From: Bizionia myxarmorum
GTDB lineage: Bacteria; Bacteroidota; Bacteroidia; Flavobacteriales; Flavobacteriaceae
Assembly: GCF_008086205.1 (NCBI RefSeq)
Contig: NZ_VSKK01000001.1
Coordinates: forward strand, 186,001-250,000
Reading direction: 5' to 3'
Length of the DNA: 64,000 nucleotides
Shown here one piece after another: positions 1-64,000 of this stretch (its first letter is position 1; the number at the start of each line of letters is the position of its first letter). The notes beneath the pieces were generated by a model that saw only the letters and a list, made by a program, of their open reading frames with translations, searched no databases and had not been told where the DNA came from. Position numbers and translations under genes: made by a program.

Positions 1-297
1 AAAATAACAATAGAAAATAAAAGCTTACTTCCGAAAACGAAAGTAAAAACAACATCTGAATTATATTTAGACAAAAATAAAACTGTTTTTTACAGGTACA
101 CTTTCAAAGAATTAGTTGCTATGCTGAATAAAAAAACAAAGGAATATTATCAATATGATTATGTGAACACAAATTATTATGATTTTGAATTAGATTTGAC
201 TTCAGAAACTACAATCGCTAAAAGTTTATCCCAATATGGCATAAAAATTAAAAATAGTACGGCTAAAACTAAAGTTTACACTTTTCAGAAATTATAA
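1..297 (+). CDS. C-terminal fragment of an unknown protein, cut by the window edge
   Basis: A reading frame is open from base 1 to a TAA at 295-297, giving the last 98 residues of a protein whose start lies outside the window. It is rich in Lys, Thr and Tyr and shows no membrane segment. The stretch YDFELDL followed about 12 residues later by SLSQYGIKIK, and a VYTF near the end, loosely recalls the C-terminus of the DUF3738/TIGR03435 family (a 'YDF-x-L-x-W ... L-x-x-QLGLKL' pattern). That is only an impression from a short fragment. The gene converges on the carbonic anhydrase gene with 13 bases between the stops. No function is assigned. Confidence 0.55.
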   Translation, partial: KITIENKSLLPKTKVKTTSELYLDKNKTVFYRYTFKELVAMLNKKTKEYYQYDYVNTNYYDFELDLTSETTIAKSLSQYGIKIKNSTAKTKVYTFQKL

Positions 298-310
298 GGT
301 CAATAAAAAC

Positions 311-826
311 CTAATCTTTAAACCAACTCGAATATTTCACATAGTTTTCTGCTATTCTATGTATTTCGCCCGAAATGAGTTCTTCGCTAATATCTTTTAC
401 TTTTTTAGCTGGAACACCAGCATAAACACTACCAGATTCTACATGCGTATTTTTTGTTAGCACAGCGCCTGCGGCTATTATACTATTACTTTCCACCACG
501 CAATCGTCCATAACAATACTGCCCATTCCTATTAAAACGTTATCGTGAATCGTGCAACCATGCACAATAGCATTATGACCAATGGATACGTTATTACCGA
601 TTGTGGTTGGCGATTTTAAATAAGTAGCATGAATCACGGCACCATCCTGAAAATTTACCTTATTACCCATTTTTATAAAATGCACATCACCTCTAATAAC
701 GGCATTAAACCAAACACTACAGGTGGAACCCATAATTACGTCTCCAACAATAGTAGCGTTTTCTGCTATATAGCAATCTTCTGGTATTTGTGGTGCTTTT
801 CCGTTTATTGATTTTATTATGGGCAT
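311..826 (-). CDS. Gamma-carbonic anhydrase family protein (left-handed beta-helix)
   Basis: This 171-residue protein belongs to the gamma-class carbonic anhydrase/YrdA/PaaY group of hexapeptide-repeat proteins. These form trimers with a zinc or other divalent metal at the subunit interface and may hydrate CO2. Imperfect hexapeptide turns run through residues 18-140. The expected metal ligands are visible as His66, His84 and His89, with Arg45, Asp47, Gln60 and Asp61 matching the proton-shuttle and active-site positions known from the archaeal enzyme. Length is normal for the short bacterial subgroup, which lacks the acidic loop of Cam, so catalytic activity is uncertain. It lies downstream of the LytTR regulator on the same strand, but about 260 bases and two palindromes separate them, so it is probably a separate unit. 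The start is an ATG at 824-826. Confidence 0.88.
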   Translation of the reverse strand: MPIIKSINGKAPQIPEDCYIAENATIVGDVIMGSTCSVWFNAVIRGDVHFIKMGNKVNFQDGAVIHATYLKSPTTIGNNVSIGHNAIVHGCTIHDNVLIGMGSIVMDDCVVESNSIIAAGAVLTKNTHVESGSVYAGVPAKKVKDISEELISGEIHRIAENYVKYSSWFKD

Positions 827-896
827 GATTTTATTGCTTTTTGAAGTTGTACTAACTAATTCGTTTTATGTTTAGCTAATTTACGATTATTTTGAA

Positions 897-930
897 AGAC
901 CTCACAGGTTTTTCAAAACCTGTGAGGTCT
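897..930. repeat. Perfect 16-bp-stem palindrome (dispersed repeat of flavobacterial type)
   Basis: Bases 897-912 (AGACCTCACAGGTTTT) pair perfectly with 915-930, leaving a 2-base centre. The intergenic stretch 827-1084 has no gene. Elements of this shape (AGACCTCACAGG...CCTGTGAGGTCT) are, from memory, scattered between genes in many Flavobacteriaceae genomes. Read on the minus strand the hairpin ends in TTT, so it might also stop transcripts from the LytTR gene. Confidence 0.7.
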
Positions 931-1051
931 GGAACGTTATAGATTATAAAATTTCTCACTTCGTTTGAAATGCAATATGAACAGTTCTTTAATAAATGTT
1001 TCGACTTCATAGTTTGAGATTAGCTTCGCTGAATCTTCGATTTCCCGCTTT

Positions 1052-1071
1052 CCTGCCTGCTGGTAGGCAGG
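1052..1071. repeat. Short palindrome of the CCTGCC/GGCAGG type
   Basis: CCTGCCT at 1052-1058 pairs with AGGCAGG at 1065-1071 around a 6-base loop. It is more GC-rich than its surroundings and lies just after the stop of the LytTR gene. Together with the related element at 1827-1846 it brackets that gene. It looks like a member of a dispersed intergenic palindrome family. Confidence 0.5.
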
Positions 1072-1084
1072 CGCACGGAATTTG

Positions 1085-1819
1085 TTACTTAAAAAAAGCC
1101 AACAAATCCGCTTTTCTAGAAGCCGAAACACTTACTTGTTTCCCGTTACTTAAAACCACGCTTCCACCCTTGCCTTTTACATATTTCACAATTTCATTGA
1201 CATTTACTAAATAGGATTTATGGACTCTGGAAAAATGACTGTCTGCCAAAATATCTTCAAAGTATTTTAAAGTTTTGCTGACTAATTTCTTTTTCTCTGT
1301 GGTTAAATATATTTCAGTATAATTATCATCGGCTTTACAATATAAAATATCAGCGGTATTGATAACTTCAAAACCATCTTGCTGCGGAATGGTTATTTTG
1401 CCCGCCACCACATTTATTTTAGGCACTAAAACTTGATCTTGAAGCGCTGCTTCCTTCTGTTTTATTTCAGTAACATAATCTACCGCTTTAATAAGTTCAT
1501 CAATAGATATGGGTTTCATGAGGTAATAAGATGCATGCGCATTCAAGGCTTCCATAGCATATTGATTATAGGCGGTAACGAATATCGTTTCAAAATTAAT
1601 ATCGCCTACTTTTTCCAGTAAATCGAAGGCATTTCCATAAGGCATTTCCACATCTAAAAACACCAAATCCAAGTCGTTATTCCGAATTAAAACCAAGGCT
1701 TCTTCAACGTTTTCAGCTTCTCCCAAAATGTCGATATTTGGGCAATATTTAGTCACGTAATTTTTTAAAATATCCCGACTTGTTTTTTCGTCTTCTACTA
1801 TGATGGCTTTTAATTTCAT
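1085..1819 (-). CDS. LytTR-family response regulator
   Basis: A two-component response regulator of the LytTR/AlgR type, about 244 residues from the chosen start. The receiver domain (residues 1-120) has the acidic pair Glu9-Asp10, phospho-acceptor Asp56 in FLDVEMP, Thr82 and Lys102. The LytTR DNA-binding domain follows at about 140-243, with typical features FSRVHKSYLVN and a GGSVVLSNGKQVSVS strand pair. I start at the ATG at 1817-1819 because family members begin MKLKAIIVEDE; an ATG three codons upstream (1826-1828) lies inside a palindromic repeat and is less likely. It follows the histidine kinase gene by about 60 bases on the same strand, the usual LytS/LytTR pairing. The target genes are unknown. 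Confidence 0.92.
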   Translation of the reverse strand: MKLKAIIVEDEKTSRDILKNYVTKYCPNIDILGEAENVEEALVLIRNNDLDLVFLDVEMPYGNAFDLLEKVGDINFETIFVTAYNQYAMEALNAHASYYLMKPISIDELIKAVDYVTEIKQKEAALQDQVLVPKINVVAGKITIPQQDGFEVINTADILYCKADDNYTEIYLTTEKKKLVSKTLKYFEDILADSHFSRVHKSYLVNVNEIVKYVKGKGGSVVLSNGKQVSVSASRKADLLAFFK

Positions 1820-1826
1820 ACGCTTC

Positions 1827-1846
1827 ATTCCTGCGCAGGCAGGAAT
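1827..1846. repeat. Palindrome ATTCCTGC/GCAGGAAT abutting the LytTR start
   Basis: ATTCCTGC (1827-1834) and GCAGGAAT (1839-1846) form a perfect 8-bp stem with a 4-base loop. The element sits between the kinase and regulator genes and overlaps the upstream alternative ATG of the regulator. Its core CCTGC/GCAGG resembles the palindrome at 1052-1071, pointing to a small dispersed family. Confidence 0.55.
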
Positions 1847-1878
1847 CTATTTTTATAAATTAGTAATTTTTTTCTAGA

Positions 1879-4047
1879 TTAATCCTTCTTCAAAGTAACA
1901 ACAACACGCGTTCCAGAGTCTTCCAAATCTTGAAAATCCGAAATACTCACATCTACTTTATCCTGATACATATCATTTAAAATAGACACCCTTTTTTTAA
2001 TATTACTCATGCCTTGCGAGTTATGCTTTTTTTGATTCTCCGTTTTTAAAACTTTGGATCGTTCACGCCCAATTCCATCATCGGTAATCGTAATAACTAT
2101 TTCCGCTTCATTCTTTTTCGACATATTAATAGCCAAAAATCCTTTAGTCGTTTTATAGCGCAAGCCGTGCCAAACCGCATTTTCTATATAAGGTTGTAAT
2201 AACATGGGCGGAATTTGAAAATCGGAAACCGTCACCTCTTCTGATACTGTAATCTCATAATCGAATTTATCCTGAAAACGAAAATGCTCTAACTTGGTAT
2301 ACAATTCTAGCAAGGCAATCTCTTTTTCCAATGGAATAAAATCAGCTTCACTATTTTCCAAAACGGATCGCATAAGTTGAGAAAAATCTGATAAATACCG
2401 ATTAGCGGTTCGTTCATCATTGGACGCTATAAAACTATTCACGGAATTTAAGGCATTAAAAATAAAATGCGGATTCATCTGACTGCGCAAAGATTTTAAG
2501 GCGAGCAGATTATTGGCTAAACGCTGTTGTTTTATATATTTATACATAAAATAAGCCGTAACCAATAGCAATAATAATCCACCAATTAAGGAGTAAATAA
2601 TGAGTAGTTGACGCTTATTGCGTTCGGCCGATAGCAAGTATTTACTTTCAGATAATTGCCTATCGGATTCCAAACTAGTTATTCGATTTTGCTTTTCAGC
2701 AATTTCCTTACTAAATCGAGCCGCTTGAATTATTTCTTGCTCCTTTTTTATATATAATGCTTCAACTAATTCAGTATATTCTTTATAAGTTTCAAGCGCT
2801 TTATTATATTCTCCAGAACTGCTGTAAACCTCGGATAATTTACGTTTGGCATCTTTGGCAACTACTAAATCGTTTTTGGCGCTAGCTTCATTTATACTTT
2901 TTTCAAGATAGGCTTTAGCGCTTCCATAATCTTTTTGTAGGTAGTAAGCATTTCCAATTTTATAGTTTTGTTTTTGAACCGTTAAAGCACTTTCCATGCC
3001 CATTGCCGAATCCTCTTCTATACTTTGAATATCTTGAATATCTTGAATAGCTTGTTTACGCAGTTCAATTTCATCTGAAAAATTTTGATTTTTATTTTTA
3101 AAATCGGCTACTTTAACTTTTTCTTCAACCGCTCGCGATTCTGTTTCTTGGGATGCCAATCTTAACGCATTATTGAAATAACCTTCAGCTTCATCTTCAG
3201 CACCAGTTTCACTGTAAACCTGGGCGATTTTAGAATTTAAATCGGTTATTTTAGAAGAAATTTTAAAGGTTTTTGCCTTATTTAAACCTGAATTATAAGC
3301 TTTCAATGCAAGTGGATAGTTTTGAATGCTATAATAGGTATCACCAAGTCCTTCTTGTAAAATAACCTGTTGCCAATTGCTTAATTCCTTCTGGGAAATA
3401 CTTTTATAAACGGCCAGGCTTTCTTGATAATTCTTGTTGTACCAATAGGCTTTTGCTAATTTAATTTGAACCGAAATAGCTTTTATATTCTGCAAACTCA
3501 TGTTGTAATTGCTTTCGGCTAAATCATATTGTTTCCAAAATACATAAACATCACCCAGCATTTCGTACACTTCTGCATTCTCAGTTTTAGAACTACTTTT
3601 TGAAAGTGCTTCTGTAATAAATTGAAGGCTTTTTTTAATATCCGTTTTTAAATAGTATTCCGAAGAATCTATGGCGGCATTAAATGATAATCCTTTATTT
3701 AATTGCGGTGAATTTGAAGATTTTGTTTCAGCACGCACTTCAATTTTTAGCCGTTCATTATCTTTAATGGTATAATAAATAGTTTCAAAATCTTTGTGTT
3801 TTACTACTAATTCATCCCCTTTTTTAACTTGAATACGAAACTCGCCAGCGTTATTGGTCGTTGTATACGCGCCACCATTTACCTCGATATTCACTTGAGG
3901 AATGGGTTGTTTTAATTCGGCATCATAAACAGAACCACGAACTGTAAAAATGGATGCTTGCCTATTGGATGGTGTTTCTTGTGAAAAAACTGTGCATGAG
4001 ATTAAACCCAGAAACAGAAATAAGAAATAAGACGCTTTTAGCTTCAT
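1879..4047 (-). CDS. Sensor histidine kinase with carboxypeptidase-like and TPR sensor region
   Basis: A 722-residue membrane histidine kinase of the LytS/YehU family. A signal peptide (about 1-23, ending near VFSQ) is followed by a carboxypeptidase-regulatory-like beta domain (about 33-110), then TPR-type helical repeats (about 130-440). A coiled coil and one membrane helix lie at about 480-505. The cytoplasmic His_kinase domain has MNPHFIFN with His527 as the likely phosphorylated residue, then an HATPase domain with PPMLLQPYIENAVWHG and DDGIGR. The large periplasmic TPR portion suggests it senses a protein or envelope state rather than a small ligand; that is inference. It lies directly upstream of the LytTR regulator, probably as one operon. 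The start is an ATG at 4045-4047. I found no exact -7 box in the 230 bases upstream. Confidence 0.9.
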   Translation of the reverse strand: MKLKASYFLFLFLGLISCTVFSQETPSNRQASIFTVRGSVYDAELKQPIPQVNIEVNGGAYTTTNNAGEFRIQVKKGDELVVKHKDFETIYYTIKDNERLKIEVRAETKSSNSPQLNKGLSFNAAIDSSEYYLKTDIKKSLQFITEALSKSSSKTENAEVYEMLGDVYVFWKQYDLAESNYNMSLQNIKAISVQIKLAKAYWYNKNYQESLAVYKSISQKELSNWQQVILQEGLGDTYYSIQNYPLALKAYNSGLNKAKTFKISSKITDLNSKIAQVYSETGAEDEAEGYFNNALRLASQETESRAVEEKVKVADFKNKNQNFSDEIELRKQAIQDIQDIQSIEEDSAMGMESALTVQKQNYKIGNAYYLQKDYGSAKAYLEKSINEASAKNDLVVAKDAKRKLSEVYSSSGEYNKALETYKEYTELVEALYIKKEQEIIQAARFSKEIAEKQNRITSLESDRQLSESKYLLSAERNKRQLLIIYSLIGGLLLLLVTAYFMYKYIKQQRLANNLLALKSLRSQMNPHFIFNALNSVNSFIASNDERTANRYLSDFSQLMRSVLENSEADFIPLEKEIALLELYTKLEHFRFQDKFDYEITVSEEVTVSDFQIPPMLLQPYIENAVWHGLRYKTTKGFLAINMSKKNEAEIVITITDDGIGRERSKVLKTENQKKHNSQGMSNIKKRVSILNDMYQDKVDVSISDFQDLEDSGTRVVVTLKKD

Positions 4048-4225
4048 TGTAAATATTTGCTCGTATAAACTTACGCACTTTATGCGGTAAAATAAAATGC
4101 GCTTTTATGAATTTAGGTGAGATTCTATCGCTAAAGGCGCTGTTTACAAACTCATAAACCTTGTTCCCTAATTGAAAGAATCATTTCGCACATTATTAGT
4201 TTAATGAGAAATAAAAAAAATAGCA

Positions 4226-4257
4226 CAAAAAAACTCGGAAGGTTATTCCGAGTTTTT
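4226..4257 (-). terminator. Rho-independent terminator after the PorP/SprF gene
   Basis: AAAAACTCGGAA (4229-4240) pairs with TTCCGAGTTTTT (4246-4257) around a 5-base loop. On the minus strand the stem is followed by a run of T's. It lies 22 bases past the stop of the PorP/SprF gene. Confidence 0.8.
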
Positions 4258-4278
4258 ATAAATTTTGCTATTTCTAGG

Positions 4279-5274
4279 TTAGTTAACCGCAGGACAATTA
4301 CAGTGGTAACGCTCTTTTCTACAATTAAAGTTATACCCTAAAGTAATTTGGTGAAAACCACCATTATTAAATACTACAGAATTGGATTGGTATGAATAGG
4401 TGTAAGCCACCATAAATTCTTTAAAATTAACACCTACTAAAGGCGAAATGTATTGTAGTTTCTGGTTGCTAACACTTCCGTTATCTAAATATTCAGCGCC
4501 ATCTAAACTACGACGGTAAGATAAACCACCCCAAAGTTTTCCAAATGTCATTTCTTTGTAAACTTTCGCATTAATATCTATAGACGATTCTTTGGTTGCA
4601 TCTTTATATTGAAACATAATAGAAGGCTCATAACTCCACTCGCTACCAAATTGGCCTAAAACAATACCCGTAGAGAATAAATAACGTCTTAAATTACTAG
4701 TAACTTGAATATCGTTGTTTATACCTTCATTATTCAAAATGTTCTTTACCGTTGCATGGGCATAGAAATTATATAAGAAATATGAAAATCCGAAATCAAT
4801 ATTAAAATTGGTAGAACTTTGCTCTATACCTGAAATAATACGATCTGGCAATTGGTTTAAAAAAGAAGTTTCATCTAATTTATATTGAATAGCACCTGCG
4901 CTAATACCAAAAGATAACATGTTTAAATCTACTTCGTTTCTAGAAAACATTAACTGGTAAGCATAGGTTAAATACGCGCCGTTTTGAGAATGAAATCCGT
5001 TTTTATCCGTATAAAATATGGCACCAATACCTGAATTAGATTCACCTATTCTGCCGTTTGCACTTACTGTAAGTAGTTTTGGCGCATTTTCATGACCAAA
5101 CCATTGCTGTCTACCCGTCATTCGGATTTTAGCACAGTTAGCAACTCCAGCCATAGATGGATGAATCAAATAGTAATTATCGGTTAGGTAATCCGTGTAA
5201 ATTGGAAGTCCCTCTTGAGCTTTTACAAACTGTGTACAAAAGGCAATAACTGCTATTAAAAATAACCTTTTCAT
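4279..5274 (-). CDS. PorP/SprF family type IX secretion membrane protein
   Basis: An outer-membrane beta-barrel protein of the PorP/SprF family, about 331 residues, normal for the family. The N-terminus is a signal peptide (MKRLFLIAVIAF..., cleavage near VKAQ). It is followed by the family start pattern 'LPIYTDYLTDNYYLIHPSMAG' in slightly broken form and NCAKIRMTGRQQWFG, and the rest alternates as membrane strands up to a C-terminal NFNCRKER tail. In gliding flavobacteria such proteins help export or retain SprB-like adhesins and usually sit beside a giant adhesin gene. None is present here, so it is an orphan copy. I start at the second ATG (5272-5274), which gives a clean signal peptide; 5280 is possible. 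The gene is flanked by its own terminator and a predicted promoter, so it is probably monocistronic. Confidence 0.88.
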   Translation of the reverse strand: MKRLFLIAVIAFCTQFVKAQEGLPIYTDYLTDNYYLIHPSMAGVANCAKIRMTGRQQWFGHENAPKLLTVSANGRIGESNSGIGAIFYTDKNGFHSQNGAYLTYAYQLMFSRNEVDLNMLSFGISAGAIQYKLDETSFLNQLPDRIISGIEQSSTNFNIDFGFSYFLYNFYAHATVKNILNNEGINNDIQVTSNLRRYLFSTGIVLGQFGSEWSYEPSIMFQYKDATKESSIDINAKVYKEMTFGKLWGGLSYRRSLDGAEYLDNGSVSNQKLQYISPLVGVNFKEFMVAYTYSYQSNSVVFNNGGFHQITLGYNFNCRKERYHCNCPAVN

Positions 5275-5371
5275 TATCATAGTGTTTTTTTCAAGGTAGA
5301 TTGGTAAAATAATACATCATCTTAATCCTTATATAAACTCGGATTTTAAGATAAAATTATAAAACCGAATC

Positions 5372-5379
5372 CAAATATA
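5372..5379 (-). promoter_or_regulatory. Putative -7 box (TATATTTG) for the PorP/SprF gene
   Basis: On the minus strand 5379-5372 reads TATATTTG, matching the Bacteroidota TAnnTTTG consensus about 100 bases before the start codon. No TTG stands at the ideal upstream distance. Confidence 0.4.
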
Positions 5380-5509
5380 TAAAAATTACTTTTTATCACT
5401 CACCTTCAAAAGTTAAACCTTATCAATTTTCACGAATTTCAAAAGATAATGAACCTGTTTAGATGACCATTAAAACCCAAATATATGGATATCTATAGTT
5501 TTCTTTTAG

Positions 5510-5517
5510 TATTTTTG
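5510..5517 (+). promoter_or_regulatory. Putative -7 box (TATTTTTG) for the NifU-like gene
   Basis: TATTTTTG followed by CAAA lies 18 bases before the ATG at 5535. This fits TAnnTTTG with a very short leader. No clear -33 TTG is visible. Confidence 0.5.
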
Positions 5518-5534
5518 CAAAAAATATAATCATC

Positions 5535-6437
5535 ATGACTCTATATACAGTTTCCACACAAGAAACATCCAACAAAAGTATTATTAAATTTGAACTTAAT
5601 CAGTTTATAACCAACCATCAAAGCTACGAATTTAATAATATTGATGACGCCAAAAATTCACCCCTGGCACAGCAATTATTTTATTTACCTTTTGTTAAGA
5701 AAGTTTACATTTCTAGTAATTTTGTGGCTATTGAACGCTTTGATATTGTGGAATGGGCTGATGTTCAAGATGAAGTAGCTGAACAAATTAAAGACTATTT
5801 GAATTCGGGAGCCGTCGTTATTACAGATACAACATCTGTAAAAAAAGTACCGGCAACGGTTTATGCCGAAAGTACGCCAAACCCGGCCGTAATTAAGTTT
5901 GTTGCTAATAAGAAATTAGTTGATGCTACTTATGAATTTACAACTATTGACGAAGCTAAATCATCACCATTAGCAGCCGAGTTATTTCACCTTCCCTTTG
6001 TGAAAAGTGTTTTTATTGAAGATAATTATGTTTCTGTAACCAAATATGATATGGCCGAATGGGACGCGATAACCAATGACGTTCGGGAATTTATAAGAAC
6101 TTTTATTGAAAGTGGGAAAGAAGTGGTTCATGCTAATTTACAGGTAGCGCAAAAGAAAACGGCAGAGACAATGGTTGCAAACCAAGGATCTCTTGATGAA
6201 ACTTCAAAAGAGATTATTCATATTTTAGAAGAATATGTGAAACCAGCTGTTGCCAGCGACGGTGGAAATATTCAATTTGAATCTTACGATCCTGAAACTA
6301 AAACCGTAAAAGTTATTTTGCAAGGCGCTTGTAGTGGTTGTCCATCTTCAACTATTACTTTAAAGAATGGTATTGAAACCATGTTAAAAGAAATGCTTAA
6401 AGGTCGTGTGGAAACGGTTGAAGCTATTAACGGATAA
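5535..6437 (+). CDS. NifU/Nfu-type iron-sulfur carrier protein with duplicated N-terminal domain
   Basis: A 300-residue Fe-S scaffold/carrier. Two Nfu_N-type domains stand in tandem at about residues 10-88 and 107-192; both carry the pattern SPLAxxLFxLPFVKxVxI, so the duplication is visible. The C-terminal NifU domain (about 222-292) carries the cluster-binding pair Cys266 and Cys269 in GACSGCPSS. Such proteins bind a 4Fe-4S cluster at a dimer interface and pass it to apo-enzymes. Start ATG is at 5535, just after a good -7 box. Dodecin follows 55 bases downstream on the same strand, and a terminator closes the pair. The single Nfu_N form is commoner elsewhere; the double form is, as far as I recall, usual in this order. 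Confidence 0.92.
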   Translation: MTLYTVSTQETSNKSIIKFELNQFITNHQSYEFNNIDDAKNSPLAQQLFYLPFVKKVYISSNFVAIERFDIVEWADVQDEVAEQIKDYLNSGAVVITDTTSVKKVPATVYAESTPNPAVIKFVANKKLVDATYEFTTIDEAKSSPLAAELFHLPFVKSVFIEDNYVSVTKYDMAEWDAITNDVREFIRTFIESGKEVVHANLQVAQKKTAETMVANQGSLDETSKEIIHILEEYVKPAVASDGGNIQFESYDPETKTVKVILQGACSGCPSSTITLKNGIETMLKEMLKGRVETVEAING

Positions 6438-6492
6438 TTATTATATTTAAAAAATTTTCTGTAACTTGAGCTGAACAAATAAAAACAACATT

Positions 6493-6693
6493 ATGGCCAT
6501 TTTAAAAGTTATAGAAGTATTATCAAATTCAGAAACAAGCTGGGAAGATGCCACCAGAAAAGCAGTTAAAGAAGCATCCAAAACCGTTAAGAATATTCGT
6601 TCGGTTTATGTGAAAGAACAAAGCGCCATTGTTAATGGTGAAAATGTAACAGAATTTAGAGTTAATTTAAAAATAACTTTTGAAGTAAACTAA
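6493..6693 (+). CDS. Dodecin family flavin-binding protein
   Basis: A 66-residue dodecin: the whole protein matches the family, with SWEDATRKAVKEASKT forming the helix and the strand pattern VYVKEQSA...FRVNLKITFEV. Dodecins assemble into hollow dodecamers that store or buffer flavins. Aligned by eye on the VKEQ strand, the tryptophan that sandwiches the flavin in halobacterial dodecin appears to be a serine (Ser37), so the ligand mode may differ; this alignment is approximate. It follows the NifU-like gene and precedes a terminator. Confidence 0.92.
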   Translation: MAILKVIEVLSNSETSWEDATRKAVKEASKTVKNIRSVYVKEQSAIVNGENVTEFRVNLKITFEVN

Positions 6694-6701
6694 CTTCAAA
6701 G

Positions 6702-6750
6702 TTCAATTGATACAATTGAAACGCTCTTTTTAGGGCGTTTTTTTTATTTT
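6702..6750 (+). terminator. Rho-independent terminator after dodecin, preceded by a second inverted repeat
   Basis: AAACGCTC (6719-6726) pairs with GGGCGTTT (6733-6740), with one G-T wobble, followed by a T tract. Just before it, TTCAATTG (6702-6709) and CAATTGAA (6713-6720) form a perfect 8-bp stem with a 3-base loop that shares two bases with the terminator stem. Confidence 0.75.
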
Positions 6751-6865
6751 TTACACCAAATAACATGACATGCTTTATGAGTATAAAATAAATTTTTAAA
6801 GATATAATAATCCTGTTTTAAATTATTTAGCATTTCTATAATTTTCAAAACTGTTAGATAAACCT

Positions 6866-6873
6866 TAAATTTG
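6866..6873 (+). promoter_or_regulatory. Putative -7 box (TAAATTTG) for the MscS gene
   Basis: TAAATTTG matches TAnnTTTG and lies 30 bases before the ATG at 6904. No convincing -33 TTG is seen. Confidence 0.5.
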
Positions 6874-6903
6874 CTCCTTAACTAAAATTTCGAATTAAAA
6901 AAT

Positions 6904-7722
6904 ATGGATAAGAATTTAGAAAACTGGACTGATCAAGCTATCGCATTTGCCACCACTTATGGTTTAAAAGTCATTGCCGCGATTCTCATCTGGATTGTTG
7001 GCTCATGGATAATAAAAAAAATTATTAAAGGTGCCAGGAACTTAATGGACAAGAGTGGTTATGAAGAAAGTCTTAAAAAGTTTCTTTTAAATTTATTAAG
7101 TGCTATTCTAAAAATCTTATTAGTCATAACTTTATTAGGAACTTTAGGCGTTCCTACTACACAATTTGCTGCTATTATTGCAGCTGCTGGTTTAGCCATT
7201 GGTTTAGCGCTACAAGGTTCTTTAGGTAATTTTGCTGGAGGTATTCTAATCATGATTTTCAAGCCCATTAAAATTGGCGATTTTATTGAAGCTCAAGGTG
7301 TAAGTGGAACCGTAAAAGAAATTGAAATTTTTACAACCAAACTTAATACTACCGATAATAAAGAAGTTATTATTCCAAATGGTGCATTGTCAAATGGAAA
7401 TATTATTAATTATAGCACCGAAGATACCCGTCGTGTAGACTTTACTTTTGGCGTAGGCTATGATTCTGATATTAAGAAAACCAAGGAGGTTATTTACGGC
7501 GTTGTAAGTGCACATCCTTTAGTTTTAAAAGATCCAGCAATTGCCATCAACGTTTCAGAATTGGCCTCAAGTTCTATTAACTTCTTTACACGTGCCTGGG
7601 TGAAGAAAGAAGATTATTGGGCCGTAAAATTCGATGTTATAGAGCAAACTAAAGAAGCTTTAGACGCTGCTGGTATTGATATTCCTTATCCACATCAAGT
7701 TGAAATTCAAAAGAAAGGATAA
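6904..7722 (+). CDS. Small-conductance mechanosensitive channel, MscS family
   Basis: A 272-residue MscS channel of the minimal three-helix type. It has membrane helices at about 18-40, 60-82 and 88-120; the last is the Gly/Ala-rich pore helix (AAIIAAAGLAIGLALQGSLGN), ending in the FAGGILIM turn. The cytoplasmic beta domain follows with GTVKEIEIFTT and VIIPNGALSNGNIINYS, the standard MscS signatures. It opens under membrane tension to release solutes on osmotic downshock. It is monocistronic, with its own -7 box, and its TAA directly abuts the stop of convergent tsaB with no spacer. Confidence 0.93.
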   Translation: MDKNLENWTDQAIAFATTYGLKVIAAILIWIVGSWIIKKIIKGARNLMDKSGYEESLKKFLLNLLSAILKILLVITLLGTLGVPTTQFAAIIAAAGLAIGLALQGSLGNFAGGILIMIFKPIKIGDFIEAQGVSGTVKEIEIFTTKLNTTDNKEVIIPNGALSNGNIINYSTEDTRRVDFTFGVGYDSDIKKTKEVIYGVVSAHPLVLKDPAIAINVSELASSSINFFTRAWVKKEDYWAVKFDVIEQTKEALDAAGIDIPYPHQVEIQKKG

Positions 7723-8400
7723 TTATAATTTAGGTTTAGGCTTTAAGGCCACAAAATCTTTTAAATAGTAAGGCTCAAAATAAGCGACATCTTCGGTGTC
7801 GCTTTTTTTGTATTTCTGATACGCCAATGCACCCATTTCTTGTGCGGATGGCAATCTGTTTTCTACAAAATTCGCGTGTTTATGACAGATAAGGGATTTG
7901 GTTTTTTCAACACCATTGCCCACAAAATACACCATATCCATATTCAGATAATCGGCGTAAGATGTTTCATCTAAAACCTCTGCTTTTACGGAGCGTAAGG
8001 ATTGGTGTTTTGAATTAAAAACTTCAGCGTAAACTTCCATACGTCTGGCATCCAACATAGGAATTATAAAGCCTTGATCAATTTCTACTTGATGCGCCAA
8101 GGCTTCTAGAGTAGAAACACTAATTAACGGCACATTTAAAGCGTAACAAAGCCCTTTTGCGGCCGAAACACCTATACGTAACCCCGTATAAGACCCCGGG
8201 CCTTTACTGACGGCTACGGCTGTTATTTCTGATTTATCGGTTTTGCTTTCTTTTAAAATTTCATCAATAAAAACATGCAAGCGTTCTGCGTGCGAGTAAT
8301 TAGTGTTATAATCTTCTTTTAAAGCAAAAGTCTCTCCTTCCTTGGAAAGAGAGACCGAACAATTTGTTGTTGCTGTTTCTATACTTAATATGATTGCCAC
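7723..8400 (-). CDS. tsaB: tRNA threonylcarbamoyladenosine biosynthesis protein TsaB
   Basis: A 225-residue TsaB, the non-catalytic partner of TsaD in making t6A37 on ANN-decoding tRNAs. It opens with the ASKHA-fold strand ILSIETATTNCSVSL and carries GPGSYTGLRIGVSAAKGLCYAL, the family signature, and IPMLDARRMEVYAEVF. Length is normal. The start is GTG at 8398-8400, chosen because homologues begin a few residues before ILSIETA. It begins 4 bases after the TolC gene stop, so it is probably transcribed at the end of the efflux operon. Tail-to-tail contact with mscS leaves no room for a separate terminator. Confidence 0.92.
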   Translation of the reverse strand: MAIILSIETATTNCSVSLSKEGETFALKEDYNTNYSHAERLHVFIDEILKESKTDKSEITAVAVSKGPGSYTGLRIGVSAAKGLCYALNVPLISVSTLEALAHQVEIDQGFIIPMLDARRMEVYAEVFNSKHQSLRSVKAEVLDETSYADYLNMDMVYFVGNGVEKTKSLICHKHANFVENRLPSAQEMGALAYQKYKKSDTEDVAYFEPYYLKDFVALKPKPKL

Positions 8401-8404
8401 AGTT

Positions 8405-9790
8405 TTATTCTGTTAAAGGGATTCCAAGGTAGAAATCTAATACTTTGGTTTTAAATACGAAATTATATTTGGCATTAATTGAATTGGCTTGCGCATTAAC
8501 CAAGCGATTTCTCACTTGTTCAAATTCAAAAGCATTCATAACACCTAAATTGTAACTTTCTTGTGCATTGTTGAAAGACTCATCTTGCGCATTCAATGAC
8601 GTTTCAGAAGCTTCATATTGTTTTAATGCCGCTTTAGCATCAGCAAAAGCTTTTTCTATATTGGTGCGAAGATCTTGTTTCTCCTGATCCATAGAGTATT
8701 CAATACGCTTGCTGTTAATGATAGCTCTGTTTACGTTTGCTTTAGTTTGAAAGCCATTGAAAATTGGAACATTAAGTCTAAAACCAACATTGTAACCTAA
8801 ATTATCCTCAAATTGCTGTCCAAAACCGTTTGGAGCTAAATAGGAACTAGCTGGATTTAATGGATCTGGGATTATCAACCTTAAATCTTCTTGACCCTGA
8901 AAATGCTGGTAAGACGTTCCTGCACTAGCACCAAAACTTAAAGTTGGATAAAAAGCACTTTTTGCAATTTTCACATCTAATTGCGCATTTTCAATATTTA
9001 ATTCCGCTTGTTTTATTTCTGGTCTATTTTGAACAGCAAAGTCATAAATCTCATCAGGGCTTTTTTTCTCAACAAGTACTGTTGGCAATGTTAATTCCAT
9101 AGCTTGAACATCAAAACCATCTTTAGAAATTTGTAAAAGTTGCGCCAAGCTTAATATCGCTAAATCCACGGCGTTTTCAGCATTAATTAAGCGTTCTTGG
9201 TCACTGGCTAATTGGGCTTGAACTTCATACAAATCAGCTCGAGGTCTTACGCCAGAATTTACTAATTCTGATAGTTGATTCACTTGTTTTTCTGAAATCA
9301 AAATTTGTTCTTGAGCAACTTTAAAATTTTCTTTATTCAAAAGTATATTCAAATACTGGTTGACCACATTCAAAGAAATATCATCTTTTAAAATTGCTAA
9401 TTGTAATTGACTAGATTCTATTCCTAGTTGCGCTTGTTTATAAACACTGGTATTACGAAACCCATTAAATAAAGTAACATCGGTATTTAAACCAAAACTA
9501 TTACCTCTAGAATCTCTAGAAACCCGATTACCATCGTTACTAATAAAAGATCCAAAATTCCAGTTTTGAGAAGCATTACCGCTAACATTAGGCAAGAAGT
9601 TACCTTTGGCGGTTACTAAATTCTCATCGGCTATTTGGGTATCCAATTCACTTTGCTTAACGCGAATGTTATTCTGTAAAGCATAATCTACAGCCTCTTG
9701 AAGCGTCCAAACTTTGTCTTGGGCAAAAACACTAGCAGAAAGTCCAACCGTAAAAAATGTAAGGGTTAGTATTTTATTAATTTTCATCAT
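8405..9790 (-). CDS. TolC family outer-membrane efflux protein
   Basis: A 461-residue outer-membrane factor. It has a signal peptide (cleavage near SVFAQ) and the start of the first helix WTLQEAVDYALQNN, which is the typical TolC opening. Two OEP repeats follow, with long heptad helices at about 150-235 and 370-455. It forms the trimeric channel through which the ABC pump encoded upstream exports its substrate. Its ATG (9788-9790, or the next codon) overlaps the end of the adaptor gene by 14 bases, indicating translational coupling. The substrate cannot be read from the sequence. Confidence 0.93.
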   Translation of the reverse strand: MMKINKILTLTFFTVGLSASVFAQDKVWTLQEAVDYALQNNIRVKQSELDTQIADENLVTAKGNFLPNVSGNASQNWNFGSFISNDGNRVSRDSRGNSFGLNTDVTLFNGFRNTSVYKQAQLGIESSQLQLAILKDDISLNVVNQYLNILLNKENFKVAQEQILISEKQVNQLSELVNSGVRPRADLYEVQAQLASDQERLINAENAVDLAILSLAQLLQISKDGFDVQAMELTLPTVLVEKKSPDEIYDFAVQNRPEIKQAELNIENAQLDVKIAKSAFYPTLSFGASAGTSYQHFQGQEDLRLIIPDPLNPASSYLAPNGFGQQFEDNLGYNVGFRLNVPIFNGFQTKANVNRAIINSKRIEYSMDQEKQDLRTNIEKAFADAKAALKQYEASETSLNAQDESFNNAQESYNLGVMNAFEFEQVRNRLVNAQANSINAKYNFVFKTKVLDFYLGIPLTE

Positions 9791-10889
9791 TGTTATCTTC
9801 TTTTGCTTTGTTCCAAACTTTAATTTTATCGGTTTCGCTTACACCATCCTTAATTTCTACATTTATTCCGTCAGAGATCCCTAGTTCCACATACTTTTCT
9901 TCAAAAGTACCATCTGCTTTTTGTACTTCTACAAAAGGCTTCTCCGTAAAACGGTTAAACTGTAATAAGGCTTCTTTAATTACCATAACACTGTCTTTGC
10001 TTTCCATTTCAATTTCAGCATTGGCGCTATAACCGGCTCTAATTTTTGTAGATTGCTCAATTTGAACATCTGCTTTAATGGTAAACTGAACGGCTCCATT
10101 CTCTTCAATTCCTTTTGGTGCTACAAATGTTAATTTAGAAGGAAACTGCTGTTGATTCATAGCTCCTAAAACAACGATGATATCCTTACCTTCTTCTAAT
10201 TTCCCAACTTCCGACTCATCAACTTTTCCTTCAAAAATCATTTTGCTCATATCAGCAATTGTAGCAATTGTTGTTCCTGCGTTGAAATTGTTACTTTCAA
10301 TAACTTGATCACCTTCACGAATTGGAATTTCTAAAACAGTACCAGAAATTTGTGCTGTAATATTGGTGTTTGCCGAACTTCCACCAGACAAAGATCCTTG
10401 TTTGATAATTTGAAAATCGTTTTGCGATTGACGTAAAGACTCGTTAGATTGGTTTAAAGACAATTCACTATTTTCAAAATCTTGTTTAGAAATAACGCCC
10501 TTTTCGAACAGTGATTTATTTCTGTCGTATAAAGTTTTGGAGTTATCATAAGATAATTGTGCTGAATTAATACGACTTCTAGCACTCACTAAACTTTGTT
10601 CATTAGGTACCACGCGAATTTTTGCAATTAAATCGCCTTTCTTAACAATGTCACCTTCTAAAACTACAATTTCATCAACAATTCCTGAAATTTGAGGTTT
10701 TAATTCAATTTCTTCTTCAGGATTAAGTTTCCCGGTAGCCACCACTTTTGTTTTGATTGATGTGAAAAATGGTGTTTCTGTTTTAAATTCCTCAATAGCT
10801 TTGGAGTTGGAGTCTTTAAAGTATTTAATTACCCAAACAAATAGTACTAAGACTACGATGCCAATGATGATTTTTACTGCTTTATTCAT
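9777..10889 (-). CDS. Periplasmic adaptor subunit of an ABC/RND-type efflux pump (MacA/HlyD family)
   Basis: A 370-residue membrane fusion protein. It has an N-terminal membrane anchor (about 5-22), a barrel-sandwich/lipoyl half with GKLNPEEEIELKPQISG, and a coiled-coil hairpin at about 95-165. The second lipoyl half contains ISGTVLEIPIREGDQV, then beta-barrel and membrane-proximal domains follow. It bridges the inner-membrane ABC permeases and TolC. The gene stands between the second permease (57 bases upstream) and the TolC gene (overlapping). This is the MacA-type rather than RND-type context, because the partner is an ABC transporter. Confidence 0.92.
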   Translation of the reverse strand: MNKAVKIIIGIVVLVLFVWVIKYFKDSNSKAIEEFKTETPFFTSIKTKVVATGKLNPEEEIELKPQISGIVDEIVVLEGDIVKKGDLIAKIRVVPNEQSLVSARSRINSAQLSYDNSKTLYDRNKSLFEKGVISKQDFENSELSLNQSNESLRQSQNDFQIIKQGSLSGGSSANTNITAQISGTVLEIPIREGDQVIESNNFNAGTTIATIADMSKMIFEGKVDESEVGKLEEGKDIIVVLGAMNQQQFPSKLTFVAPKGIEENGAVQFTIKADVQIEQSTKIRAGYSANAEIEMESKDSVMVIKEALLQFNRFTEKPFVEVQKADGTFEEKYVELGISDGINVEIKDGVSETDKIKVWNKAKEDNNDEN

Positions 10890-10946
10890 TTGATTGTGTT
10901 TATTATTTTTAATTGGTCAATTGGTTTTTATATCTAAATTTTTATT

Positions 10947-12191
10947 TTATTCCTCTCTTAAAGCTTCAATTGGTTTGATACTTGTCGCTTTAAATGCTGG
11001 AATAAGGCCTATTAAAGTTCCTAATACCACGAGTATTAAAAGTGCAATAAATACAACTGTAATGGAAACAGATGCGTTTACTATGGCTGCATCTGGACCT
11101 TGCCCAAAAAAAGCATCCAATGCTATGAGAATCCAACCGCCACTAATAATTCCGAAGAATCCAGCAAGCAAGGTTAAAAACACCGCTTCCACTAAAATTT
11201 GACGCTTAATCTCGTATGGTGTGGCGCCTAGTGCACGGCGCACGCCAATTTCTTTGGTTCGTTCTTTTACGGTTATTAGCAAAATATTACCAATAGCAAA
11301 AACACCCGCAATAAGTGTGGCGATACCTACAAACCAGGTTAGAAATTGCATACCGACCAGGAAACCTGTGATTTTCGCAAATTCCTTACCTAAATTGAAA
11401 CTACCAAAAGCGCGTTTATCTTCAGGATGTACTTGGTTTAAATTCCTTAAAATAAGCTTGGCGTCTTCTTCAATTTGTTTGATGTCAAATTCCGGTTTAC
11501 CGGTTATCATCATCCAACTGATATTTTCACCGCGATTATAAATTTGCTGAAAGGTAGTAAATGGGATATGTACATCGGATGTTGGACCCATATTCATATT
11601 GCCATCTTCAAAAACACCAATTACTTTAAAGTTCATGCTGTTCATTTGAACCAAAGCGCCAATGGCTTCTTCGTCTTTATCAAAAAGTTGTTTATAGACA
11701 TTCTCGGAAATAACAATCATTTTTCTATTTCCGTCAATATCACTTTGATTGATGAAACGACCATGAATTAATTTTTTCTTTTGAACTTGGTCTAGCAATG
11801 GATAATCGCCATTAATACTGAAACTTCCTGATAAAAAATTACGAACTAATAAAGCTTGGCTTTGACTTCTTGGCACTACAAATTCAATTCCTTCTACATT
11901 TTCCTCTACTTTTTTAGCATCAGATAAGGTTAGTTGCACCATTTTCCCCTCCTGAAAGCCTTTGAAAGGCATACTTGTGCTTTGAGCCCAAACAAATACA
12001 CTGTTTGTAGCAAAATCGCCAAACAAACGGTTAAAGGCATTCTCTATCCCTTTGGCCGAGCCTAATAAACCGATGAGTAATAAAATTCCCCACCATACGC
12101 CGACCATAGTTAAGATAGATCGTAGTTTATTTTTACTAAGACTATCAAAAACCTCTTGCCAAGTATCTCTTGCTGTTAAAAATTTAAACAT
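10947..12191 (-). CDS. ABC transporter permease, MacB/FtsX type (second copy)
   Basis: A 414-residue permease with the MacB layout. It has a first helix at about 22-45 after RDTWQEVFDSLSKNKLRSILTM, a periplasmic MacB_PCD domain (about 50-245), and an FtsX domain with three C-terminal helices (about 285-400). The FtsX coupling motif TKEIGVRRALGATPYEIKRQ is present. It starts one base after the end of the first permease, so they probably form a heterodimer driven by the ATPase encoded upstream. Classical MacB carries the ATPase in the same chain; here ATPase and permeases are separate, a common form in Bacteroidota. Confidence 0.92.
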   Translation of the reverse strand: MFKFLTARDTWQEVFDSLSKNKLRSILTMVGVWWGILLLIGLLGSAKGIENAFNRLFGDFATNSVFVWAQSTSMPFKGFQEGKMVQLTLSDAKKVEENVEGIEFVVPRSQSQALLVRNFLSGSFSINGDYPLLDQVQKKKLIHGRFINQSDIDGNRKMIVISENVYKQLFDKDEEAIGALVQMNSMNFKVIGVFEDGNMNMGPTSDVHIPFTTFQQIYNRGENISWMMITGKPEFDIKQIEEDAKLILRNLNQVHPEDKRAFGSFNLGKEFAKITGFLVGMQFLTWFVGIATLIAGVFAIGNILLITVKERTKEIGVRRALGATPYEIKRQILVEAVFLTLLAGFFGIISGGWILIALDAFFGQGPDAAIVNASVSITVVFIALLILVVLGTLIGLIPAFKATSIKPIEALREE

Positions 12192-12192
12192 A

Positions 12193-13422
12193 TTAGTCGT
12201 CTCTTAGTGCTACAATGGGTTTAATTTGTGATGCTTTTTTAGCTGGTAAATAACCCGCGATTCCACCTGCAAGCACAAGTGTTACGGTTGCGGCAATTAT
12301 TAACGAAGGTTGCACACTTGGATCTGTAATAAAATACGTTTCTAAAGTAGGTGCTGCCAATTTTAATACGGCTACTCCTATCAATAAACCAATATATCCA
12401 GCAATGGCTGTAATTAAAATAGATTCTATTAAAATTATAGAAACTATGGATCTTGGCGTGGCACCCAAAGCTTTACGGATACCAATTTCTTTGGTACGTT
12501 CTTTTACAATAAAAATCATAATGTTGCTAATACCAACAACACCTGCTATTAAAGTTCCGAAGCCAATAACAAGAATGATAAATCCTAAAGCACCCGTCAT
12601 TTGTTCTATTTGCTTGGTACCTTCTGCCATGTTTTGAACACGAATGGCGCGTTGATCTGTTTCCGCAACATCAAAACGATCCTTCATTTTCGTGGTTAAT
12701 GTTCTACCAAAAGCTATAGCCTGATCGTAGCTTAAACTAGGGTTATAGGTTAAGTTTATTTGATCTACATAATCATTATTTCCATATAAGCGCTGCGCTG
12801 TAGAAATAGGCATATAAATATATCGTTCTTCATTATCACCACCATCGTCAGAAAACACACCCACCACTTTATATGCGATGCCGTCTAGATTAATATATTT
12901 CCCTAAAGATGTGGTTCTTTTAAATAGATCTTCTTCAACCAATCTACCAATAACAATTACTTTGGTATGTTCACTTACATCCATTTCATTGATGTAGCGA
13001 CCTTGATCCATCATGGTTTTTTCTAAATATTGATGATCCGGGTGCACAGCAACAACGGTATAACTACTTTTCTCATTCCGAAAGGTTGCCGTTACGTTTC
13101 TATAAACGCGTGACGTTATGTATTGAACTTTATCGTTAAATTCATCTTTAAGGTAACTATAATCTTCATTTTTGAATTGAATTCGGCGCCCAGCTTGAAG
13201 CCCTTTGCTGGCTTTAGAAGTCATCCCCGAATAAATCAAAATGGCGTTATTGGCATCGTCATTAAAGGCTTTCGAAAACGTGTTTTGTAAACCATTTGCC
13301 AAACCGAAAAGAATAGCGAATAACAAAATAGCAAAAGCAACCGTAAAGCCTGAAAGCAAACTCCGCGTTCGGTTTTTATTGATACTTTGAAATATTTCGC
13401 GCCATAGATCTAAATCAAACAT
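12193..13422 (-). CDS. ABC transporter permease, MacB/FtsX type (first copy)
   Basis: A 409-residue paralogue of the next permease, with the same order: N-terminal helix, MacB_PCD periplasmic domain, then an FtsX domain with RTKEIGIRKALGATPRSI. Its ATG overlaps the ATPase gene stop by 8 bases. Similarity between the two permeases is clear at the FtsX motif and the opening SLLSGF/ILTMVG region but low elsewhere, so the duplication is old. Both probably act as one heterodimeric pump that moves substrate from the periplasm or outer leaflet into the adaptor and TolC. Confidence 0.92.
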   Translation of the reverse strand: MFDLDLWREIFQSINKNRTRSLLSGFTVAFAILLFAILFGLANGLQNTFSKAFNDDANNAILIYSGMTSKASKGLQAGRRIQFKNEDYSYLKDEFNDKVQYITSRVYRNVTATFRNEKSSYTVVAVHPDHQYLEKTMMDQGRYINEMDVSEHTKVIVIGRLVEEDLFKRTTSLGKYINLDGIAYKVVGVFSDDGGDNEERYIYMPISTAQRLYGNNDYVDQINLTYNPSLSYDQAIAFGRTLTTKMKDRFDVAETDQRAIRVQNMAEGTKQIEQMTGALGFIILVIGFGTLIAGVVGISNIMIFIVKERTKEIGIRKALGATPRSIVSIILIESILITAIAGYIGLLIGVAVLKLAAPTLETYFITDPSVQPSLIIAATVTLVLAGGIAGYLPAKKASQIKPIVALRDD

Positions 13423-14116
13423 AGTGTTCAGCTCTTACTTGTTCTACAAAAACATCTTCTATAATAACACCATCTTTTAAACGCACAATACGCTTGCACA
13501 TGTTGGCAATATCCTCTTCGTGTGTTACCATTAAAATTGTTTTTCCTTCATCATTCAATTGCTGAATGAAAGCCATAATTTCATAGGAGGTTGTGGTATC
13601 TAACGCGCCAGTAGGCTCATCAGCAAGTAGTAATTTTGGGTTGGCAGCTAAAGCACGAGCAATGGCCACACGCTGTTTTTGTCCACCAGAAAGTTCATTT
13701 GGTAAATGTTTTGCCCAATTAGTTAAACCTACTTTTTCTAAATGAAACATGGCCAACTCCAAACGTTCTGCACGTTTCATACCTTGATAGTATAAAGGCA
13801 ATGCCACATTTTCAACGGCATTTTTATAATTTATCAAATTAAAGGATTGAAAAATAAATCCTAAAAACTTGTTTCTATAAATCGCTGCTTTTTTCTCGGT
13901 AAGATTTTTTATCGGAACACCATCTAGAATATATTCACCTTCATCGGCTTCATCTAGCATTCCAATAATATTTAGTAAGGTAGATTTCCCTGAACCTGAT
14001 GATCCCATAATTGCGACCATTTCACCTTCTTTAACAGAAAGATCGATGCCTTTTAAAACATGTAAACTTGAATCGCCTATAGGATAGGATTTGTGCAGTT
14101 TGTTGATGGTTAACAT
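13415..14116 (-). CDS. ABC transporter ATP-binding protein (MacB/LolD type)
   Basis: A 233-residue ATPase, first gene of the efflux operon. Walker [11 protein letters not shown]-loop FQSFNL, signature [15 protein letters not shown], Walker [12 protein letters not shown] and the switch MVTHE are all present, so it should be active. The spacing and the GALD after Walker B are typical of the MacB/LolD/FtsE branch that powers FtsX-fold permeases. It is preceded by a strong promoter candidate (14183-14210) and a 12-bp inverted repeat that may be an operator. Confidence 0.94.
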
Positions 14117-14182
14117 AATCTACTTTGGTTAGTTTAATTTCTATTCTACAAGTAAGACTCATAAAATTCAAAAATGTTACAA

Positions 14183-14210
14183 CAAATGTAGATATATTTT
14201 AACGCATCAA
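14183..14210 (-). promoter_or_regulatory. Promoter of the ABC efflux operon
   Basis: On the minus strand a TTG (14210-14208) is followed by 17 bases and then TACATTTG (14190-14183), matching the flavobacterial TTG-N17-23-TAnnTTTG promoter. The leader would be about 60 bases to the ATG at 14116. Confidence 0.65.
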
Positions 14211-14234
14211 TTTTTATGATTTGTTAAAATATAT
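14192..14234. repeat. 12-bp inverted repeat over the efflux-operon promoter, possible operator
   Basis: ATATATTTTAAC (14192-14203) and GTTAAAATATAT (14223-14234) are perfect inverted arms with a 19-base spacer. The spacer holds the predicted -33 TTG and a smaller ATCA...TGAT pair. Such placement suits a dimeric repressor or activator site. No regulator gene is adjacent. Confidence 0.5.
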
Positions 14235-14344
14235 ATAAATAAGTGGCATTTAAATGGTTATTTTGAGGAAAATGATAAAATACCCAGCTCTAACAGATTA
14301 TAAAAAAATAATATAGTAAAGTGATAAAGAGAAATCCTGACGTT

Positions 14345-14378
14345 TAAAAAACGAAAAACTTTAGTTCTTTTTCGTTTT
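14345..14378 (-). terminator. Rho-independent terminator overlapping the end of the 73-residue CxxC gene
   Basis: Bases 14348-14358 pair with 14368-14378 (AAAACGAAAAA with its complement). On the minus strand the first arm is made by the last codons of the small gene, the stop codon lies in the loop, and a T run follows. Confidence 0.65.
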
Positions 14379-14582
14379 GAAGCTTCTGTAAATGGCAAAA
14401 CCAATTCCGCCAACTAAAATATACGGAACAGCCATAAGATAAACAATACCATCATTAATACCTTCTGCTTGCGCTTGACCTTCTTCAGATTCCAAAACCG
14501 CACGACACATTGCACATTGCGCTTCAGCTGGAATAACAAAAAACAGCATTAATATAACCGATAAAATAAGTGCTTTTTTCAT
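14361..14582 (-). CDS. Small membrane protein with a CxxC motif, in the oxidase assembly cluster
   Basis: A 73-residue protein. It has a signal peptide (MKKALILSVILML..., cleavage near AEAQ), then Cys-Ala-Met-Cys (CAMC) right at the mature N-terminus, a short acidic loop, and one membrane helix (about 47-66) ending in Lys-rich FKTKKN. I do not recognise a named family. The exposed CxxC facing the periplasm, together with SCO1, DUF420 and oxidase genes just upstream, suggests a role in copper or redox handling during oxidase assembly; that is inference from context only. It is the last gene of the 16635-14361 cluster and its 3' end forms part of the terminator. Confidence 0.75.
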   Translation of the reverse strand: MKKALILSVILMLFFVIPAEAQCAMCRAVLESEEGQAQAEGINDGIVYLMAVPYILVGGIGFAIYRSFKTKKN

Positions 14583-14645
14583 GTTTAGATTTTAAAACTA
14601 TAAATCATAATCTATTCAAATTAGTCGTAACAAAAATACAACCTA

Positions 14646-15176
14646 TCATGTATAATAGGGCGAAATCATAATAAAAACAACCACCCCAGAAACAGCCACA
14701 AATAACCATAATGGAAACGTAATGCGCGCTATTTTCTTATGACGTTCAATATTATTAGTAATGGCCCGAACATAGGTTATTAAAACAAATGGAATGACTA
14801 CAATTGATAAAACAATATGTAACAATAAGATAATGTAATATACATACTTTATTGGGCCTTCACCTCCGTATTTAGTGGAATCACTTGTCATGTGGTAGGC
14901 AACATACATGGCTAAAAAAGCTATGGAAAGCATAATGGCTAATTTCATTAGCTTTTCGTGTAATTTACGTTTCCCATTTGTAATAGCCCAAAAACCAAGG
15001 ACTAAAACTAATGCAGTTATAGCATTCGTTGTGGCATAAATTGGCGGTAAAAAGGTTAAAGGTTCCACATTAGGAATCTTTACACCAAATAAAACAGCAA
15101 CCACAATTGGAATAACAACAGATAAGATAATTATCCATTTATTATATTTCTGCTCCGCTTGCAAATTTGACTCCAT
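14646..15176 (-). CDS. DUF420 family integral membrane protein
   Basis: A 176-residue protein with five predicted membrane helices (about 15-30, 44-64, 77-97, 112-140, 152-172), matching the DUF420 family. DUF420 proteins commonly stand beside cytochrome oxidase genes and SCO1 (CtaM/YozB in Bacillus is linked to oxidase assembly), and conserved histidines in the helices suggest metal or haem contact. Here the ATG immediately follows the SCO1 stop with no spacer, so the two should be co-translated. Confidence 0.87.
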   Translation of the reverse strand: MESNLQAEQKYNKWIIILSVVIPIVVAVLFGVKIPNVEPLTFLPPIYATTNAITALVLVLGFWAITNGKRKLHEKLMKLAIMLSIAFLAMYVAYHMTSDSTKYGGEGPIKYVYYIILLLHIVLSIVVIPFVLITYVRAITNNIERHKKIARITFPLWLFVAVSGVVVFIMISPYYT

Positions 15177-15932
15177 TTATTCCTTTAATAATTTAGCAAT
15201 GTCTTCTTTAAGCATGCTTATTTCTTCTTTTTGGCCATCTTCGTCCACTTTTTCAACTTCACTAATAATACCAGAGTAGAAAATTTTAGGGTTTCCAAAA
15301 TCATCTTGTCTAGAACGAATAAAACCGTCTTTATCAATTAATGCGAAATTCCCTGAATGTTCAAAACCTGCTTCATCCGTTTCTTCATCACCCACAAAAA
15401 TATTGAATCCAATATTGGCTAATTCAAAAACAGCATCTTGTTCACCTCTTAATAAATTCCAATTCGGGTTGGTAATGCCATATTTCTCCGCATAAGCTTT
15501 CAGAACTTCTTGCGTATCTGTTTCTGGCATGATAGTAAAGGATGCTACACCAAAATCTTCTATGCCTTCAAATTTATTTTGAATTTGAACTAGGTTAGCG
15601 TTCATGCGTGGGCAAATACTTGGGCAGGTTGTAAAAAAGAATTCAACCAAATATACTTTACCTAAATAATCCTTATCGGTTATGGTTTTACCGTCTTGAT
15701 TGGTAAAACTAAAAGGCGGTACTTTTTTAGGAACACCGTTAATATTAATAAACATTAAATCTGATTTTTCTTTTTTTGAATAATCTGATTTAGTAATCTG
15801 TTCACTCCGGTTATCGTTTCTTACGGTATCACCTTGTGTAAAACGATCTACAATTCGCGGTACAAACCAAATACCGAATACGAGAATTACAAAGGCGATA
15901 CCAATGTATGAATAGTTACTTTTATTGCTCAT
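15177..15932 (-). CDS. SCO1/SenC family copper chaperone
   Basis: A 251-residue membrane-anchored thioredoxin-fold protein that delivers copper to the CuA site of oxidase subunit II. There is one N-terminal helix (about 8-25), then the SCO domain. It carries the copper-binding CPSICP (CxxxC) after the strand LVEFFFTTCPSIC, and the conserved histidine in EHSGNFALIDKDGFIR. Length is slightly above average because of a C-terminal acidic tail ending in LKEDIAKLLKE. It overlaps the upstream SCO-like gene by 11 bases and abuts DUF420, so all are one operon. Confidence 0.93.
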   Translation of the reverse strand: MSNKSNYSYIGIAFVILVFGIWFVPRIVDRFTQGDTVRNDNRSEQITKSDYSKKEKSDLMFININGVPKKVPPFSFTNQDGKTITDKDYLGKVYLVEFFFTTCPSICPRMNANLVQIQNKFEGIEDFGVASFTIMPETDTQEVLKAYAEKYGITNPNWNLLRGEQDAVFELANIGFNIFVGDEETDEAGFEHSGNFALIDKDGFIRSRQDDFGNPKIFYSGIISEVEKVDEDGQKEEISMLKEDIAKLLKE

Positions 15933-16635
15933 TACTTGAAGGTTTTAATTCGTTAGCGCGGCGGGTTTCTGAATCGAAATTACCTTTGCGTTTTTGTCGG
16001 TATTCTGTAAATAACACGCGTAAATCTTCAGAACTCATTTTATTCTTAATTACGGCTACTTGAATGCAGTTGTAAGCGTTTAATTCATAAACAGGTTTAT
16101 TGCTACCTTTCTCGTTATCTGAACGGTCGTCTGTACGCCCACGTTGATTTCGTTCCGTATCTATAATAAAAACATTATCTGATGCTAAATTATCAGATAA
16201 ACTGAAGTTTGCTTTAAGGCTATTGAAGGTGTTTTTAATGGCAGTTTCATCAACACTTACAAAATGCCAGAAGCGAAGATCTTCGTAGCGTGCTATTTCT
16301 TTGAATAAAATCTCGGCTTCTGCCTCTGCACCATTTGGAATTAATGCTACAATTTGAAATTTTTTAAAGCCTTTAAACTTATCATAAACAAGTTCTTTTA
16401 AATTAGAAGCGGCTATGGCCATATCAATAGGCTTATTTCCGAAGAATGCTAAAACTGTAATATGATCTTGAAGCATGATGTTGTGTTCATTTTGAGGTAG
16501 CTCCACCACGTTTTCATTAATGATATCTAAAGGATTATAATGATCTTTAGAAAGTGATAAAACCAGAACAAACATAACTGGCAGTAAAAATAAAACTCCG
16601 AGTATAACATACTTTTTGATCTGCTTTGCTCTCAT
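15922..16635 (-). CDS. SCO-like membrane-anchored protein lacking the copper-binding cysteines
   Basis: A 237-residue protein with one N-terminal membrane helix (about 9-27) and a periplasmic domain. Patterns such as ITVLAFFGNKP, FKKFQIVALIP and DNVFIIDTERNQRGR recall the strands of SCO/thioredoxin-fold proteins, but the CxxxC region is missing; I see only one cysteine (in YNCIQ). It starts its operon and overlaps true SCO1. Possibly it is a degenerate SCO paralogue that assists oxidase assembly without binding copper itself. The fold is my reading, not proven; the function is unknown. The C-terminus is basic and Ser/Asn-rich. Confidence 0.75.
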   Translation of the reverse strand: MRAKQIKKYVILGVLFLLPVMFVLVLSLSKDHYNPLDIINENVVELPQNEHNIMLQDHITVLAFFGNKPIDMAIAASNLKELVYDKFKGFKKFQIVALIPNGAEAEAEILFKEIARYEDLRFWHFVSVDETAIKNTFNSLKANFSLSDNLASDNVFIIDTERNQRGRTDDRSDNEKGSNKPVYELNAYNCIQVAVIKNKMSSEDLRVLFTEYRQKRKGNFDSETRRANELKPSSNEQ

Positions 16636-16645
16636 AGTGCAAAAA

Positions 16646-16675
16646 TAAAAAAAGGCGGTTTAAAAACCGCCTTTT
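16646..16675 (-). terminator. Rho-independent terminator after the oxidase subunit IV gene
   Basis: AAAAGGCGGTTT (16650-16661) pairs with AAACCGCCTTTT (16664-16675), perfect 12 bp with a 2-base centre. On the minus strand the T run continues past the stem. It separates the cyoE/CoxIII/CoxIV genes from the SCO cluster. Confidence 0.85.
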
Positions 16676-16693
16676 ATAGAACATTTAACTGTA

Positions 16694-17074
16694 TTAAAAA
16701 TCCTGTTTTACAAATCCATTTGCAAATACCTTTCCTATATAACCACCTTCTTGAAGTAGTATAAATAGTAAGTAAGAAATTAAGAACACGCCAGTCCAAA
16801 CTGCCATACGTCTAAACGCAGCTGTTTCATCACGCATGTGCATAAAATCCCAAGTAATGTAATAGGCTTTTGCTATGGTTAGAAGAATAAATATCCAGTT
16901 TAGAAGACTCATCCCTAAAACTTGACCCATTAACATTTCAGGTTTAAAAATACCTAAAACGACTTCTACTGCTGTAATCAAGGTCAGTAAAATTAATACT
17001 CCCCAAATTTTTTGAGTGTTAGACTTAAACTTGACTAATCCTCTAAATATTGCTAATTTATGTGTGTCTGCCAT
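16694..17074 (-). CDS. Cytochrome c oxidase subunit IV (prokaryotic type)
   Basis: About 126 residues with three membrane helices (about 22-42, 48-68, 85-110), matching the prokaryotic COX4/caa3 subunit IV family (pattern WxFMHMRDE between helices 2 and 3). I start at the ATG at 17072-17074 (MADTHKLAIFRGL) rather than further upstream, because the upstream extension would run into the previous gene and matches nothing. Subunit IV stabilises the oxidase core. It follows CoxIII by 20 bases and is closed by a strong terminator. Confidence 0.88.
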   Translation of the reverse strand: MADTHKLAIFRGLVKFKSNTQKIWGVLILLTLITAVEVVLGIFKPEMLMGQVLGMSLLNWIFILLTIAKAYYITWDFMHMRDETAAFRRMAVWTGVFLISYLLFILLQEGGYIGKVFANGFVKQDF

Positions 17075-17094
17075 TTTTACTGTTTTATCTATAA

Positions 17095-18078
17095 TTAAAC
17101 AAGGTAGAAGAATGTGAATACAAATACCCAAACTAAATCTACAAAGTGCCAATAAAGACCAACTTTCTCCACCATTTCATAACTTCCTCTACGCTCATAG
17201 GTTCCTAGAATAACGTTAAAGAAAACAATAATGTTTAACAAGATTCCTATAGATACGTGAAATCCGTGGAATCCAGTAATAAAGAAAAAGAAGTCACCAA
17301 ATAAAGGAGAACCATATTCATTTTGAATTAGGTTAGCGCCCTCAACGACATTTTTACCCTTTGTTTTTAATTCTGTTAACGATTCATTTCTAGACAAAAT
17401 AATTTTCTGTCCATTTTCATCGGAATACGTTGTTTTAACTAATATGTCTGGATTTGCTATAAAACCAGCAACAACTTCGTCTATGGTGAAACTTGGCAAA
17501 GACTTTTCACTTGTAAACCAAAGTCCTTTCTTACTTTCATGTCTTTCACGAACGTTATAAGGATCTGCTATAGCAAAGTCTTCTAAAGCAACACGTTTGC
17601 CATCTGGACCTACAAATTGCATAATATTTCCACCGTGAGTTCCAACAGCTCCATAATCACCTTTAATAAAAGTCACCCATTCCCAAGCTTGAGAGCTTAC
17701 GAAAACAAGTCCACCAATAATGGTTAGGAACATATAGATGGTTACTTTGGCCTTATTCATATGGTGACCTGCATCCACGGCTAATACCATAGTTACAGAT
17801 GACATGATTAAGATAAACGTCATAAACGCTACATAAATCATAGGTAATTCTTGCCCATGCAAGAAAGGCACGTGGGTGAAAACCTCATCGGCAATTGGCC
17901 ATGAATTACTAAATTTAAATCTAGAAAATCCGTAGGCTGCTAAAAATCCTGAAAACGTTAAGGCATCCGACACGATAAAAAACCACATCATCATTTTACC
18001 GTAACTTGCTTTTAGAGGTTCGTTACCGCCTCCCCAGGTTTTACCTTCTGTTTCAGTTTTTACAACTGTAGTACTCAT
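17095..18078 (-). CDS. Cytochrome c oxidase subunit III with a large extramembrane insert
   Basis: A 327-residue subunit III-like protein. Helices are visible at about 28-50, 78-101, 112-134, 259-292 and 303-327, with the family features GFHGFHVSIG and YWHFVDLVWVFVF. Between helices 3 and 4 lies an unusual hydrophilic insert of roughly 120 residues (about 138-258), which ordinary short subunit III proteins of this type lack. It probably faces the periplasm next to the CuA/cytochrome c side; that is inference. A -7 box at 18107-18114 suggests separate transcription from the preceding subunit III gene. Confidence 0.9.
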   Translation of the reverse strand: MSTTVVKTETEGKTWGGGNEPLKASYGKMMMWFFIVSDALTFSGFLAAYGFSRFKFSNSWPIADEVFTHVPFLHGQELPMIYVAFMTFILIMSSVTMVLAVDAGHHMNKAKVTIYMFLTIIGGLVFVSSQAWEWVTFIKGDYGAVGTHGGNIMQFVGPDGKRVALEDFAIADPYNVRERHESKKGLWFTSEKSLPSFTIDEVVAGFIANPDILVKTTYSDENGQKIILSRNESLTELKTKGKNVVEGANLIQNEYGSPLFGDFFFFITGFHGFHVSIGILLNIIVFFNVILGTYERRGSYEMVEKVGLYWHFVDLVWVFVFTFFYLV

Positions 18079-18106
18079 ATGTCAGGTTTAATTAATAAAA
18101 GTTGCA

Positions 18107-18158
18107 CAAAAATAATCAATTTATCTTTTTAAAGAAATATACGCTCCAAAATTTTGGA
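18107..18158 (-). promoter_or_regulatory. Putative -7 box and upstream 14-bp palindrome before the long subunit III gene
   Basis: The minus strand reads TATTTTTG at 18114-18107, about 30 bases before the ATG. Upstream at 18145-18158 is the perfect palindrome TCCAAAATTTTGGA, centred about 37 bases before the -7 box. It may be an operator. No proper -33 TTG is found. Confidence 0.4.
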
Positions 18159-18215
18159 CACATTAAGCATATATTAAAAATTACGCGTTTTTGTTCCGGT
18201 ATTCATGGGATTTAT

Positions 18216-18797
18216 TTAACCCACAAAATATAAGAATAAAAAGAGATATACCCAAAGTAAATCTACAAAATGCCAGTATGTTGCGGCTAATTCTAAACCT
18301 AACATTTGACTCGATGTATACTTCTGTTTAAAATGATTATAAATTACGACCAATAGGCAAATTAGCCCCACAGCCACGTGTAAAATATGCACCAAAGCTA
18401 TTAAATAGATATAACTCATGGTAACATTACTGGTAGGTCCCGTAAAATTATAACCTAATTCAATGATTTGCTGAAATCCCATAAATTGGTTGTATATAAA
18501 TACAATTCCCAATCCAAAGGTGGTTAACAAATAAATAGTTGTCATTTTTCTGTTGCTTTGCGCCATACTGCGTTTGGCAAGCCACATGGTTATACTACTG
18601 ATTATAATTACAACCGTACTTATAATAAAGGCCTGTGGCAATTGAAAGTCTGATGCCCAATCTGGACGTGTGCTACTAACAACAAATGCACTCGTCCATC
18701 CGGCAAATGACATAATTAATGATAATATACCGAACCAAAGCATCATTTTTTTTGCTCTGCCTTTTTTATCTTCTAAAGTTCCTTGGGTTAAATCCAT
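18216..18797 (-). CDS. Cytochrome c oxidase subunit III (short paralogue)
   Basis: A 193-residue five-helix heme-copper oxidase subunit III, the usual length for the CyoC/CtaE short form. Helices lie at about 18-40, 55-73, 84-106, 121-150 and 168-193. YWHFVDLLWVYLFLFLYF at the C-terminus matches the end of the long paralogue next door, and HILHVAVGL replaces its HGFHVSIGI. It starts two bases after the end of cyoE on the same transcript. Two subunit III genes beside each other suggest both belong to one oxidase complex; that is inference. Confidence 0.91.
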   Translation of the reverse strand: MDLTQGTLEDKKGRAKKMMLWFGILSLIMSFAGWTSAFVVSSTRPDWASDFQLPQAFIISTVVIIISSITMWLAKRSMAQSNRKMTTIYLLTTFGLGIVFIYNQFMGFQQIIELGYNFTGPTSNVTMSYIYLIALVHILHVAVGLICLLVVIYNHFKQKYTSSQMLGLELAATYWHFVDLLWVYLFLFLYFVG

Positions 18798-18799
18798 GG

Positions 18800-19693
18800 T
18801 TATCTAATAAATTTATCCACTACGTAGACTATTTGTAATAATGAAATATAAAACACGCTGGCTATCATTAATTGTTTTGCAGCCTGCACACTCATTTTTT
18901 TATAAAGTTGAATAGCATAATACAACATGCCTAATCCTAATAGAAACACAATAATTGCCGCCACAATAGACAATTGCAGTCTTCCAGTAAATCCAAATGC
19001 AGGTACGATGGACACTAATAAAGTCCAAACTGAATAAGCAATAATTTGAGTTGCTGTACCTCTATCCTGTTTTCCTGTTGGCAACATGAAAAAGCCTCCT
19101 TTTTTATAGTCGTCAAATAAAAACCAGCCGATTGCCCAGAAGTGTGGGAATTGCCAGAAAAATTGAATGGCAAATAAACTACCTGGTTCAATACCAAAAT
19201 TATTAGTAGCCGCTACCCAACCTAACATAAATGGAATAGCGCCGGGAATAGCTCCCACAAAAACCGATAAGGGTGTTTTGGTTTTTAAAGGGGTATAAAC
19301 ACAGGTATATAAGAAAATGGAGATGGCGCCAAACATGGCCGTCTGCGGATTAATAACATATAAAATCCCAAGACCTAAAACAGTAAAGAGACACGCAATG
19401 GCAAAAGCAACATTAACAGACATACGGCCAGCGGCTACTGGTCTGTTTTTAGTTCGATCCATTAAGGCGTCTAAATCTTTTTCAATGATTTGGTTGAATG
19501 CATTTGAAGCCCCGACCATAAAGTAGCCTCCTAAGGCCAATAAAAATAAGATAGTAAAATCTACGGTTTCAGCACCCAGCAGATAACCTGCCATTGAAGA
19601 AAAAACAACACTTAAAGATAAGCGCATTTTCGTTATCTCCTTAAAATCAGAAATTACAGTATATGTAACCGGTAAAGTGGCTTGCTTACTCAA
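18800..19693 (-). CDS. cyoE: Protoheme IX farnesyltransferase (haem o synthase)
   Basis: A 297-residue UbiA-superfamily prenyltransferase that attaches a farnesyl group to haem b, giving haem o, the precursor of haem a for the oxidase. The Asp-rich catalytic loop NAFNQIIEKDLDALMDRTKN, followed by RPVAAGRM, is present, along with GAIPGAIPFMLGW and a second Asp-containing loop (DDYKKGGFFMLP). Nine helices are apparent. The start codon is TTG at 19691-19693; no ATG is available before the first helix and homologues start at this point. It leads the cyoE-CoxIII run and has a good promoter. Confidence 0.94.
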   Translation of the reverse strand: MSKQATLPVTYTVISDFKEITKMRLSLSVVFSSMAGYLLGAETVDFTILFLLALGGYFMVGASNAFNQIIEKDLDALMDRTKNRPVAAGRMSVNVAFAIACLFTVLGLGILYVINPQTAMFGAISIFLYTCVYTPLKTKTPLSVFVGAIPGAIPFMLGWVAATNNFGIEPGSLFAIQFFWQFPHFWAIGWFLFDDYKKGGFFMLPTGKQDRGTATQIIAYSVWTLLVSIVPAFGFTGRLQLSIVAAIIVFLLGLGMLYYAIQLYKKMSVQAAKQLMIASVFYISLLQIVYVVDKFIR

Positions 19694-19729
19694 AGTAATG
19701 GGTTGCTTTTTACGCGTTTATTGCGAATG

Positions 19730-19760
19730 CAAAGATACCTTGAAAAGTTAATTTTACAAA
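19730..19760 (-). promoter_or_regulatory. Promoter of the cyoE operon
   Basis: Minus strand TTTG (19760-19757), 19-base spacer, TATCTTTG (19737-19730): a textbook flavobacterial promoter. The upstream element lies in the last codons and stop region of remB. The leader would be about 30 bases. Confidence 0.7.
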
Positions 19761-21856
19761 TCAAAATACCAATTAAATAAATCCGTTCGGATTCCTAAAT
19801 TAAACCAAACCGTATTGCTTTTAAAAGTAGTGGCATTTACCGTATCTGGGTTGAAATCTCTAAACGTAATATCAGCAAAAAGCTTTAAATTTGTTGCTGG
19901 ATTTATTAGATAACCTGCTTGTAAATTAGCGAAAAACGTGGTAGTTCTATTTCCTTGTCCAACAGTTACGCCAGTATCATAAGGTCTTTCGTTATAATTT
20001 CGGTAAATATCACCTCCATAACTGAAATTATCTACACCATCATTAAAATCGAAACCACGCTCTCCCATTACCACTTTGGCATTTCCAAACCAACGGTTGT
20101 AATGATAGCGACCTATAAGAATAAACTCACTAAAATTAGAACCCCATAAATGCGCCATGCTTTGATTATTATGTCCATAATTCAAAACAATGGTGTTATG
20201 AGAATAGGTATATGGACGCACGCGGTTATATTCCGCCTGCAACATTAAGTTTTTTACTTTAAAAGCTTCATAGTATTTGAAGCCTATTTGGTAGCCATAT
20301 TTATTCTTCCAACTTTTATTGCCGCCTGTCATATCTGCAAGCGAAAATTCATCTAAAATAAATTGTCCGTACAGATTCATGTTATCATTCAGCTTATATT
20401 TCCCAGATAAACCTAAAACAGCGTTTCCAGCATTCTGCCCCGTTTCAAATTCAATTGCACGATAAAAGATAATAGGATTTAAATAACTGACATCAAAACC
20501 TCGATTATCTGTTTTGGCCCAAATTACGGATTCAAAAAGACCGATATTTAAGCGTTTTGTGGCATTCCAGCTTAAAAAATGCGTAGCCATATATTTACTT
20601 AAATAAGCACCTTCAGGATCTGCTGCTTCACGACGCGTATCGCGGAGCCACATCCAAGTATTGGTATATTTAATTTTCCAAAATGTGGTATTCAATTTTA
20701 AAAATGGAGCCGGACTTGCTACATCACTTGTTAAGAGCGAACGATAACCGTCACCTATAAAATTTTTACCTTGTCCGAATTGTATGTTGAAGAATTTTAC
20801 GGGTGTATAAGATAAATAAGCTTCAGCAACCGGATAATCATAAGCATCTTCTTTAAAACGCTTTGCAATTCCGCGACCTGGAATTACAGCAACTTCGTCT
20901 CTAGCCTTGATAGATTCCGCATATTGATTATAATATTCCGCAAAACGACCTTGACTTTCAAAAACCGATGTATAGAAACTAAGCGTTTTTCCTAAACCAC
21001 CTTGAATGCTTATACCACGAGTATTGTTGAAGGTTGAACTAAATTCCGCTTCCGTATCTTTTCCAACTTGAAAATCGAAAATAGGATCTATTGCAAACCA
21101 ATAATCTTCACCTTCAATACGCACCAAACGTTCGTTCCAAAGTTTCCGGCCTGCTAATGTTGATTTGGTTGTAGCTAAAGCTTCTTTCTCGGCTTCAAAA
21201 CTGTAATATTTTGAAACGTCTTCATACATTAAAGGTTTAGAACTTGTGTGACTATTGGTTCCTACTAGATTGATACTTCTATCAAATTTTGAATAATAGT
21301 CATGCGTAAATGGTATATTTAATTGACTGCTGTATTCTTTATTAGAATACGGTTTCAACTTTGCAGCAATGCTATCATATTCGGTTTTAGCGCCATTTTC
21401 TAACTCGGCTAATTCTTCATCTTTAGATAAATCTTTCGTTTTTATGGCTTGCTGAACTAATGGAATTTTTAAAGCGAAGGAGTATTGTTTAAATGTGGGA
21501 TTCCCATTATAGGTTCCAGGCTTTATTTTTGGGAATTCATTAAAAACACGAGAAGCTTCATCTTTTAATTCCGCATAAAGTGCGTCCACATAAATAACCC
21601 TAAAAGCACCTTCCGTATCCACTTCAAACAAGATTACAACTTCACCTTTGTAGTTTTTTTCTGAAACAACATCAGGCACCTTGAAATTATTGAATACTAA
21701 ATTAAAAACTTGATTGTCAAAGCAGGCTTGAACATCATTTTCATCTACAGATTCACATTCAGGAAAAACGGGTGGTTTTTCATAAAATTTATTTTGCGAA
21801 TATATATGCAATTGAAGTAAAAGAAACAGAATGGTGAAGAAGTTCTTTTGGCTCAT
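19754..21856 (-). CDS. remB: Gliding motility protein RemB-like: TonB_C-like domain plus outer-membrane barrel
   Basis: A 700-residue exported protein. After a signal peptide (cleavage near IYSQ) comes a domain at about 30-135 with VFPECESV, VVILFEVDTEGAFRV and a final FALKIPL. This closely parallels the C-terminal domain of the adjacent TonB gene. The rest (about 190-700) is rich in aromatic beta-strands ending in ...LFNWYFDL, an outer-membrane barrel. I call it RemB because of this architecture and because I recall remB following sprA, gcvH, vanZ and tonB in Flavobacterium johnsoniae, the same order as here. RemB is implicated in surface gliding; its biochemical role is unknown. Confidence 0.72.
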   Translation of the reverse strand: MSQKNFFTILFLLLQLHIYSQNKFYEKPPVFPECESVDENDVQACFDNQVFNLVFNNFKVPDVVSEKNYKGEVVILFEVDTEGAFRVIYVDALYAELKDEASRVFNEFPKIKPGTYNGNPTFKQYSFALKIPLVQQAIKTKDLSKDEELAELENGAKTEYDSIAAKLKPYSNKEYSSQLNIPFTHDYYSKFDRSINLVGTNSHTSSKPLMYEDVSKYYSFEAEKEALATTKSTLAGRKLWNERLVRIEGEDYWFAIDPIFDFQVGKDTEAEFSSTFNNTRGISIQGGLGKTLSFYTSVFESQGRFAEYYNQYAESIKARDEVAVIPGRGIAKRFKEDAYDYPVAEAYLSYTPVKFFNIQFGQGKNFIGDGYRSLLTSDVASPAPFLKLNTTFWKIKYTNTWMWLRDTRREAADPEGAYLSKYMATHFLSWNATKRLNIGLFESVIWAKTDNRGFDVSYLNPIIFYRAIEFETGQNAGNAVLGLSGKYKLNDNMNLYGQFILDEFSLADMTGGNKSWKNKYGYQIGFKYYEAFKVKNLMLQAEYNRVRPYTYSHNTIVLNYGHNNQSMAHLWGSNFSEFILIGRYHYNRWFGNAKVVMGERGFDFNDGVDNFSYGGDIYRNYNERPYDTGVTVGQGNRTTTFFANLQAGYLINPATNLKLFADITFRDFNPDTVNATTFKSNTVWFNLGIRTDLFNWYFDL

Positions 21857-21982
21857 TAATGACGGTTTTATTTGAGTTGAAAGATACTATTTTTTTAATA
21901 ATGTGCATATAAAAATGCCGATATCATAACGAGTCTATCAGGGATTTATGCCAAAAGAATAAACTTATGGATACAAAAAAAG

Positions 21983-22014
21983 AAATCCCGCTACTGAAAT
22001 AGTAACGGGATTTT
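21983..22014 (-). terminator. Rho-independent terminator after tonB
   Basis: AAATCCCG (21983-21990) pairs with CGGGATTT (22006-22013 region), and an inner TACT/AGTA pair is separated by one mismatch. A-rich sequence on the plus strand gives T's on the minus strand after the stem. It lies 27 bases past the tonB stop. Confidence 0.75.
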
Positions 22015-22040
22015 AATGTTATATAAAAAACGATCGTTTT

Positions 22041-22760
22041 TTAGTCTTGAACTTGGAACTTTATAGGTAAGTAATAAGGTACTCTTACCGCTTTACCACG
22101 TTGTTTTCCTGGTTTCATTTTTGGAAGTAAACCAATAACACGCTTCGCTTCTTTCTCTAAACTTGGGTGTGGTGCTCTTGCTTGAACATCTATAATATCA
22201 CCGTTTTTATCAATTTTAAAGAATACACGAATTTGTTGAACTCCAGACAATCCTAATTCTTGTGCTAAATCTGTGTTGAACTTATTAGCGATGAATTCAT
22301 TCATCTTTTTGTTCATACAGGCTTTTTTAGCTTCGTTGTTACCACTTTCACATCCTGGAAAAACCGGAACGTTTTCAATAACTGCGAAAGGAACTTCTTC
22401 AACTTCCTCTACTTCTTCTACTTCAACCTCTTCAATCTCAACAATTTCTTCTTCTTGACTTGTTTCAGTAGATTCGATTACGGTTTCTTCAACCTCATCG
22501 TCATCTTCTATAACCTCAATAACTTCTGGTGCTGCAGGTGGTGGTGGTGGTGGTGGTGGTTGAGCAATAGTTTCCGTAATTGGAACTTCTTCAACTAATT
22601 CATCTCCCATATCTAAAGTTCCAATATCAATCAGTTCTTTATCATAGGTTTTATAGTTAATAGCAAAGTTTGTTAAAAACAACATCAGTGCTAAACCAAT
22701 AGCAAAAAACAACGAACTGTTTCTGCCAACATTTGCTTTAGGATTTTTTTTAGGTTCCAT
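22041..22760 (-). CDS. Energy transducer TonB family protein
   Basis: About 239 residues. A single N-terminal membrane helix (about 18-36, SLFFAIGLALMLFLTNF) is followed by an eight-proline run, then a strongly acidic Glu/Val segment. The C-terminal TonB domain contains VFPGCES, VFFKIDKNGDIIDVQAR, KPGKQRGKAVRVPYYLPI. Such proteins pass proton-motive energy from ExbBD to outer-membrane transporters. I start at the ATG at 22758-22760 (MEPKKNPKANVGRN), the usual family start. The eight prolines are encoded by a pure (GGT)8 repeat on the plus strand at 22537-22560. It lies between vanZ and remB and has its own terminator. Confidence 0.9.
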   Translation of the reverse strand: MEPKKNPKANVGRNSSLFFAIGLALMLFLTNFAINYKTYDKELIDIGTLDMGDELVEEVPITETIAQPPPPPPPPAAPEVIEVIEDDDEVEETVIESTETSQEEEIVEIEEVEVEEVEEVEEVPFAVIENVPVFPGCESGNNEAKKACMNKKMNEFIANKFNTDLAQELGLSGVQQIRVFFKIDKNGDIIDVQARAPHPSLEKEAKRVIGLLPKMKPGKQRGKAVRVPYYLPIKFQVQD

Positions 22761-22835
22761 AGTTTTAAATTTGTTACTGCTCGCTAAAATAACCAATAAA
22801 TTGGTAATTATACAAGCGATTAATACTATTTAACG

Positions 22836-23204
22836 TCACTTTTTTTTAATGAGTAACACAATAGCTGCTGCTAGAAGGACCCCTCCTATATTTGCTACAA
22901 TATCATAAAAATCAAAAAAACGCGTGTAAGTTAATTCTTTTTGTAGGACTTCAATAATTATACCAAACGTGATGCATGATACAACTACTATCGATAATGC
23001 TTTCATTTTTGAATAGTTAAATTGGATATTCATGGTAAAATACCAAACCAACGTTAACACGCTATAAGCACCAAAATGAAAAATTTTATCTCCAAATGAT
23101 GGTGCCAAGCTATCAATCTTACTAAAATCTAGTTTAATTAAACTTACCGTCAATAACGAGAGCGTATAAACAATAGATATTAATAAGGTATTTCTTTTAA
23201 GCAC
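22836..23204 (-). CDS. VanZ family membrane protein
   Basis: A 122-residue protein with four membrane helices (about 5-22, 38-56, 70-84, 97-118) and the VanZ pattern [16 protein letters not shown]. VanZ-like proteins are small membrane proteins of unknown role, named after a teicoplanin-resistance gene. The start is GTG (23202-23204), overlapping the gcvH stop by 8 bases, which implies coupled translation. Gene order sprA-gcvH-vanZ-tonB is, as I recall, conserved in flavobacteria. Confidence 0.85.
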
Positions 23205-23577
23205 CTACAAGTTCTTTATACTCATCAGCCGTCATTAGACCGTCAACATCTGAAGTATTTGCGCATTTAATTTTAATCATCCATCCAGCGCCGTAAGGAT
23301 CTGAATTTACAGTTTCTGGAGCATCTTCTAATGCTTCGTTAAACTCTATGATTTCGCCAGATATTGGTAAAAATAAATCTGAAACTGTTTTTACAGCTTC
23401 CACAGATCCAAATACCTCATCAGCATCTAACGTGTCATCTACAGTTTCTACTTCAACATAGACAATATCGCCTAACTCGCTTTGTGCGAAGTCGGTAATA
23501 CCTACTGTGGCTACGTCACCTTCTAATTTAACCCATTCATGGTCTTTTGTATACTTTAATTCAGCTGGAATATTCAT
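23197..23577 (-). CDS. gcvH: Glycine cleavage system H protein
   Basis: A 126-residue lipoyl carrier protein that shuttles the aminomethyl group between the P, T and L proteins of the glycine cleavage system. The lipoylation site is Lys63 in [13 protein letters not shown]; the opening [13 protein letters not shown] and the [11 protein letters not shown] strand near the C-terminus are typical. Length is exact for the family. It lies after sprA with a good promoter of its own in the 57-base gap, so it can be expressed independently of sprA. Confidence 0.96.
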
Positions 23578-23593
23578 GATTTTATATTTTTTA

Positions 23594-23623
23594 CAAATGT
23601 ATTTATTCGCTTTATACTTTCAA
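23594..23623 (-). promoter_or_regulatory. Promoter of gcvH
   Basis: Minus strand TTG (23623-23621), 19-base spacer, TACATTTG (23601-23594), followed about 16 bases later by the gcvH ATG. It is placed entirely in the sprA-gcvH gap. Confidence 0.65.
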
Positions 23624-23634
23624 ACTAATAATCC

Positions 23635-26600
23635 TTAATTACCAAAAGTATATCGGAGTGTGATTCCTGAACGAATGGTTGTTTGTGGAAATGCTGTTGA
23701 AATAGCGTATTCTGAAAAGGCATAATCAAAATAGAAGATACCTGTTAAGTTTTTACTAAACGCATAATCCGTAGAAAACTTAAGCGACCAAATAGTCTGA
23801 CCTGATGTTACTTGGTTGTTTTGCAAATCTAAATAACGAATAATTGTTTTATTATCACGTACCGAAATATCGGCTTTCATATTCAAATCACTTACAATAC
23901 GTTTCTTCGGTCCTGCTAATTTAGATTTGATACGCACATCTTTTATACGGTAACCCAAACCAATAATATATTCGTTTCCTTGAATTTCCGTCATTAAATT
24001 GTTGTCAAAACTCAATGAAAGTAATCGATCCTTCTTCATTTCCGCTAAAATCTTGACTGAATTTTTCATTTCAAAATCAATTCGGAAAAGCGGACTAAAC
24101 ATTTCGCTTAAGTTGATATTACTATAAATATTTTCATTTTTGAAGTTTCCACTCTGATCTACAACTGTTGGATTATTTTCATCGTAATCTAAATTAGATC
24201 GGAATTGGTTGATGGTATAGTTTGAACGGTACCCATGAACCACAGAGAAACGCTTAAACTTGCTCTTAAACCATTTCAAATTCATTAAACCGGTATACTT
24301 AATATCCCAGTTTGGAATGGGCACATCACGAAAAGCACTCAAAGAAACTTTTTCAGCGTTTTGACCGGAGTATGCCGATAAGAATGAAGGCAATAACACG
24401 GACTGGCTATTTTTACCAAAACCTACAGGATACCCTTCTGCATCTACAGGATAAGAAGCATTTCCATAAAATTCTTGAGCCAATCTATTCGCTACTTTTA
24501 ATCGGTTTGTTCTAAATTCATTAAAAGGTTGCGATTGAATTTCGTCACTACTACTAAATGCTGTTTTAATAAGCATGGTAGAAATATTAAAGTTTCCAAA
24601 GGAATTAGGTGTTAAAGACTCATATTCATATTCGCGTCCTAAATCATTTACGCGGTAATTTTCTGTATAATTTTCAGAATAAATACGGTTACCTACAATA
24701 TCAATTTTTAAGTCTTTAAACGGTTCTACGTTTGCTGAATAATCAAATTGGCGTGTTTTATTAACACGGTACTGATCATTAAAATCTGGATATAACGTTA
24801 ACCAACCGCGTCTTGCGGCCATGTCTCGTACGTCATTTTGACTTCCAAACGTAAAACCAGCCGTTGGTTTCATGGTTCCAATAAATCCTGGCGACTGTAA
24901 ATATCCTGGTAAATAGGTGCCGTTGGTTTCCGAGTAATTTAATTGAATACGTTTAACCGCCGTAACTACATCTATTCCCGTATTTAACAGCCTGGTTCCC
25001 GCACTACTTTTGCTTGCATTAGAAGCAGGGGTTTTAGATTCAGCAACCTGATTGGCTTTGGAAAGACTTTCTTGACCTGGAGGTGTTGGTGATCTCTTCA
25101 CATCATCACGACCTGGGGCAGATCCTCCTCTGCGAATCGCTTTCTTTTTTAAACCCACATAATTATAAAACTTACTCATGTTTAGAGTGGTATTTATATT
25201 ATGCTGATTAGCATTTGAAATCGTGTTTCCTAAATCGTATGTAATGCCGTCAACTTCTAAATCTCCAAATAAATCCGATCCTTTTTGCCACTGAAATTCG
25301 CCGCTATAAGAATAGGTTGCATCTACAAAAGATAAAGCTGGGATTTTATTAATGGGGATTTCATAATTAATACCTAATTGCTGGTATTGCGTATTGGGAT
25401 CGCCAAAATCAAAGAAACCATCCCAAACATCTAGGCTTGGATCTTGTTCACTGTTAACGATATTATTTTTGAAATAATTCCGAACAATATTAACGTTAGA
25501 CGCTGTAAAATTTAAAGATAGCGACTTGGTTAAATTATAGTTTACGGTGTAACCAAAATCGAAGGTATAATTACGTCTATACAATTCTTGCAATCCAATA
25601 TTACTGCCGCCTAAATCTATTTCTCTAAACTTCTGCTTGTTAAATTGTCTGTTTACATTGGAGTTTACAGTAAAACTTGCTGGAAGCGGATTAAAATTAA
25701 AATCCTTTAATAATTTCCAGTATTCACCTGTAAAAAGTGAATCGTTCTTTTTAAAAGGCTCCACATTTAAAGGCGCAAAATTATAAGCGTAGTTTACACC
25801 TGTCCGTAAGTTTTTATCAACAGCACTTTCAATTTCAAAATCGCGATGTTCTACCTTATTATATGAATAATTTAATGTGAAATTTTCTACATCATAAAAA
25901 CGCGGCTTCTCTTCACCAGTTCTAATTTTACGAACACCAATAAAGTTGATACTTTTTCGCTTGGTAAAATTCTGGTTCACATTAAGAATGGAATCCTGAT
26001 TTACATTATTATCTAATTGCGTCTGCAATTCAATATCACGATAAAACTCATCATAACGCGGCGTAATTTTTTCTTCACCAACACCATAATTAAATGGAAT
26101 TTGAATACCCCATTTTTCAGGAAGCAATTGCCCCACATTTATATTGGTAACAACATCATATTGTTGCACGTCTTCACGGCTACGTTCTTCTGGACCTTGT
26201 TCAATACTACCGAAGCCCGAAGTGCTTTGTCTTCCGGTGGCGCTAACACTAGCAAAATCCGCAATATTGGAATCCATGCTTAAAACAGCTGCCCAACCAC
26301 CTTCACTATCCATATCAGATAGGCGTAGTTCATTTAACCAAATAACAGCACATTTATCCGTGGTGGCTCTGTTTTTAACACCAACCATTAAGGTACGAAT
26401 ATCACCAAAGTTAGGGTTTCCAATAATGGCAATACGATGGTATTCATCGGCATCACTTAAACCTGTTGGAAGTGGACTGTATTCATTCACTGAATTCCCA
26501 ACTAATTGTTCACGAATAACATCGTAATAAGTTGGGTTAACACTTGTAATATTCCCGTCTGCAATAGCTTTCGCTTTAATTTGCTGTAATAATTCTAATG

Positions 26601-29600
26601 GTAAATTAACTTGGTTTGCTTCTGGCCAAAGTGCCTCTCTAGAAAGTCCTTGCGTTACTTTAAGCGGAATCATTATTTCGTAATAGTTTTGGGTTAAATC
26701 ATTACCCATTCTAATAAAACCAAATAAATCGTCGTCATTTAAGCCTGGTTGATCACCTTCTTCCGCGTGCATATACATACGTAAACGGTTGTATTGACGC
26801 ATATCCACATTAATATTTTTGAAAACGGCACGCCCATCTTCATTTTCTAAACCGCAAACATCTAATAATAATGATTGTTCATTTTGTCTGATAACGGTAT
26901 TATTATTATAAAGTTCTTCTGGATCAACACCTGGAGGCGACTGATAGCTACCATCATTTTTCAACGTACTAATAACACCTACTGAAAATTGCGTACCATC
27001 CAAAGCTGGATCACCTTGATCGGTATCCAATGTTTTAGAATAACGTCTCCATTCACTACGTACCAAATCTAAAGTACCAAAACGCATAATTGTTTGTTCG
27101 GTAAATCCTTTTAAATACATTCTAGCAAAACGCACAGAACGTAAATCTGAAATTCCACCAATAGCGGCTTTATTTACATCATCAACCGGAATTCTAAATT
27201 GATACCATTTTGGAGTAACTGTTTGTCCGTTTGGTAAACTTCTAATTTGATTTTCTTTAATATCAACTATATAAGGGTTGTTAATATTTAAATCGCCCGG
27301 TTTAATATCCAATTCATACTCATAATAACTATCAATAGTATTCATGGTATTATCGCGGTTTACATCTTCCACATCTGGTTGAGATGTAGAACCCCGATTG
27401 GTATCAGAAAAAGTGTCTGGCGAGTTGCCTTCTACACCGTTATAGCGTTTGTAGCGTTGAAAAATATCGCCATCTGCATTTAAAAAATAGGTGTAATTAT
27501 CATTGGATGGATCTTCTAATATTCCATAATCTGGAAACACAAGGCGTTCATCTGCATCATTTAAACCATCATAACCCACATCTTGATTGGTACGTTCTTG
27601 TCCTGTTGTATCAAAGGCATAAATAAGCGATTGATTTTGTGGATAAACCGTATTCCAAGAAGGAGATTGGGGTAAAACACCAATAACATTTCCGTCAATT
27701 GGTAAACCGTTTTCATACAGTTTACGACCGTCTTTTACAACATCTTCAGAAATATTACCTAAATTAAACACCAGTTTTCCACCTGGATTTGTTTGATTTT
27801 CTTGAAAAGGATCTTGCAGCCAGAATTCAATATATTCCACGTTGGCTTGTTCAAAGTCTGTTGATGTTAATCCACGCGTTATACCCGCCCAGCTTCTTGT
27901 AGGATTGGTTAACTCATTATCAGAAATATTAACATTACTTGTTTGGAAGTTATAAGGTCCGCGTTCTTCTGGGTAATAAGCTAAATCCAACGTATATAAA
28001 ACGGTACTTTGACCTTGTGCAATATCTTGATTCGGGAACAATTCATTAATGAAAACACGGCTGGTATATAAACTAGAAATATCGTCATCAGTTATGCCAC
28101 CCGGACTTCCATTGCTGTAAAAAATAGGATCAATAGTATACCAGTTTAATAAAGCACGATCGTAACCTTGCTCAATACCATTTCTGTCGTCATTATTACT
28201 ATTAAGACCGCGTGGTCTACTTGATAAAAACCAAGATTGTGGCGATTTTAAATCAATGTTATTCTGCGAACCTTCAAAATCATCCACATAAGATGTTGCT
28301 TCGCCTTGGAAATCTGTTCCTTTCGGTGAACCTGGCGCTAAATAAGCAAACTCTCCACGAACCGACAGATTGGACATAACATCCGTATCAATATTTGGAA
28401 GCTTATTTACTAAACGCGTTAAAAATGGAACTTCTGTAGAATAGTTTCCATTAAATCCGAAAATATGGTTATTTATGGGCTCTTGACTATAATTTGCTTT
28501 TTGAGTGATTGGTCGTTCATTTAAATGAAGCCATGTTCCACCAATTACAAAATTCTCACTGAATTTGTGTTCAACATTTACACCCGTAAAACGCTTCGTT
28601 TGTTGACCAAAAACCGCATTGTTTTCTGTTGAAACTTGAATTGGTGTATTAGATGCTTTTAAAGCCTCATCTAAAATTTGAACCGTTCCAGCTTGGTAAT
28701 TCACCGTATAATCGATGCCCTCTACCAAAGTACGTCCACCTGCTGTAACGGTAACTGATCCACGAGGTACATTGAACGCACCAATTGGAATACCATCACC
28801 ACCTTCAGATTTATAACGCCCTTTAATTTTGAATTTATTTTTATCAGCCTCTTCTAAAGCGGCCGATTTGGTTTCTTTGTACAATACATCATAAACATAT
28901 TTCGCTTGGTTGGCGTTATAAGTTACGGTATTGCTATAATCTTCAGAATTTGCTAATGATAAGGTTTTGAATAAATACTCACCAAAAGGTTCCACTTTCG
29001 TAAAGACAATTTTACCATTTTGAGGTAAGACCGTGATGCCTGGAACAAAATCGAAAAATCCGTCACCGTTGGTTTGTGGATCGTTATTAAAATTTAATCT
29101 GTCAAAATTGAATAAACGCAATAAGGTTGTTTCTTGAATTGGATTACCTTCAAAATCTGGAAATGGCGTTCCAGAAACTGGTGTAATAAAATTGACAGGT
29201 GACGCTTCGTTATAAAAAATATTTAGTTTAAAATCATCTTGACTCAATTGGTACGCGCCTGTATCATAGATGTTTTTCATCATTAAGTCCCAAATAGGCT
29301 GTTGCACATTGGTAATCGGACTTTTCAATAACTTTAAAATTAAAGTATTGTTGGTTACGGTTGTAATAGTTCCTGTATTATCAACACCTGTTGGATCTAT
29401 ACCACCATTGGCGAATTCACCAACTTGATACACTTTTCCACCTACAGTATATTGAAAGGCAACGGCTACTACTTCGTCATTATTTAAACGTTGGTTTAAG
29501 GAAATATAACCCAATTGTGTGTCTACAATATATTCTTGACCTTCGGTTAATTTACGTGCATTTTCTAATTTGGCATAATCAGAACCTTCATTAACAACAG

Positions 29601-30864
29601 AAGATAGACTTCCAAAACCTTGCTGTGCCGTTGCAATATCCCGAATGTTATTGTTTAAAACAGAACCAGACCCAATGGACATTGGATCATAATCGTTGTT
29701 TTTGTTATCTGGATATGCATTTGGACCCGCATTTAAGAATCCCGGTGGAATTGGATTTAATAATATATCATTAGCTGCTGGATTCGGATTGGATTCCCCT
29801 AAATCCTGAAGTGCCACAATATTTCTAACGTTTTCTGTACGGTTGGTTCTATTTGTTACCCAAACTTCAATACGTGTAATTTGAACGTTGGAATTAATAA
29901 AAGGATAATTTGCTAAAGCTTGATCGTATTTTCCTCTAAAATAATGTGAAAGAAAAAAGTGGCGATTTTCATCATAATCTCTAGCAAAAAAATCAAACTC
30001 TTCTACCGTACCGCCACCTTGGGCAACAACGGTCCTTCTATCTGATTTTTGTTCCGAAAATACACCCGTAATGGTGGTTTTCCCAAATTGTAATTGTGTT
30101 TTAACACCAAATAAACTTTGTGCGCCCGTAATTAACGAACTATTTAAAGGCATACTCACGTTACCAACTTCAATTTTCTGAATGATATCATCTTCAGTTG
30201 GCGTGTATTCTAATTTAATTAAATTTTGAAAATCGAAAGTGGATTCGGTATCATAATTGGCAGTAACTTGTAAACGCGTTCCTACTTTACCGAGTAAACT
30301 TAAACTTATACGCTGATCAAAGTCAAAGGTAAAACTACTTCTATTTCGAGGTGAAAACGCCGGATTATCTTGTTTGGTGAATAAAACACCTAAATCTATT
30401 TCAACAGATCCTTGAGGAATAACTTCTATAGTATCACTACCAAAAATGGTTTCAAAAAAACCAGAATTCACATAAAATTCAGGTAATAAGTTTTTTTGTT
30501 CTTCTTCACTTCCTTCCTTTTTACCATCAAAAGCATCTATTTTTTGTTTATAATAAGACTGTAAATTCTGCTTAACAATTAAATCTTGATATTCTTCAGG
30601 TGTTAAAATTATGGGATAATTAATATTAAATTCACCTACCGTTTCCGTGTAAATATAACGATCCGTGATGGGATCATATTTATATTTTGATTCAATACTA
30701 GCTGGATTTGGCATTTGCATATTGCCAAAATTAAATCCGGTTTGCGTAGAATCTTGAGCTGTTGGCTCCGTTTGGGACCAGGCTAATCCTGAAAATAGCA
30801 AAGCACCGAAAACAAGTACAAAGTTTTTTAGGGATTTAAATAAATTAGGGTTGGTTGTATTCAA
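23635..30864 (-). CDS. sprA: SprA, giant outer-membrane translocon of the type IX secretion system
   Basis: A 2409-residue protein matching SprA (Sov in Porphyromonas), the outer-membrane channel of the T9SS, through which gliding adhesins and secreted enzymes pass. A signal peptide is followed by motifs VEIDLGVLFTKQDNPAFS and repeated SprA_N blocks (for example VSMPLNSSLITGAQSLFGVK), and a C-terminal strand (GITLRYTFGN) that resembles a barrel end. The size is right and I see no break. The start is an unusual TTG at 30862-30864: an in-frame TAG lies two codons upstream and the first internal Met would remove the signal peptide. The ruvA stop is only 6 bases away, so reinitiation after ruvA probably helps. 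Confidence 0.95.
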   Translation of the reverse strand: MNTTNPNLFKSLKNFVLVFGALLFSGLAWSQTEPTAQDSTQTGFNFGNMQMPNPASIESKYKYDPITDRYIYTETVGEFNINYPIILTPEEYQDLIVKQNLQSYYKQKIDAFDGKKEGSEEEQKNLLPEFYVNSGFFETIFGSDTIEVIPQGSVEIDLGVLFTKQDNPAFSPRNRSSFTFDFDQRISLSLLGKVGTRLQVTANYDTESTFDFQNLIKLEYTPTEDDIIQKIEVGNVSMPLNSSLITGAQSLFGVKTQLQFGKTTITGVFSEQKSDRRTVVAQGGGTVEEFDFFARDYDENRHFFLSHYFRGKYDQALANYPFINSNVQITRIEVWVTNRTNRTENVRNIVALQDLGESNPNPAANDILLNPIPPGFLNAGPNAYPDNKNNDYDPMSIGSGSVLNNNIRDIATAQQGFGSLSSVVNEGSDYAKLENARKLTEGQEYIVDTQLGYISLNQRLNNDEVVAVAFQYTVGGKVYQVGEFANGGIDPTGVDNTGTITTVTNNTLILKLLKSPITNVQQPIWDLMMKNIYDTGAYQLSQDDFKLNIFYNEASPVNFITPVSGTPFPDFEGNPIQETTLLRLFNFDRLNFNNDPQTNGDGFFDFVPGITVLPQNGKIVFTKVEPFGEYLFKTLSLANSEDYSNTVTYNANQAKYVYDVLYKETKSAALEEADKNKFKIKGRYKSEGGDGIPIGAFNVPRGSVTVTAGGRTLVEGIDYTVNYQAGTVQILDEALKASNTPIQVSTENNAVFGQQTKRFTGVNVEHKFSENFVIGGTWLHLNERPITQKANYSQEPINNHIFGFNGNYSTEVPFLTRLVNKLPNIDTDVMSNLSVRGEFAYLAPGSPKGTDFQGEATSYVDDFEGSQNNIDLKSPQSWFLSSRPRGLNSNNDDRNGIEQGYDRALLNWYTIDPIFYSNGSPGGITDDDISSLYTSRVFINELFPNQDIAQGQSTVLYTLDLAYYPEERGPYNFQTSNVNISDNELTNPTRSWAGITRGLTSTDFEQANVEYIEFWLQDPFQENQTNPGGKLVFNLGNISEDVVKDGRKLYENGLPIDGNVIGVLPQSPSWNTVYPQNQSLIYAFDTTGQERTNQDVGYDGLNDADERLVFPDYGILEDPSNDNYTYFLNADGDIFQRYKRYNGVEGNSPDTFSDTNRGSTSQPDVEDVNRDNTMNTIDSYYEYELDIKPGDLNINNPYIVDIKENQIRSLPNGQTVTPKWYQFRIPVDDVNKAAIGGISDLRSVRFARMYLKGFTEQTIMRFGTLDLVRSEWRRYSKTLDTDQGDPALDGTQFSVGVISTLKNDGSYQSPPGVDPEELYNNNTVIRQNEQSLLLDVCGLENEDGRAVFKNINVDMRQYNRLRMYMHAEEGDQPGLNDDDLFGFIRMGNDLTQNYYEIMIPLKVTQGLSREALWPEANQVNLPLELLQQIKAKAIADGNITSVNPTYYDVIREQLVGNSVNEYSPLPTGLSDADEYHRIAIIGNPNFGDIRTLMVGVKNRATTDKCAVIWLNELRLSDMDSEGGWAAVLSMDSNIADFASVSATGRQSTSGFGSIEQGPEERSREDVQQYDVVTNINVGQLLPEKWGIQIPFNYGVGEEKITPRYDEFYRDIELQTQLDNNVNQDSILNVNQNFTKRKSINFIGVRKIRTGEEKPRFYDVENFTLNYSYNKVEHRDFEIESAVDKNLRTGVNYAYNFAPLNVEPFKKNDSLFTGEYWKLLKDFNFNPLPASFTVNSNVNRQFNKQKFREIDLGGSNIGLQELYRRNYTFDFGYTVNYNLTKSLSLNFTASNVNIVRNYFKNNIVNSEQDPSLDVWDGFFDFGDPNTQYQQLGINYEIPINKIPALSFVDATYSYSGEFQWQKGSDLFGDLEVDGITYDLGNTISNANQHNINTTLNMSKFYNYVGLKKKAIRRGGSAPGRDDVKRSPTPPGQESLSKANQVAESKTPASNASKSSAGTRLLNTGIDVVTAVKRIQLNYSETNGTYLPGYLQSPGFIGTMKPTAGFTFGSQNDVRDMAARRGWLTLYPDFNDQYRVNKTRQFDYSANVEPFKDLKIDIVGNRIYSENYTENYRVNDLGREYEYESLTPNSFGNFNISTMLIKTAFSSSDEIQSQPFNEFRTNRLKVANRLAQEFYGNASYPVDAEGYPVGFGKNSQSVLLPSFLSAYSGQNAEKVSLSAFRDVPIPNWDIKYTGLMNLKWFKSKFKRFSVVHGYRSNYTINQFRSNLDYDENNPTVVDQSGNFKNENIYSNINLSEMFSPLFRIDFEMKNSVKILAEMKKDRLLSLSFDNNLMTEIQGNEYIIGLGYRIKDVRIKSKLAGPKKRIVSDLNMKADISVRDNKTIIRYLDLQNNQVTSGQTIWSLKFSTDYAFSKNLTGIFYFDYAFSEYAISTAFPQTTIRSGITLRYTFGN

Positions 30865-30870
30865 AATCTA

Positions 30871-31452
30871 TTATAAATTTTTTAACGCTTGCTTAATAAT
30901 GGTCTCAACATCTGCTTGTGGCTCTTGACTTAAAAACTTGTCTATCACACGCTCCGCCTGCTTTTTAACGAAGCCCAAAACTTCTAAAGCAGATAACGCT
31001 TCATCTTTATTTGTATTGCTTTGTGCTGTAGAATTTTCATCTATATCATAGACTTTCAGGATTTTATCCTTTAAATCTAAAATAACGCGTTGAGCGGTTT
31101 TTGCTCCAATACCTTTCACGGATTGAATTAAGGGCACATCACCCAAAGCAATGCCCTCACGTATTTGAACGGGCGTTAATGAAGACAACATGGTGCGTGC
31201 AGTACTGGCGCCAATGCCACTTACAGACAATAACATGCGAAAAATTTCACGCTCGGCCAATGTTGAAAATCCAAACAAGGTATGCGAATCTTCCTTAATT
31301 TGAAGATGGGTGTACAATTTAAGATTTTCTTGGTCTGGAATTTGCGAATATGTATGTAGGGAAATATTCAAAAAATAGCCAACACCGTTGCAGTCTATAA
31401 CAACATCTGTTGGCTTTTTTTCAACAAGTCTTCCTTGAATATGTGTAATCAT
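30871..31452 (-). CDS. ruvA: Holliday junction branch migration protein RuvA
   Basis: A 193-residue RuvA. It has the N-terminal OB domain (MITHIQGRLVEKKPTDVVIDCNG in part), two helix-hairpin-helix motifs (LLSVSGIGASTARTML and IQSVKGIGAKTAQRVIL), and the C-terminal domain III (ALSALEVLGF...) that contacts RuvB. It forms tetramers on Holliday junctions. RuvB is encoded about 5 kb upstream in the same direction, separated by queG, a P450 and malic enzyme. ruvA has its own promoter and probably drives sprA as well. Confidence 0.96.
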   Translation of the reverse strand: MITHIQGRLVEKKPTDVVIDCNGVGYFLNISLHTYSQIPDQENLKLYTHLQIKEDSHTLFGFSTLAEREIFRMLLSVSGIGASTARTMLSSLTPVQIREGIALGDVPLIQSVKGIGAKTAQRVILDLKDKILKVYDIDENSTAQSNTNKDEALSALEVLGFVKKQAERVIDKFLSQEPQADVETIIKQALKNL

Positions 31453-31474
31453 GAATTAACATTATATTAACTCT

Positions 31475-31504
31475 CAAATGTAATAAAATTATTTTCAAAA
31501 CAAA
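31475..31504 (-). promoter_or_regulatory. Promoter of ruvA (and probably sprA)
   Basis: Minus strand TTTG (31504-31501), 18-base spacer, TACATTTG (31482-31475), then 22 bases to the ruvA ATG. No promoter box was seen in the 6-base ruvA-sprA gap. Confidence 0.65.
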
Positions 31505-31529
31505 GGTGTTTATCAACCGAATCCCCTTT

Positions 31530-33812
31530 TTAAAGTTCAGCCAATTTTTCCTTTTGTTGCGCATCAATGACAGCAATAGCGGTCATATTCACAATTTCAT
31601 CTACACTTGCTTCCAATTGTAATATATGAACCGGTTTTCTCATACCCATCATAATAGGTCCAATGGAGTCTGATTGATTTAATTCTTTCAAGAGTTTATA
31701 AGTTATATTTCCTGATTCTAAATTCGGAAAAATTAAGGTATTTACTTTCTTACCCGCTAATTTTGAAAACGGGAACGTATCTTGAAGCATCTCACTATTT
31801 AATGCGAAATCGGCCTGTAATTCACCATCAACCAATAAATCTGGATGTCTTTGATGTAAATACGCAACTGCTTCTCTCACTTTAATAGCCGTTTGGTTTT
31901 TTGATGAACCAAAGTTTGAATAGGAAATCATAGCCATCACCGGTTCCATCCCAAACATTTTTACAACACCGGCCGTCATTTGGGCGATTTTCGTTAAATC
32001 GGCAGCTGATGGATTGATATTGATAGCCGTATCACTTAAAAATAACGGACCACGCTGCGTCATCAAGATATTGGTTGTAGCAATCCGAGTTGATCCTGGC
32101 GCTAAACCAATTAATTCTAACATAGGTTTTACTACAGACGGATAACTACGTGAAAATCCAGAAATTAAAGCATCTGCATCACCTTCATTTACCATCATAG
32201 CTGCAAAATAATTACGCTCCCGCATCATTTTTTCTGCAGAATATAAGGTTACACCTTTACGTTTACGTTGCTTCCAATAAACTTCAGCATAGGCTTTTAA
32301 ACGCGGTTCCTCTTCATCAGATTTTGGATCAATAATTGGCACATCAGCATCAAATCCAATTTCTGCTTTCAGTTTTTCAATAACGGAACGTCTTCCTAAT
32401 AAAATAGGCATAGCAATACCTTCATCGTGTGCAATTTGAGCCGCTTTTAAAACATCTAAATGATCGGCTTCAGCGTAAACAACACGTTTTGGACTTAACT
32501 TGGCGCGGTTTAAAAGTAAACGCACTATTTTATTATCAGAGCCCGAACGTTCTAAAAGTTCGTTTTCATATTTTACCCAATCAGTAATAGGATGTTTTGC
32601 CACACCACTTTCAATGGCCGCTTTAGCAACCGCTGGTGGTATTTGCGAAATTAATCTTGGATCAAAAGGTTTTGGAATAATATATTCACGACCAAATGTT
32701 AAACGGGTTTCACCATAAGCAATGTTTACCTGCTCTGGAACAGGTTCTTTAGCTAAATTAGCCAAGGCTTTTACAGCCGCCATTTTCATTTCTTCATTAA
32801 TTTTCGTGGCACGCACATCTAAAGCACCTCTAAAAATAAATGGGAAACCTAAAACATTATTCACTTGATTAGGATGATCACTTCGGCCAGTTGCCATAAT
32901 AAGGTCCTTTCGGGTGGCAACCGCTAAATCGTATTCAATTTCCGGGTCTGGGTTGGCCATGGCGAAAACTATAGGGTTATCTGCCATAGTTAATAACATC
33001 CCTGGCGAAACTATATTAGAAGTTGATAAGCCGATAAATACATCGGCATTTGTCATGGCTTCTTCTATAGTATCAATTTTTCTATGCGTGGCAAATTCTG
33101 CTTTTTCAGGTGTTAAACTGTCCCGATCTTGACGAATTACGCCTTTACTATCCAGCATAACCATATTCTTACGCGTGGCACCAAGAGCTTGGTACAAACG
33201 TGAACAGGAAATTGCTGCGGCACCGGCACCACTTATTACAATCTGCGCATCTTCAATATTTTTACCCGCTAATTCTAAAGCATTTAATAAAGCGGCTGCA
33301 GAGATAATAGCCGTTCCATGCTGATCATCATGCATTACCGGAATATCTAATTCAGCTTTCAGTCGGCGTTCTATTTCAAAAGCTTCAGGTGCTTTAATAT
33401 CTTCTAGATTAATTCCTCCAAAAGTTGGTGCAATCATTTTTACGGTTTGGATAAAAACTTCCACATCTTCCGTATCCACTTCAATATCAAACACATCAAT
33501 ATCTGCAAATATTTTGAAAAGCAAACCTTTTCCTTCCATTACCGGTTTAGAGGCTTCAGGTCCAATATTTCCAAGTCCTAAAACGGCCGTCCCGTTGGTA
33601 ATAACGGCAACTAAATTTCCTTTGGCTGTATACTTATAAACGTTGTCAACATCCTTGGCAATTTCAAGGCAAGGTTCAGCAACACCAGGAGAATAGGCTA
33701 ATGATAAATCGCGCTGACTCGCGTATTTTTTAGTGGGTACGACTTTTATTTTTCCAGGTGTAGGTTTCGCGTGATATACTAATGCCTCTCTTCTTCTGCT
33801 TTCTTTGCTCAT
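31530..33812 (-). CDS. maeB: NADP-dependent malic enzyme with C-terminal phosphotransacetylase-like domain
   Basis: A 760-residue MaeB-type enzyme converting malate to pyruvate and CO2 with NADP reduction. It has the malic enzyme catalytic domain (about 15-160; SLAYSPGVAEPC, GNLVAVITNGTAVLGLGNIG, MHDDQHGTA), then the NAD(P)-binding Rossmann domain (about 165-410; VISGAGAAAISC), then a phosphotransacetylase-like regulatory domain (about 430-755), which in E. coli MaeB senses acetyl-CoA. Length matches the hybrid class. It is monocistronic, with a -7 box upstream. Confidence 0.95.
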   Translation of the reverse strand: MSKESRRREALVYHAKPTPGKIKVVPTKKYASQRDLSLAYSPGVAEPCLEIAKDVDNVYKYTAKGNLVAVITNGTAVLGLGNIGPEASKPVMEGKGLLFKIFADIDVFDIEVDTEDVEVFIQTVKMIAPTFGGINLEDIKAPEAFEIERRLKAELDIPVMHDDQHGTAIISAAALLNALELAGKNIEDAQIVISGAGAAAISCSRLYQALGATRKNMVMLDSKGVIRQDRDSLTPEKAEFATHRKIDTIEEAMTNADVFIGLSTSNIVSPGMLLTMADNPIVFAMANPDPEIEYDLAVATRKDLIMATGRSDHPNQVNNVLGFPFIFRGALDVRATKINEEMKMAAVKALANLAKEPVPEQVNIAYGETRLTFGREYIIPKPFDPRLISQIPPAVAKAAIESGVAKHPITDWVKYENELLERSGSDNKIVRLLLNRAKLSPKRVVYAEADHLDVLKAAQIAHDEGIAMPILLGRRSVIEKLKAEIGFDADVPIIDPKSDEEEPRLKAYAEVYWKQRKRKGVTLYSAEKMMRERNYFAAMMVNEGDADALISGFSRSYPSVVKPMLELIGLAPGSTRIATTNILMTQRGPLFLSDTAININPSAADLTKIAQMTAGVVKMFGMEPVMAMISYSNFGSSKNQTAIKVREAVAYLHQRHPDLLVDGELQADFALNSEMLQDTFPFSKLAGKKVNTLIFPNLESGNITYKLLKELNQSDSIGPIMMGMRKPVHILQLEASVDEIVNMTAIAVIDAQQKEKLAEL

Positions 33813-33834
33813 ATATTTCTGTTTTATCGACTAA

Positions 33835-33842
33835 CAAATATA
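33835..33842 (-). promoter_or_regulatory. Putative -7 box (TATATTTG) of maeB
   Basis: Minus strand TATATTTG at 33842-33835, 22 bases before the ATG. The nearest upstream TTG is only 13 bases away, so the -33 part is unsure. Confidence 0.45.
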
Positions 33843-33893
33843 CATTTTTCGAATACAAAATGACAGAAAAAAGCACTTAGACTTATAAAGCCA

Positions 33894-34820
33894 TTAGGAT
33901 TTTAAAAAATCAATGTTGCGGGTTAATCCGGTGAATTTTGTACGTTTTAAAGCCGACTTTTTAAATACTTTTTGAAAGGTTTCTTCGGTTATCTCTTCCC
34001 AATCCTGCTTAGACATTTCCAATAATTCAGGATGCGGATTAAAAAGCGGTTCGCTATGCGCTTTTGAAAAACGGTTCCAAGGACACACATCTTGGCAAAT
34101 ATCACAACCAAACATCCAATCGTTAAATTGGCCTTTAAATTCTGTGGGAATATTTTCTTTTAATTCAATGGTGAAATAGGAAATACATTTGCTGCCATCT
34201 ACCACATAAGGTTCTGTAATAGCTTGTGTAGGGCAAGCGTCAATGCATTTGGTACAGGAACCACAATGATCGGTTGTAATAGAATCATACTCTAATTCTA
34301 AATCGATGATGAGTTCAGCAATAAAATGAAACGAACCGGATTTTTGGGTTAATAGCAAGGTGTGTTTGCCTACCCATCCTAATCCTGATTTGGCGGCCCA
34401 AGCTTTATCTAAAACGGGTGCCGAATCTACAAAAGCACGGCCATCTACTTCGCCAATTTCCTCTTGAATAAAATGCAATAAAGATTTTAATTTATCTTTT
34501 ATTATGAAGTGATAATCGGTGCCATAGGCATATTTTGATATTTTATAGGTATCATCATTTTGAAATTCAGATGGATAATAATTCAATAACAAGGAAACCA
34601 CACTTTTAGAGCCTTCTACTAATTTTGTAGGATCTAGGCGTTTATCAAAATGGTTTTCCATGTAGGACATTTCACCATTCATATTCTTGTTTAGCCAATT
34701 CTCCAACCTTGGCGCTTCTTCTTCTAAAAATTGCGCTTTACTAATACCACAAGATAAAAAACCGAGTCGTTTGGCTTCTGTTTTAATCATTGCCGTATAT
34801 TTTGATCTATTGTCGATCAT
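33894..34820 (-). CDS. queG: Epoxyqueuosine reductase
   Basis: A 308-residue QueG, which performs the cobalamin-dependent last step of queuosine formation in tRNA. The N-terminal catalytic domain carries [20 protein letters not shown] (the conserved Asp is in this block) and GKHTLLL. Two 4Fe-4S motifs follow: [12 protein letters not shown] and [11 protein letters not shown]. It lacks the C-terminal HEAT-like repeats found in longer QueG proteins, so it is the short form. Its ATG shares one base with the stop of the P450 gene (TAATG), so translation is probably coupled. Confidence 0.95.
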
Positions 34821-36154
34821 TAGCTACGTTTCTGAAACGTTAAAAAAGCATTTTTAGGCTTTAAAGTTATAAGCGGTGTAATATCTATTTCCTGAAAATT
34901 AGGTGAAACTTTATAAATTGACACTAATTCGGAAATGGCTATTATCATTTCAAACATAGCAAAATTATTCCCGATGCATTTTCGTGGGCCAGCGCCAAAA
35001 GGAAAATATTGGGATGAGAATTTTCGGCTACCTTCATTAAAACGTTCGGGCATAAAGTTATTAGGTTTTTCCCATAATTTTTCATGACGATGCATTTCAT
35101 AAACCGAAAACAATAGATTGGAGCCCGCTTCATAATCTAAATTATTGAAAGTGTCCGGTTCAATGTTCACCCGATCTATGAAATAAACGGGTGGAAATAG
35201 TCGCATGCTTTCTTCTATAACTTGCTGACAGATTTTAGATTTAGAAACCAAATCCATTAAATTGGTAGTTTCCTTTTGGATTACGAGACGCTCATTATAA
35301 ATTTTCTCCTGCCATTCCGGATTTAAAGCCAATAATTGTGCGGTAAATGTGAGCGCATTGGAGGTGGTTTCATGTCCAGCTGTAAAAAGAATTAAAATTT
35401 CATCTATTAATTGCTCTTCTTCCATAAATGAACCATCATCGTATTTGGCATCTAAAAGCATATCCAATAAATCGTTTTCTTTAATTAGGGAGGCGCGACG
35501 TTCATTTACAATCCGTATTAAAATCTGACGGGCTTCTTGAGTTAACTCCAAGGTTTTACCTATTTCTCCGCCATATTTGAACCACCAACCTAAATAGGGT
35601 TGGCGTAACTCTTTAACCAGCATTTTTTGAGCTGTTTCGGTAATATGTTGCAGTCTGTTAATATCATCTTGATTGGCAGCACTACTGAAAAGAGATTTTA
35701 CCACGGTTTGAAAAGCCAAATCGTTTAGAATGGGGAATATATCAATAGTCTTTTCAGGTGTGATTTTTTTATATTCTGAAACAATGGCATCTTTTATACT
35801 GTCTAAAAGATTTTCTAATTGTTTTTTATGAAAAGCGGGTTGAATCAATTTTCGCTGTTTTTTCCAATGTTCACCTTCAGCTGTTAATAAACCGCGACCC
35901 ACATATTTGACTAAATCTACCGTTTGAATTTTAGATTTCTTATAATTCTTCTGATTGGTTTGAAGTACATATTCAGCAAAAGCGGCATCCCGACTAAAAA
36001 CCACACTATTTTTAAAGCCTATTTTTAATTTGAACACATCGCCTTTCTCTTCAAAATTTTTATGATGAAACGGTAAGGGGTTTTTAAGAATCTCTAAAGT
36101 ATGCTTCAAAAATTTAATTAAAGGAACGGACGGTATGGTGTTTTGAGTTTTCAA
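34820..36154 (-). CDS. Cytochrome P450
   Basis: A 444-residue P450 monooxygenase with no membrane anchor. The I-helix [11 protein letters not shown]-helix ESMRLFPP (ExxR), the region [11 protein letters not shown], and the haem-binding loop [16 protein letters not shown] with its axial Cys are all intact. The substrate is unknown; redox partners are not encoded nearby. The start is a TTG at 36152-36154; an in-frame stop lies 9 codons upstream and no in-frame ATG exists at the N-terminus. An ATG in another frame at about 36171-36173 opens a short ORF whose TGA overlaps the TTG. The pairing with queG by a one-base overlap is odd and has no obvious meaning. Confidence 0.9.
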
Positions 36155-36207
36155 ATTTGGGATATTAGATATTTCATATTAATTATAACATACCTCAATG
36201 CAATCAG

Positions 36208-37230
36208 TTAAAATAAGCCTCCATGAGTTGGACCTTTAACACGACCTAAATGTTTATAAGCTTGTTCCGTAACTTCACGACCGCGTGGCGTTCGCATGAT
36301 AAAACCTTGCTGAATTAAAAATGGTTCATACACTTCTTCAATCGTTTCGGCACTTTCACTTACAGCTGTTGCCAAGGTTGTAATTCCAACTGGGCCACCT
36401 TTAAATTTATCAATAATAGTGGTTAAAATCTTATTGTCCATTTCATCAAGACCGTGTGCATCCACATTTAAAGCTTCTAATGCAAAACGGGCTATTTTAA
36501 TATCAATGCTTCCATTGCCTTTTATTTGTGCAAAATCGCGAACCCGACGCAATAACGCATTGGCAATACGTGGTGTTCCTCTACTTCTACCAGCTATTTC
36601 CACTGCTGCCTCCATAGAAATTGGTACATTTAAAATAGTCCCACTTCGTTGTACAATGGTGGTTAATAATTCGGTGTTATAATACTGCAGTCGGCTTTGG
36701 ATTCCAAAACGTGCACGCATAGGTGCTGTTAGTAATCCAGAACGTGTTGTTGCACCAATTAGGGTGAATGGATTTAGATTTATCTGAACGGTTCTGGCAT
36801 TTGGTCCCGACTCAATCATGATATCTATTTTATAGTCTTCCATGGCGGAGTACAAATACTCCTCCACAATAGGACTTAATCTATGAATTTCATCAATAAA
36901 AAGCACGTCACGCTCATCTAGATTTGTAAGCAGTCCAGCTAAATCTCCTGGTTTATCTAAAACAGGACCAGACGTGACTTTAATACTTACACCCAATTCA
37001 CTAGCTAAAATATGTGCCAAGGTGGTTTTACCTAAACCTGGAGGTCCATGAAACAAGGTATGATCTAATGCTTCTTCGCGACCATTAGCAGCCTGTACAA
37101 ATATTTTAAGATTTTCCAACACCTGATCTTGACCTGTAAAATCATCAAAGGATAAGGGTCTTAACTTTTTTTCAACGTCAACTTCTTCTGGCGTGAAATT
37201 TTCGTTTGTCGGATCTAGGTTTTCGTTCAT
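36208..37230 (-). CDS. ruvB: Holliday junction branch migration ATPase RuvB
   Basis: A 340-residue RuvB AAA+ motor. Walker [12 protein letters not shown], Walker B FIDEIHR, sensor 1 [10 protein letters not shown], arginine finger region APMRARFG, and the C-terminal winged-helix ([17 protein letters not shown]) are all present. It drives branch migration together with RuvA encoded downstream. The 272-base stretch upstream holds two terminators of coxA and a small hairpin (TTCCCA/TGGGAA, 37237-37254) just before the ATG. P450 follows after 53 bases. Confidence 0.96.
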
Positions 37231-37341
37231 GTTTACTTCCCATGAAATTGGGAATCCTTTTATTTAATTCGATTTAAAAGCAAATTCGAATATTTTACGT
37301 AACTATAAGATTGCATTAAATAGCTTAAACAAATATAACAA

Positions 37342-37371
37342 AAAGCCTCTCCAATTTAATGGAAAGGCTTT
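37342..37371 (-). terminator. Second of two tandem terminators after coxA
   Basis: AAAGCCT and TCCA arms (37342-37353) pair with TGGA and AGGCTTT (37360-37371), with one C-A mismatch and a 6-base loop. T's follow on the minus strand. It lies in a copy of a 29-base direct repeat also seen at the first terminator. Confidence 0.75.
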
Positions 37372-37474
37372 AGTCTTTTAAATCTCTTTTAAGTATGCTT
37401 TTGTTGTGCATAAATGGATTAATAAAAAAGCCTTTCTTTTAACAGAAAGGCTTTAGTCTTTTGAATGTCTTTTA
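37363..37474. repeat. Direct repeat of 29 bases spanning both terminators
   Basis: Bases 37363-37391 and 37446-37474 match at 27 of 29 positions (both contain AAAGGCTTTAGTCTTTT, then AAT, then TCTTTTA), offset by 83 bases. Each copy covers one arm of a terminator hairpin and the flank that precedes it in the transcript. This suggests a local duplication of the terminator. Confidence 0.7.
37427..37454 (-). terminator. First of two tandem terminators after coxA
   Basis: AAAGCCTTTCT (37427-37437) pairs perfectly with AGAAAGGCTTT (37444-37454), with a 6-base loop and a T6 run on the minus strand. It stands about 50 bases past the coxA stop. Confidence 0.85.
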
Positions 37475-37502
37475 TAAGATCCATTTTTGCAAAGGGATTT
37501 GT

Positions 37503-39296
37503 TTAGTGATGTAACTCTTCTTCACCTTCTTTTAACGGAACGTTTTGTGGTACAAAATCCGTATCATGACCTGGTTTACTATAATCATAAGACCAGCGGT
37601 ATACATGAGGAATAGCACCTGGCCAGTTCCCATGTAAATGTTCAACTGGAGTTGTCCACTCTAAAGTAGTCGATCTCCAAGGGTTTTGAACAGCTTTCTT
37701 ACCATAAAACATACTAGCAAAGAAGTTGTATAAATATATAATTTGTACGGCACCACCAATTATAGCAAAGATGGTTATAACAACATTCACGTTTGCTAAA
37801 TCATCAAATAATGGGAAACTTGAGTTAGAATAATAACGTCTTGGTAAACCTGCCATTCCAATAAAGTGCATTGGGAAAAACACCCCATAAGCACTAATTG
37901 CGGTTATCCAGAAATGAATATAACCCATTTTCTTATTTAACATGCGTCCAAACATTTTTGGATACCAGTGATAAATACCAGCAAACATACCATAAAGAGC
38001 AGATATACCCATTACTAGGTGGAAATGCGCAATTACGAAGTACGTATCATGTACGTTAATATCTAAAGCACTATCTCCTAAAATAATTCCTGTTAAACCA
38101 CCTGTAATAAAGGTAGAAACGAAACCTATAGAAAACAACATAGCCGGATTCATTTGAATATTACCGCGCCAAAGGGTTGTTATCCAGTTAAAGGCTTTTA
38201 CAGCCGAAGGAATTGCAATTAATAGCGTTGTAAATGTAAATACTGATCCTAAAAATGGATTCATTCCAGATACAAACATATGGTGACCCCAAACAATTGT
38301 AGATAAGAATGCAATAGCCAAAATAGAAGCAATCATGGCTCGGTAACCAAAAATAGGTTTACGCGAGTTGGTAGCCATAATTTCGGATACTAATCCCATA
38401 GCAGGCAGAATTACAATATAAACCTCAGGGTGACCAAGGAACCAAAATAAATGTTCGAATAATACCGGTGAACCACCTTGATAGTGTAATACTTCACCTT
38501 GAATAAAAATATCCGATAAGAAGAATGATGTTCCAAAACTTCTATCCATTATTAATAATAAAGCTGCTGATAATAGCACCGGAAACGAAACCAAACCAAT
38601 AATAGCCGTTACAAAGAAGGCCCAAATTGTTAATGGCAAACGCGTCATAGACATACCTTTAGTACGTAAGTTAATAACTGTAACCACGTAATTTAAAGAC
38701 CCTAACAATGAGGATGCAATGAAGATAGCCATAGAAACTAACCAAATAGTCATACCCAATCCTGAACCACCTTGAGCCATTGGTAAGGCTGATAATGGCG
38801 GATAGATTGTCCAACCAGCTGCTGCAGGTCCTGCCTCTACGAATAAAGAACATACCATTAAAATACTAGATAGGAAGAATAACCAATAAGATACCATGTT
38901 TAAAAATCCTGATGCCATATCTCGTGCACCAATTTGCAATGGAATTAAAAGGTTGCTAAACGTACCACTTAAACCAGCTGTTAAAACAAAGAATACCATG
39001 ATAGTACCATGGATTGTTACTAATGCTAAATAAATATCAGCATCCATAACACCACCTGGAGCCCATTTTCCTAATAGAGCTTCAAATAATATATTCGGTT
39101 CTTCTGGCCAAGCAATTTGAATACGGAACATGATAGACATTAAAACACCTATAATTCCCATAAGCGTACCTGTAATAAGGTATTGCTTAGCAATCATTTT
39201 ATGGTCTTGACTAAATATGTATTTAGTCATGAATGTTTCCTTAGGATGATGTCCGTGATCGTCGTCGTGAGCGTGAATATCTGCGTGTGTTGACAT
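37503..39296 (-). CDS. ctaD: Cytochrome c oxidase subunit I
   Basis: A 597-residue haem-copper oxidase core subunit. It carries HPEVYIVILPAMG (CuB His and the cross-linked Tyr), the HHMFVSG pair of CuB ligands, and HDTYFVIAHFHLVMG with the haem a and a3 ligands. About 12-13 helices are visible. It reduces O2 and pumps protons. The N-terminus is unusually His-rich (10 His/Asp-type residues in the first 20, HADIHAHDDDHGHH). It is the last gene of the act-cox operon, 37 bases after subunit II, followed by two terminators. Confidence 0.96.
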   Translation of the reverse strand: MSTHADIHAHDDDHGHHPKETFMTKYIFSQDHKMIAKQYLITGTLMGIIGVLMSIMFRIQIAWPEEPNILFEALLGKWAPGGVMDADIYLALVTIHGTIMVFFVLTAGLSGTFSNLLIPLQIGARDMASGFLNMVSYWLFFLSSILMVCSLFVEAGPAAAGWTIYPPLSALPMAQGGSGLGMTIWLVSMAIFIASSLLGSLNYVVTVINLRTKGMSMTRLPLTIWAFFVTAIIGLVSFPVLLSAALLLIMDRSFGTSFFLSDIFIQGEVLHYQGGSPVLFEHLFWFLGHPEVYIVILPAMGLVSEIMATNSRKPIFGYRAMIASILAIAFLSTIVWGHHMFVSGMNPFLGSVFTFTTLLIAIPSAVKAFNWITTLWRGNIQMNPAMLFSIGFVSTFITGGLTGIILGDSALDINVHDTYFVIAHFHLVMGISALYGMFAGIYHWYPKMFGRMLNKKMGYIHFWITAISAYGVFFPMHFIGMAGLPRRYYSNSSFPLFDDLANVNVVITIFAIIGGAVQIIYLYNFFASMFYGKKAVQNPWRSTTLEWTTPVEHLHGNWPGAIPHVYRWSYDYSKPGHDTDFVPQNVPLKEGEEELHH

Positions 39297-39332
39297 AATC
39301 TTCTATATACTTTTTTTAAAAACCGTTTTTAT

Positions 39333-40400
39333 TTACTTAATTAAAGAATCTTTAAATTCTTTTTGTTCCGCAATCCAAGCATCATACTCCTCTTGAGTTT
39401 CAACTATGATCTTCATTTGCATGTTGTAATGAGATTTTCCACAAATTTTATTACACAATACAAGAAAATCAAATTCATAGGGATCAAGTGCCGCTTCACC
39501 TTTGGCTGCTAGCTCTATACTTTTCTCCTCACGGATATTGTTAATATTATCCACCTTTTCAATTATTTCAGGTGTCAATCTCATATCAGCTGTGGTGATA
39601 ACTGGCGTAAATCCAAACTGGGTTATCATCCCTGGAACACAGTTCATTTGCGCTCTAAAGTGAGGCATGTAAGCGGAATGTAATACGTCTTGTGAACGCA
39701 TTTTAATTAAAACCGGTTTTCCTACTGGTAAATGTAACTCTGTTACAATAATATCATCTTGCGCATTAGGATCTGCTTCATCAACACCTAAAATGTTAGC
39801 TTTGTCTATATCTATTAAACGTACGTTGGCTTTCCCTAATGTATTATCATTTCCACCGTAGCGTACCTTCCAGTTGAATTGTTGCGCATATAATTCTACT
39901 ATTAATGGATCATCATCTTCACTGACATTCATAATGCTTGTCCATGTGAATAAACCATAAATTATTAAACCTGATAAAACGATTACTGGAATTATTGTCC
40001 AAATTGCTTCCAGGGTATTATTATCTGCATAGTACAATGCTTTTTTACCTTTTTCACCACGATATTTGTAGGCAAAGAAATGTAATAAGAATTGCGTAAT
40101 AGTCTGAACTACGAAAATAACGATCATAGAGATCATCATTAAATTATCTACTTCAGAACCATGTTCTGATGCCGCATTGGACATCAAAGGTAAATCACCC
40201 CATAATACAAAACATAAGATGGTTAGTACATAAATGAAGATTAAAAAACCTAACATTAAATATGCATTTATCTTGTTGTCTTTATCATTTGCTACCTGGT
40301 CATCTGAAACACCTACTTGTGCTAGATCAAATATTTTCACCATTTGCCAAATGGCAATAGCAACAAAAAGAACTATTATAATTGTTAAAAAAGCTGTCAT
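39333..40400 (-). CDS. ctaC: Cytochrome c oxidase subunit II (CuA subunit)
   Basis: A 355-residue subunit II that accepts electrons at the CuA centre. CuA ligands are visible as His241, Cys316, Cys320, His324 and Met327 (CNKICGKSHYNM). Lys stands where many subunits have Glu between the two Cys; that Glu binds by its backbone. Four hydrophobic helices are apparent (about 1-20, 46-67, 85-112, 135-155), two more than the classical two-helix form. No fused cytochrome c domain follows, so electrons must come from ActA/ActE or a soluble carrier. It begins 26 bases after actF. Confidence 0.94.
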   Translation of the reverse strand: MTAFLTIIIVLFVAIAIWQMVKIFDLAQVGVSDDQVANDKDNKINAYLMLGFLIFIYVLTILCFVLWGDLPLMSNAASEHGSEVDNLMMISMIVIFVVQTITQFLLHFFAYKYRGEKGKKALYYADNNTLEAIWTIIPVIVLSGLIIYGLFTWTSIMNVSEDDDPLIVELYAQQFNWKVRYGGNDNTLGKANVRLIDIDKANILGVDEADPNAQDDIIVTELHLPVGKPVLIKMRSQDVLHSAYMPHFRAQMNCVPGMITQFGFTPVITTADMRLTPEIIEKVDNINNIREEKSIELAAKGEAALDPYEFDFLVLCNKICGKSHYNMQMKIIVETQEEYDAWIAEQKEFKDSLIK

Positions 40401-40426
40401 TGTCTCTTCTCTACTTTAATTAATTT

Positions 40427-41791
40427 TTAATAATGGAAATCTTCACTTTCTTTAATAAACGGATTTCCTTTGGCTAATAATGGTGCTTTTGTTAATGATG
40501 TAAATACCACCATGATAAACAGACCAGCAAACAATAATATAGCGCCAATTTCAGGGATTCCAATAAACCATCTATCTCCTACTGTTGCAGGCATAATCAT
40601 AACAAACACATCAATATAATGTCCTCCTAGTACAACTAAACCTGCCATAATGATAAACCAAGGCAGTCGTTTATAATCACTATTCATTAAAAGTAAAAAC
40701 GGGAATACAAAGTTTAAAACTACCATACCTAAAAATGGTAATTGATAATCTTGAAAACGTGTTACGAAGTAAGTTACCTCTTCCGGTATGTTTGAGTACC
40801 AAATAAGCATGAATTGTGAAAACCACAAATAAGCCCAGAAAATACTCATACCAAACATAAACTTAGCTAAATCGTGAATATGACTATCATTAACAAATGT
40901 TAAGAATCCTCTTGACTTTAAGTAAACTGAGATTAATGCAATTACGGTAATACCACTTACAAACATACTTGAAAATACGTACCATCCAAATAATGTACTA
41001 AACCAGTGTGGATCTACACTCATAATCCAATCCCAAGACATAATAGACTCGGTATAGATGTAAAATACTAGAAAAGCAGCTGCAATTCTAAATGATTTCT
41101 TAAAGTTACGATTATCGTTAATATCTGCGTTATCTTGTGCTATTGAGAATTTACGAGCGAAATGTCTATATAAACTCCATCCTGCAATAAAAATTAAACC
41201 TCTTATAATAAACCAAGGTAAGTTTAAGTAGCTTTCTTTATTTTGAATTAATTTATCATTGGCAACAACTTCTGGATCCATCCATACAAATAAGTTATAA
41301 TGACCAATAGTACCTGAAGCTACAGCAATACCCAAAACAATTAAACCACCTGGTAATACATAAGCTGTAATACCTTCCATAACTCTAAATAGAACTGGTG
41401 ACCAACCTGCTTGTGATGCAAACTGAATGGCATAGAATGCTAAAACACCTAATGCTATCATGAAAAAGAAAAATGCAGCAACATAAATGGCGGACCAAGG
41501 TCTATTAGCCAATTGGTGTTGTACATGCTCTACATGTTCTTTATGTTCATCTACATGCGCTTCTCCTGTTTCAGTAAGAGCCGCATTTTCAGCCGTCATA
41601 TCATGTGTTGTTGCAACATCATGTGATGCTTCTTCTCCGTGTCCACCACCGTGTGATGCTTCAGTAGCAAGCATGGTTTCAACGTCTTCAAAAGATTTAT
41701 GAGATGTCATAAAACCATAAACAACACCTAATGCTCCAATTATAATCAGTGCAATAGAGAATGTCTTTAATCTATTCGAGAATGTGTACAT
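40427..41791 (-). CDS. actF: Alternative complex III membrane subunit ActF
   Basis: A 454-residue quinol:cytochrome c oxidoreductase subunit, NrfD-like, with about ten helices and lengths typical for ActF. A His- and Glu-rich hydrophilic loop of about 55 residues (roughly 35-92) lies between the first and second helices. ActF and ActC form the membrane part; ActC holds the quinol site and ActF is thought to form a possible proton path. It stands between actE and coxB. Confidence 0.92.
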   Translation of the reverse strand: MYTFSNRLKTFSIALIIIGALGVVYGFMTSHKSFEDVETMLATEASHGGGHGEEASHDVATTHDMTAENAALTETGEAHVDEHKEHVEHVQHQLANRPWSAIYVAAFFFFMIALGVLAFYAIQFASQAGWSPVLFRVMEGITAYVLPGGLIVLGIAVASGTIGHYNLFVWMDPEVVANDKLIQNKESYLNLPWFIIRGLIFIAGWSLYRHFARKFSIAQDNADINDNRNFKKSFRIAAAFLVFYIYTESIMSWDWIMSVDPHWFSTLFGWYVFSSMFVSGITVIALISVYLKSRGFLTFVNDSHIHDLAKFMFGMSIFWAYLWFSQFMLIWYSNIPEEVTYFVTRFQDYQLPFLGMVVLNFVFPFLLLMNSDYKRLPWFIIMAGLVVLGGHYIDVFVMIMPATVGDRWFIGIPEIGAILLFAGLFIMVVFTSLTKAPLLAKGNPFIKESEDFHY

Positions 41792-41815
41792 ATCTATATA
41801 TAATCTTTATCTATC

Positions 41816-42373
41816 TTATTTTTCTAAATCAGCTTTCAGCTCCATAACATAAGCTACTACTTGCCAACGCTCTTCTTCGTTCAATTGGTTTGCATAAGAA
41901 CCCATAGCATTTTTACCATAATAAATAGTATGATAAGTACTTCCGGAAGTAATTGCTCTTCCAACATCCGAATAACTAGGAATACCAAGAATTTTTTCGC
42001 GCTTTACTAAATTTCCTTGCCCATCACCTTTTGGTCCATGACAAATAGCACAGTAAATGTTATATAATTCTTTTCCTCTCATGCCATCAAATTGCAGAGA
42101 ATCCAAAGGATTTGTCAAGTTTGCTTTCGCTTCGTTATATCCGTCTAAACTATCATCTATATCAAAAGGTAAATACCCTCGTGAAATTGATCCTTCAGCT
42201 GGAAGTTGAGCTTCTATACCATTTCTAAAAGCGCTTGATTCAGAATAGGTATCATAACCAACGTCTTCATACATATTTGGCATGTATTCATAGTTTCGAC
42301 TTCCTTGTTTACTACAAGAAACAATCGTTACTAATACTAATGCTATAATTGCTGTTTTTATTAAGGCCTTCAT
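41816..42373 (-). CDS. actE: Alternative complex III monohaem cytochrome c subunit ActE
   Basis: A 185-residue lipoprotein cytochrome. The signal ends in VTIVSC, giving lipidated Cys20. A class I cytochrome c domain follows with CAICH at 108-112 and Met157 (NAMGS) as the probable sixth ligand. It passes electrons from the multihaem ActA towards the oxidase. It starts after actD by two bases. Confidence 0.93.
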   Translation of the reverse strand: MKALIKTAIIALVLVTIVSCSKQGSRNYEYMPNMYEDVGYDTYSESSAFRNGIEAQLPAEGSISRGYLPFDIDDSLDGYNEAKANLTNPLDSLQFDGMRGKELYNIYCAICHGPKGDGQGNLVKREKILGIPSYSDVGRAITSGSTYHTIYYGKNAMGSYANQLNEEERWQVVAYVMELKADLEK

Positions 42374-42374
42374 A

Positions 42375-42911
42375 TTAATGTGCTTCTACTTTTTCAACAA
42401 TATTAATTTCTACTGCACCAGTTTCTTTTAGTAAATTTTCTAATTCAAATTGATTATTATGAATAGCAATTTCCATTAAGAAATGATCATCTGTCGTTCT
42501 TACATCCGGGTTTTCAGCTGTTTTAAATGGCCATAATCTACTACGTAAGTAAAAAGTTATTACCATTAAATGAGCTGCAAAAAATACCGTTAATTCGAAC
42601 ATAATTGGTATAAACGCTGGCATGTTTTCTATATAACTAAAGCTTGGTTTACCACCAATATCTTGTGGCCAGTCCTCAATCATAATATAGTTCATCATAA
42701 CAATTGAAACAACTAAACCAATACAACCATAAATAAAGGATGTAATAGCCAAACGTGTTGGTTCTAATCCCATTGCTTTATCTAGTCCATGAACCGGAAA
42801 AGGCGTAAAAACTTCCTCGATATGATACTTTTCAGCTTTAACTCTTTTAACAGCCGACATTAAAACGTCGTCATCTGTATAAAAAGCGTGAATTACTTTT
42901 GATGTTTCCAT
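42375..42911 (-). CDS. actD: Alternative complex III subunit ActD (DUF3341)
   Basis: A 178-residue DUF3341 protein with two membrane helices (about 57-79 and 96-122) in the middle and a soluble N-terminal region. The N-terminal motif VHGLDKAMGL is characteristic of the family. ActD is a structural subunit of the act complex without cofactors. It begins 4 bases after actC. Confidence 0.92.
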   Translation of the reverse strand: METSKVIHAFYTDDDVLMSAVKRVKAEKYHIEEVFTPFPVHGLDKAMGLEPTRLAITSFIYGCIGLVVSIVMMNYIMIEDWPQDIGGKPSFSYIENMPAFIPIMFELTVFFAAHLMVITFYLRSRLWPFKTAENPDVRTTDDHFLMEIAIHNNQFELENLLKETGAVEINIVEKVEAH

Positions 42912-42914
42912 TAT

Positions 42915-44651
42915 CTACGCTTCGTTTATTAGTTGGTTAGCTTGTCCAGACCAGTCATCACGTTCAGCTCTTCCTGGGAATGAACCGGTAATTTCGTCTA
43001 ACAAGTCATATTCTATTTTCGTCATTCTACTAACTTGTAGAAAAGTATAAATACCAATGCCATTTAAAACATCTTCCATTTTTGGTCCAATACCATTAAT
43101 TTTCTGAAGATCGTCCGCCGTTTGGATTGTCGGATCAAATGCACCAATATTTAATAATAGACTATTTGTTTTTTCAATATGGTCTACAGTGGGAGTTGTT
43201 TTTAGAACTGCTGGATTTACAACCACACCAGATGTTCTAGTATCTGCTCCTGTTCCTGCAAGACTTTCACCACGTTCTCTTATATTTTTGTATCGTTCTC
43301 CTGAAGATTTTAAAATCGTTTTAATCTCCGCTTGAGCAATTACTGGGAATGTTCTTGCATATAAAAGGAATAATACAAAGAAGAATCCAATGGTTCCAAT
43401 AAAAATACCGATATCTACAAATGTTGGTGAGAACATAGTCCAAGATGATGGTAAGTAATCACGGTGTAAAGATGTTACGATAATTACAAAACGCTCAAAC
43501 CACATTCCAATGTTTACAATGATGGATATAAAGAAAGAGAACATAATACTTGTTCGCAATTTTTTAAACCACATAAATTGCGGTGAAAAAACGTTAAAAC
43601 TCATCATACATAAGTAAGCCCACCAATAAGGTCCGGTTGCTCTGTTTAAGAATGCGTATTGTTCATATTCTACTCCTGAATACCAAGCTACAAATAACTC
43701 GGTGATATATGCAACACCAACAATAGATCCCGTGATCATTATAACGATGTTCATTAATTCAATATGTTGAACTGTGATATAATCCTCTAAACTACATACT
43801 TTACGCATGATAATTAACAAGGTATTCACCATTGCAAATCCAGAGAAAACTGCACCAGCAACAAAGTATGGAGGGAAAATGGTGGTGTGCCATCCTGGTA
43901 TAACCGAGGTAGCGAAATCAAAAGATACAATAGTATGTACAGAAAGTACTAATGGCGTTGCTAAACCTGCAAGTACCAAAGATACTTCTTCAAAACGTTG
44001 CCAATCTTTAGCACGACCAGACCAACCAAAACTTACTAAAGAATAAATTTTCTTTTGGAAAGGTTTCACTGCTCTATCTCGAAGCATAGCAAAATCAGGT
44101 AATAAACCAGTCCACCAGAAAACTAATGACACCGATAAATAAGTTGAAATTGCAAATACATCCCAAAGTAAAGGAGAGTTAAAGTTAACCCATAAAGAAC
44201 CAAATTGGTTTGGAATTGGTAATACCCAATACGCCAACCATGGACGACCCATGTGGATAATTGGAAACAAACCTGCTTGCACAACCGCAAAAATAGTCAT
44301 GGCTTCAGCCGATCGGTTAATTGCCATTCTCCATTTTTGACGGAACAGTAAAAGTACCGCGGAAATTAATGTTCCTGCGTGACCAATACCAACCCACCAA
44401 ACGAAGTTAGTAATATCCCAAGCCCAACCTACGGTTTTATTCAAACCCCAAGTTCCAATACCTGTTGAAACTGTATAAATTATACACCCTACTCCCCAAA
44501 GGAAAGCTAGAAGTGCGATAGAAAATACAATCCACCAAGATTTATTTGCTTTACCCTCTACAGGCCTTGCCACATCAACAGTAACGTCGTGATATGATTT
44601 TTCCCCTATAACTAAAGGTCTTCTAATAGGTGCTTCGTAATGAGACGCCAT
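42915..44651 (-). CDS. actC: Alternative complex III quinol-binding subunit ActC (NrfD family) with C-terminal HhH domain
   Basis: A 578-residue NrfD/PsrC-type integral membrane protein, the main quinol-oxidising subunit of alternative complex III. About ten helices cover residues 38-440. Beyond the usual end, a linker (about 450-510) leads to a compact domain at 514-578 with LQKINGIGPKMEDVLNGIGI and DDWSGQANQLI, a helix-hairpin-helix module. Such modules are known fused to other respiratory and ribosomal proteins in this phylum; its role here is unknown. The gene stands between actB and actD with very short gaps. Confidence 0.93.
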   Translation of the reverse strand: MASHYEAPIRRPLVIGEKSYHDVTVDVARPVEGKANKSWWIVFSIALLAFLWGVGCIIYTVSTGIGTWGLNKTVGWAWDITNFVWWVGIGHAGTLISAVLLLFRQKWRMAINRSAEAMTIFAVVQAGLFPIIHMGRPWLAYWVLPIPNQFGSLWVNFNSPLLWDVFAISTYLSVSLVFWWTGLLPDFAMLRDRAVKPFQKKIYSLVSFGWSGRAKDWQRFEEVSLVLAGLATPLVLSVHTIVSFDFATSVIPGWHTTIFPPYFVAGAVFSGFAMVNTLLIIMRKVCSLEDYITVQHIELMNIVIMITGSIVGVAYITELFVAWYSGVEYEQYAFLNRATGPYWWAYLCMMSFNVFSPQFMWFKKLRTSIMFSFFISIIVNIGMWFERFVIIVTSLHRDYLPSSWTMFSPTFVDIGIFIGTIGFFFVLFLLYARTFPVIAQAEIKTILKSSGERYKNIRERGESLAGTGADTRTSGVVVNPAVLKTTPTVDHIEKTNSLLLNIGAFDPTIQTADDLQKINGIGPKMEDVLNGIGIYTFLQVSRMTKIEYDLLDEITGSFPGRAERDDWSGQANQLINEA

Positions 44652-44685
44652 AATCCTTTTATAATTATTTTCTTAATTCGTTTTA

Positions 44686-47600
44686 TTATGCTTCGGTTGT
44701 ATTTCTCACTTTTGTATGATACATCACATTAGGTTTTGTCCCAATATGCTCTAACAAGTGATACATACGATTATCTTCTTTAAGTTTTGCAACTTGACTT
44801 TCTTTATCGTTGATGTCTCCGAAAACCATAGCACCGGTTCCACATGCGGCAGAACAAGCGGTTTGGAATTCACCGTCTTTAATAACACGACCATCGCGTT
44901 TGGCATCTAAAATTGTTTTCTGTGTTTTTTGGATACACATAGAACATTTCTCCATAACACCACGTGAACGTACTGTAACATCAGGGTTTAATACCATACG
45001 ACCTAAATCATCATTCATATAGTAATCAAACTCATCATTCTTATTATATAAGAACCAGTTGAAACGACGTACTTTATAAGGACAGTTATTGGCGCAATAA
45101 CGTGTTCCAACACAACGGTTATAAGCCATGTGGTTTTGTCCTTGTCGACCATGAGAAGTTGCTGCAACTGGGCAAACAGTTTCACAAGGTGCGTGATTAC
45201 AATGCTGACACATTACTGGTTGAAAAGCAACTTGCGGGTTTGCCGCTGCTGTTTCCATTTCATCCAATGCATCAATAATTGCTAATCCTGTAGTGCCTTC
45301 TTTTTTATCAATATCACCTTTGAAGGTATCTTCAGAAGAATAATATCTATCAATACGCAACCAGTGCATATCACGACTCTTACGTATTTCTTCTTTACCA
45401 ACAACAGGTACGTTGTTTTCTGCGTGACAAGCTATTACACAAGCACCACAACCTGTACATGAATTTAAATCAACAGACAAGTTGAAATGATGACCGATTG
45501 AACGATCAAAACTGTCCCATAAATCTACTTCTGGTGAGGTAACAGGTGTTGCCTTGTGGTTTAAAGAAACCATAGGCATAATATTCCAATACTTTTTGTC
45601 TGTAGTATTGAATATTTCTAAAGTCGTTTCTTTAATAATATCTCCACGACCCATTAATGTATTATGAAGTTGTACGGAAGCAAACTCATGTTCACCACCC
45701 ACAACTGTAATTGACACATTACTTTGTGCTGTGTTAAAATCTGCATATAAAGGATAGGCATTAACACCTGTACGCATTTCTTCTTTTAATCCAGCTCTAC
45801 GACCAAATCCAAAGGCTAAACCAACAGATCCTTTTGCTTGACCTGGTTGAATAATTACCGGAGCAGACATAGTAACACCGTTTACAGTAATTTCAACAAT
45901 ACTACCATTTAAGCCACCATCAGATTCATGCCAGTTTTTAATACCTAATTCTTTAGCATCTGCTTGAGCAACGGTAAGGTAGTTATCCCAAGTAGTTCTA
46001 GTAATAGGATCTGGTAATTCTTGTAACCAAGGGTTGTTAGCATGTTGCCCATCTCCCATTGATACTTTTGAATATAAAGCTAGTTCGAAACCGTTAGATC
46101 CAGAAGTTGCTCCTAATAGTCTAGCTGCATCACCACCAGAAACTGCAACAGGTACTGACATTTCAGTTGCCATTGTAGTTGTAGTCGTTTGCGTAGCATT
46201 ATTATCTTTTTCTTTTAATCCAACACCTTCCGCAACGTCTTCAATAATACCGCCTACCCAAGTTTTCTTGTCTTTTTCAATGGTTGTTGTAGTTGTTGTC
46301 GTTGTTGATGCCATTCCCATGGAAGAAGCACCCGAAACAAATACACCATCATGTAAAGCTTGGCTGAAAGATGATCCACCTAAAATACCTGAATTCCAAG
46401 TTTCTTTTACGTAATCATGGTACGACATATCGTTATCAGACCATTTTAATAAAGACTCTTGAAACTGACGTGTATCAAATAATGGACGGATTGTAGGTTG
46501 CATTAAGGCGAAATGACCTTTTTTAAACTCTACATCACCCCATGATTCTAAATAATGTGGTACCGCAGCTTGATATTCGGTTTCTAATGCTGTTTCATCT
46601 GCTTTCAAGGTAAATGCAACTGATACATTAGTTTGTTTTAAACCTTCAGAAAATTCTCCAGCATTTGGTAATGTATAAAGTGGATTAACACCACTCATAA
46701 TGATAGCACCTACTTTACCTGCATTCATATCAGCAATTAAAGTGGTTACGGCTTTATCATTTCCTTGTCTTATTTTAATAGGTGTTTTTGTATCAAATGC
46801 TTGACTATTTAAGTGCGCATTAATTGATAAAACCACCGTTTGAGCATTCACATCTTGAATACCCGTTACAACAACACCTTTACTTCCAGCTCTCTTCAAT
46901 TCAGAAGCAGCATTTTGAACGGCATCATCAATATATTTTGGTAATTCACCAGAAACGGCGCCACCAACTACATAACTATATAATTTAGCTAAAGCTATTT
47001 TTTGTTGACTTGGTGTTAAAGAAACACGCTTATCAGCATTTGCTCCAGTTAATGACATATTAGATTCAAACTGAATATGGCGCGACATTTTTCCGTTAGT
47101 AGGAACTTTATTTTTAGAATAACCAACATCAAATCCGCCACCTTGCCAATCTCCTAAAAAGTCGGCACCAACAGAAACAATAGTCATAGCTTTCGAGAAA
47201 TCGTAATTCACTAAACCACGTTCTCCGTAATTCGCTTCAAAAGCATCTAATGCAGCAGATTCCGAAATCGCATCATATTGAACATGACGTACATTTCCGA
47301 ACTTCGCTGTAAATTCTGCAATTGCTTTAGTTGTTGTTGGACTTGCATATGTTTGCGTTAACAAAACAATAGCTTTACCCGAAGCTTTAACTTCAGCTAA
47401 TTTCTGTCCGACTTCAGCATCCAATTCACTCCAAGAAATGGGCTCGCCTGCTCTCATTGGGCCTTGAATTCTCATACTATCGTATAAGCCCAAAACAGAA
47501 GCATTAACCCTAGCATTTGCATGCCCATTGGTAGTTGCTAAAGCGTTATTTTCAATTTTAATTGGACGACCTTCACGAGTTTTTACTAAAATAGACGCAT

Positions 47601-47916
47601 AGTCATATCCATCGGCAACCGTTGTTGCATAGTAGTTTGCAACACCTGGAATAATTTCTTCCGGCTGCACTACGTAAGGGATAGACTTAATTACTGGTCC
47701 TTCACAAGCAGCTAAAGATGCTGCAGCTGTACTAAAACCAACATATTTTAAGAAATCACGACGTGTTGTTTTAGAGTTTTCTAACGATTCTTTATTACCT
47801 AAAAAATCATCTGTAGGAATCTCTTCAACAAATTCTTTTTGTTTTAGCGTCTCAACAATTGAGCTATTCTCGTTTAGCTCTTCAACACTTTTCCAGTATT
47901 TCTTGTTTGATGACAT
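44686..47916 (-). CDS. actB: Alternative complex III iron-sulfur subunit ActB
   Basis: A 1076-residue Fe-S protein. Near the N-terminus is a twin-arginine signal (TTRRDFLKYVG), followed by AAC, a possible lipid attachment site. The large middle part resembles the molybdopterin oxidoreductase fold without cofactor (about 85-770). The C-terminal ferredoxin-like region (about 815-1040) carries clusters CTGCGACVIACH, CQHCNHAPCETVCP, CVGTRYCANNCP and CSMCIQ...CSAACG. Two poly-threonine stretches lie close together near residues 530-575 in a loop. It accepts electrons from quinol at ActC and passes them to ActA. Confidence 0.94.
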   Translation of the reverse strand: MSSNKKYWKSVEELNENSSIVETLKQKEFVEEIPTDDFLGNKESLENSKTTRRDFLKYVGFSTAAASLAACEGPVIKSIPYVVQPEEIIPGVANYYATTVADGYDYASILVKTREGRPIKIENNALATTNGHANARVNASVLGLYDSMRIQGPMRAGEPISWSELDAEVGQKLAEVKASGKAIVLLTQTYASPTTTKAIAEFTAKFGNVRHVQYDAISESAALDAFEANYGERGLVNYDFSKAMTIVSVGADFLGDWQGGGFDVGYSKNKVPTNGKMSRHIQFESNMSLTGANADKRVSLTPSQQKIALAKLYSYVVGGAVSGELPKYIDDAVQNAASELKRAGSKGVVVTGIQDVNAQTVVLSINAHLNSQAFDTKTPIKIRQGNDKAVTTLIADMNAGKVGAIIMSGVNPLYTLPNAGEFSEGLKQTNVSVAFTLKADETALETEYQAAVPHYLESWGDVEFKKGHFALMQPTIRPLFDTRQFQESLLKWSDNDMSYHDYVKETWNSGILGGSSFSQALHDGVFVSGASSMGMASTTTTTTTTIEKDKKTWVGGIIEDVAEGVGLKEKDNNATQTTTTTMATEMSVPVAVSGGDAARLLGATSGSNGFELALYSKVSMGDGQHANNPWLQELPDPITRTTWDNYLTVAQADAKELGIKNWHESDGGLNGSIVEITVNGVTMSAPVIIQPGQAKGSVGLAFGFGRRAGLKEEMRTGVNAYPLYADFNTAQSNVSITVVGGEHEFASVQLHNTLMGRGDIIKETTLEIFNTTDKKYWNIMPMVSLNHKATPVTSPEVDLWDSFDRSIGHHFNLSVDLNSCTGCGACVIACHAENNVPVVGKEEIRKSRDMHWLRIDRYYSSEDTFKGDIDKKEGTTGLAIIDALDEMETAAANPQVAFQPVMCQHCNHAPCETVCPVAATSHGRQGQNHMAYNRCVGTRYCANNCPYKVRRFNWFLYNKNDEFDYYMNDDLGRMVLNPDVTVRSRGVMEKCSMCIQKTQKTILDAKRDGRVIKDGEFQTACSAACGTGAMVFGDINDKESQVAKLKEDNRMYHLLEHIGTKPNVMYHTKVRNTTEA

Positions 47917-48008
47917 ATTATATAATTGAATTACTTCTTATTAATTATTTTATAGTTTTAAATCCCTTTAAAAGATTTCTGCTTTGGTTGAAATTACTAA
48001 AATTTGTT

Positions 48009-49304
48009 TTAGTAATGACACTTACCGCATTCTAATCCACCCATTTGAGCAGCAGTTAGCTTATCTACACCATACTTTTTAGATAATTCTTCGTGAATTT
48101 TCGTGTAGTAGGCGTTATCTTCCACTTTAACATTGGTCTCGCGGTGACAGTTAATACACCACCCCATTGTAAGTGGCGCATGTTGATACATAATCTCCAT
48201 TTCTTCCACTGGACCGTGACATGTTTGACATTCTATACCTGCAACAGATACGTGTTGCGAGTGATTAAAGTATGCGAAATCTGGCAAATTGTGAATACGA
48301 ACCCATTTTACTGGTTGCGTTTCACCTGTATATTTTTGTTCCTCATCATCCCAACCTGCAGCGGCATAAAGCTTCTTAATTTCACCATCGTAAAATTCTT
48401 TGCTATATTCTGCTGTTGCTGTTTCCGGAGAAACTTCGTAAATTGATTTATGACAGTTCATACAAACATTCAAGGAAGGAATTCCTGATGCTTTACTTAC
48501 TCGTGCAGATGAGTGACAGTATTTACAATCGATACCGTTATCACCAGCATGAATTTTATGAGAATAATGAATTGGCTGAACTGGTTGGTAACCTTGGTCA
48601 ACACCTACTTGCATAAAGTAACCGTAAACGAAGAATGCACTAGCTAGTAGCAAAATGATTACAGAAACCAATACTAAAAATTGGTTTTGAATAAAGGCTT
48701 TCCAAATTGGCGTTCCTTTAGTTTCAGAAATATCAACACCTTTAGCTTCTGCAAAACGCTTTAATGTTTGTCTTACTAAAATAAGCGCCATTGCTAATAA
48801 AGCAAATAGGACCGCAAGCGCGCCTAAAATAACTTTATTGGACATGTTTCCGCCGTCTGATTCACCACCTTGAGCAACAGCCACAACTGCATCGCCAGCT
48901 GGAGCAGCAGGAGCTTCTTCAGCCGTATAGGCTAATATATCGCTAATGTCTTGATCAGATAATTGTGGGTACGCCGTCATGGCTGCACCGCCATACTCGT
49001 TGAATACTTTATTAGCATACGCATCGCCAGCCTTAATTAAACCTGAACTATTACGTATCCAGGCATTTAGCCACTCTCTATCGAGACCTTCCGTTTCTGC
49101 AAGACGACTTTCCACATTGCGAAGCGCTGGTCCCGTCATCTTCTTATCTAATTTATGACAAGCAGCACAGTTGGCATTAAATAAAGATTTACCGTTTGCT
49201 GAATCACCTTCTTGAGCTGAAAGTGACGTTGAAAATGCTAATAAAATAACTAAACTTAAACGTAAAATGTTTTTGCCTAATTTTCGGTGATTCACCTGTT
49301 TCAT
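48009..49304 (-). CDS. actA: Alternative complex III multihaem cytochrome ActA with fused N-terminal monohaem domain
   Basis: A 431-residue protein with a signal peptide (cleavage near LSAQ). It has a class I cytochrome c domain with CAACH at 46-50, two membrane helices (about 157-177 and 209-230), then five haem motifs: CKYCH 260-264, CMNCH 281-285, CQTCH 359-363, CINCH 383-387, CGKCH 426-430. ActA is usually pentahaem; the extra domain makes six. I start at the ATG at 49302-49304, which places the signal peptide correctly; the frame extends upstream only through non-ATG codons. It is the first gene of the act-cox operon. Confidence 0.93.
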   Translation of the reverse strand: MKQVNHRKLGKNILRLSLVILLAFSTSLSAQEGDSANGKSLFNANCAACHKLDKKMTGPALRNVESRLAETEGLDREWLNAWIRNSSGLIKAGDAYANKVFNEYGGAAMTAYPQLSDQDISDILAYTAEEAPAAPAGDAVVAVAQGGESDGGNMSNKVILGALAVLFALLAMALILVRQTLKRFAEAKGVDISETKGTPIWKAFIQNQFLVLVSVIILLLASAFFVYGYFMQVGVDQGYQPVQPIHYSHKIHAGDNGIDCKYCHSSARVSKASGIPSLNVCMNCHKSIYEVSPETATAEYSKEFYDGEIKKLYAAAGWDDEEQKYTGETQPVKWVRIHNLPDFAYFNHSQHVSVAGIECQTCHGPVEEMEIMYQHAPLTMGWCINCHRETNVKVEDNAYYTKIHEELSKKYGVDKLTAAQMGGLECGKCHY

Positions 49305-49386
49305 ATTATTGGTTGAATTAACTTCTAAACTTTGGTATGATTTTTTCAATTAACAAAAGAAAAAAATACAATAATAAAATCTCTCG

Positions 49387-49394
49387 CAAAAGTA
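49387..49394 (-). promoter_or_regulatory. Putative -7 box (TACTTTTG) of the act-cox operon
   Basis: Minus strand TACTTTTG at 49394-49387, about 82 bases before the chosen actA ATG. No TTG is seen at 17-23 bases upstream. Confidence 0.45.
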
Positions 49395-49471
49395 ACATAT
49401 AAAGTCGATTTTAGAAATGTTACAGAACTGTTAATTGCTAATTTAGAGATATTCTAAATAATAAAACAAAG

Positions 49472-49500
49472 TACCTTTGAGTTATAATGATTTACATTTG
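49472..49500 (+). promoter_or_regulatory. Putative promoter of the first SPOR-like gene, with two -7-type boxes
   Basis: TACCTTTG (49472-49479) and TACATTTG (49493-49500) both match TAnnTTTG; the second is 17 bases before the ATG at 49518. The segment from CAAAGTAC to the start codon is nearly the same before the second paralogue, with its own TACTTTTG at 50045-50052. Confidence 0.5.
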
Positions 49501-49517
49501 ACCAAATACTATTGAAA

Positions 49518-49913
49518 ATGAATTTATTGAACCATTCTTCCAAACCCTTATTAACATTAAGCCTAGTGTTTAGCTTCACTTTAATTTATGCGCAACAAGG
49601 TAATGTTAGCATTAATCAACCATCAGAATTGAATAAATTACTAACTATTAAGAAGGAAATGAACGTTTCTGGTAGTGATTCTGATCGGTATAAAATTCAA
49701 ATTTACTCGGGTGATCGCTCTGGAGCGAACGCCACTATGGCTAAATATAACCAATCTCCATATACATGGAATATAATTGACGTTTATGAACCGCCCAATT
49801 ATAAAGTATGGTTAGGCAGTTTCAGAAGTCGCTTGGAAGTTGATAGAGCACTTGTACACGTTAAGAAAGACTTTCCTAACGCTTTTAGATTAAAACCTAA
49901 AAGAAAGAACTAA
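49518..49913 (+). CDS. SPOR-domain-like exported protein, copy 1
   Basis: A 131-residue exported protein: signal peptide (cleavage near IYAQ), then a single SPOR-like domain with YKIQIYSGDRSGA, YKVWLGSFRSRLEVDRA and a basic tail (LKPKRKN). SPOR domains bind peptidoglycan stripped of stem peptides and target division sites; here the domain is the whole mature protein. I start at ATG 49518 (MNLLNHSS). The next gene downstream is a close paralogue with its own promoter. It is divergent from the act operon, but I see no functional link. Confidence 0.82.
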   Translation: MNLLNHSSKPLLTLSLVFSFTLIYAQQGNVSINQPSELNKLLTIKKEMNVSGSDSDRYKIQIYSGDRSGANATMAKYNQSPYTWNIIDVYEPPNYKVWLGSFRSRLEVDRALVHVKKDFPNAFRLKPKRKN

Positions 49914-50044
49914 AATAAAATACTACATCTCTTAAAGTAAAGCTATTTACCCTTATTTTTTTAAACTGGCATGAAAATAGCTTTCACATGATCCTTAAGT
50001 ACCAATCTATATTAAAAAACAAAGTACTTTAATTTATAATCTTT

Positions 50045-50052
50045 TACTTTTG
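50045..50052 (+). promoter_or_regulatory. Putative -7 box (TACTTTTG) of the second SPOR-like gene
   Basis: TACTTTTG followed by CATC, 18 bases before the ATG at 50071. The preceding 30 bases, starting AAACAAAGTAC, match those before copy 1. Confidence 0.5.
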
Positions 50053-50070
50053 CATCAAATACTATTAAAA

Positions 50071-50472
50071 ATGACATTATTGAACACATATTCCAAAGCC
50101 ATACTAACGTTGAGCCTCTCTTTTAGTATTAATTTCTTTTATGGACAACAAGGTGTTGTTACTATTAATCAAGCACCAGAATTGAAGGCTTTATTAGCCA
50201 TTAAAAAAGAAATGAATGTTTCTGATAGCGATTCTGATCGTTATAAAATTCAAATTTACTCGGGCGATCGTTCAGGTGCAGAACGTGCCAAAGCTAGTTT
50301 TGATGCGAGTTATGAAAAGATTCCTTCTCTATTAGTTTATGAAACGCCAAACTATAAAGTATGGGCCGGAAACTTTAGAAGTCGTTTAGAAGCCGATAGA
50401 GCATTGCTAAAAATAAAAAAAGAGTTTAGTGATTCCTTCCGATTTAAACCAAAAAGAAAAGAAAGAAAATAG
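50071..50472 (+). CDS. SPOR-domain-like exported protein, copy 2
   Basis: A 133-residue paralogue of the preceding gene, with the same signal peptide layout (cleavage near FYGQ), GVVTINQAPELKALL, IKKEMNVS, YKIQIYSGDRSGA, YKVWAGNFRSRLEADRA and basic end KPKRKERK. The middle (about residues 76-90) differs most. Start is ATG 50071 (MTLLNTYS). The pair arose by tandem duplication including the promoter. A bidirectional terminator follows. Confidence 0.82.
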   Translation: MTLLNTYSKAILTLSLSFSINFFYGQQGVVTINQAPELKALLAIKKEMNVSDSDSDRYKIQIYSGDRSGAERAKASFDASYEKIPSLLVYETPNYKVWAGNFRSRLEADRALLKIKKEFSDSFRFKPKRKERK

Positions 50473-50499
50473 GTTAAATACCCAATCATTCAAATAATA

Positions 50500-50527
50500 A
50501 AAGAGCGCCCTTTGGCGCTCTTTTTTA
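50500..50527. terminator. Bidirectional terminator between the SPOR pair and the T9SS cargo gene
   Basis: AAAGAGCGCC (50500-50509) pairs with GGCGCTCTTT (50514-50523), loop CTTT, with a T run on the plus strand; A's before the stem give a T tract on the minus strand too. It serves convergent genes. Confidence 0.85.
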
Positions 50528-51205
50528 TTCAATAATTATTTTTTTTATTACTTCCCGGTTTTCAATTTCAAATTTAACAAAGTAGAGTCCTGCATTAATA
50601 TTTGAAACATCTATTTCAGTACTATTACTTGTATTAAGCACTAATTTACCAAGAACATCGTACAGTACCACATTGTTTATATGGATATTGGGATGGGTAA
50701 TATGTAGCTTGTTTTTTACTGGATTAGGATATATACTAATTTGATTCCCTATTTGAAAATTACTTATTCCTAAAGTTGTGTCTTGAACATCTCCTGTTAA
50801 ACTAGTAATTGCACCACACAGAGATTGCGTAACTAAAATTTCTTCAACCCATGTACCTAAAATTAAACTTGGTGGATTTGGAGAGGAAGCTTCTGTATTA
50901 TAATACAAAACGTAGGTATTTAAAAAAGTACCATCTCCATCATCTGCTAAAATTTCCCAACGACTGCTAATCTGATTCCAAGCAATATGAAATTCACAAT
51001 TCCCAATTCCACCACATGGCGAATTTTCGTCTACAGGATTTGTTTCAAAAGTGTTCCTTCCTGTTGCATCTAATGCTTTTTGATTAAATGTATAGTTTTG
51101 GTTTTCTATTAATGGATGGCATGCATTAAGCGTTATTGTTTGTGCTAATAAGTTAGTGCCAACAAAAATAAAACCTATTATTAAAACAAGATTTATATTT
51201 TTCAT
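50525..51205 (-). CDS. Secreted protein with type A T9SS sorting domain
   Basis: About 226 residues. A signal peptide (MKNINLVLIIGFIFVG..., cleavage near LLAQ) is followed by a region of unknown function (about 22-150, with two Cys in HAC and SPCGGIGNC). The C-terminal type A sorting domain (about 155-226) contains IYPNPVKNKLHI, VVLYDVLGKLV and NINAGLYFVKF. This tail directs export through the T9SS (SprA). The start ATG at 51203-51205 gives the signal peptide. It lies 7 bases after the collar-domain gene, so the two form one unit. The N-terminal domain is not recognised. Confidence 0.85.
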   Translation of the reverse strand: MKNINLVLIIGFIFVGTNLLAQTITLNACHPLIENQNYTFNQKALDATGRNTFETNPVDENSPCGGIGNCEFHIAWNQISSRWEILADDGDGTFLNTYVLYYNTEASSPNPPSLILGTWVEEILVTQSLCGAITSLTGDVQDTTLGISNFQIGNQISIYPNPVKNKLHITHPNIHINNVVLYDVLGKLVLNTSNSTEIDVSNINAGLYFVKFEIENREVIKKIIIE

Positions 51206-51212
51206 AATAAAT

Positions 51213-51797
51213 CTAGTTTCTTTGTGGAAAGAGACCACTAACGCAGATAACATATCTAAGTGTAACATAAGGTTGCATGTTATTTACAGCAGTACCATTT
51301 CCTGTATTACCTACCATTGCAGGATTCATTGTAGTTGTTGTGCCTGTCGTAGCATATTCTTGATCCAGTAATTTGGTTCCTGCAGGAAAGTTATTTGTAG
51401 GTGAAGAACTATCACCATCTTCAGTCACTGCGTTTACTGTATGATTGTGAGCTGGTAAATTAGCAACCTCTAAAGTAGTGATTGGATAACCTGCACTACT
51501 TCCTTGGATATAGCTTGGTAATCCTGGCCCATTTCCTTGACCAATTGGCACTCGCCCTCTTAAATCTGGTAATCTAAATGTTGTCATTCCATCGCCACCA
51601 TATTGAGTCCCTAATAAAGAAAACAATGCATTGTGCAGATTAATTTGCAAAAGACGTCCATCGCATTCCATCCAATAACGTTGTTCAAAATTGATTGCGG
51701 TAATTTTTATATCTCCCAAATATGCTTCTTGTGAATTTGCCGTTTTACTAAAACTTAAGCATAGCAATAAAGATAAAATGGTAATTGTTTTTTTCAT
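51213..51797 (-). CDS. Exported phage tail collar-domain protein (microcystin-dependent protein-like)
   Basis: A 194-residue protein with a signal peptide (cleavage near ANSQ). The tail collar fold follows: YLGDIKITAINFEQRYWMECDGRLL in pieces, LLGTQYGGDGMTTFRLPDLRGRVPIGQG, NLPAHNHTV, and the end MQPYVTLRYVICVSGLFP. Homologues are annotated as microcystin-dependent protein or tail collar protein and occur outside phages. No other phage gene is present here. It lies in a two-gene unit with a T9SS cargo, suggesting a surface or secreted role; that is inference. Confidence 0.88.
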   Translation of the reverse strand: MKKTITILSLLLCLSFSKTANSQEAYLGDIKITAINFEQRYWMECDGRLLQINLHNALFSLLGTQYGGDGMTTFRLPDLRGRVPIGQGNGPGLPSYIQGSSAGYPITTLEVANLPAHNHTVNAVTEDGDSSSPTNNFPAGTKLLDQEYATTGTTTTMNPAMVGNTGNGTAVNNMQPYVTLRYVICVSGLFPQRN

Positions 51798-51827
51798 GAT
51801 TTAATTTTTAAAAATTGTTAATACCTT

Positions 51828-51835
51828 CAAATATA
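51828..51835 (-). promoter_or_regulatory. Putative -7 box (TATATTTG) of the collar-protein unit
   Basis: Minus strand TATATTTG at 51835-51828, about 30 bases before the ATG at 51797. No suitable TTG upstream. Confidence 0.4.
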
Positions 51836-51867
51836 TGATAATAAGCATATGAAAAGATTTTTAAAAC

Positions 51868-51897
51868 AAAAAAAGCGACCAATTGGTCGCTTTTTTT
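51868..51897 (-). terminator. Terminator of the rimP-nusA-infB operon, perfectly palindromic
   Basis: The 30 bases are a perfect palindrome: 7 A's, GCGACCAATTGGTCGC, 7 T's. Stem GCGACC/GGTCGC with a T run on either strand. It lies 17 bases past the infB stop. Confidence 0.85.
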
Positions 51898-51913
51898 TGA
51901 TATACTATGAAAT

Positions 51914-54802
51914 TTATTTTAATTTCTTCTTAACTTCTACTTCATGGTAAGCTTCTATAATATCGCCTTCTTTAAGGTCGTTGTAGTTTTTAATTTGCAT
52001 ACCACAATCGTAACCTTTAGCAACTTCTTTAGCATCATCTTTAAATCGTTTTAATGATGATAATTCACCTGTGTAAATCACCACGTTTTCACGAATTAAA
52101 CGAATACTAGAGTTTCTGAATATTTTACCTGTTAATACCATACAACCAGCAATACTTCCAATTTTAGAAACTTTAAAGATTTCTCTAATTTCAGCAGTAC
52201 CAGTAATCTCTTCTTTAAGTTCTGGAGATAACATACCTTCCATAGCATCTTTAAGATCGTTTATAGCATCATATATAATAGAATACATACGGATATCAAT
52301 TTCTTCCTTATCTGCAATGCTTCTAGCATTACCCATTGGACGAACGTTAAATCCTATAATAATAGCATCAGATGCCGAGGCAAGCAACACATCACTTTCC
52401 GTAATTGGTCCAACACCTTTATGTATAATATTAACTTGAATTTCTTCAGTTGATAATTTCTGGAACGAATCCGTTAAGGCTTCTACAGAACCATCCACAT
52501 CCCCTTTAAGGATTATGTTTAATTCTTGGAAATCACCTAATGCAATACGACGACCAATTTCATCTAAAGTAATATGACGTTGTGTTCTAACCGACTGTTC
52601 ACGTTGTAACTGTGTACGTTTTGTAGCAATTTGTCGTGCTTCACGCTCATCATCGAAGACATTAAATTTGTCACCCGCTTGTGGTGCTCCATCTAAACCT
52701 AATATAGATACTGGCGTTGATGGACCGGCTACTTTAACCTCCTGTCCACGCTCATCTTGCATGGCTTTAATTTTACCGCTATTTCTACCAGCTAATACAT
52801 AATCTCCTATTTTCAGAGTTCCTGATTGGACTAAAATAGTTGATACATAACCACGACCTTTGTCAAGGAATGCCTCAACAACGGTTCCAGCAGCACGTTT
52901 ATTTGGATTCGCTTTTAGCTCTAATAATTCAGCTTCAAGCAATACTTTTTCTAATAATTCTTTAACACCTGTTCCTTGTTTTGCTGAAATATCTTGAGAC
53001 TGAATTTTCCCACCCCAATCTTCAACTAAAAGGTTCATACTAGCAAGTCTTTCTTTAATCTTTTCAGGATTTGCTGTTGGTCTATCTATTTTGTTAATGG
53101 CAAAAATAATTGGCACACCCGCTGCTTGCGCATGGGAAATAGCTTCTTTAGTTTGTGGCATAATATCATCATCCGCTGCAATTACAATAATAGCGATATC
53201 CGTTACTTGGGCTCCACGAGCACGCATGGCTGTAAAGGCCTCGTGACCAGGCGTATCCAAAAATGCAATTTTTTGACCATTATCTAATTGAACACCGTAG
53301 GCGCCAATATGTTGTGTAATTCCACCTGATTCACCAGCAATAACATTTTCTTTACGAATATTATCTAATAAAGATGTTTTACCGTGATCCACATGTCCCA
53401 TTACGGTAACAATTGGCGCACGCTCTACTAAATCTTCTGGTTTGTCTTCTATAACCTCTATAGCTTCTTCAATACCAGCAGTAATAAATTCAACTTCAAA
53501 GCCAAACTCATCTGCAACAATAGTTAAGGTTTCTGCATCTAGACGCTGATTCATGGTAACCATTAAACCCAATGACATACATGTAGAAATAATTTGGGTT
53601 ACTTGAACATCCATCATAGTTGCCACCTCACTAACGGTAACAAATTCCGTTACTTTTAGAATTTTACTATCTGCAGCTGCAGCTTGTAAATCCTTCTCGG
53701 TTTGATCACGATGCTGATCTCTTTTATCACGACGGTATTTAGCACCTTTCCCTTTACTTGATTTCCCTTGAAGTTTCTCTAAAGTTTCACGTACTTGTTT
53801 TTGTACATCTTCTTCACTAGGTTCTTCTTTTACTAAAGTACGACGTCCTTTTCCGACGGCAGGTTTACCTTTAAAGCGTTCGTTGCCACCTCTAGCAGCT
53901 GTTCCTGGAGTTGTTGTAGTAGTTCCTGGCGCACCAACTTTACTAATACGACGACGCTTCTTTTTAGGATCTGACGCTTTTTCAACAACTTTCTTCTTCG
54001 GCTTTTTAAATTGAGATAAGTCAATTTTTTCACCAGCAATTTTTGGACCCGTAAGTTTTTGGTATTGCGTTTTTACCAGTTCTTCAACTGGCGCATCCGA
54101 AACCTTTAAATCTTCACCTTTAGGCGCTTGAACTTTAGATTCTTCACCTTTAGATGTTTCTTTTTTATCATCGTCAGCTTTTGGAGCTTCAGATTTCGGC
54201 GCATCAACTTTAGGAGTATCAGCTTTAGGTGTTTCCGCTTTAGGAGTTTCGACTTTTGGTTTATCGGCTGGTTTAGAAGATGGCGTGTCTTCTTGCTTCG
54301 CTTTAACTTCTGGTTTTTTACCCTCTTTAGCTGTTGGCGTTTCAGAAGATTTTGGTGCTGCTTCAACTTTCACCTCTGGAGTTGGCACAGCCGCTTCCTC
54401 TTTAGGTTTTTCAACTTTTTTCTTATCAGCATCCAAGTCGATTTTACCAACTTGCTTAGGTCCTGCTAGGGTTGACTTCGCCTTAACAACTTCAGCCTCT
54501 TTAGCTTTAGCTTTGGCTTCGCGGTCTGCCTTCTCTTGTTCCTTTGCCTCAATTTCACGCTCACGCTGCAACCTTATCGCCTCTTTCTCTTTTTGTTTAG
54601 CCTCATTAACTTCTTGAGATGCCATTTTTTTATTGGCATCTGTTTGAAACTCATTGGAAAGCACATCAAATGTTTCTTGAGAAATTTTCGTAGTTGGACG
54701 CTTCTCTATTTCGATGCCTTTAGAATCTAGATATTCTACAGCTCGATCTAAAGAAATGTTTAGCTCGCGTAATACTTTATTTAATCTAATTGTTTCAGCC
54801 AT
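51914..54802 (-). CDS. infB: Translation initiation factor IF-2
   Basis: A 962-residue IF-2. Its N-terminal domain begins [22 protein letters not shown] long charged linker follows (about 70-300), rich in Lys, Glu, Ala and Pro with repeats such as [19 protein letters not shown]. The G domain (about 460-625) has [26 protein letters not shown] and SAKQGTG. Domains II-IV (about 640-960) follow. It brings initiator tRNA to the ribosome. It is the last gene of the operon, 29 bases after nusA. The linker length accounts for its size. Confidence 0.96.
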
Positions 54803-54831
54803 AAATCGCCTTTAATATAACCTAATATATG

Positions 54832-56064
54832 TTATTCTTCGAATTCTTCTCTAAGAATTCTAATTACTTCATTAATTGTTTCTTCCTCTAAATCAGTTCT
54901 TTTTACCAAGTCTTGAACGTCTTGTTCTAAGATGCTCTTCGCAGTATCCAAACCAACTTTACTAAATTCTTTAATAATCCAAGGTTCAATTTCATCACGG
55001 AATTCTGATAATTCCACATCTTCTTCTGCACCTTCTCTAAATACATCAATTTCATAACCAGTTAATTGACCAGCTAAACGGATGTTGTGACCACCACGTC
55101 CAATTGCTTTACTAACTTCTTCTGGTTTTAAAATAGCCTCTGCACGTTTGTTTTCTTCATCAATTTTAATAGATGTAACACGCGCTGGACTTAATGCTCT
55201 TGTAATATATAATTGTAAGTTACTAGTATAATTAATAACGTCAATGTTTTCATTTCCTAATTCACGAACAATACCGTGAATTCTTGAACCTTTCATACCT
55301 ACACAAGCACCTACTGGATCAATTCTATCATCATAAGAATCAACAGCTACTTTTGCTTTTTCACCTGGAATACGTACAACTTTTTTAATGGTAATTAAAC
55401 CATCAAAAACTTCTGGTATTTCTTGTTCAAACAATTTCTCTAAAAATACAGGTGCAGTTCTAGACATGATAATGGCTGGCTTATTACCTTTAAGCTCAAC
55501 GCTTTCAATGATACCACGTACATTATCACCTTTTCTAAAGAAATCTGAAGGAATTTGTTTTTCTTTTGGAAGAATAATTTCATTCCCTTCATCATCTAAT
55601 AAAATGACTGCTCTGTGACGGATATGATGAACTTCAGCTGTATAAATTTCGCCTATTAAATCTTTAAATTGCTTGTATATATTCGTGTTATCGTGTTCGT
55701 GTATTTTTGAAATTAAGTTTTGTCTTAACGCTAATATAGAACGACGTCCTAAATCGATTAATTTTACTTCTTCCGATACATCTTCACCAACCTCAAAATC
55801 CGGCTCAATTTTACGAGCAGCCGATAATGAAATTTCTTGGTTTGGCTCTTCTACTTCACCATCTGCAACAACAATTCTATTTCTCCATATTTCTAAATCC
55901 CCTTTATCAGGGTTTATAATAATATCAAAATTATCATCATCACCAAACTTCTTTTTAAGAGCGTTTCTAAAAACGTCTTCTAAAATCGCCATTAACGTTA
56001 CACGATCGATTAATTTATCGTCTTTAAACTCCGAAAATGAGTCAATTAACGCAAGATTCTCCAT
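54832..56064 (-). CDS. nusA: Transcription termination/antitermination factor NusA
   Basis: A 410-residue NusA. It has the N-terminal RNA polymerase-binding domain (about 1-130), S1 domain (about 135-200; GEIYTAEVHHIRHRAVIL), and KH1 and KH2 (about 205-345; GACVGMKGSRIHGIVRELGNEN in pieces, and AIGRGGHNIRLAGQLTGYEI). A short C-terminal acidic helix follows in place of the two acidic repeats of E. coli. It modulates pausing and termination and, in some bacteria, its own operon. It lies between rimP and infB with short gaps. Confidence 0.96.
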   Translation of the reverse strand: MENLALIDSFSEFKDDKLIDRVTLMAILEDVFRNALKKKFGDDDNFDIIINPDKGDLEIWRNRIVVADGEVEEPNQEISLSAARKIEPDFEVGEDVSEEVKLIDLGRRSILALRQNLISKIHEHDNTNIYKQFKDLIGEIYTAEVHHIRHRAVILLDDEGNEIILPKEKQIPSDFFRKGDNVRGIIESVELKGNKPAIIMSRTAPVFLEKLFEQEIPEVFDGLITIKKVVRIPGEKAKVAVDSYDDRIDPVGACVGMKGSRIHGIVRELGNENIDVINYTSNLQLYITRALSPARVTSIKIDEENKRAEAILKPEEVSKAIGRGGHNIRLAGQLTGYEIDVFREGAEEDVELSEFRDEIEPWIIKEFSKVGLDTAKSILEQDVQDLVKRTDLEEETINEVIRILREEFEE

Positions 56065-56076
56065 ATCTCTTTTGAA

Positions 56077-56538
56077 TTAAAATTTTATCATAACTTTTGC
56101 TTCTATAATATCATGGTAGGCTATTTCTGCCTCTTTGTCCACAGTTACTTTTCCTTTACCAACTGGCTTAGGCTCTCTAGCTTTCCACTGTACGGTAATA
56201 TGTGTATCGGTGGCATTTATAAGTTGTCCCTTTACCTGATCCTCTTTAGTACGAATATCTAAATCCCTACCAATATTTTTTTTGTATTGTCTGGCATGAA
56301 CTAAAGGCGCTGTTGCACCTCCTGAAGCCACTTCCAAAGAATAATCATGCTCCTCTCTATCAATATTATGCTCGATAGCGCGACTAATAAATACGCAATC
56401 ATCTACTGTTACACCACTATCACCGTCTATAATTATTGAAATGGAATTATCAGCCCCCATGGTAAAATCGATCAGAAATAAATCCTCTCGTTCCTCAAGC
56501 GCTTCATGCAATAATGTTTCTACTGTTTTTCTTAACAT
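56077..56538 (-). CDS. rimP: Ribosome maturation factor RimP
   Basis: A 153-residue RimP required for 30S maturation. It has the N-terminal alpha/beta domain (MLRKTVETLLHEALEER, DLFLIDFTMGADNSISIIIDGDSGVTVDDC in pieces), YSLEVASGGATAPL with the usual 'SPG' loop changed to SGG, and the C-terminal SH3-like domain. I start at the ATG at 56536-56538 because family members start there; an in-frame ATG 16 codons upstream (56584-56586) would place a strong hairpin inside the coding region. First gene of rimP-nusA-infB. Confidence 0.92.
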   Translation of the reverse strand: MLRKTVETLLHEALEEREDLFLIDFTMGADNSISIIIDGDSGVTVDDCVFISRAIEHNIDREEHDYSLEVASGGATAPLVHARQYKKNIGRDLDIRTKEDQVKGQLINATDTHITVQWKAREPKPVGKGKVTVDKEAEIAYHDIIEAKVMIKF

Positions 56539-56554
56539 ACGATTCGAAAAATTG

Positions 56555-56584
56555 GTATAAAAAGAGGGGACGTCAGGTCCCCTC
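56555..56584 (-). promoter_or_regulatory. Terminator-like hairpin in the rimP-nusA-infB leader (possible attenuator)
   Basis: On the minus strand GAGGGGAC (56584-56577) pairs perfectly with GTCCCCTC (56571-56564) around a 5-base loop and is followed directly by TTTTTATA. It lies about 20 bases downstream of the predicted transcription start and 20-25 bases before the rimP ATG. This is the shape of an intrinsic terminator inside the leader. Confidence 0.6.
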
Positions 56585-56609
56585 ATTTATTCTTTTTCTT
56601 ACTACGCTG

Positions 56610-56617
56610 CAAAGATA
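56610..56617 (-). promoter_or_regulatory. Putative -7 box (TATCTTTG) of rimP-nusA-infB
   Basis: Minus strand TATCTTTGC at 56617-56609, a close match to the flavobacterial consensus, giving a leader of about 65 bases that contains the hairpin. No clear -33 TTG. Confidence 0.6.
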
Positions 56618-56707
56618 CAAAAAAATAATTGAAAACCATAATGAATGAAATATCAATTTTTATTCTTAAATTGAAGATTGAAACCTAACCTGATAAAAAA
56701 ACCATCC

Positions 56708-57532
56708 ATGAAAAAAATTCTTGTTCCAACAGACTTCTCAAATGAAGCAGAACAGGCTTTAAAAGTAGCCGCACAATTAGCAAAAAAACACGGTAGTGAA
56801 ATTTACCTATTACATATGCTAGAGTTACCGCTGGACAAGGTTGATGCTTTCAGTCAGTATAGCGAATTACCCGAAGCCATGTTTTTTATGAAATTAGCGC
56901 ATCAGAAATTCGCCAAAGCCATGAGTCAAGATTACTTAAAAGGCGTTACGATTCATGAAACTGTAGATTTTAATCAAACTTTTACCGGCATCACAAATAC
57001 CTGTAAGGAAAATGGTATTGATTTAATTGTCATGGGATCCCATGGCGCTAATGGTTTTAAGGAAATGTTTATTGGATCCAACACGGAGAAAGTAGTCCGT
57101 ACGGCTGAAGTTCCCGTATTGGTTATAAAAAATGATCATGTGAATTTTGATATAAACCACTTTGTATTTGCATCCGATTTCAATAAAGACAACAAAGGCA
57201 CCTATCTTCAAGCCATTGAATTAGCGGAAGCTTTAGAAGCTAAAATTCATTTACTATTTGTTAATACCGCTAATAATTTTGTAACAACGGCTACTGCCAA
57301 AGCGCGTATTTTAGATTTTATTAAAGGAAGTACCTTTGAAAATTATACCATTTCCATTTACAATGATGAAACGGTAGAAAAAGGAATTTTGAACTTCTCT
57401 CATATTGTTGGCGCGGATTTAATAGGCATCAGCACACATGGCAGACAAGGAATTGCACATTTCTTTAATGGTAGTATTAGTGAAGATTTAGTAAATCATG
57501 CTAAACGGCCAGTAATTACTTTTAAAATTTAA
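56708..57532 (+). CDS. Universal stress protein with two Usp domains
   Basis: A 274-residue tandem UspA protein. Domain 1 (about 1-145) starts MKKILVPTDFSNEAEQAL and has the ATP-binding signature GSHGANGFKEMFIGSNT (G-2x-G-9x-GS). Domain 2 (about 148-274) has STHGRQGIAHFFNGS, where the first Gly of the motif is Ser, so only the first domain clearly fits ATP binding. I start at the ATG at 56708; the frame extends upstream only through non-ATG codons. Divergent from rimP; followed by its own terminator. Confidence 0.93.
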   Translation: MKKILVPTDFSNEAEQALKVAAQLAKKHGSEIYLLHMLELPLDKVDAFSQYSELPEAMFFMKLAHQKFAKAMSQDYLKGVTIHETVDFNQTFTGITNTCKENGIDLIVMGSHGANGFKEMFIGSNTEKVVRTAEVPVLVIKNDHVNFDINHFVFASDFNKDNKGTYLQAIELAEALEAKIHLLFVNTANNFVTTATAKARILDFIKGSTFENYTISIYNDETVEKGILNFSHIVGADLIGISTHGRQGIAHFFNGSISEDLVNHAKRPVITFKI

Positions 57533-57556
57533 AGATATATTCAGATTACATAAATA

Positions 57557-57590
57557 AAAAGCCTCCGCAAAACGGAGGCTTTTGTTTTTT
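57557..57590 (+). terminator. Rho-independent terminator after the universal stress gene
   Basis: AAAAGCCTCCG (57557-57567) pairs perfectly with CGGAGGCTTTT (57573-57583), loop CAAAA, then GTTTTTT. Confidence 0.88.
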
Positions 57591-57680
57591 CAATTAATTA
57601 AACGCCCAATTTTTAAACTGAAAAACTATTGAAAATAAAAAACCCCAACCATATTAATGATTAGGATTTCTACTTACTTG

Positions 57681-57753
57681 TTGGCCCACTAGGGCTCGAA
57701 CCTAGACTCTTCGGTACCAAAAACCGACGTGTTGCCAGTTACACCATGGGCCA
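57681..57753 (-). tRNA. tRNA-Gln, anticodon TTG
   Basis: A 73-base cloverleaf on the minus strand. Acceptor arms TGGCCCA (57753-57747) and TGGGCCA (57688-57682) pair with A73 at 57681. The anticodon stem TCGGT/ACCGA encloses loop TTTTGGT with anticodon TTG, reading CAA. The T arm has GGTTCGAGCC. The U1-A72 pair is typical of bacterial tRNA-Gln. The 3' CCA is not encoded (the next bases are CAA). It is a single gene in the 371-base gap between the stress protein and DUF2723 genes, with its own promoter. Confidence 0.95.
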
Positions 57754-57770
57754 ATCTCGTATTGAGGATG

Positions 57771-57801
57771 CAAATTTAATACAATTATTAATGTGGGCAA
57801 A
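57771..57801 (-). promoter_or_regulatory. Promoter of tRNA-Gln
   Basis: Minus strand TTTG (57801-57798), 19-base spacer, TAAATTTG (57778-57771), 17 bases before the tRNA 5' end. Confidence 0.7.
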
Positions 57802-57903
57802 CATTTTCTGAAAAAAAATATATTTAAATACTTAACGTTTCCTTAAAAGCATGACGAATTTGATAATTATTGTTAAATTCGCCCTATCTAAAAATTGCAT
57901 TAC

Positions 57904-60900
57904 ATGACAAATTTGAGTTTTAAAAAGTGGAACACCATACTAGGATGGTTCGCTTTTTTAGTCGCCTTCATCACATTCGGACTAACCGTTGAACCAACCG
58001 TAAGCTTTTGGGATGCAGGTGAATACATTTTAACGTCTGCCAAGTTACAAGTTGGCCATCCACCAGGAGCGCCACTTTTTCAAATGTTTGGAGCCTTCTT
58101 TTCCATGTTTGCTTTGGAGCCTTCACACATTGGTTTTATGTTAAATATGATGAGTGCCGTTGCAAGTGCTTTTACTATTTTATTTATGTTTTTTACCATC
58201 ACACTTTTATTACAAAAGTTAATTGGTGAACCTGAAACTCTAAATAAAACGCAAAAAATCGCGATTTTAGGTAGTGCTTTAGTAGGAAGTTTAGCGTTTA
58301 CCTTCACTGATTCGTTTTGGTTTAACGCTGTGGAAACGGAAGTTTATGCCATGGCAACTTTAATTATGTCCGTTTTATTTTGGCTTGGTTTACGTTGGGA
58401 ACGCGAAATGTATTTGCCACGAGGCAACAGATGGCTAATTCTTATCGCTTTTATTATAGGATTATCCTTTGGAGTGCATTTTATGGGTTTATTAACTATT
58501 CCTGCCATTGGACTTATTTACTATTTCAAACATTATAAACAAATTACAGTAGCCAATTTCATCATCGCCAATGTGGTTTCGGTTGCTATTCTATTATTTA
58601 TTTTCAAATTATTAGCACCAAACATTCTACGTATTTTTAGTGCTACGGAAATTTTCTTTGTCAATTCTATAGGATTACCATTTAATTCGGGGACTATTTT
58701 TGCTGGTATCGTATTGGTAGCTCTTATTTATTTTGGTTTAAAATACACGCACAACAAAAACTACAAGCACCTTAACACAGCGCTTCTTTGTGTAACTTTT
58801 GTTATTGTTGGATTTTCTTCATGGCTTATGTTGCCTATTCGTGCCAATGCCAATGTAGTTATTAACGAAAATGATCCTAGTGATGCACGTGAACTTTTAG
58901 CATACTATAATTTGGAGCAATATCCTGAAACACATTTGTTTTATGGACCACAATTTACAGATCAATATTCTGGTTTAGACGAAAATGAGCCTTATATAGA
59001 TGACAAGCCTAACTATGAAAAAGATGAGAAGACGGGCAAGTACATTATTATAAACGATTGGGAAAAAGCACGTCAGAACTATAATAGTACACATGCTTCT
59101 ATTTTACCACGAATGTGGAGTGGCGAAAACGCCGAAAATTATATGATTTTTTCCGGGTATTTGGATTTTCAATTGAAACCAGAATACCAAATGGAAAATG
59201 AACTGCGCGCAGCTGTTAATAATTTTAAAAATGAAGTAGCTAATGGTATGGTTGATTTTGAGGATTATCATAAATTCTTAAAACAAAATGGCCAAATTAT
59301 CGATGTTCAAAAACCATCATTGGGCAGCAATATTGCCTATATGTTTGAATACCAATTGGGCTATATGTATTGGCGCTATTTTATGTGGAATTTTGTTGGA
59401 AAACAAAATGACGTTCAAGGTAAGCTGGATAATTTCAACGGAAACTGGTTAAGTGGTATGGGTTTTATTGACGAATGGCATTTAGGTTTACCCCAAACGG
59501 ATTTACCGAGTGATGTTTCAGAAAACAAAGCGCGAAACACCTATTTTTTCTTACCACTTATTCTGGGTTTAATAGGCCTATTTTTCCTCTATAATAAAGA
59601 CAAGAAATTATTTTGGGTTATGCTCGTGTTCTTCCTGTTTACGGGTGTAGCAATTCAAGTATACACGAACGTGCGACCATTTGAACCGCGAGAACGGGAT
59701 TATTCCGTAGTGGGTTCATTCTATGTATTTGCTATATGGATTGGTTTCGGCGTATATGCTTTAATAGAAATGTTAGGCACAAAAGTAAAATCAACACTAT
59801 TAGCACCTGCTGTCAGTATTCTTTGTCTAGTTTTAGTTCCAGGGATTTTGGCTGCTAACAACTGGGATGATCACGACCGTTCAGATAAATATACAGCTCG
59901 TGCCATGGCGAAAATGTATTTAGATTCCTGTGCGGAAAATGGTATTTTATTCTCCATTGGAGACAATGACACCTTTGCTTTATGGTATATGCAGGAAATT
60001 GAAGGTTACAGAACAGACGTTCGGGTTGTAAATACCAGTTTATTCCAAACGGATTGGTACATAGACCAAATGAAGCGGAAAGCGTATGATAGTGACCCAA
60101 TTCCTTCTAATTTAACACATGACCAATACCGTTCTGGCACTCGTGATTATATCATGAAGAAAACCGAGTATACAGATAGCCAGGGCAGACCTCAACGCTT
60201 ATTAAGCAAAGACACCTTGGATATTAAAGATTTTATGGAATTTGTAAGTAGTGATAATCCTAAAACCAAATTTAAATACATTTTGGAAATGGAAGGTCAA
60301 GATCCAAGCTACTATCCTTTACAGTTGCAAAAATCCAATTATTTTCCTGTTGAAAATATTCGAGTTCCCGTAAACAAAGCAAATGCACTTAAATATGGCA
60401 TTGTTAAGGAAAAAGACGCCGATAAAATAGAGGATTTCTTATATATGAAAATTACAGATGGTGCCATTTATAAAAACCGCCTACTAATGCTTGATATTAT
60501 TTCAACAAACGATTGGAAACGCCCAATTTACTTTACAGGAGGAGCTTTTGGAAATGACGATTATATTTGGATGAAAGATTATCTGCAATTAGATGGTATG
60601 GTCTACAAGTTAGTTCCTATTAAAACGGCTGTTAATAAAGCAAACCCTTTTGATATGGGTCGTGTTGACTCTGATTTTATGTACAATAAAGTTAAAAATT
60701 GGGATTGGGGAAATAGTGGAAGTCCAGATATTTACCACGATGTAGAAACGCGTAAAAACGCCATTACCTATCGTGGAAATTTAGCCCGATTAATAGAGCA
60801 ATTAATCAATGAGGAGCAACCAGAAAAAGCGGAAGAAATTGCTGATATAGCTATGGAAAATATGCCTGTGGAGTATTTTGGTTATTACACACTTTTAGAA

Positions 60901-61272
60901 CCATATATTAGTGCCTATTACGAGGTTGGCGCCGATGAAAAAGCACAAAAACTCTTTATGGAAGTGGCTAGAAAATACCAAGAAAACTTGACGTATTACA
61001 GCAAATTAGATGAAGAAAAACAGCGCCAGGTATTCGAGCAAATATATACGGATATTGAACGCTATAAAGGTTTAGTAGATGTGGTAATAACCTATGACAA
61101 GGAATTTGCCAAAACGGAAACTAAAACCTTCTCGAATTTCTTGAATTTGTTTAGTCATTTTTATGGTGGTGATGAAAAGCCTCCAGTGCAACCAGCAATT
61201 GAAGAATCACGCGAACCTGTTGATAATGATATGCCTAAAATGGATACCATTAACTTCATTCCAGAAAAATAA
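57904..61272 (+). CDS. DUF2723 membrane protein, glycosyltransferase family 117-like
   Basis: A 1122-residue integral membrane protein. The N-terminal DUF2723 domain (about 5-330) has the early motif VSFWDAGEYI, LQVGHPPGAPLF, and DSFWFNAVETEVYAM, like GT-C mannosyltransferases in which the first-loop Asp/Glu is catalytic. More helices extend to about 670, then a large soluble region (about 680-1122) with TPR-like helices at the end. DUF2723 proteins are predicted to transfer sugars from lipid carriers at the outer face of the inner membrane. The start ATG is at 57904. It is followed after 5 bases by a polysaccharide deacetylase on the same strand. Confidence 0.9.
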   Translation: MTNLSFKKWNTILGWFAFLVAFITFGLTVEPTVSFWDAGEYILTSAKLQVGHPPGAPLFQMFGAFFSMFALEPSHIGFMLNMMSAVASAFTILFMFFTITLLLQKLIGEPETLNKTQKIAILGSALVGSLAFTFTDSFWFNAVETEVYAMATLIMSVLFWLGLRWEREMYLPRGNRWLILIAFIIGLSFGVHFMGLLTIPAIGLIYYFKHYKQITVANFIIANVVSVAILLFIFKLLAPNILRIFSATEIFFVNSIGLPFNSGTIFAGIVLVALIYFGLKYTHNKNYKHLNTALLCVTFVIVGFSSWLMLPIRANANVVINENDPSDARELLAYYNLEQYPETHLFYGPQFTDQYSGLDENEPYIDDKPNYEKDEKTGKYIIINDWEKARQNYNSTHASILPRMWSGENAENYMIFSGYLDFQLKPEYQMENELRAAVNNFKNEVANGMVDFEDYHKFLKQNGQIIDVQKPSLGSNIAYMFEYQLGYMYWRYFMWNFVGKQNDVQGKLDNFNGNWLSGMGFIDEWHLGLPQTDLPSDVSENKARNTYFFLPLILGLIGLFFLYNKDKKLFWVMLVFFLFTGVAIQVYTNVRPFEPRERDYSVVGSFYVFAIWIGFGVYALIEMLGTKVKSTLLAPAVSILCLVLVPGILAANNWDDHDRSDKYTARAMAKMYLDSCAENGILFSIGDNDTFALWYMQEIEGYRTDVRVVNTSLFQTDWYIDQMKRKAYDSDPIPSNLTHDQYRSGTRDYIMKKTEYTDSQGRPQRLLSKDTLDIKDFMEFVSSDNPKTKFKYILEMEGQDPSYYPLQLQKSNYFPVENIRVPVNKANALKYGIVKEKDADKIEDFLYMKITDGAIYKNRLLMLDIISTNDWKRPIYFTGGAFGNDDYIWMKDYLQLDGMVYKLVPIKTAVNKANPFDMGRVDSDFMYNKVKNWDWGNSGSPDIYHDVETRKNAITYRGNLARLIEQLINEEQPEKAEEIADIAMENMPVEYFGYYTLLEPYISAYYEVGADEKAQKLFMEVARKYQENLTYYSKLDEEKQRQVFEQIYTDIERYKGLVDVVITYDKEFAKTETKTFSNFLNLFSHFYGGDEKPPVQPAIEESREPVDNDMPKMDTINFIPEK

Positions 61273-61277
61273 ATAAC

Positions 61278-61946
61278 ATGGGAATTGTTCCTGTTAAAAC
61301 ACCCAGTATTATAAAAAAATTACTCCCAGACTTTGTTTGGGAGTTTTTTACTTCTGAAAAGGTTTTGTTTTTAACCTTTGATGATGGTCCAACACCCGAA
61401 ATCACACAATGTACTTTAGATACTTTAAAACAGTTTAATGCCAAAGCCACATTTTTCTGTATCGGCACTAATATTCAAAAGCATCCGCATATTTTTCAAA
61501 GTATTCTAAAAGATGGCCACAGAATTGGCAATCATTCCAACACCCATTTAAAAGGCTGGAAAACATCTGTAAAAGACTATGTGTTGAATGTAAATTCAGC
61601 ACAAGAAATTATAAATTCTGAAATTTTAAAGGCTGAAACATCCGCTCAAAAATTGAATGCTTCACCTATATTTCGTCCACCTTACGGACAAATAAAGCCA
61701 AGTCAAGGAAAAGCCTTGAAAGCTATGGGCTACACGGTTATTACTTGGAGTATTCTGTCTTTTGATTGGGATAAAGACATTTCTGGAGAAACCTGCTATT
61801 TAAATGTCATTAAAAATTCAAAACCTGGAAACATCATTGTTTTTCACGACAGCGTTAAAGCTTCAAAAAACTTAAAACATGCGCTTCCCAAAGTGCTCGC
61901 GTATTTTACTGAAAAAGGGTATGAATTTAAAACGCTACCACTTTAA
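61278..61946 (+). CDS. Polysaccharide deacetylase family protein (NodB domain)
   Basis: A 222-residue NodB-type carbohydrate esterase. The catalytic motifs are present: TFDDGPTP (Asp base and metal-binding Asp), HSNTH (two metal His), FRPPYGQ (motif 3), TWSILSFDWD and IIVFHDS (motif 5). No signal peptide is obvious, although a short hydrophobic stretch lies near 12-30. The enzyme would remove N-acetyl or O-acetyl groups from a surface polysaccharide or peptidoglycan. Its close position after the DUF2723 gene suggests work on the same glycan; that is inference. The last four bases overlap the end of the convergent thioredoxin-like gene. Confidence 0.92.
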   Translation: MGIVPVKTPSIIKKLLPDFVWEFFTSEKVLFLTFDDGPTPEITQCTLDTLKQFNAKATFFCIGTNIQKHPHIFQSILKDGHRIGNHSNTHLKGWKTSVKDYVLNVNSAQEIINSEILKAETSAQKLNASPIFRPPYGQIKPSQGKALKAMGYTVITWSILSFDWDKDISGETCYLNVIKNSKPGNIIVFHDSVKASKNLKHALPKVLAYFTEKGYEFKTLPL

Positions 61947-62239
61947 ACGTATTCTTGAATAATTCCAATGAGTGTGGTGGCATCTTGTTCGCCACTATGA
62001 CGCCATTTCATTTCGCCATTTTTGTAGATAAATAATGTTGGCAAACCTTTAACCCGAAGTGCTTCAGCTAATTCTTTGTTTTTATCAACATCAATTTTTA
62101 TAACTTTAGCTTTGTCGCCAAGTGCTGCTGCCACATCTCGCAAAACAGCATGCATAGCTGCCGACTGATCGTTAATATCCGTGAAAAAATCTAGTAATAC
62201 AGGAATGTTAACATCTATAAGTTCCCCGAATTTTGACAT
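61943..62239 (-). CDS. Thioredoxin-fold protein lacking the active-site cysteines
   Basis: A 98-residue protein with the thioredoxin fold by pattern: VLLDFFTD strand, AKVIKIDVDKNKELAEALRVKGLPTLFIYKNGE with the cis-Pro loop (GLPT), and a final helix. Where thioredoxin has WCGPC the sequence is DINDQSA, so both catalytic Cys are gone and the protein contains no cysteine at all. It cannot be a disulfide reductase in the ordinary way; it might act as a chaperone or scaffold. A -7 box stands upstream and it is a single gene. Confidence 0.9.
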   Translation of the reverse strand: MSKFGELIDVNIPVLLDFFTDINDQSAAMHAVLRDVAAALGDKAKVIKIDVDKNKELAEALRVKGLPTLFIYKNGEMKWRHSGEQDATTLIGIIQEYV

Positions 62240-62270
62240 ACAATTTCAGTTTTGGTCACATGTGCTATAA

Positions 62271-62278
62271 CAAACCTA
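62271..62278 (-). promoter_or_regulatory. Putative -7 box (TAGGTTTG) of the thioredoxin-like gene
   Basis: Minus strand TAGGTTTG at 62278-62271, 32 bases before the ATG. The nearest TTG (62305-62303) is 24 bases upstream, slightly long. Confidence 0.45.
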
Positions 62279-62336
62279 CGTAATTTTTTTTATTTTGACT
62301 AACAATCGGATAAGTCAGATGCATCATATACTTATT

Positions 62337-63572
62337 TTAAACGCTTTTAACGCCCTTTTTAAGCTCGATAACTGTTATTTCCGGCCAAATCCCCACGCGC
62401 CCTGGAAAAGCGTGATAACCAAAGCCACGATTTACATTTATAGTACGACCAAATTCCTGATACAACCCTGCCCATTGCTTGTAGATATATTGTGATGGAC
62501 TCCATTTAAAGAACCCTGGAATTTCAATACCCATTTGTAAACCATGTGTATGGCCGCTTAAAGTTAATTGATAATTAAAATCGTCTTCTTTTACTTGAAA
62601 TTCCCAATGTGATGGATCATGAGACAGTAATATTTTGAAATCTTCTTTAGAAACCTTTTCGGATGCTTTTTGCAAATCACCAGTTTGATTAAAACCTTTA
62701 CCCCAATTTTCAATACCAATTAAAGCTATTTTCTGTCCATCTTTTTCAATATAGCGATGCTCATCTAATAGCAAATCGAAGCCAATTTTTGGATGAACGT
62801 CTTTAACCGCTTGAAAGTTTTTTACTTTATCTTCTGGCGTGTCCCAATCCACATAATCACCATAATCATGATTTCCTAAAACCGAAAACTTGCCATAAGG
62901 CGCATACAAGGTTTTGAATATATCAATCCAACCGTCCATTTCATCCGCTTTATTGTTTACCAAGTCGCCAGTAAACAACATCAAATCTGTTTTTTGTTCG
63001 TTTATTAAATCAACACCATATTGAACTTTTTCTTTATTAGTAAAACTGCCTGAATGAATATCAGAAATTTGAGTGATTTTAAATCCATCAAAAGCTTCCG
63101 GTAAATCATCAAAAGTGAGTTGATATTTTAGCACTTTAAAATTATAACGACCCTGAACTATGCCATAAATAAAAGATGCAAACGGAATGGCAGCCAGACC
63201 TAAAGCAATTTTAGCAACAAAGGTCCTGCGACTTTCAAAAACGGCTGTTTCGCCTGGAGAAACCCAAGAATAACCTTTTCTAAATAGGCGAAAAACATCT
63301 TCACCAAACATAAATGCTACCAAAAATAACTTCGGAATTAAAATGGTGAGCATAAAACCAGTTGCTAACTGAAATGCATTGGTTTGTCCAGCACTTCGCG
63401 GTGTTACGTAAAGAATATATAGGAAATAGGCATAAATAACTGCAGCTACAAGTATCCAAACGGCTCGAATAACCTTACTTTTCGTAAGCGCTTTTAAAGC
63501 CTGAAAGGCATAAAATTCCACCGCAAAAATAATGACTGAAAATATAATTAAGGCAATAATCCAACGAGACAT
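62337..63572 (-). CDS. Membrane-anchored metallophosphoesterase (calcineurin-like, YkuE/YaeI type)
   Basis: A 411-residue protein. Four N-terminal membrane helices (about 2-20, 32-52, 65-85, and one near 125-145) are followed by a metallophosphoesterase domain with all five motifs: ISDIHSG, TGDLVNN, LGNHDYGD, LLSHDPSHW and LSGHTHGLQMG. Similar proteins hydrolyse phospholipid pyrophosphates (for example UDP-sugar lipid hydrolases) at the membrane; the substrate here is unknown. The start ATG at 63570-63572 is preceded by a strong promoter. Cofactor probably Mn or another metal pair. Confidence 0.92.
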   Translation of the reverse strand: MSRWIIALIIFSVIIFAVEFYAFQALKALTKSKVIRAVWILVAAVIYAYFLYILYVTPRSAGQTNAFQLATGFMLTILIPKLFLVAFMFGEDVFRLFRKGYSWVSPGETAVFESRRTFVAKIALGLAAIPFASFIYGIVQGRYNFKVLKYQLTFDDLPEAFDGFKITQISDIHSGSFTNKEKVQYGVDLINEQKTDLMLFTGDLVNNKADEMDGWIDIFKTLYAPYGKFSVLGNHDYGDYVDWDTPEDKVKNFQAVKDVHPKIGFDLLLDEHRYIEKDGQKIALIGIENWGKGFNQTGDLQKASEKVSKEDFKILLSHDPSHWEFQVKEDDFNYQLTLSGHTHGLQMGIEIPGFFKWSPSQYIYKQWAGLYQEFGRTINVNRGFGYHAFPGRVGIWPEITVIELKKGVKSV

Positions 63573-63596
63573 AATGTTTCTTTTTTCAAGCGCTTG

Positions 63597-63624
63597 CAAA
63601 GATACTGCTAAAAATATCAGGCAA
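63597..63624 (-). promoter_or_regulatory. Promoter of the metallophosphoesterase gene
   Basis: Minus strand TTG (63624-63622), 17-base spacer, TATCTTTG (63604-63597), 24 bases before the ATG. Confidence 0.68.
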
Positions 63625-63638
63625 TTTTTAAGGTGATG

Positions 63639-64000
63639 TTAAAGTTGAAAATCATTTAAACTAATGATTTTCAAACTATTTAAATTTTCAGCTGAAGTTT
63701 TGAATTCAATCTGTTTGGATTCATTCGGTAGCAAATCCATGTAATTGTCGGAAAAGTGTCCGCTTTCATTACAAAATAAGAACACATCTTTTTGAAGCGT
63801 TTTTGATGCTAACGTGATTATAAAACCATCTTCAGTTTTTGTAATACTTTGTTGAATACCTTTGCAAGGCAATTTTAAATCTTTCGGTTTGGCCAAATAG
63901 AAAAGTGCTTCAGAGTTTTGAAATTTTGAAACGATTACGACTTTATTTCTGTCTATTGAAATTCGGTTTAAATCAACTGAAAATTTAATGGTACTTGAAT
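63639..64000 (-). CDS. C-terminal part of a probable beta-mannosidase (glycoside hydrolase family 2), cut by the window edge
   Basis: The frame is open from the TAA at 63639 to the end of the window, giving about 120 residues of an unfinished gene. The tail reads DVFLFCNESGHFSDNYMDLLPNESKQIEF, broken into strands that match the C-terminal Ig-like domain of GH2 beta-mannosidases (typically 'FSDNYFDLLPGE'). The upstream portion shows ISIDRNKVVIVS and LAKPKDLKLP. The catalytic domain would lie beyond the window, so activity cannot be judged. It shares direction with the metallophosphoesterase but is separated by that gene's promoter. Confidence 0.6.
   Translation of the reverse strand, partial: SSTIKFSVDLNRISIDRNKVVIVSKFQNSEALFYLAKPKDLKLPCKGIQQSITKTEDGFIITLASKTLQKDVFLFCNESGHFSDNYMDLLPNESKQIEFKTSAENLNSLKIISLNDFQL

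Follow-up and report, generated by a model that had tools for sequence, protein, structure and literature searches.

Leaders that limit transcription of the rimP operon have been described in other bacteria. The rimP-leader of Naville and Gautheret (2010; PMC2965389) lies 4-130 nt before rimP and has a G-rich 5' arm, a C-rich 3' arm and a T stretch. As presented there, it has no antiterminator and shows conserved stem letters with a GGGc/gCCC core; the main text of that study does not mention Bacteroidota. In Bacillus subtilis, NusA is autoregulated through NusA-stimulated termination in the 5' leader, according to PMC12288461 (citing Mondal 2016). For Flavobacterium psychrophilum, Guerin et al. 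(2021; PMC9723704) report a structured 5' element upstream of rimP that is conserved in other Flavobacteriaceae genera and has no Rfam hit, and their main text gives neither a structure nor a mechanism for it.

The leader considered here precedes rimP-nusA-infB in a 64,000-nt stretch of Bizionia myxarmorum DNA (the window). It shares with the rimP-leader its position (20 nt before rimP in the window and 6-23 nt across the first 30 relatives), a G-rich 5' arm and C-rich 3' arm followed by a T stretch, conserved stem letters and the lack of a visible antiterminator. The core differs, being GGGGAC/GTCCCC: GGG..CCC is present, but most relatives have A-U as the pair past the G run, and some have G-C (GAGGGGGC). 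At ~70 nt, the leader is also shorter than the B. subtilis rimP leader, given as ~180 nt in PMC2965389. Like the B. subtilis nusA-operon leader as outlined in PMC12288461, it has an intrinsic terminator, here a predicted one, in the 5' leader of the operon that it would limit; the response to NusA was shown there and is a prediction here. The F. psychrophilum element, likewise upstream of rimP, Flavobacteriaceae-wide and with no Rfam hit, is almost certainly the same element, compared by description (PMC9723704).

The Rfam family RF01770 (rimP) has the same gene and position but is a 102-position model, whose gathering cut-off of 47 bits is reached by none of the 31 genomes searched, hence by no Flavobacteriales genome among them, and which gives no hit in the window. 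At a low threshold it yields scattered, uninformative matches in all genomes. An Rfam search of the window and the leader returned no hit to any leader family, and a weak resemblance to sraA (21 bits, E 0.44) was dismissed as that of a generic GGGG/CCCC terminator. The element is a well-supported case of the published rimP-leader attenuator (PMC2965389), in a family for which a rimP 5' element had been listed in 2021 (PMC9723704). The present analysis contributes its structure and covariation, surveys the phylum, rejects a leader peptide and shows that the stem letters are nearly frozen.

Anatomy of the Leader and Its Operon

The sequence-only reading had claimed a strong -7 box, a perfect 8-bp GC-rich hairpin with a T tail and a rimP start about 20 bases on, and all three are found on the minus strand, upstream of rimP. 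The promoter box TATCTTTG (56617-56610) is of the Bacteroidota type TAnnTTTG and stands 25 nt from the stem. The terminator hairpin (56564..56584; -14.4 kcal/mol, with covariation described below) consists of stem GAGGGGAC (56584-56577), loop CTGAC (56576-56572) and stem GTCCCCTC (56571-56564), forming eight perfect pairs. Directly 3' of it lies the U tract TTTTTATA (56556..56563), that is, T5 at 56563-56559 and then ATA. With a start placed ~5 nt past the -7 box, the predicted short leader RNA is ~47 nt long (56559..56605, minus strand). The rimP ATG follows at 56538-56536, 20 nt past the T run.

Read on the plus strand, the palindrome runs into the tail ATTTATTCTT, which makes a poorer U tract; the terminator is thus oriented towards rimP. 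A folding test of 106 nt, for which the plus strand was used, is unimpressive by itself (z -1.9; 7 of 200 shuffles), and the significance of the hairpin comes from comparison across relatives rather than from single-sequence folding. Everything from the promoter to the start codon, with the hairpin and U tract between them, lies inside ~80 nt, and this simplicity suits the leader to tests of factor-dependent intrinsic termination.

All three genes of the operon are on the minus strand. The longest rimP frame opens at ATG 56586 and is longer by just 16 residues; NF002531, the equivalog model for RimP, covers residues 17-169 of this frame (208 bits against a cut-off of 123), which sets the real start at ATG 56538 and the gene at 56077..56538. 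It is followed by nusA (54832..56064; TIGR01953, 363 bits) and infB, encoding IF-2 (51914..54802), a 962-aa open frame with GTPase motifs that is named by sequence and operon order. A universal stress protein gene is divergent from the operon. Just past that gene lies a strong hairpin flanked by a T tract on either strand (57557-57583), apparently a two-way terminator separating the gene from a tRNA at 57681-57753.

Leaders of this kind are rare in the organism's own genome. In 464 kb, 58 leaders have a promoter-like box pair within 160 nt of an ATG, and a terminator-like hairpin occurs in two of them, the rimP leader and a tRNA terminator before an integrase-like gene. The latter (L124:5080-5046, minus strand) sits between a tRNA-like sequence and a 441-aa tyrosine-recombinase-like gene, with the ATG of that gene starting directly at the U tract; this locus resembles an element that has integrated next to a tRNA gene. 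A regulon sharing the hairpin was also considered and rejected: the strict pattern (see below) occurs once per genome, and the second-best place that a covariance model picks out in the organism's own genome (30.7 vs 46.6 bits) holds an ordinary terminator at the end of a gene.

Conservation and Pairing in Flavobacteriaceae

The stem is conserved in close relatives. Promoter, hairpin and T tract are present in all of the first 30 relatives, which were found by RimP and in which the -7 box is 20-30 nt upstream of the stem; the closest relatives are Bizionia species. A hairpin, in a few cases imperfect, also occupies the rimP-leader position in 80 of 80 named genomes from Bizionia, Lacinutrix, Psychroserpens, Winogradskyella, Flavobacterium and others. 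A regular expression for GAGGGGAC identified the 53 carriers of that stem and missed swapped stems. The other 27 hairpins were recognised by eye and are mostly GAGCGGAC/GTCCGCTC (Lacinutrix, Psychroserpens) or GAGAGGAC/GTCCTCTC (Winogradskyella), compensatory swaps in two genus groups. In the 53 carriers, the box lies 23-29 nt before the stem, and 49 of the 53 scored keep the tail TTTTTATA; loop and spacer vary, and the stem letters are near-invariant in relatives. The strict motif GAGGGGACN{2,9}GTCCN{0,2}TCTTTT is found in 149 of the 199 family genomes, always as a single match, and its reversed control in none, so the motif is not due to chance.

Two-sided changes affect four of the eight stem pairs. 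In 57 distinct hairpins of equal length, two-sided changes at these 4/8 pairs compare with 0.7 after shuffling, 99.6% of cells are paired (95.8 shuffled), 12 cells have a two-sided change (0.9 expected) and the covariation score is 0.127 (0.052 shuffled), figures that lean towards structure because the hairpins were picked with at least 7/8 pairs and the sequences are related. None of 500 shuffles reaches the observed values, and pairing drops to 42-74% in slid controls. Pairs were counted on equal-length hairpins only, since MAFFT misaligned hairpins of unequal loop length. The fourth stem pair has been swapped independently in separate genera, appearing as G-C, C-G and A-U, and these swaps provide the firmest evidence for the predicted pairing.

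The same comparison bears on a proposal of the sequence-only reading, that a ribosome starting at an ATG at the base of the hairpin (56586-56584) would melt it. The ATG exists, is in frame with rimP here and is kept in the genus. However, only 24 of the 53 relatives scored have ATG at this position, the others having ACG, GCG, TTG, CTG, AAG, TAG or GTG; differing loop lengths shift the frame, and no regulatory codons are shared. Attenuation through a leader peptide with a conserved short frame is therefore rejected, and ribosomal melting of the stem is scarcely credible.

Recurrence Across the Phylum

Beyond the first 30 relatives, a terminator-like hairpin with a T tract precedes rimP in 79 of 89 more distant leaders, several from the same genera and with hairpins called at a chosen score. 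The antisense control gives 8/89 and a shifted upstream window, which partly overlaps the target, 9/89. The stems differ fully between groups, as in AAAGTGGGG/CCCCACTTT, AAGTCCCGC/GCGGGACTT and ATAGCCCG/CGGGCTAT; unrelated stems at the same place indicate that position and structure persist, T tract included, under a turnover of the letters. These unrelated stems in other classes, together with the compensatory swaps and the T tract on the rimP side, make it very improbable that the near-invariant palindrome just past the promoter is a DNA-level inverted repeat bound by a repressor.

About 10 of the 89 distant leaders have no clear terminator. At five rimP loci (L079, L101, L105, L116, L119), no leader terminator was detectable by the scan used, which may reflect genuine loss or a misplaced start. 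Inverted polarity, with a C-rich 5' arm, occurs in other classes as GTCCCGC/GCGGGAC and TAGCCCG/CGGGCTA (L033, L034, L036 and L038, L051, L056). Escherichia coli K-12 has GGGC-TTTA-GGCCC-T7 at the same place, shortly upstream of rimP.

One family of the same class (f22; L042, L045, L060, L061, L090, L121) keeps the stem GAGGGGAC/GTCCCCTC letter for letter, and a C or G following TCTTT breaks its U tract (TCTTTCATTA or TCTTTGTTTA; interrupted form CTCTTTCATTA at L042, L045 and L061). Such a tract is poor for plain intrinsic termination, and these leaders, if still terminating, should lean heavily on a factor. The weak tract might also suggest that the hairpin does not terminate and chiefly shields the 5' end of the mRNA or impedes the loading of ribosomes on rimP; in the first 30 relatives, just 6-23 nt separate the T run from the start codon, which brings the stem near the expected 30S footprint. 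This is improbable, however, because in nearly all relatives a T tract directly follows the stem, recurring with unrelated stems phylum-wide, and protection alone does not need it.

Probable Attenuation and the Candidate Sensor

A promoter-proximal terminator of the rimP-leader type that attenuates rimP-nusA-infB is highly likely, and it very probably limits its own operon. This upholds the attenuator-like terminator first proposed for the 5' leader, through family conservation, compensatory changes, recurrence in the phylum with different stems, and published precedents. RNA polymerase would start at the -7 promoter and make ~47 nt (41-51 nt, median 48 nt, in 100 leaders, again with a start assumed ~5 nt past the box). 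The hairpin and U tract would halt a fraction of complexes ahead of the rimP start codon, and the remainder would continue into the operon; that termination occurs in the cell, and that it is partial, we infer. Since the rimP start codon lies past the T run (by 6-23 nt among the first 30 relatives), polymerase should arrive at the terminator earlier than any ribosome can begin on rimP.

The extent of read-through would depend on a factor that targets either polymerase or the hairpin. In the 100 leaders, pairing probabilities reveal no competing fold: stem pairing probability is at least 0.988 for the leader alone, with a median of 0.997 when 60 nt of rimP are added, so no RNA antiterminator is visible. 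Without a competing fold or a conserved leader peptide, control of read-through should fall to a protein, most probably NusA. It is the strongest candidate on the B. subtilis data (PMC12288461) and on early work in E. coli that PMC2965389 cites; stimulating intrinsic termination, it would exert negative feedback on its own operon. We put a probability of about 0.7 on this full explanation, a rimP-leader-type intrinsic terminator with a partial stop and NusA as the most likely factor. That NusA is the main sensor, a point drawn from other phyla, has perhaps an even chance.

The terminator may instead be real and answer to RimP, a cold-shock protein or NusG. RimP binds rRNA, and its feedback is named as a possibility in PMC2965389; antitermination by CspA-family proteins has been proposed, and disputed, for E. 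coli nusA-infB (PMC6511841); and near-frozen stem letters fit a specific binder. The B. subtilis data favour NusA, and a different factor is possible but rather doubtful. The near-invariance of the stem letters is more than a generic terminator would need, which raises the idea of a specific reader protein. In this speculative and still less likely scheme, NusA, RimP or polymerase itself would read the hairpin letters, and Bacteroidota rimP leaders would be minimal ~47-nt factor-sensing terminators with no aptamer or antiterminator, their letters changing between classes with the reader.

The phylum-wide reach and the near-frozen stem letters are the interesting part of this rimP leader. Through it, the Bacteroidota, little studied in transcription control, join the rimP-leader scheme, and their element is short and amenable to testing. 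Should NusA prove to be the sensor, leader-terminator feedback on NusA would extend to another phylum.
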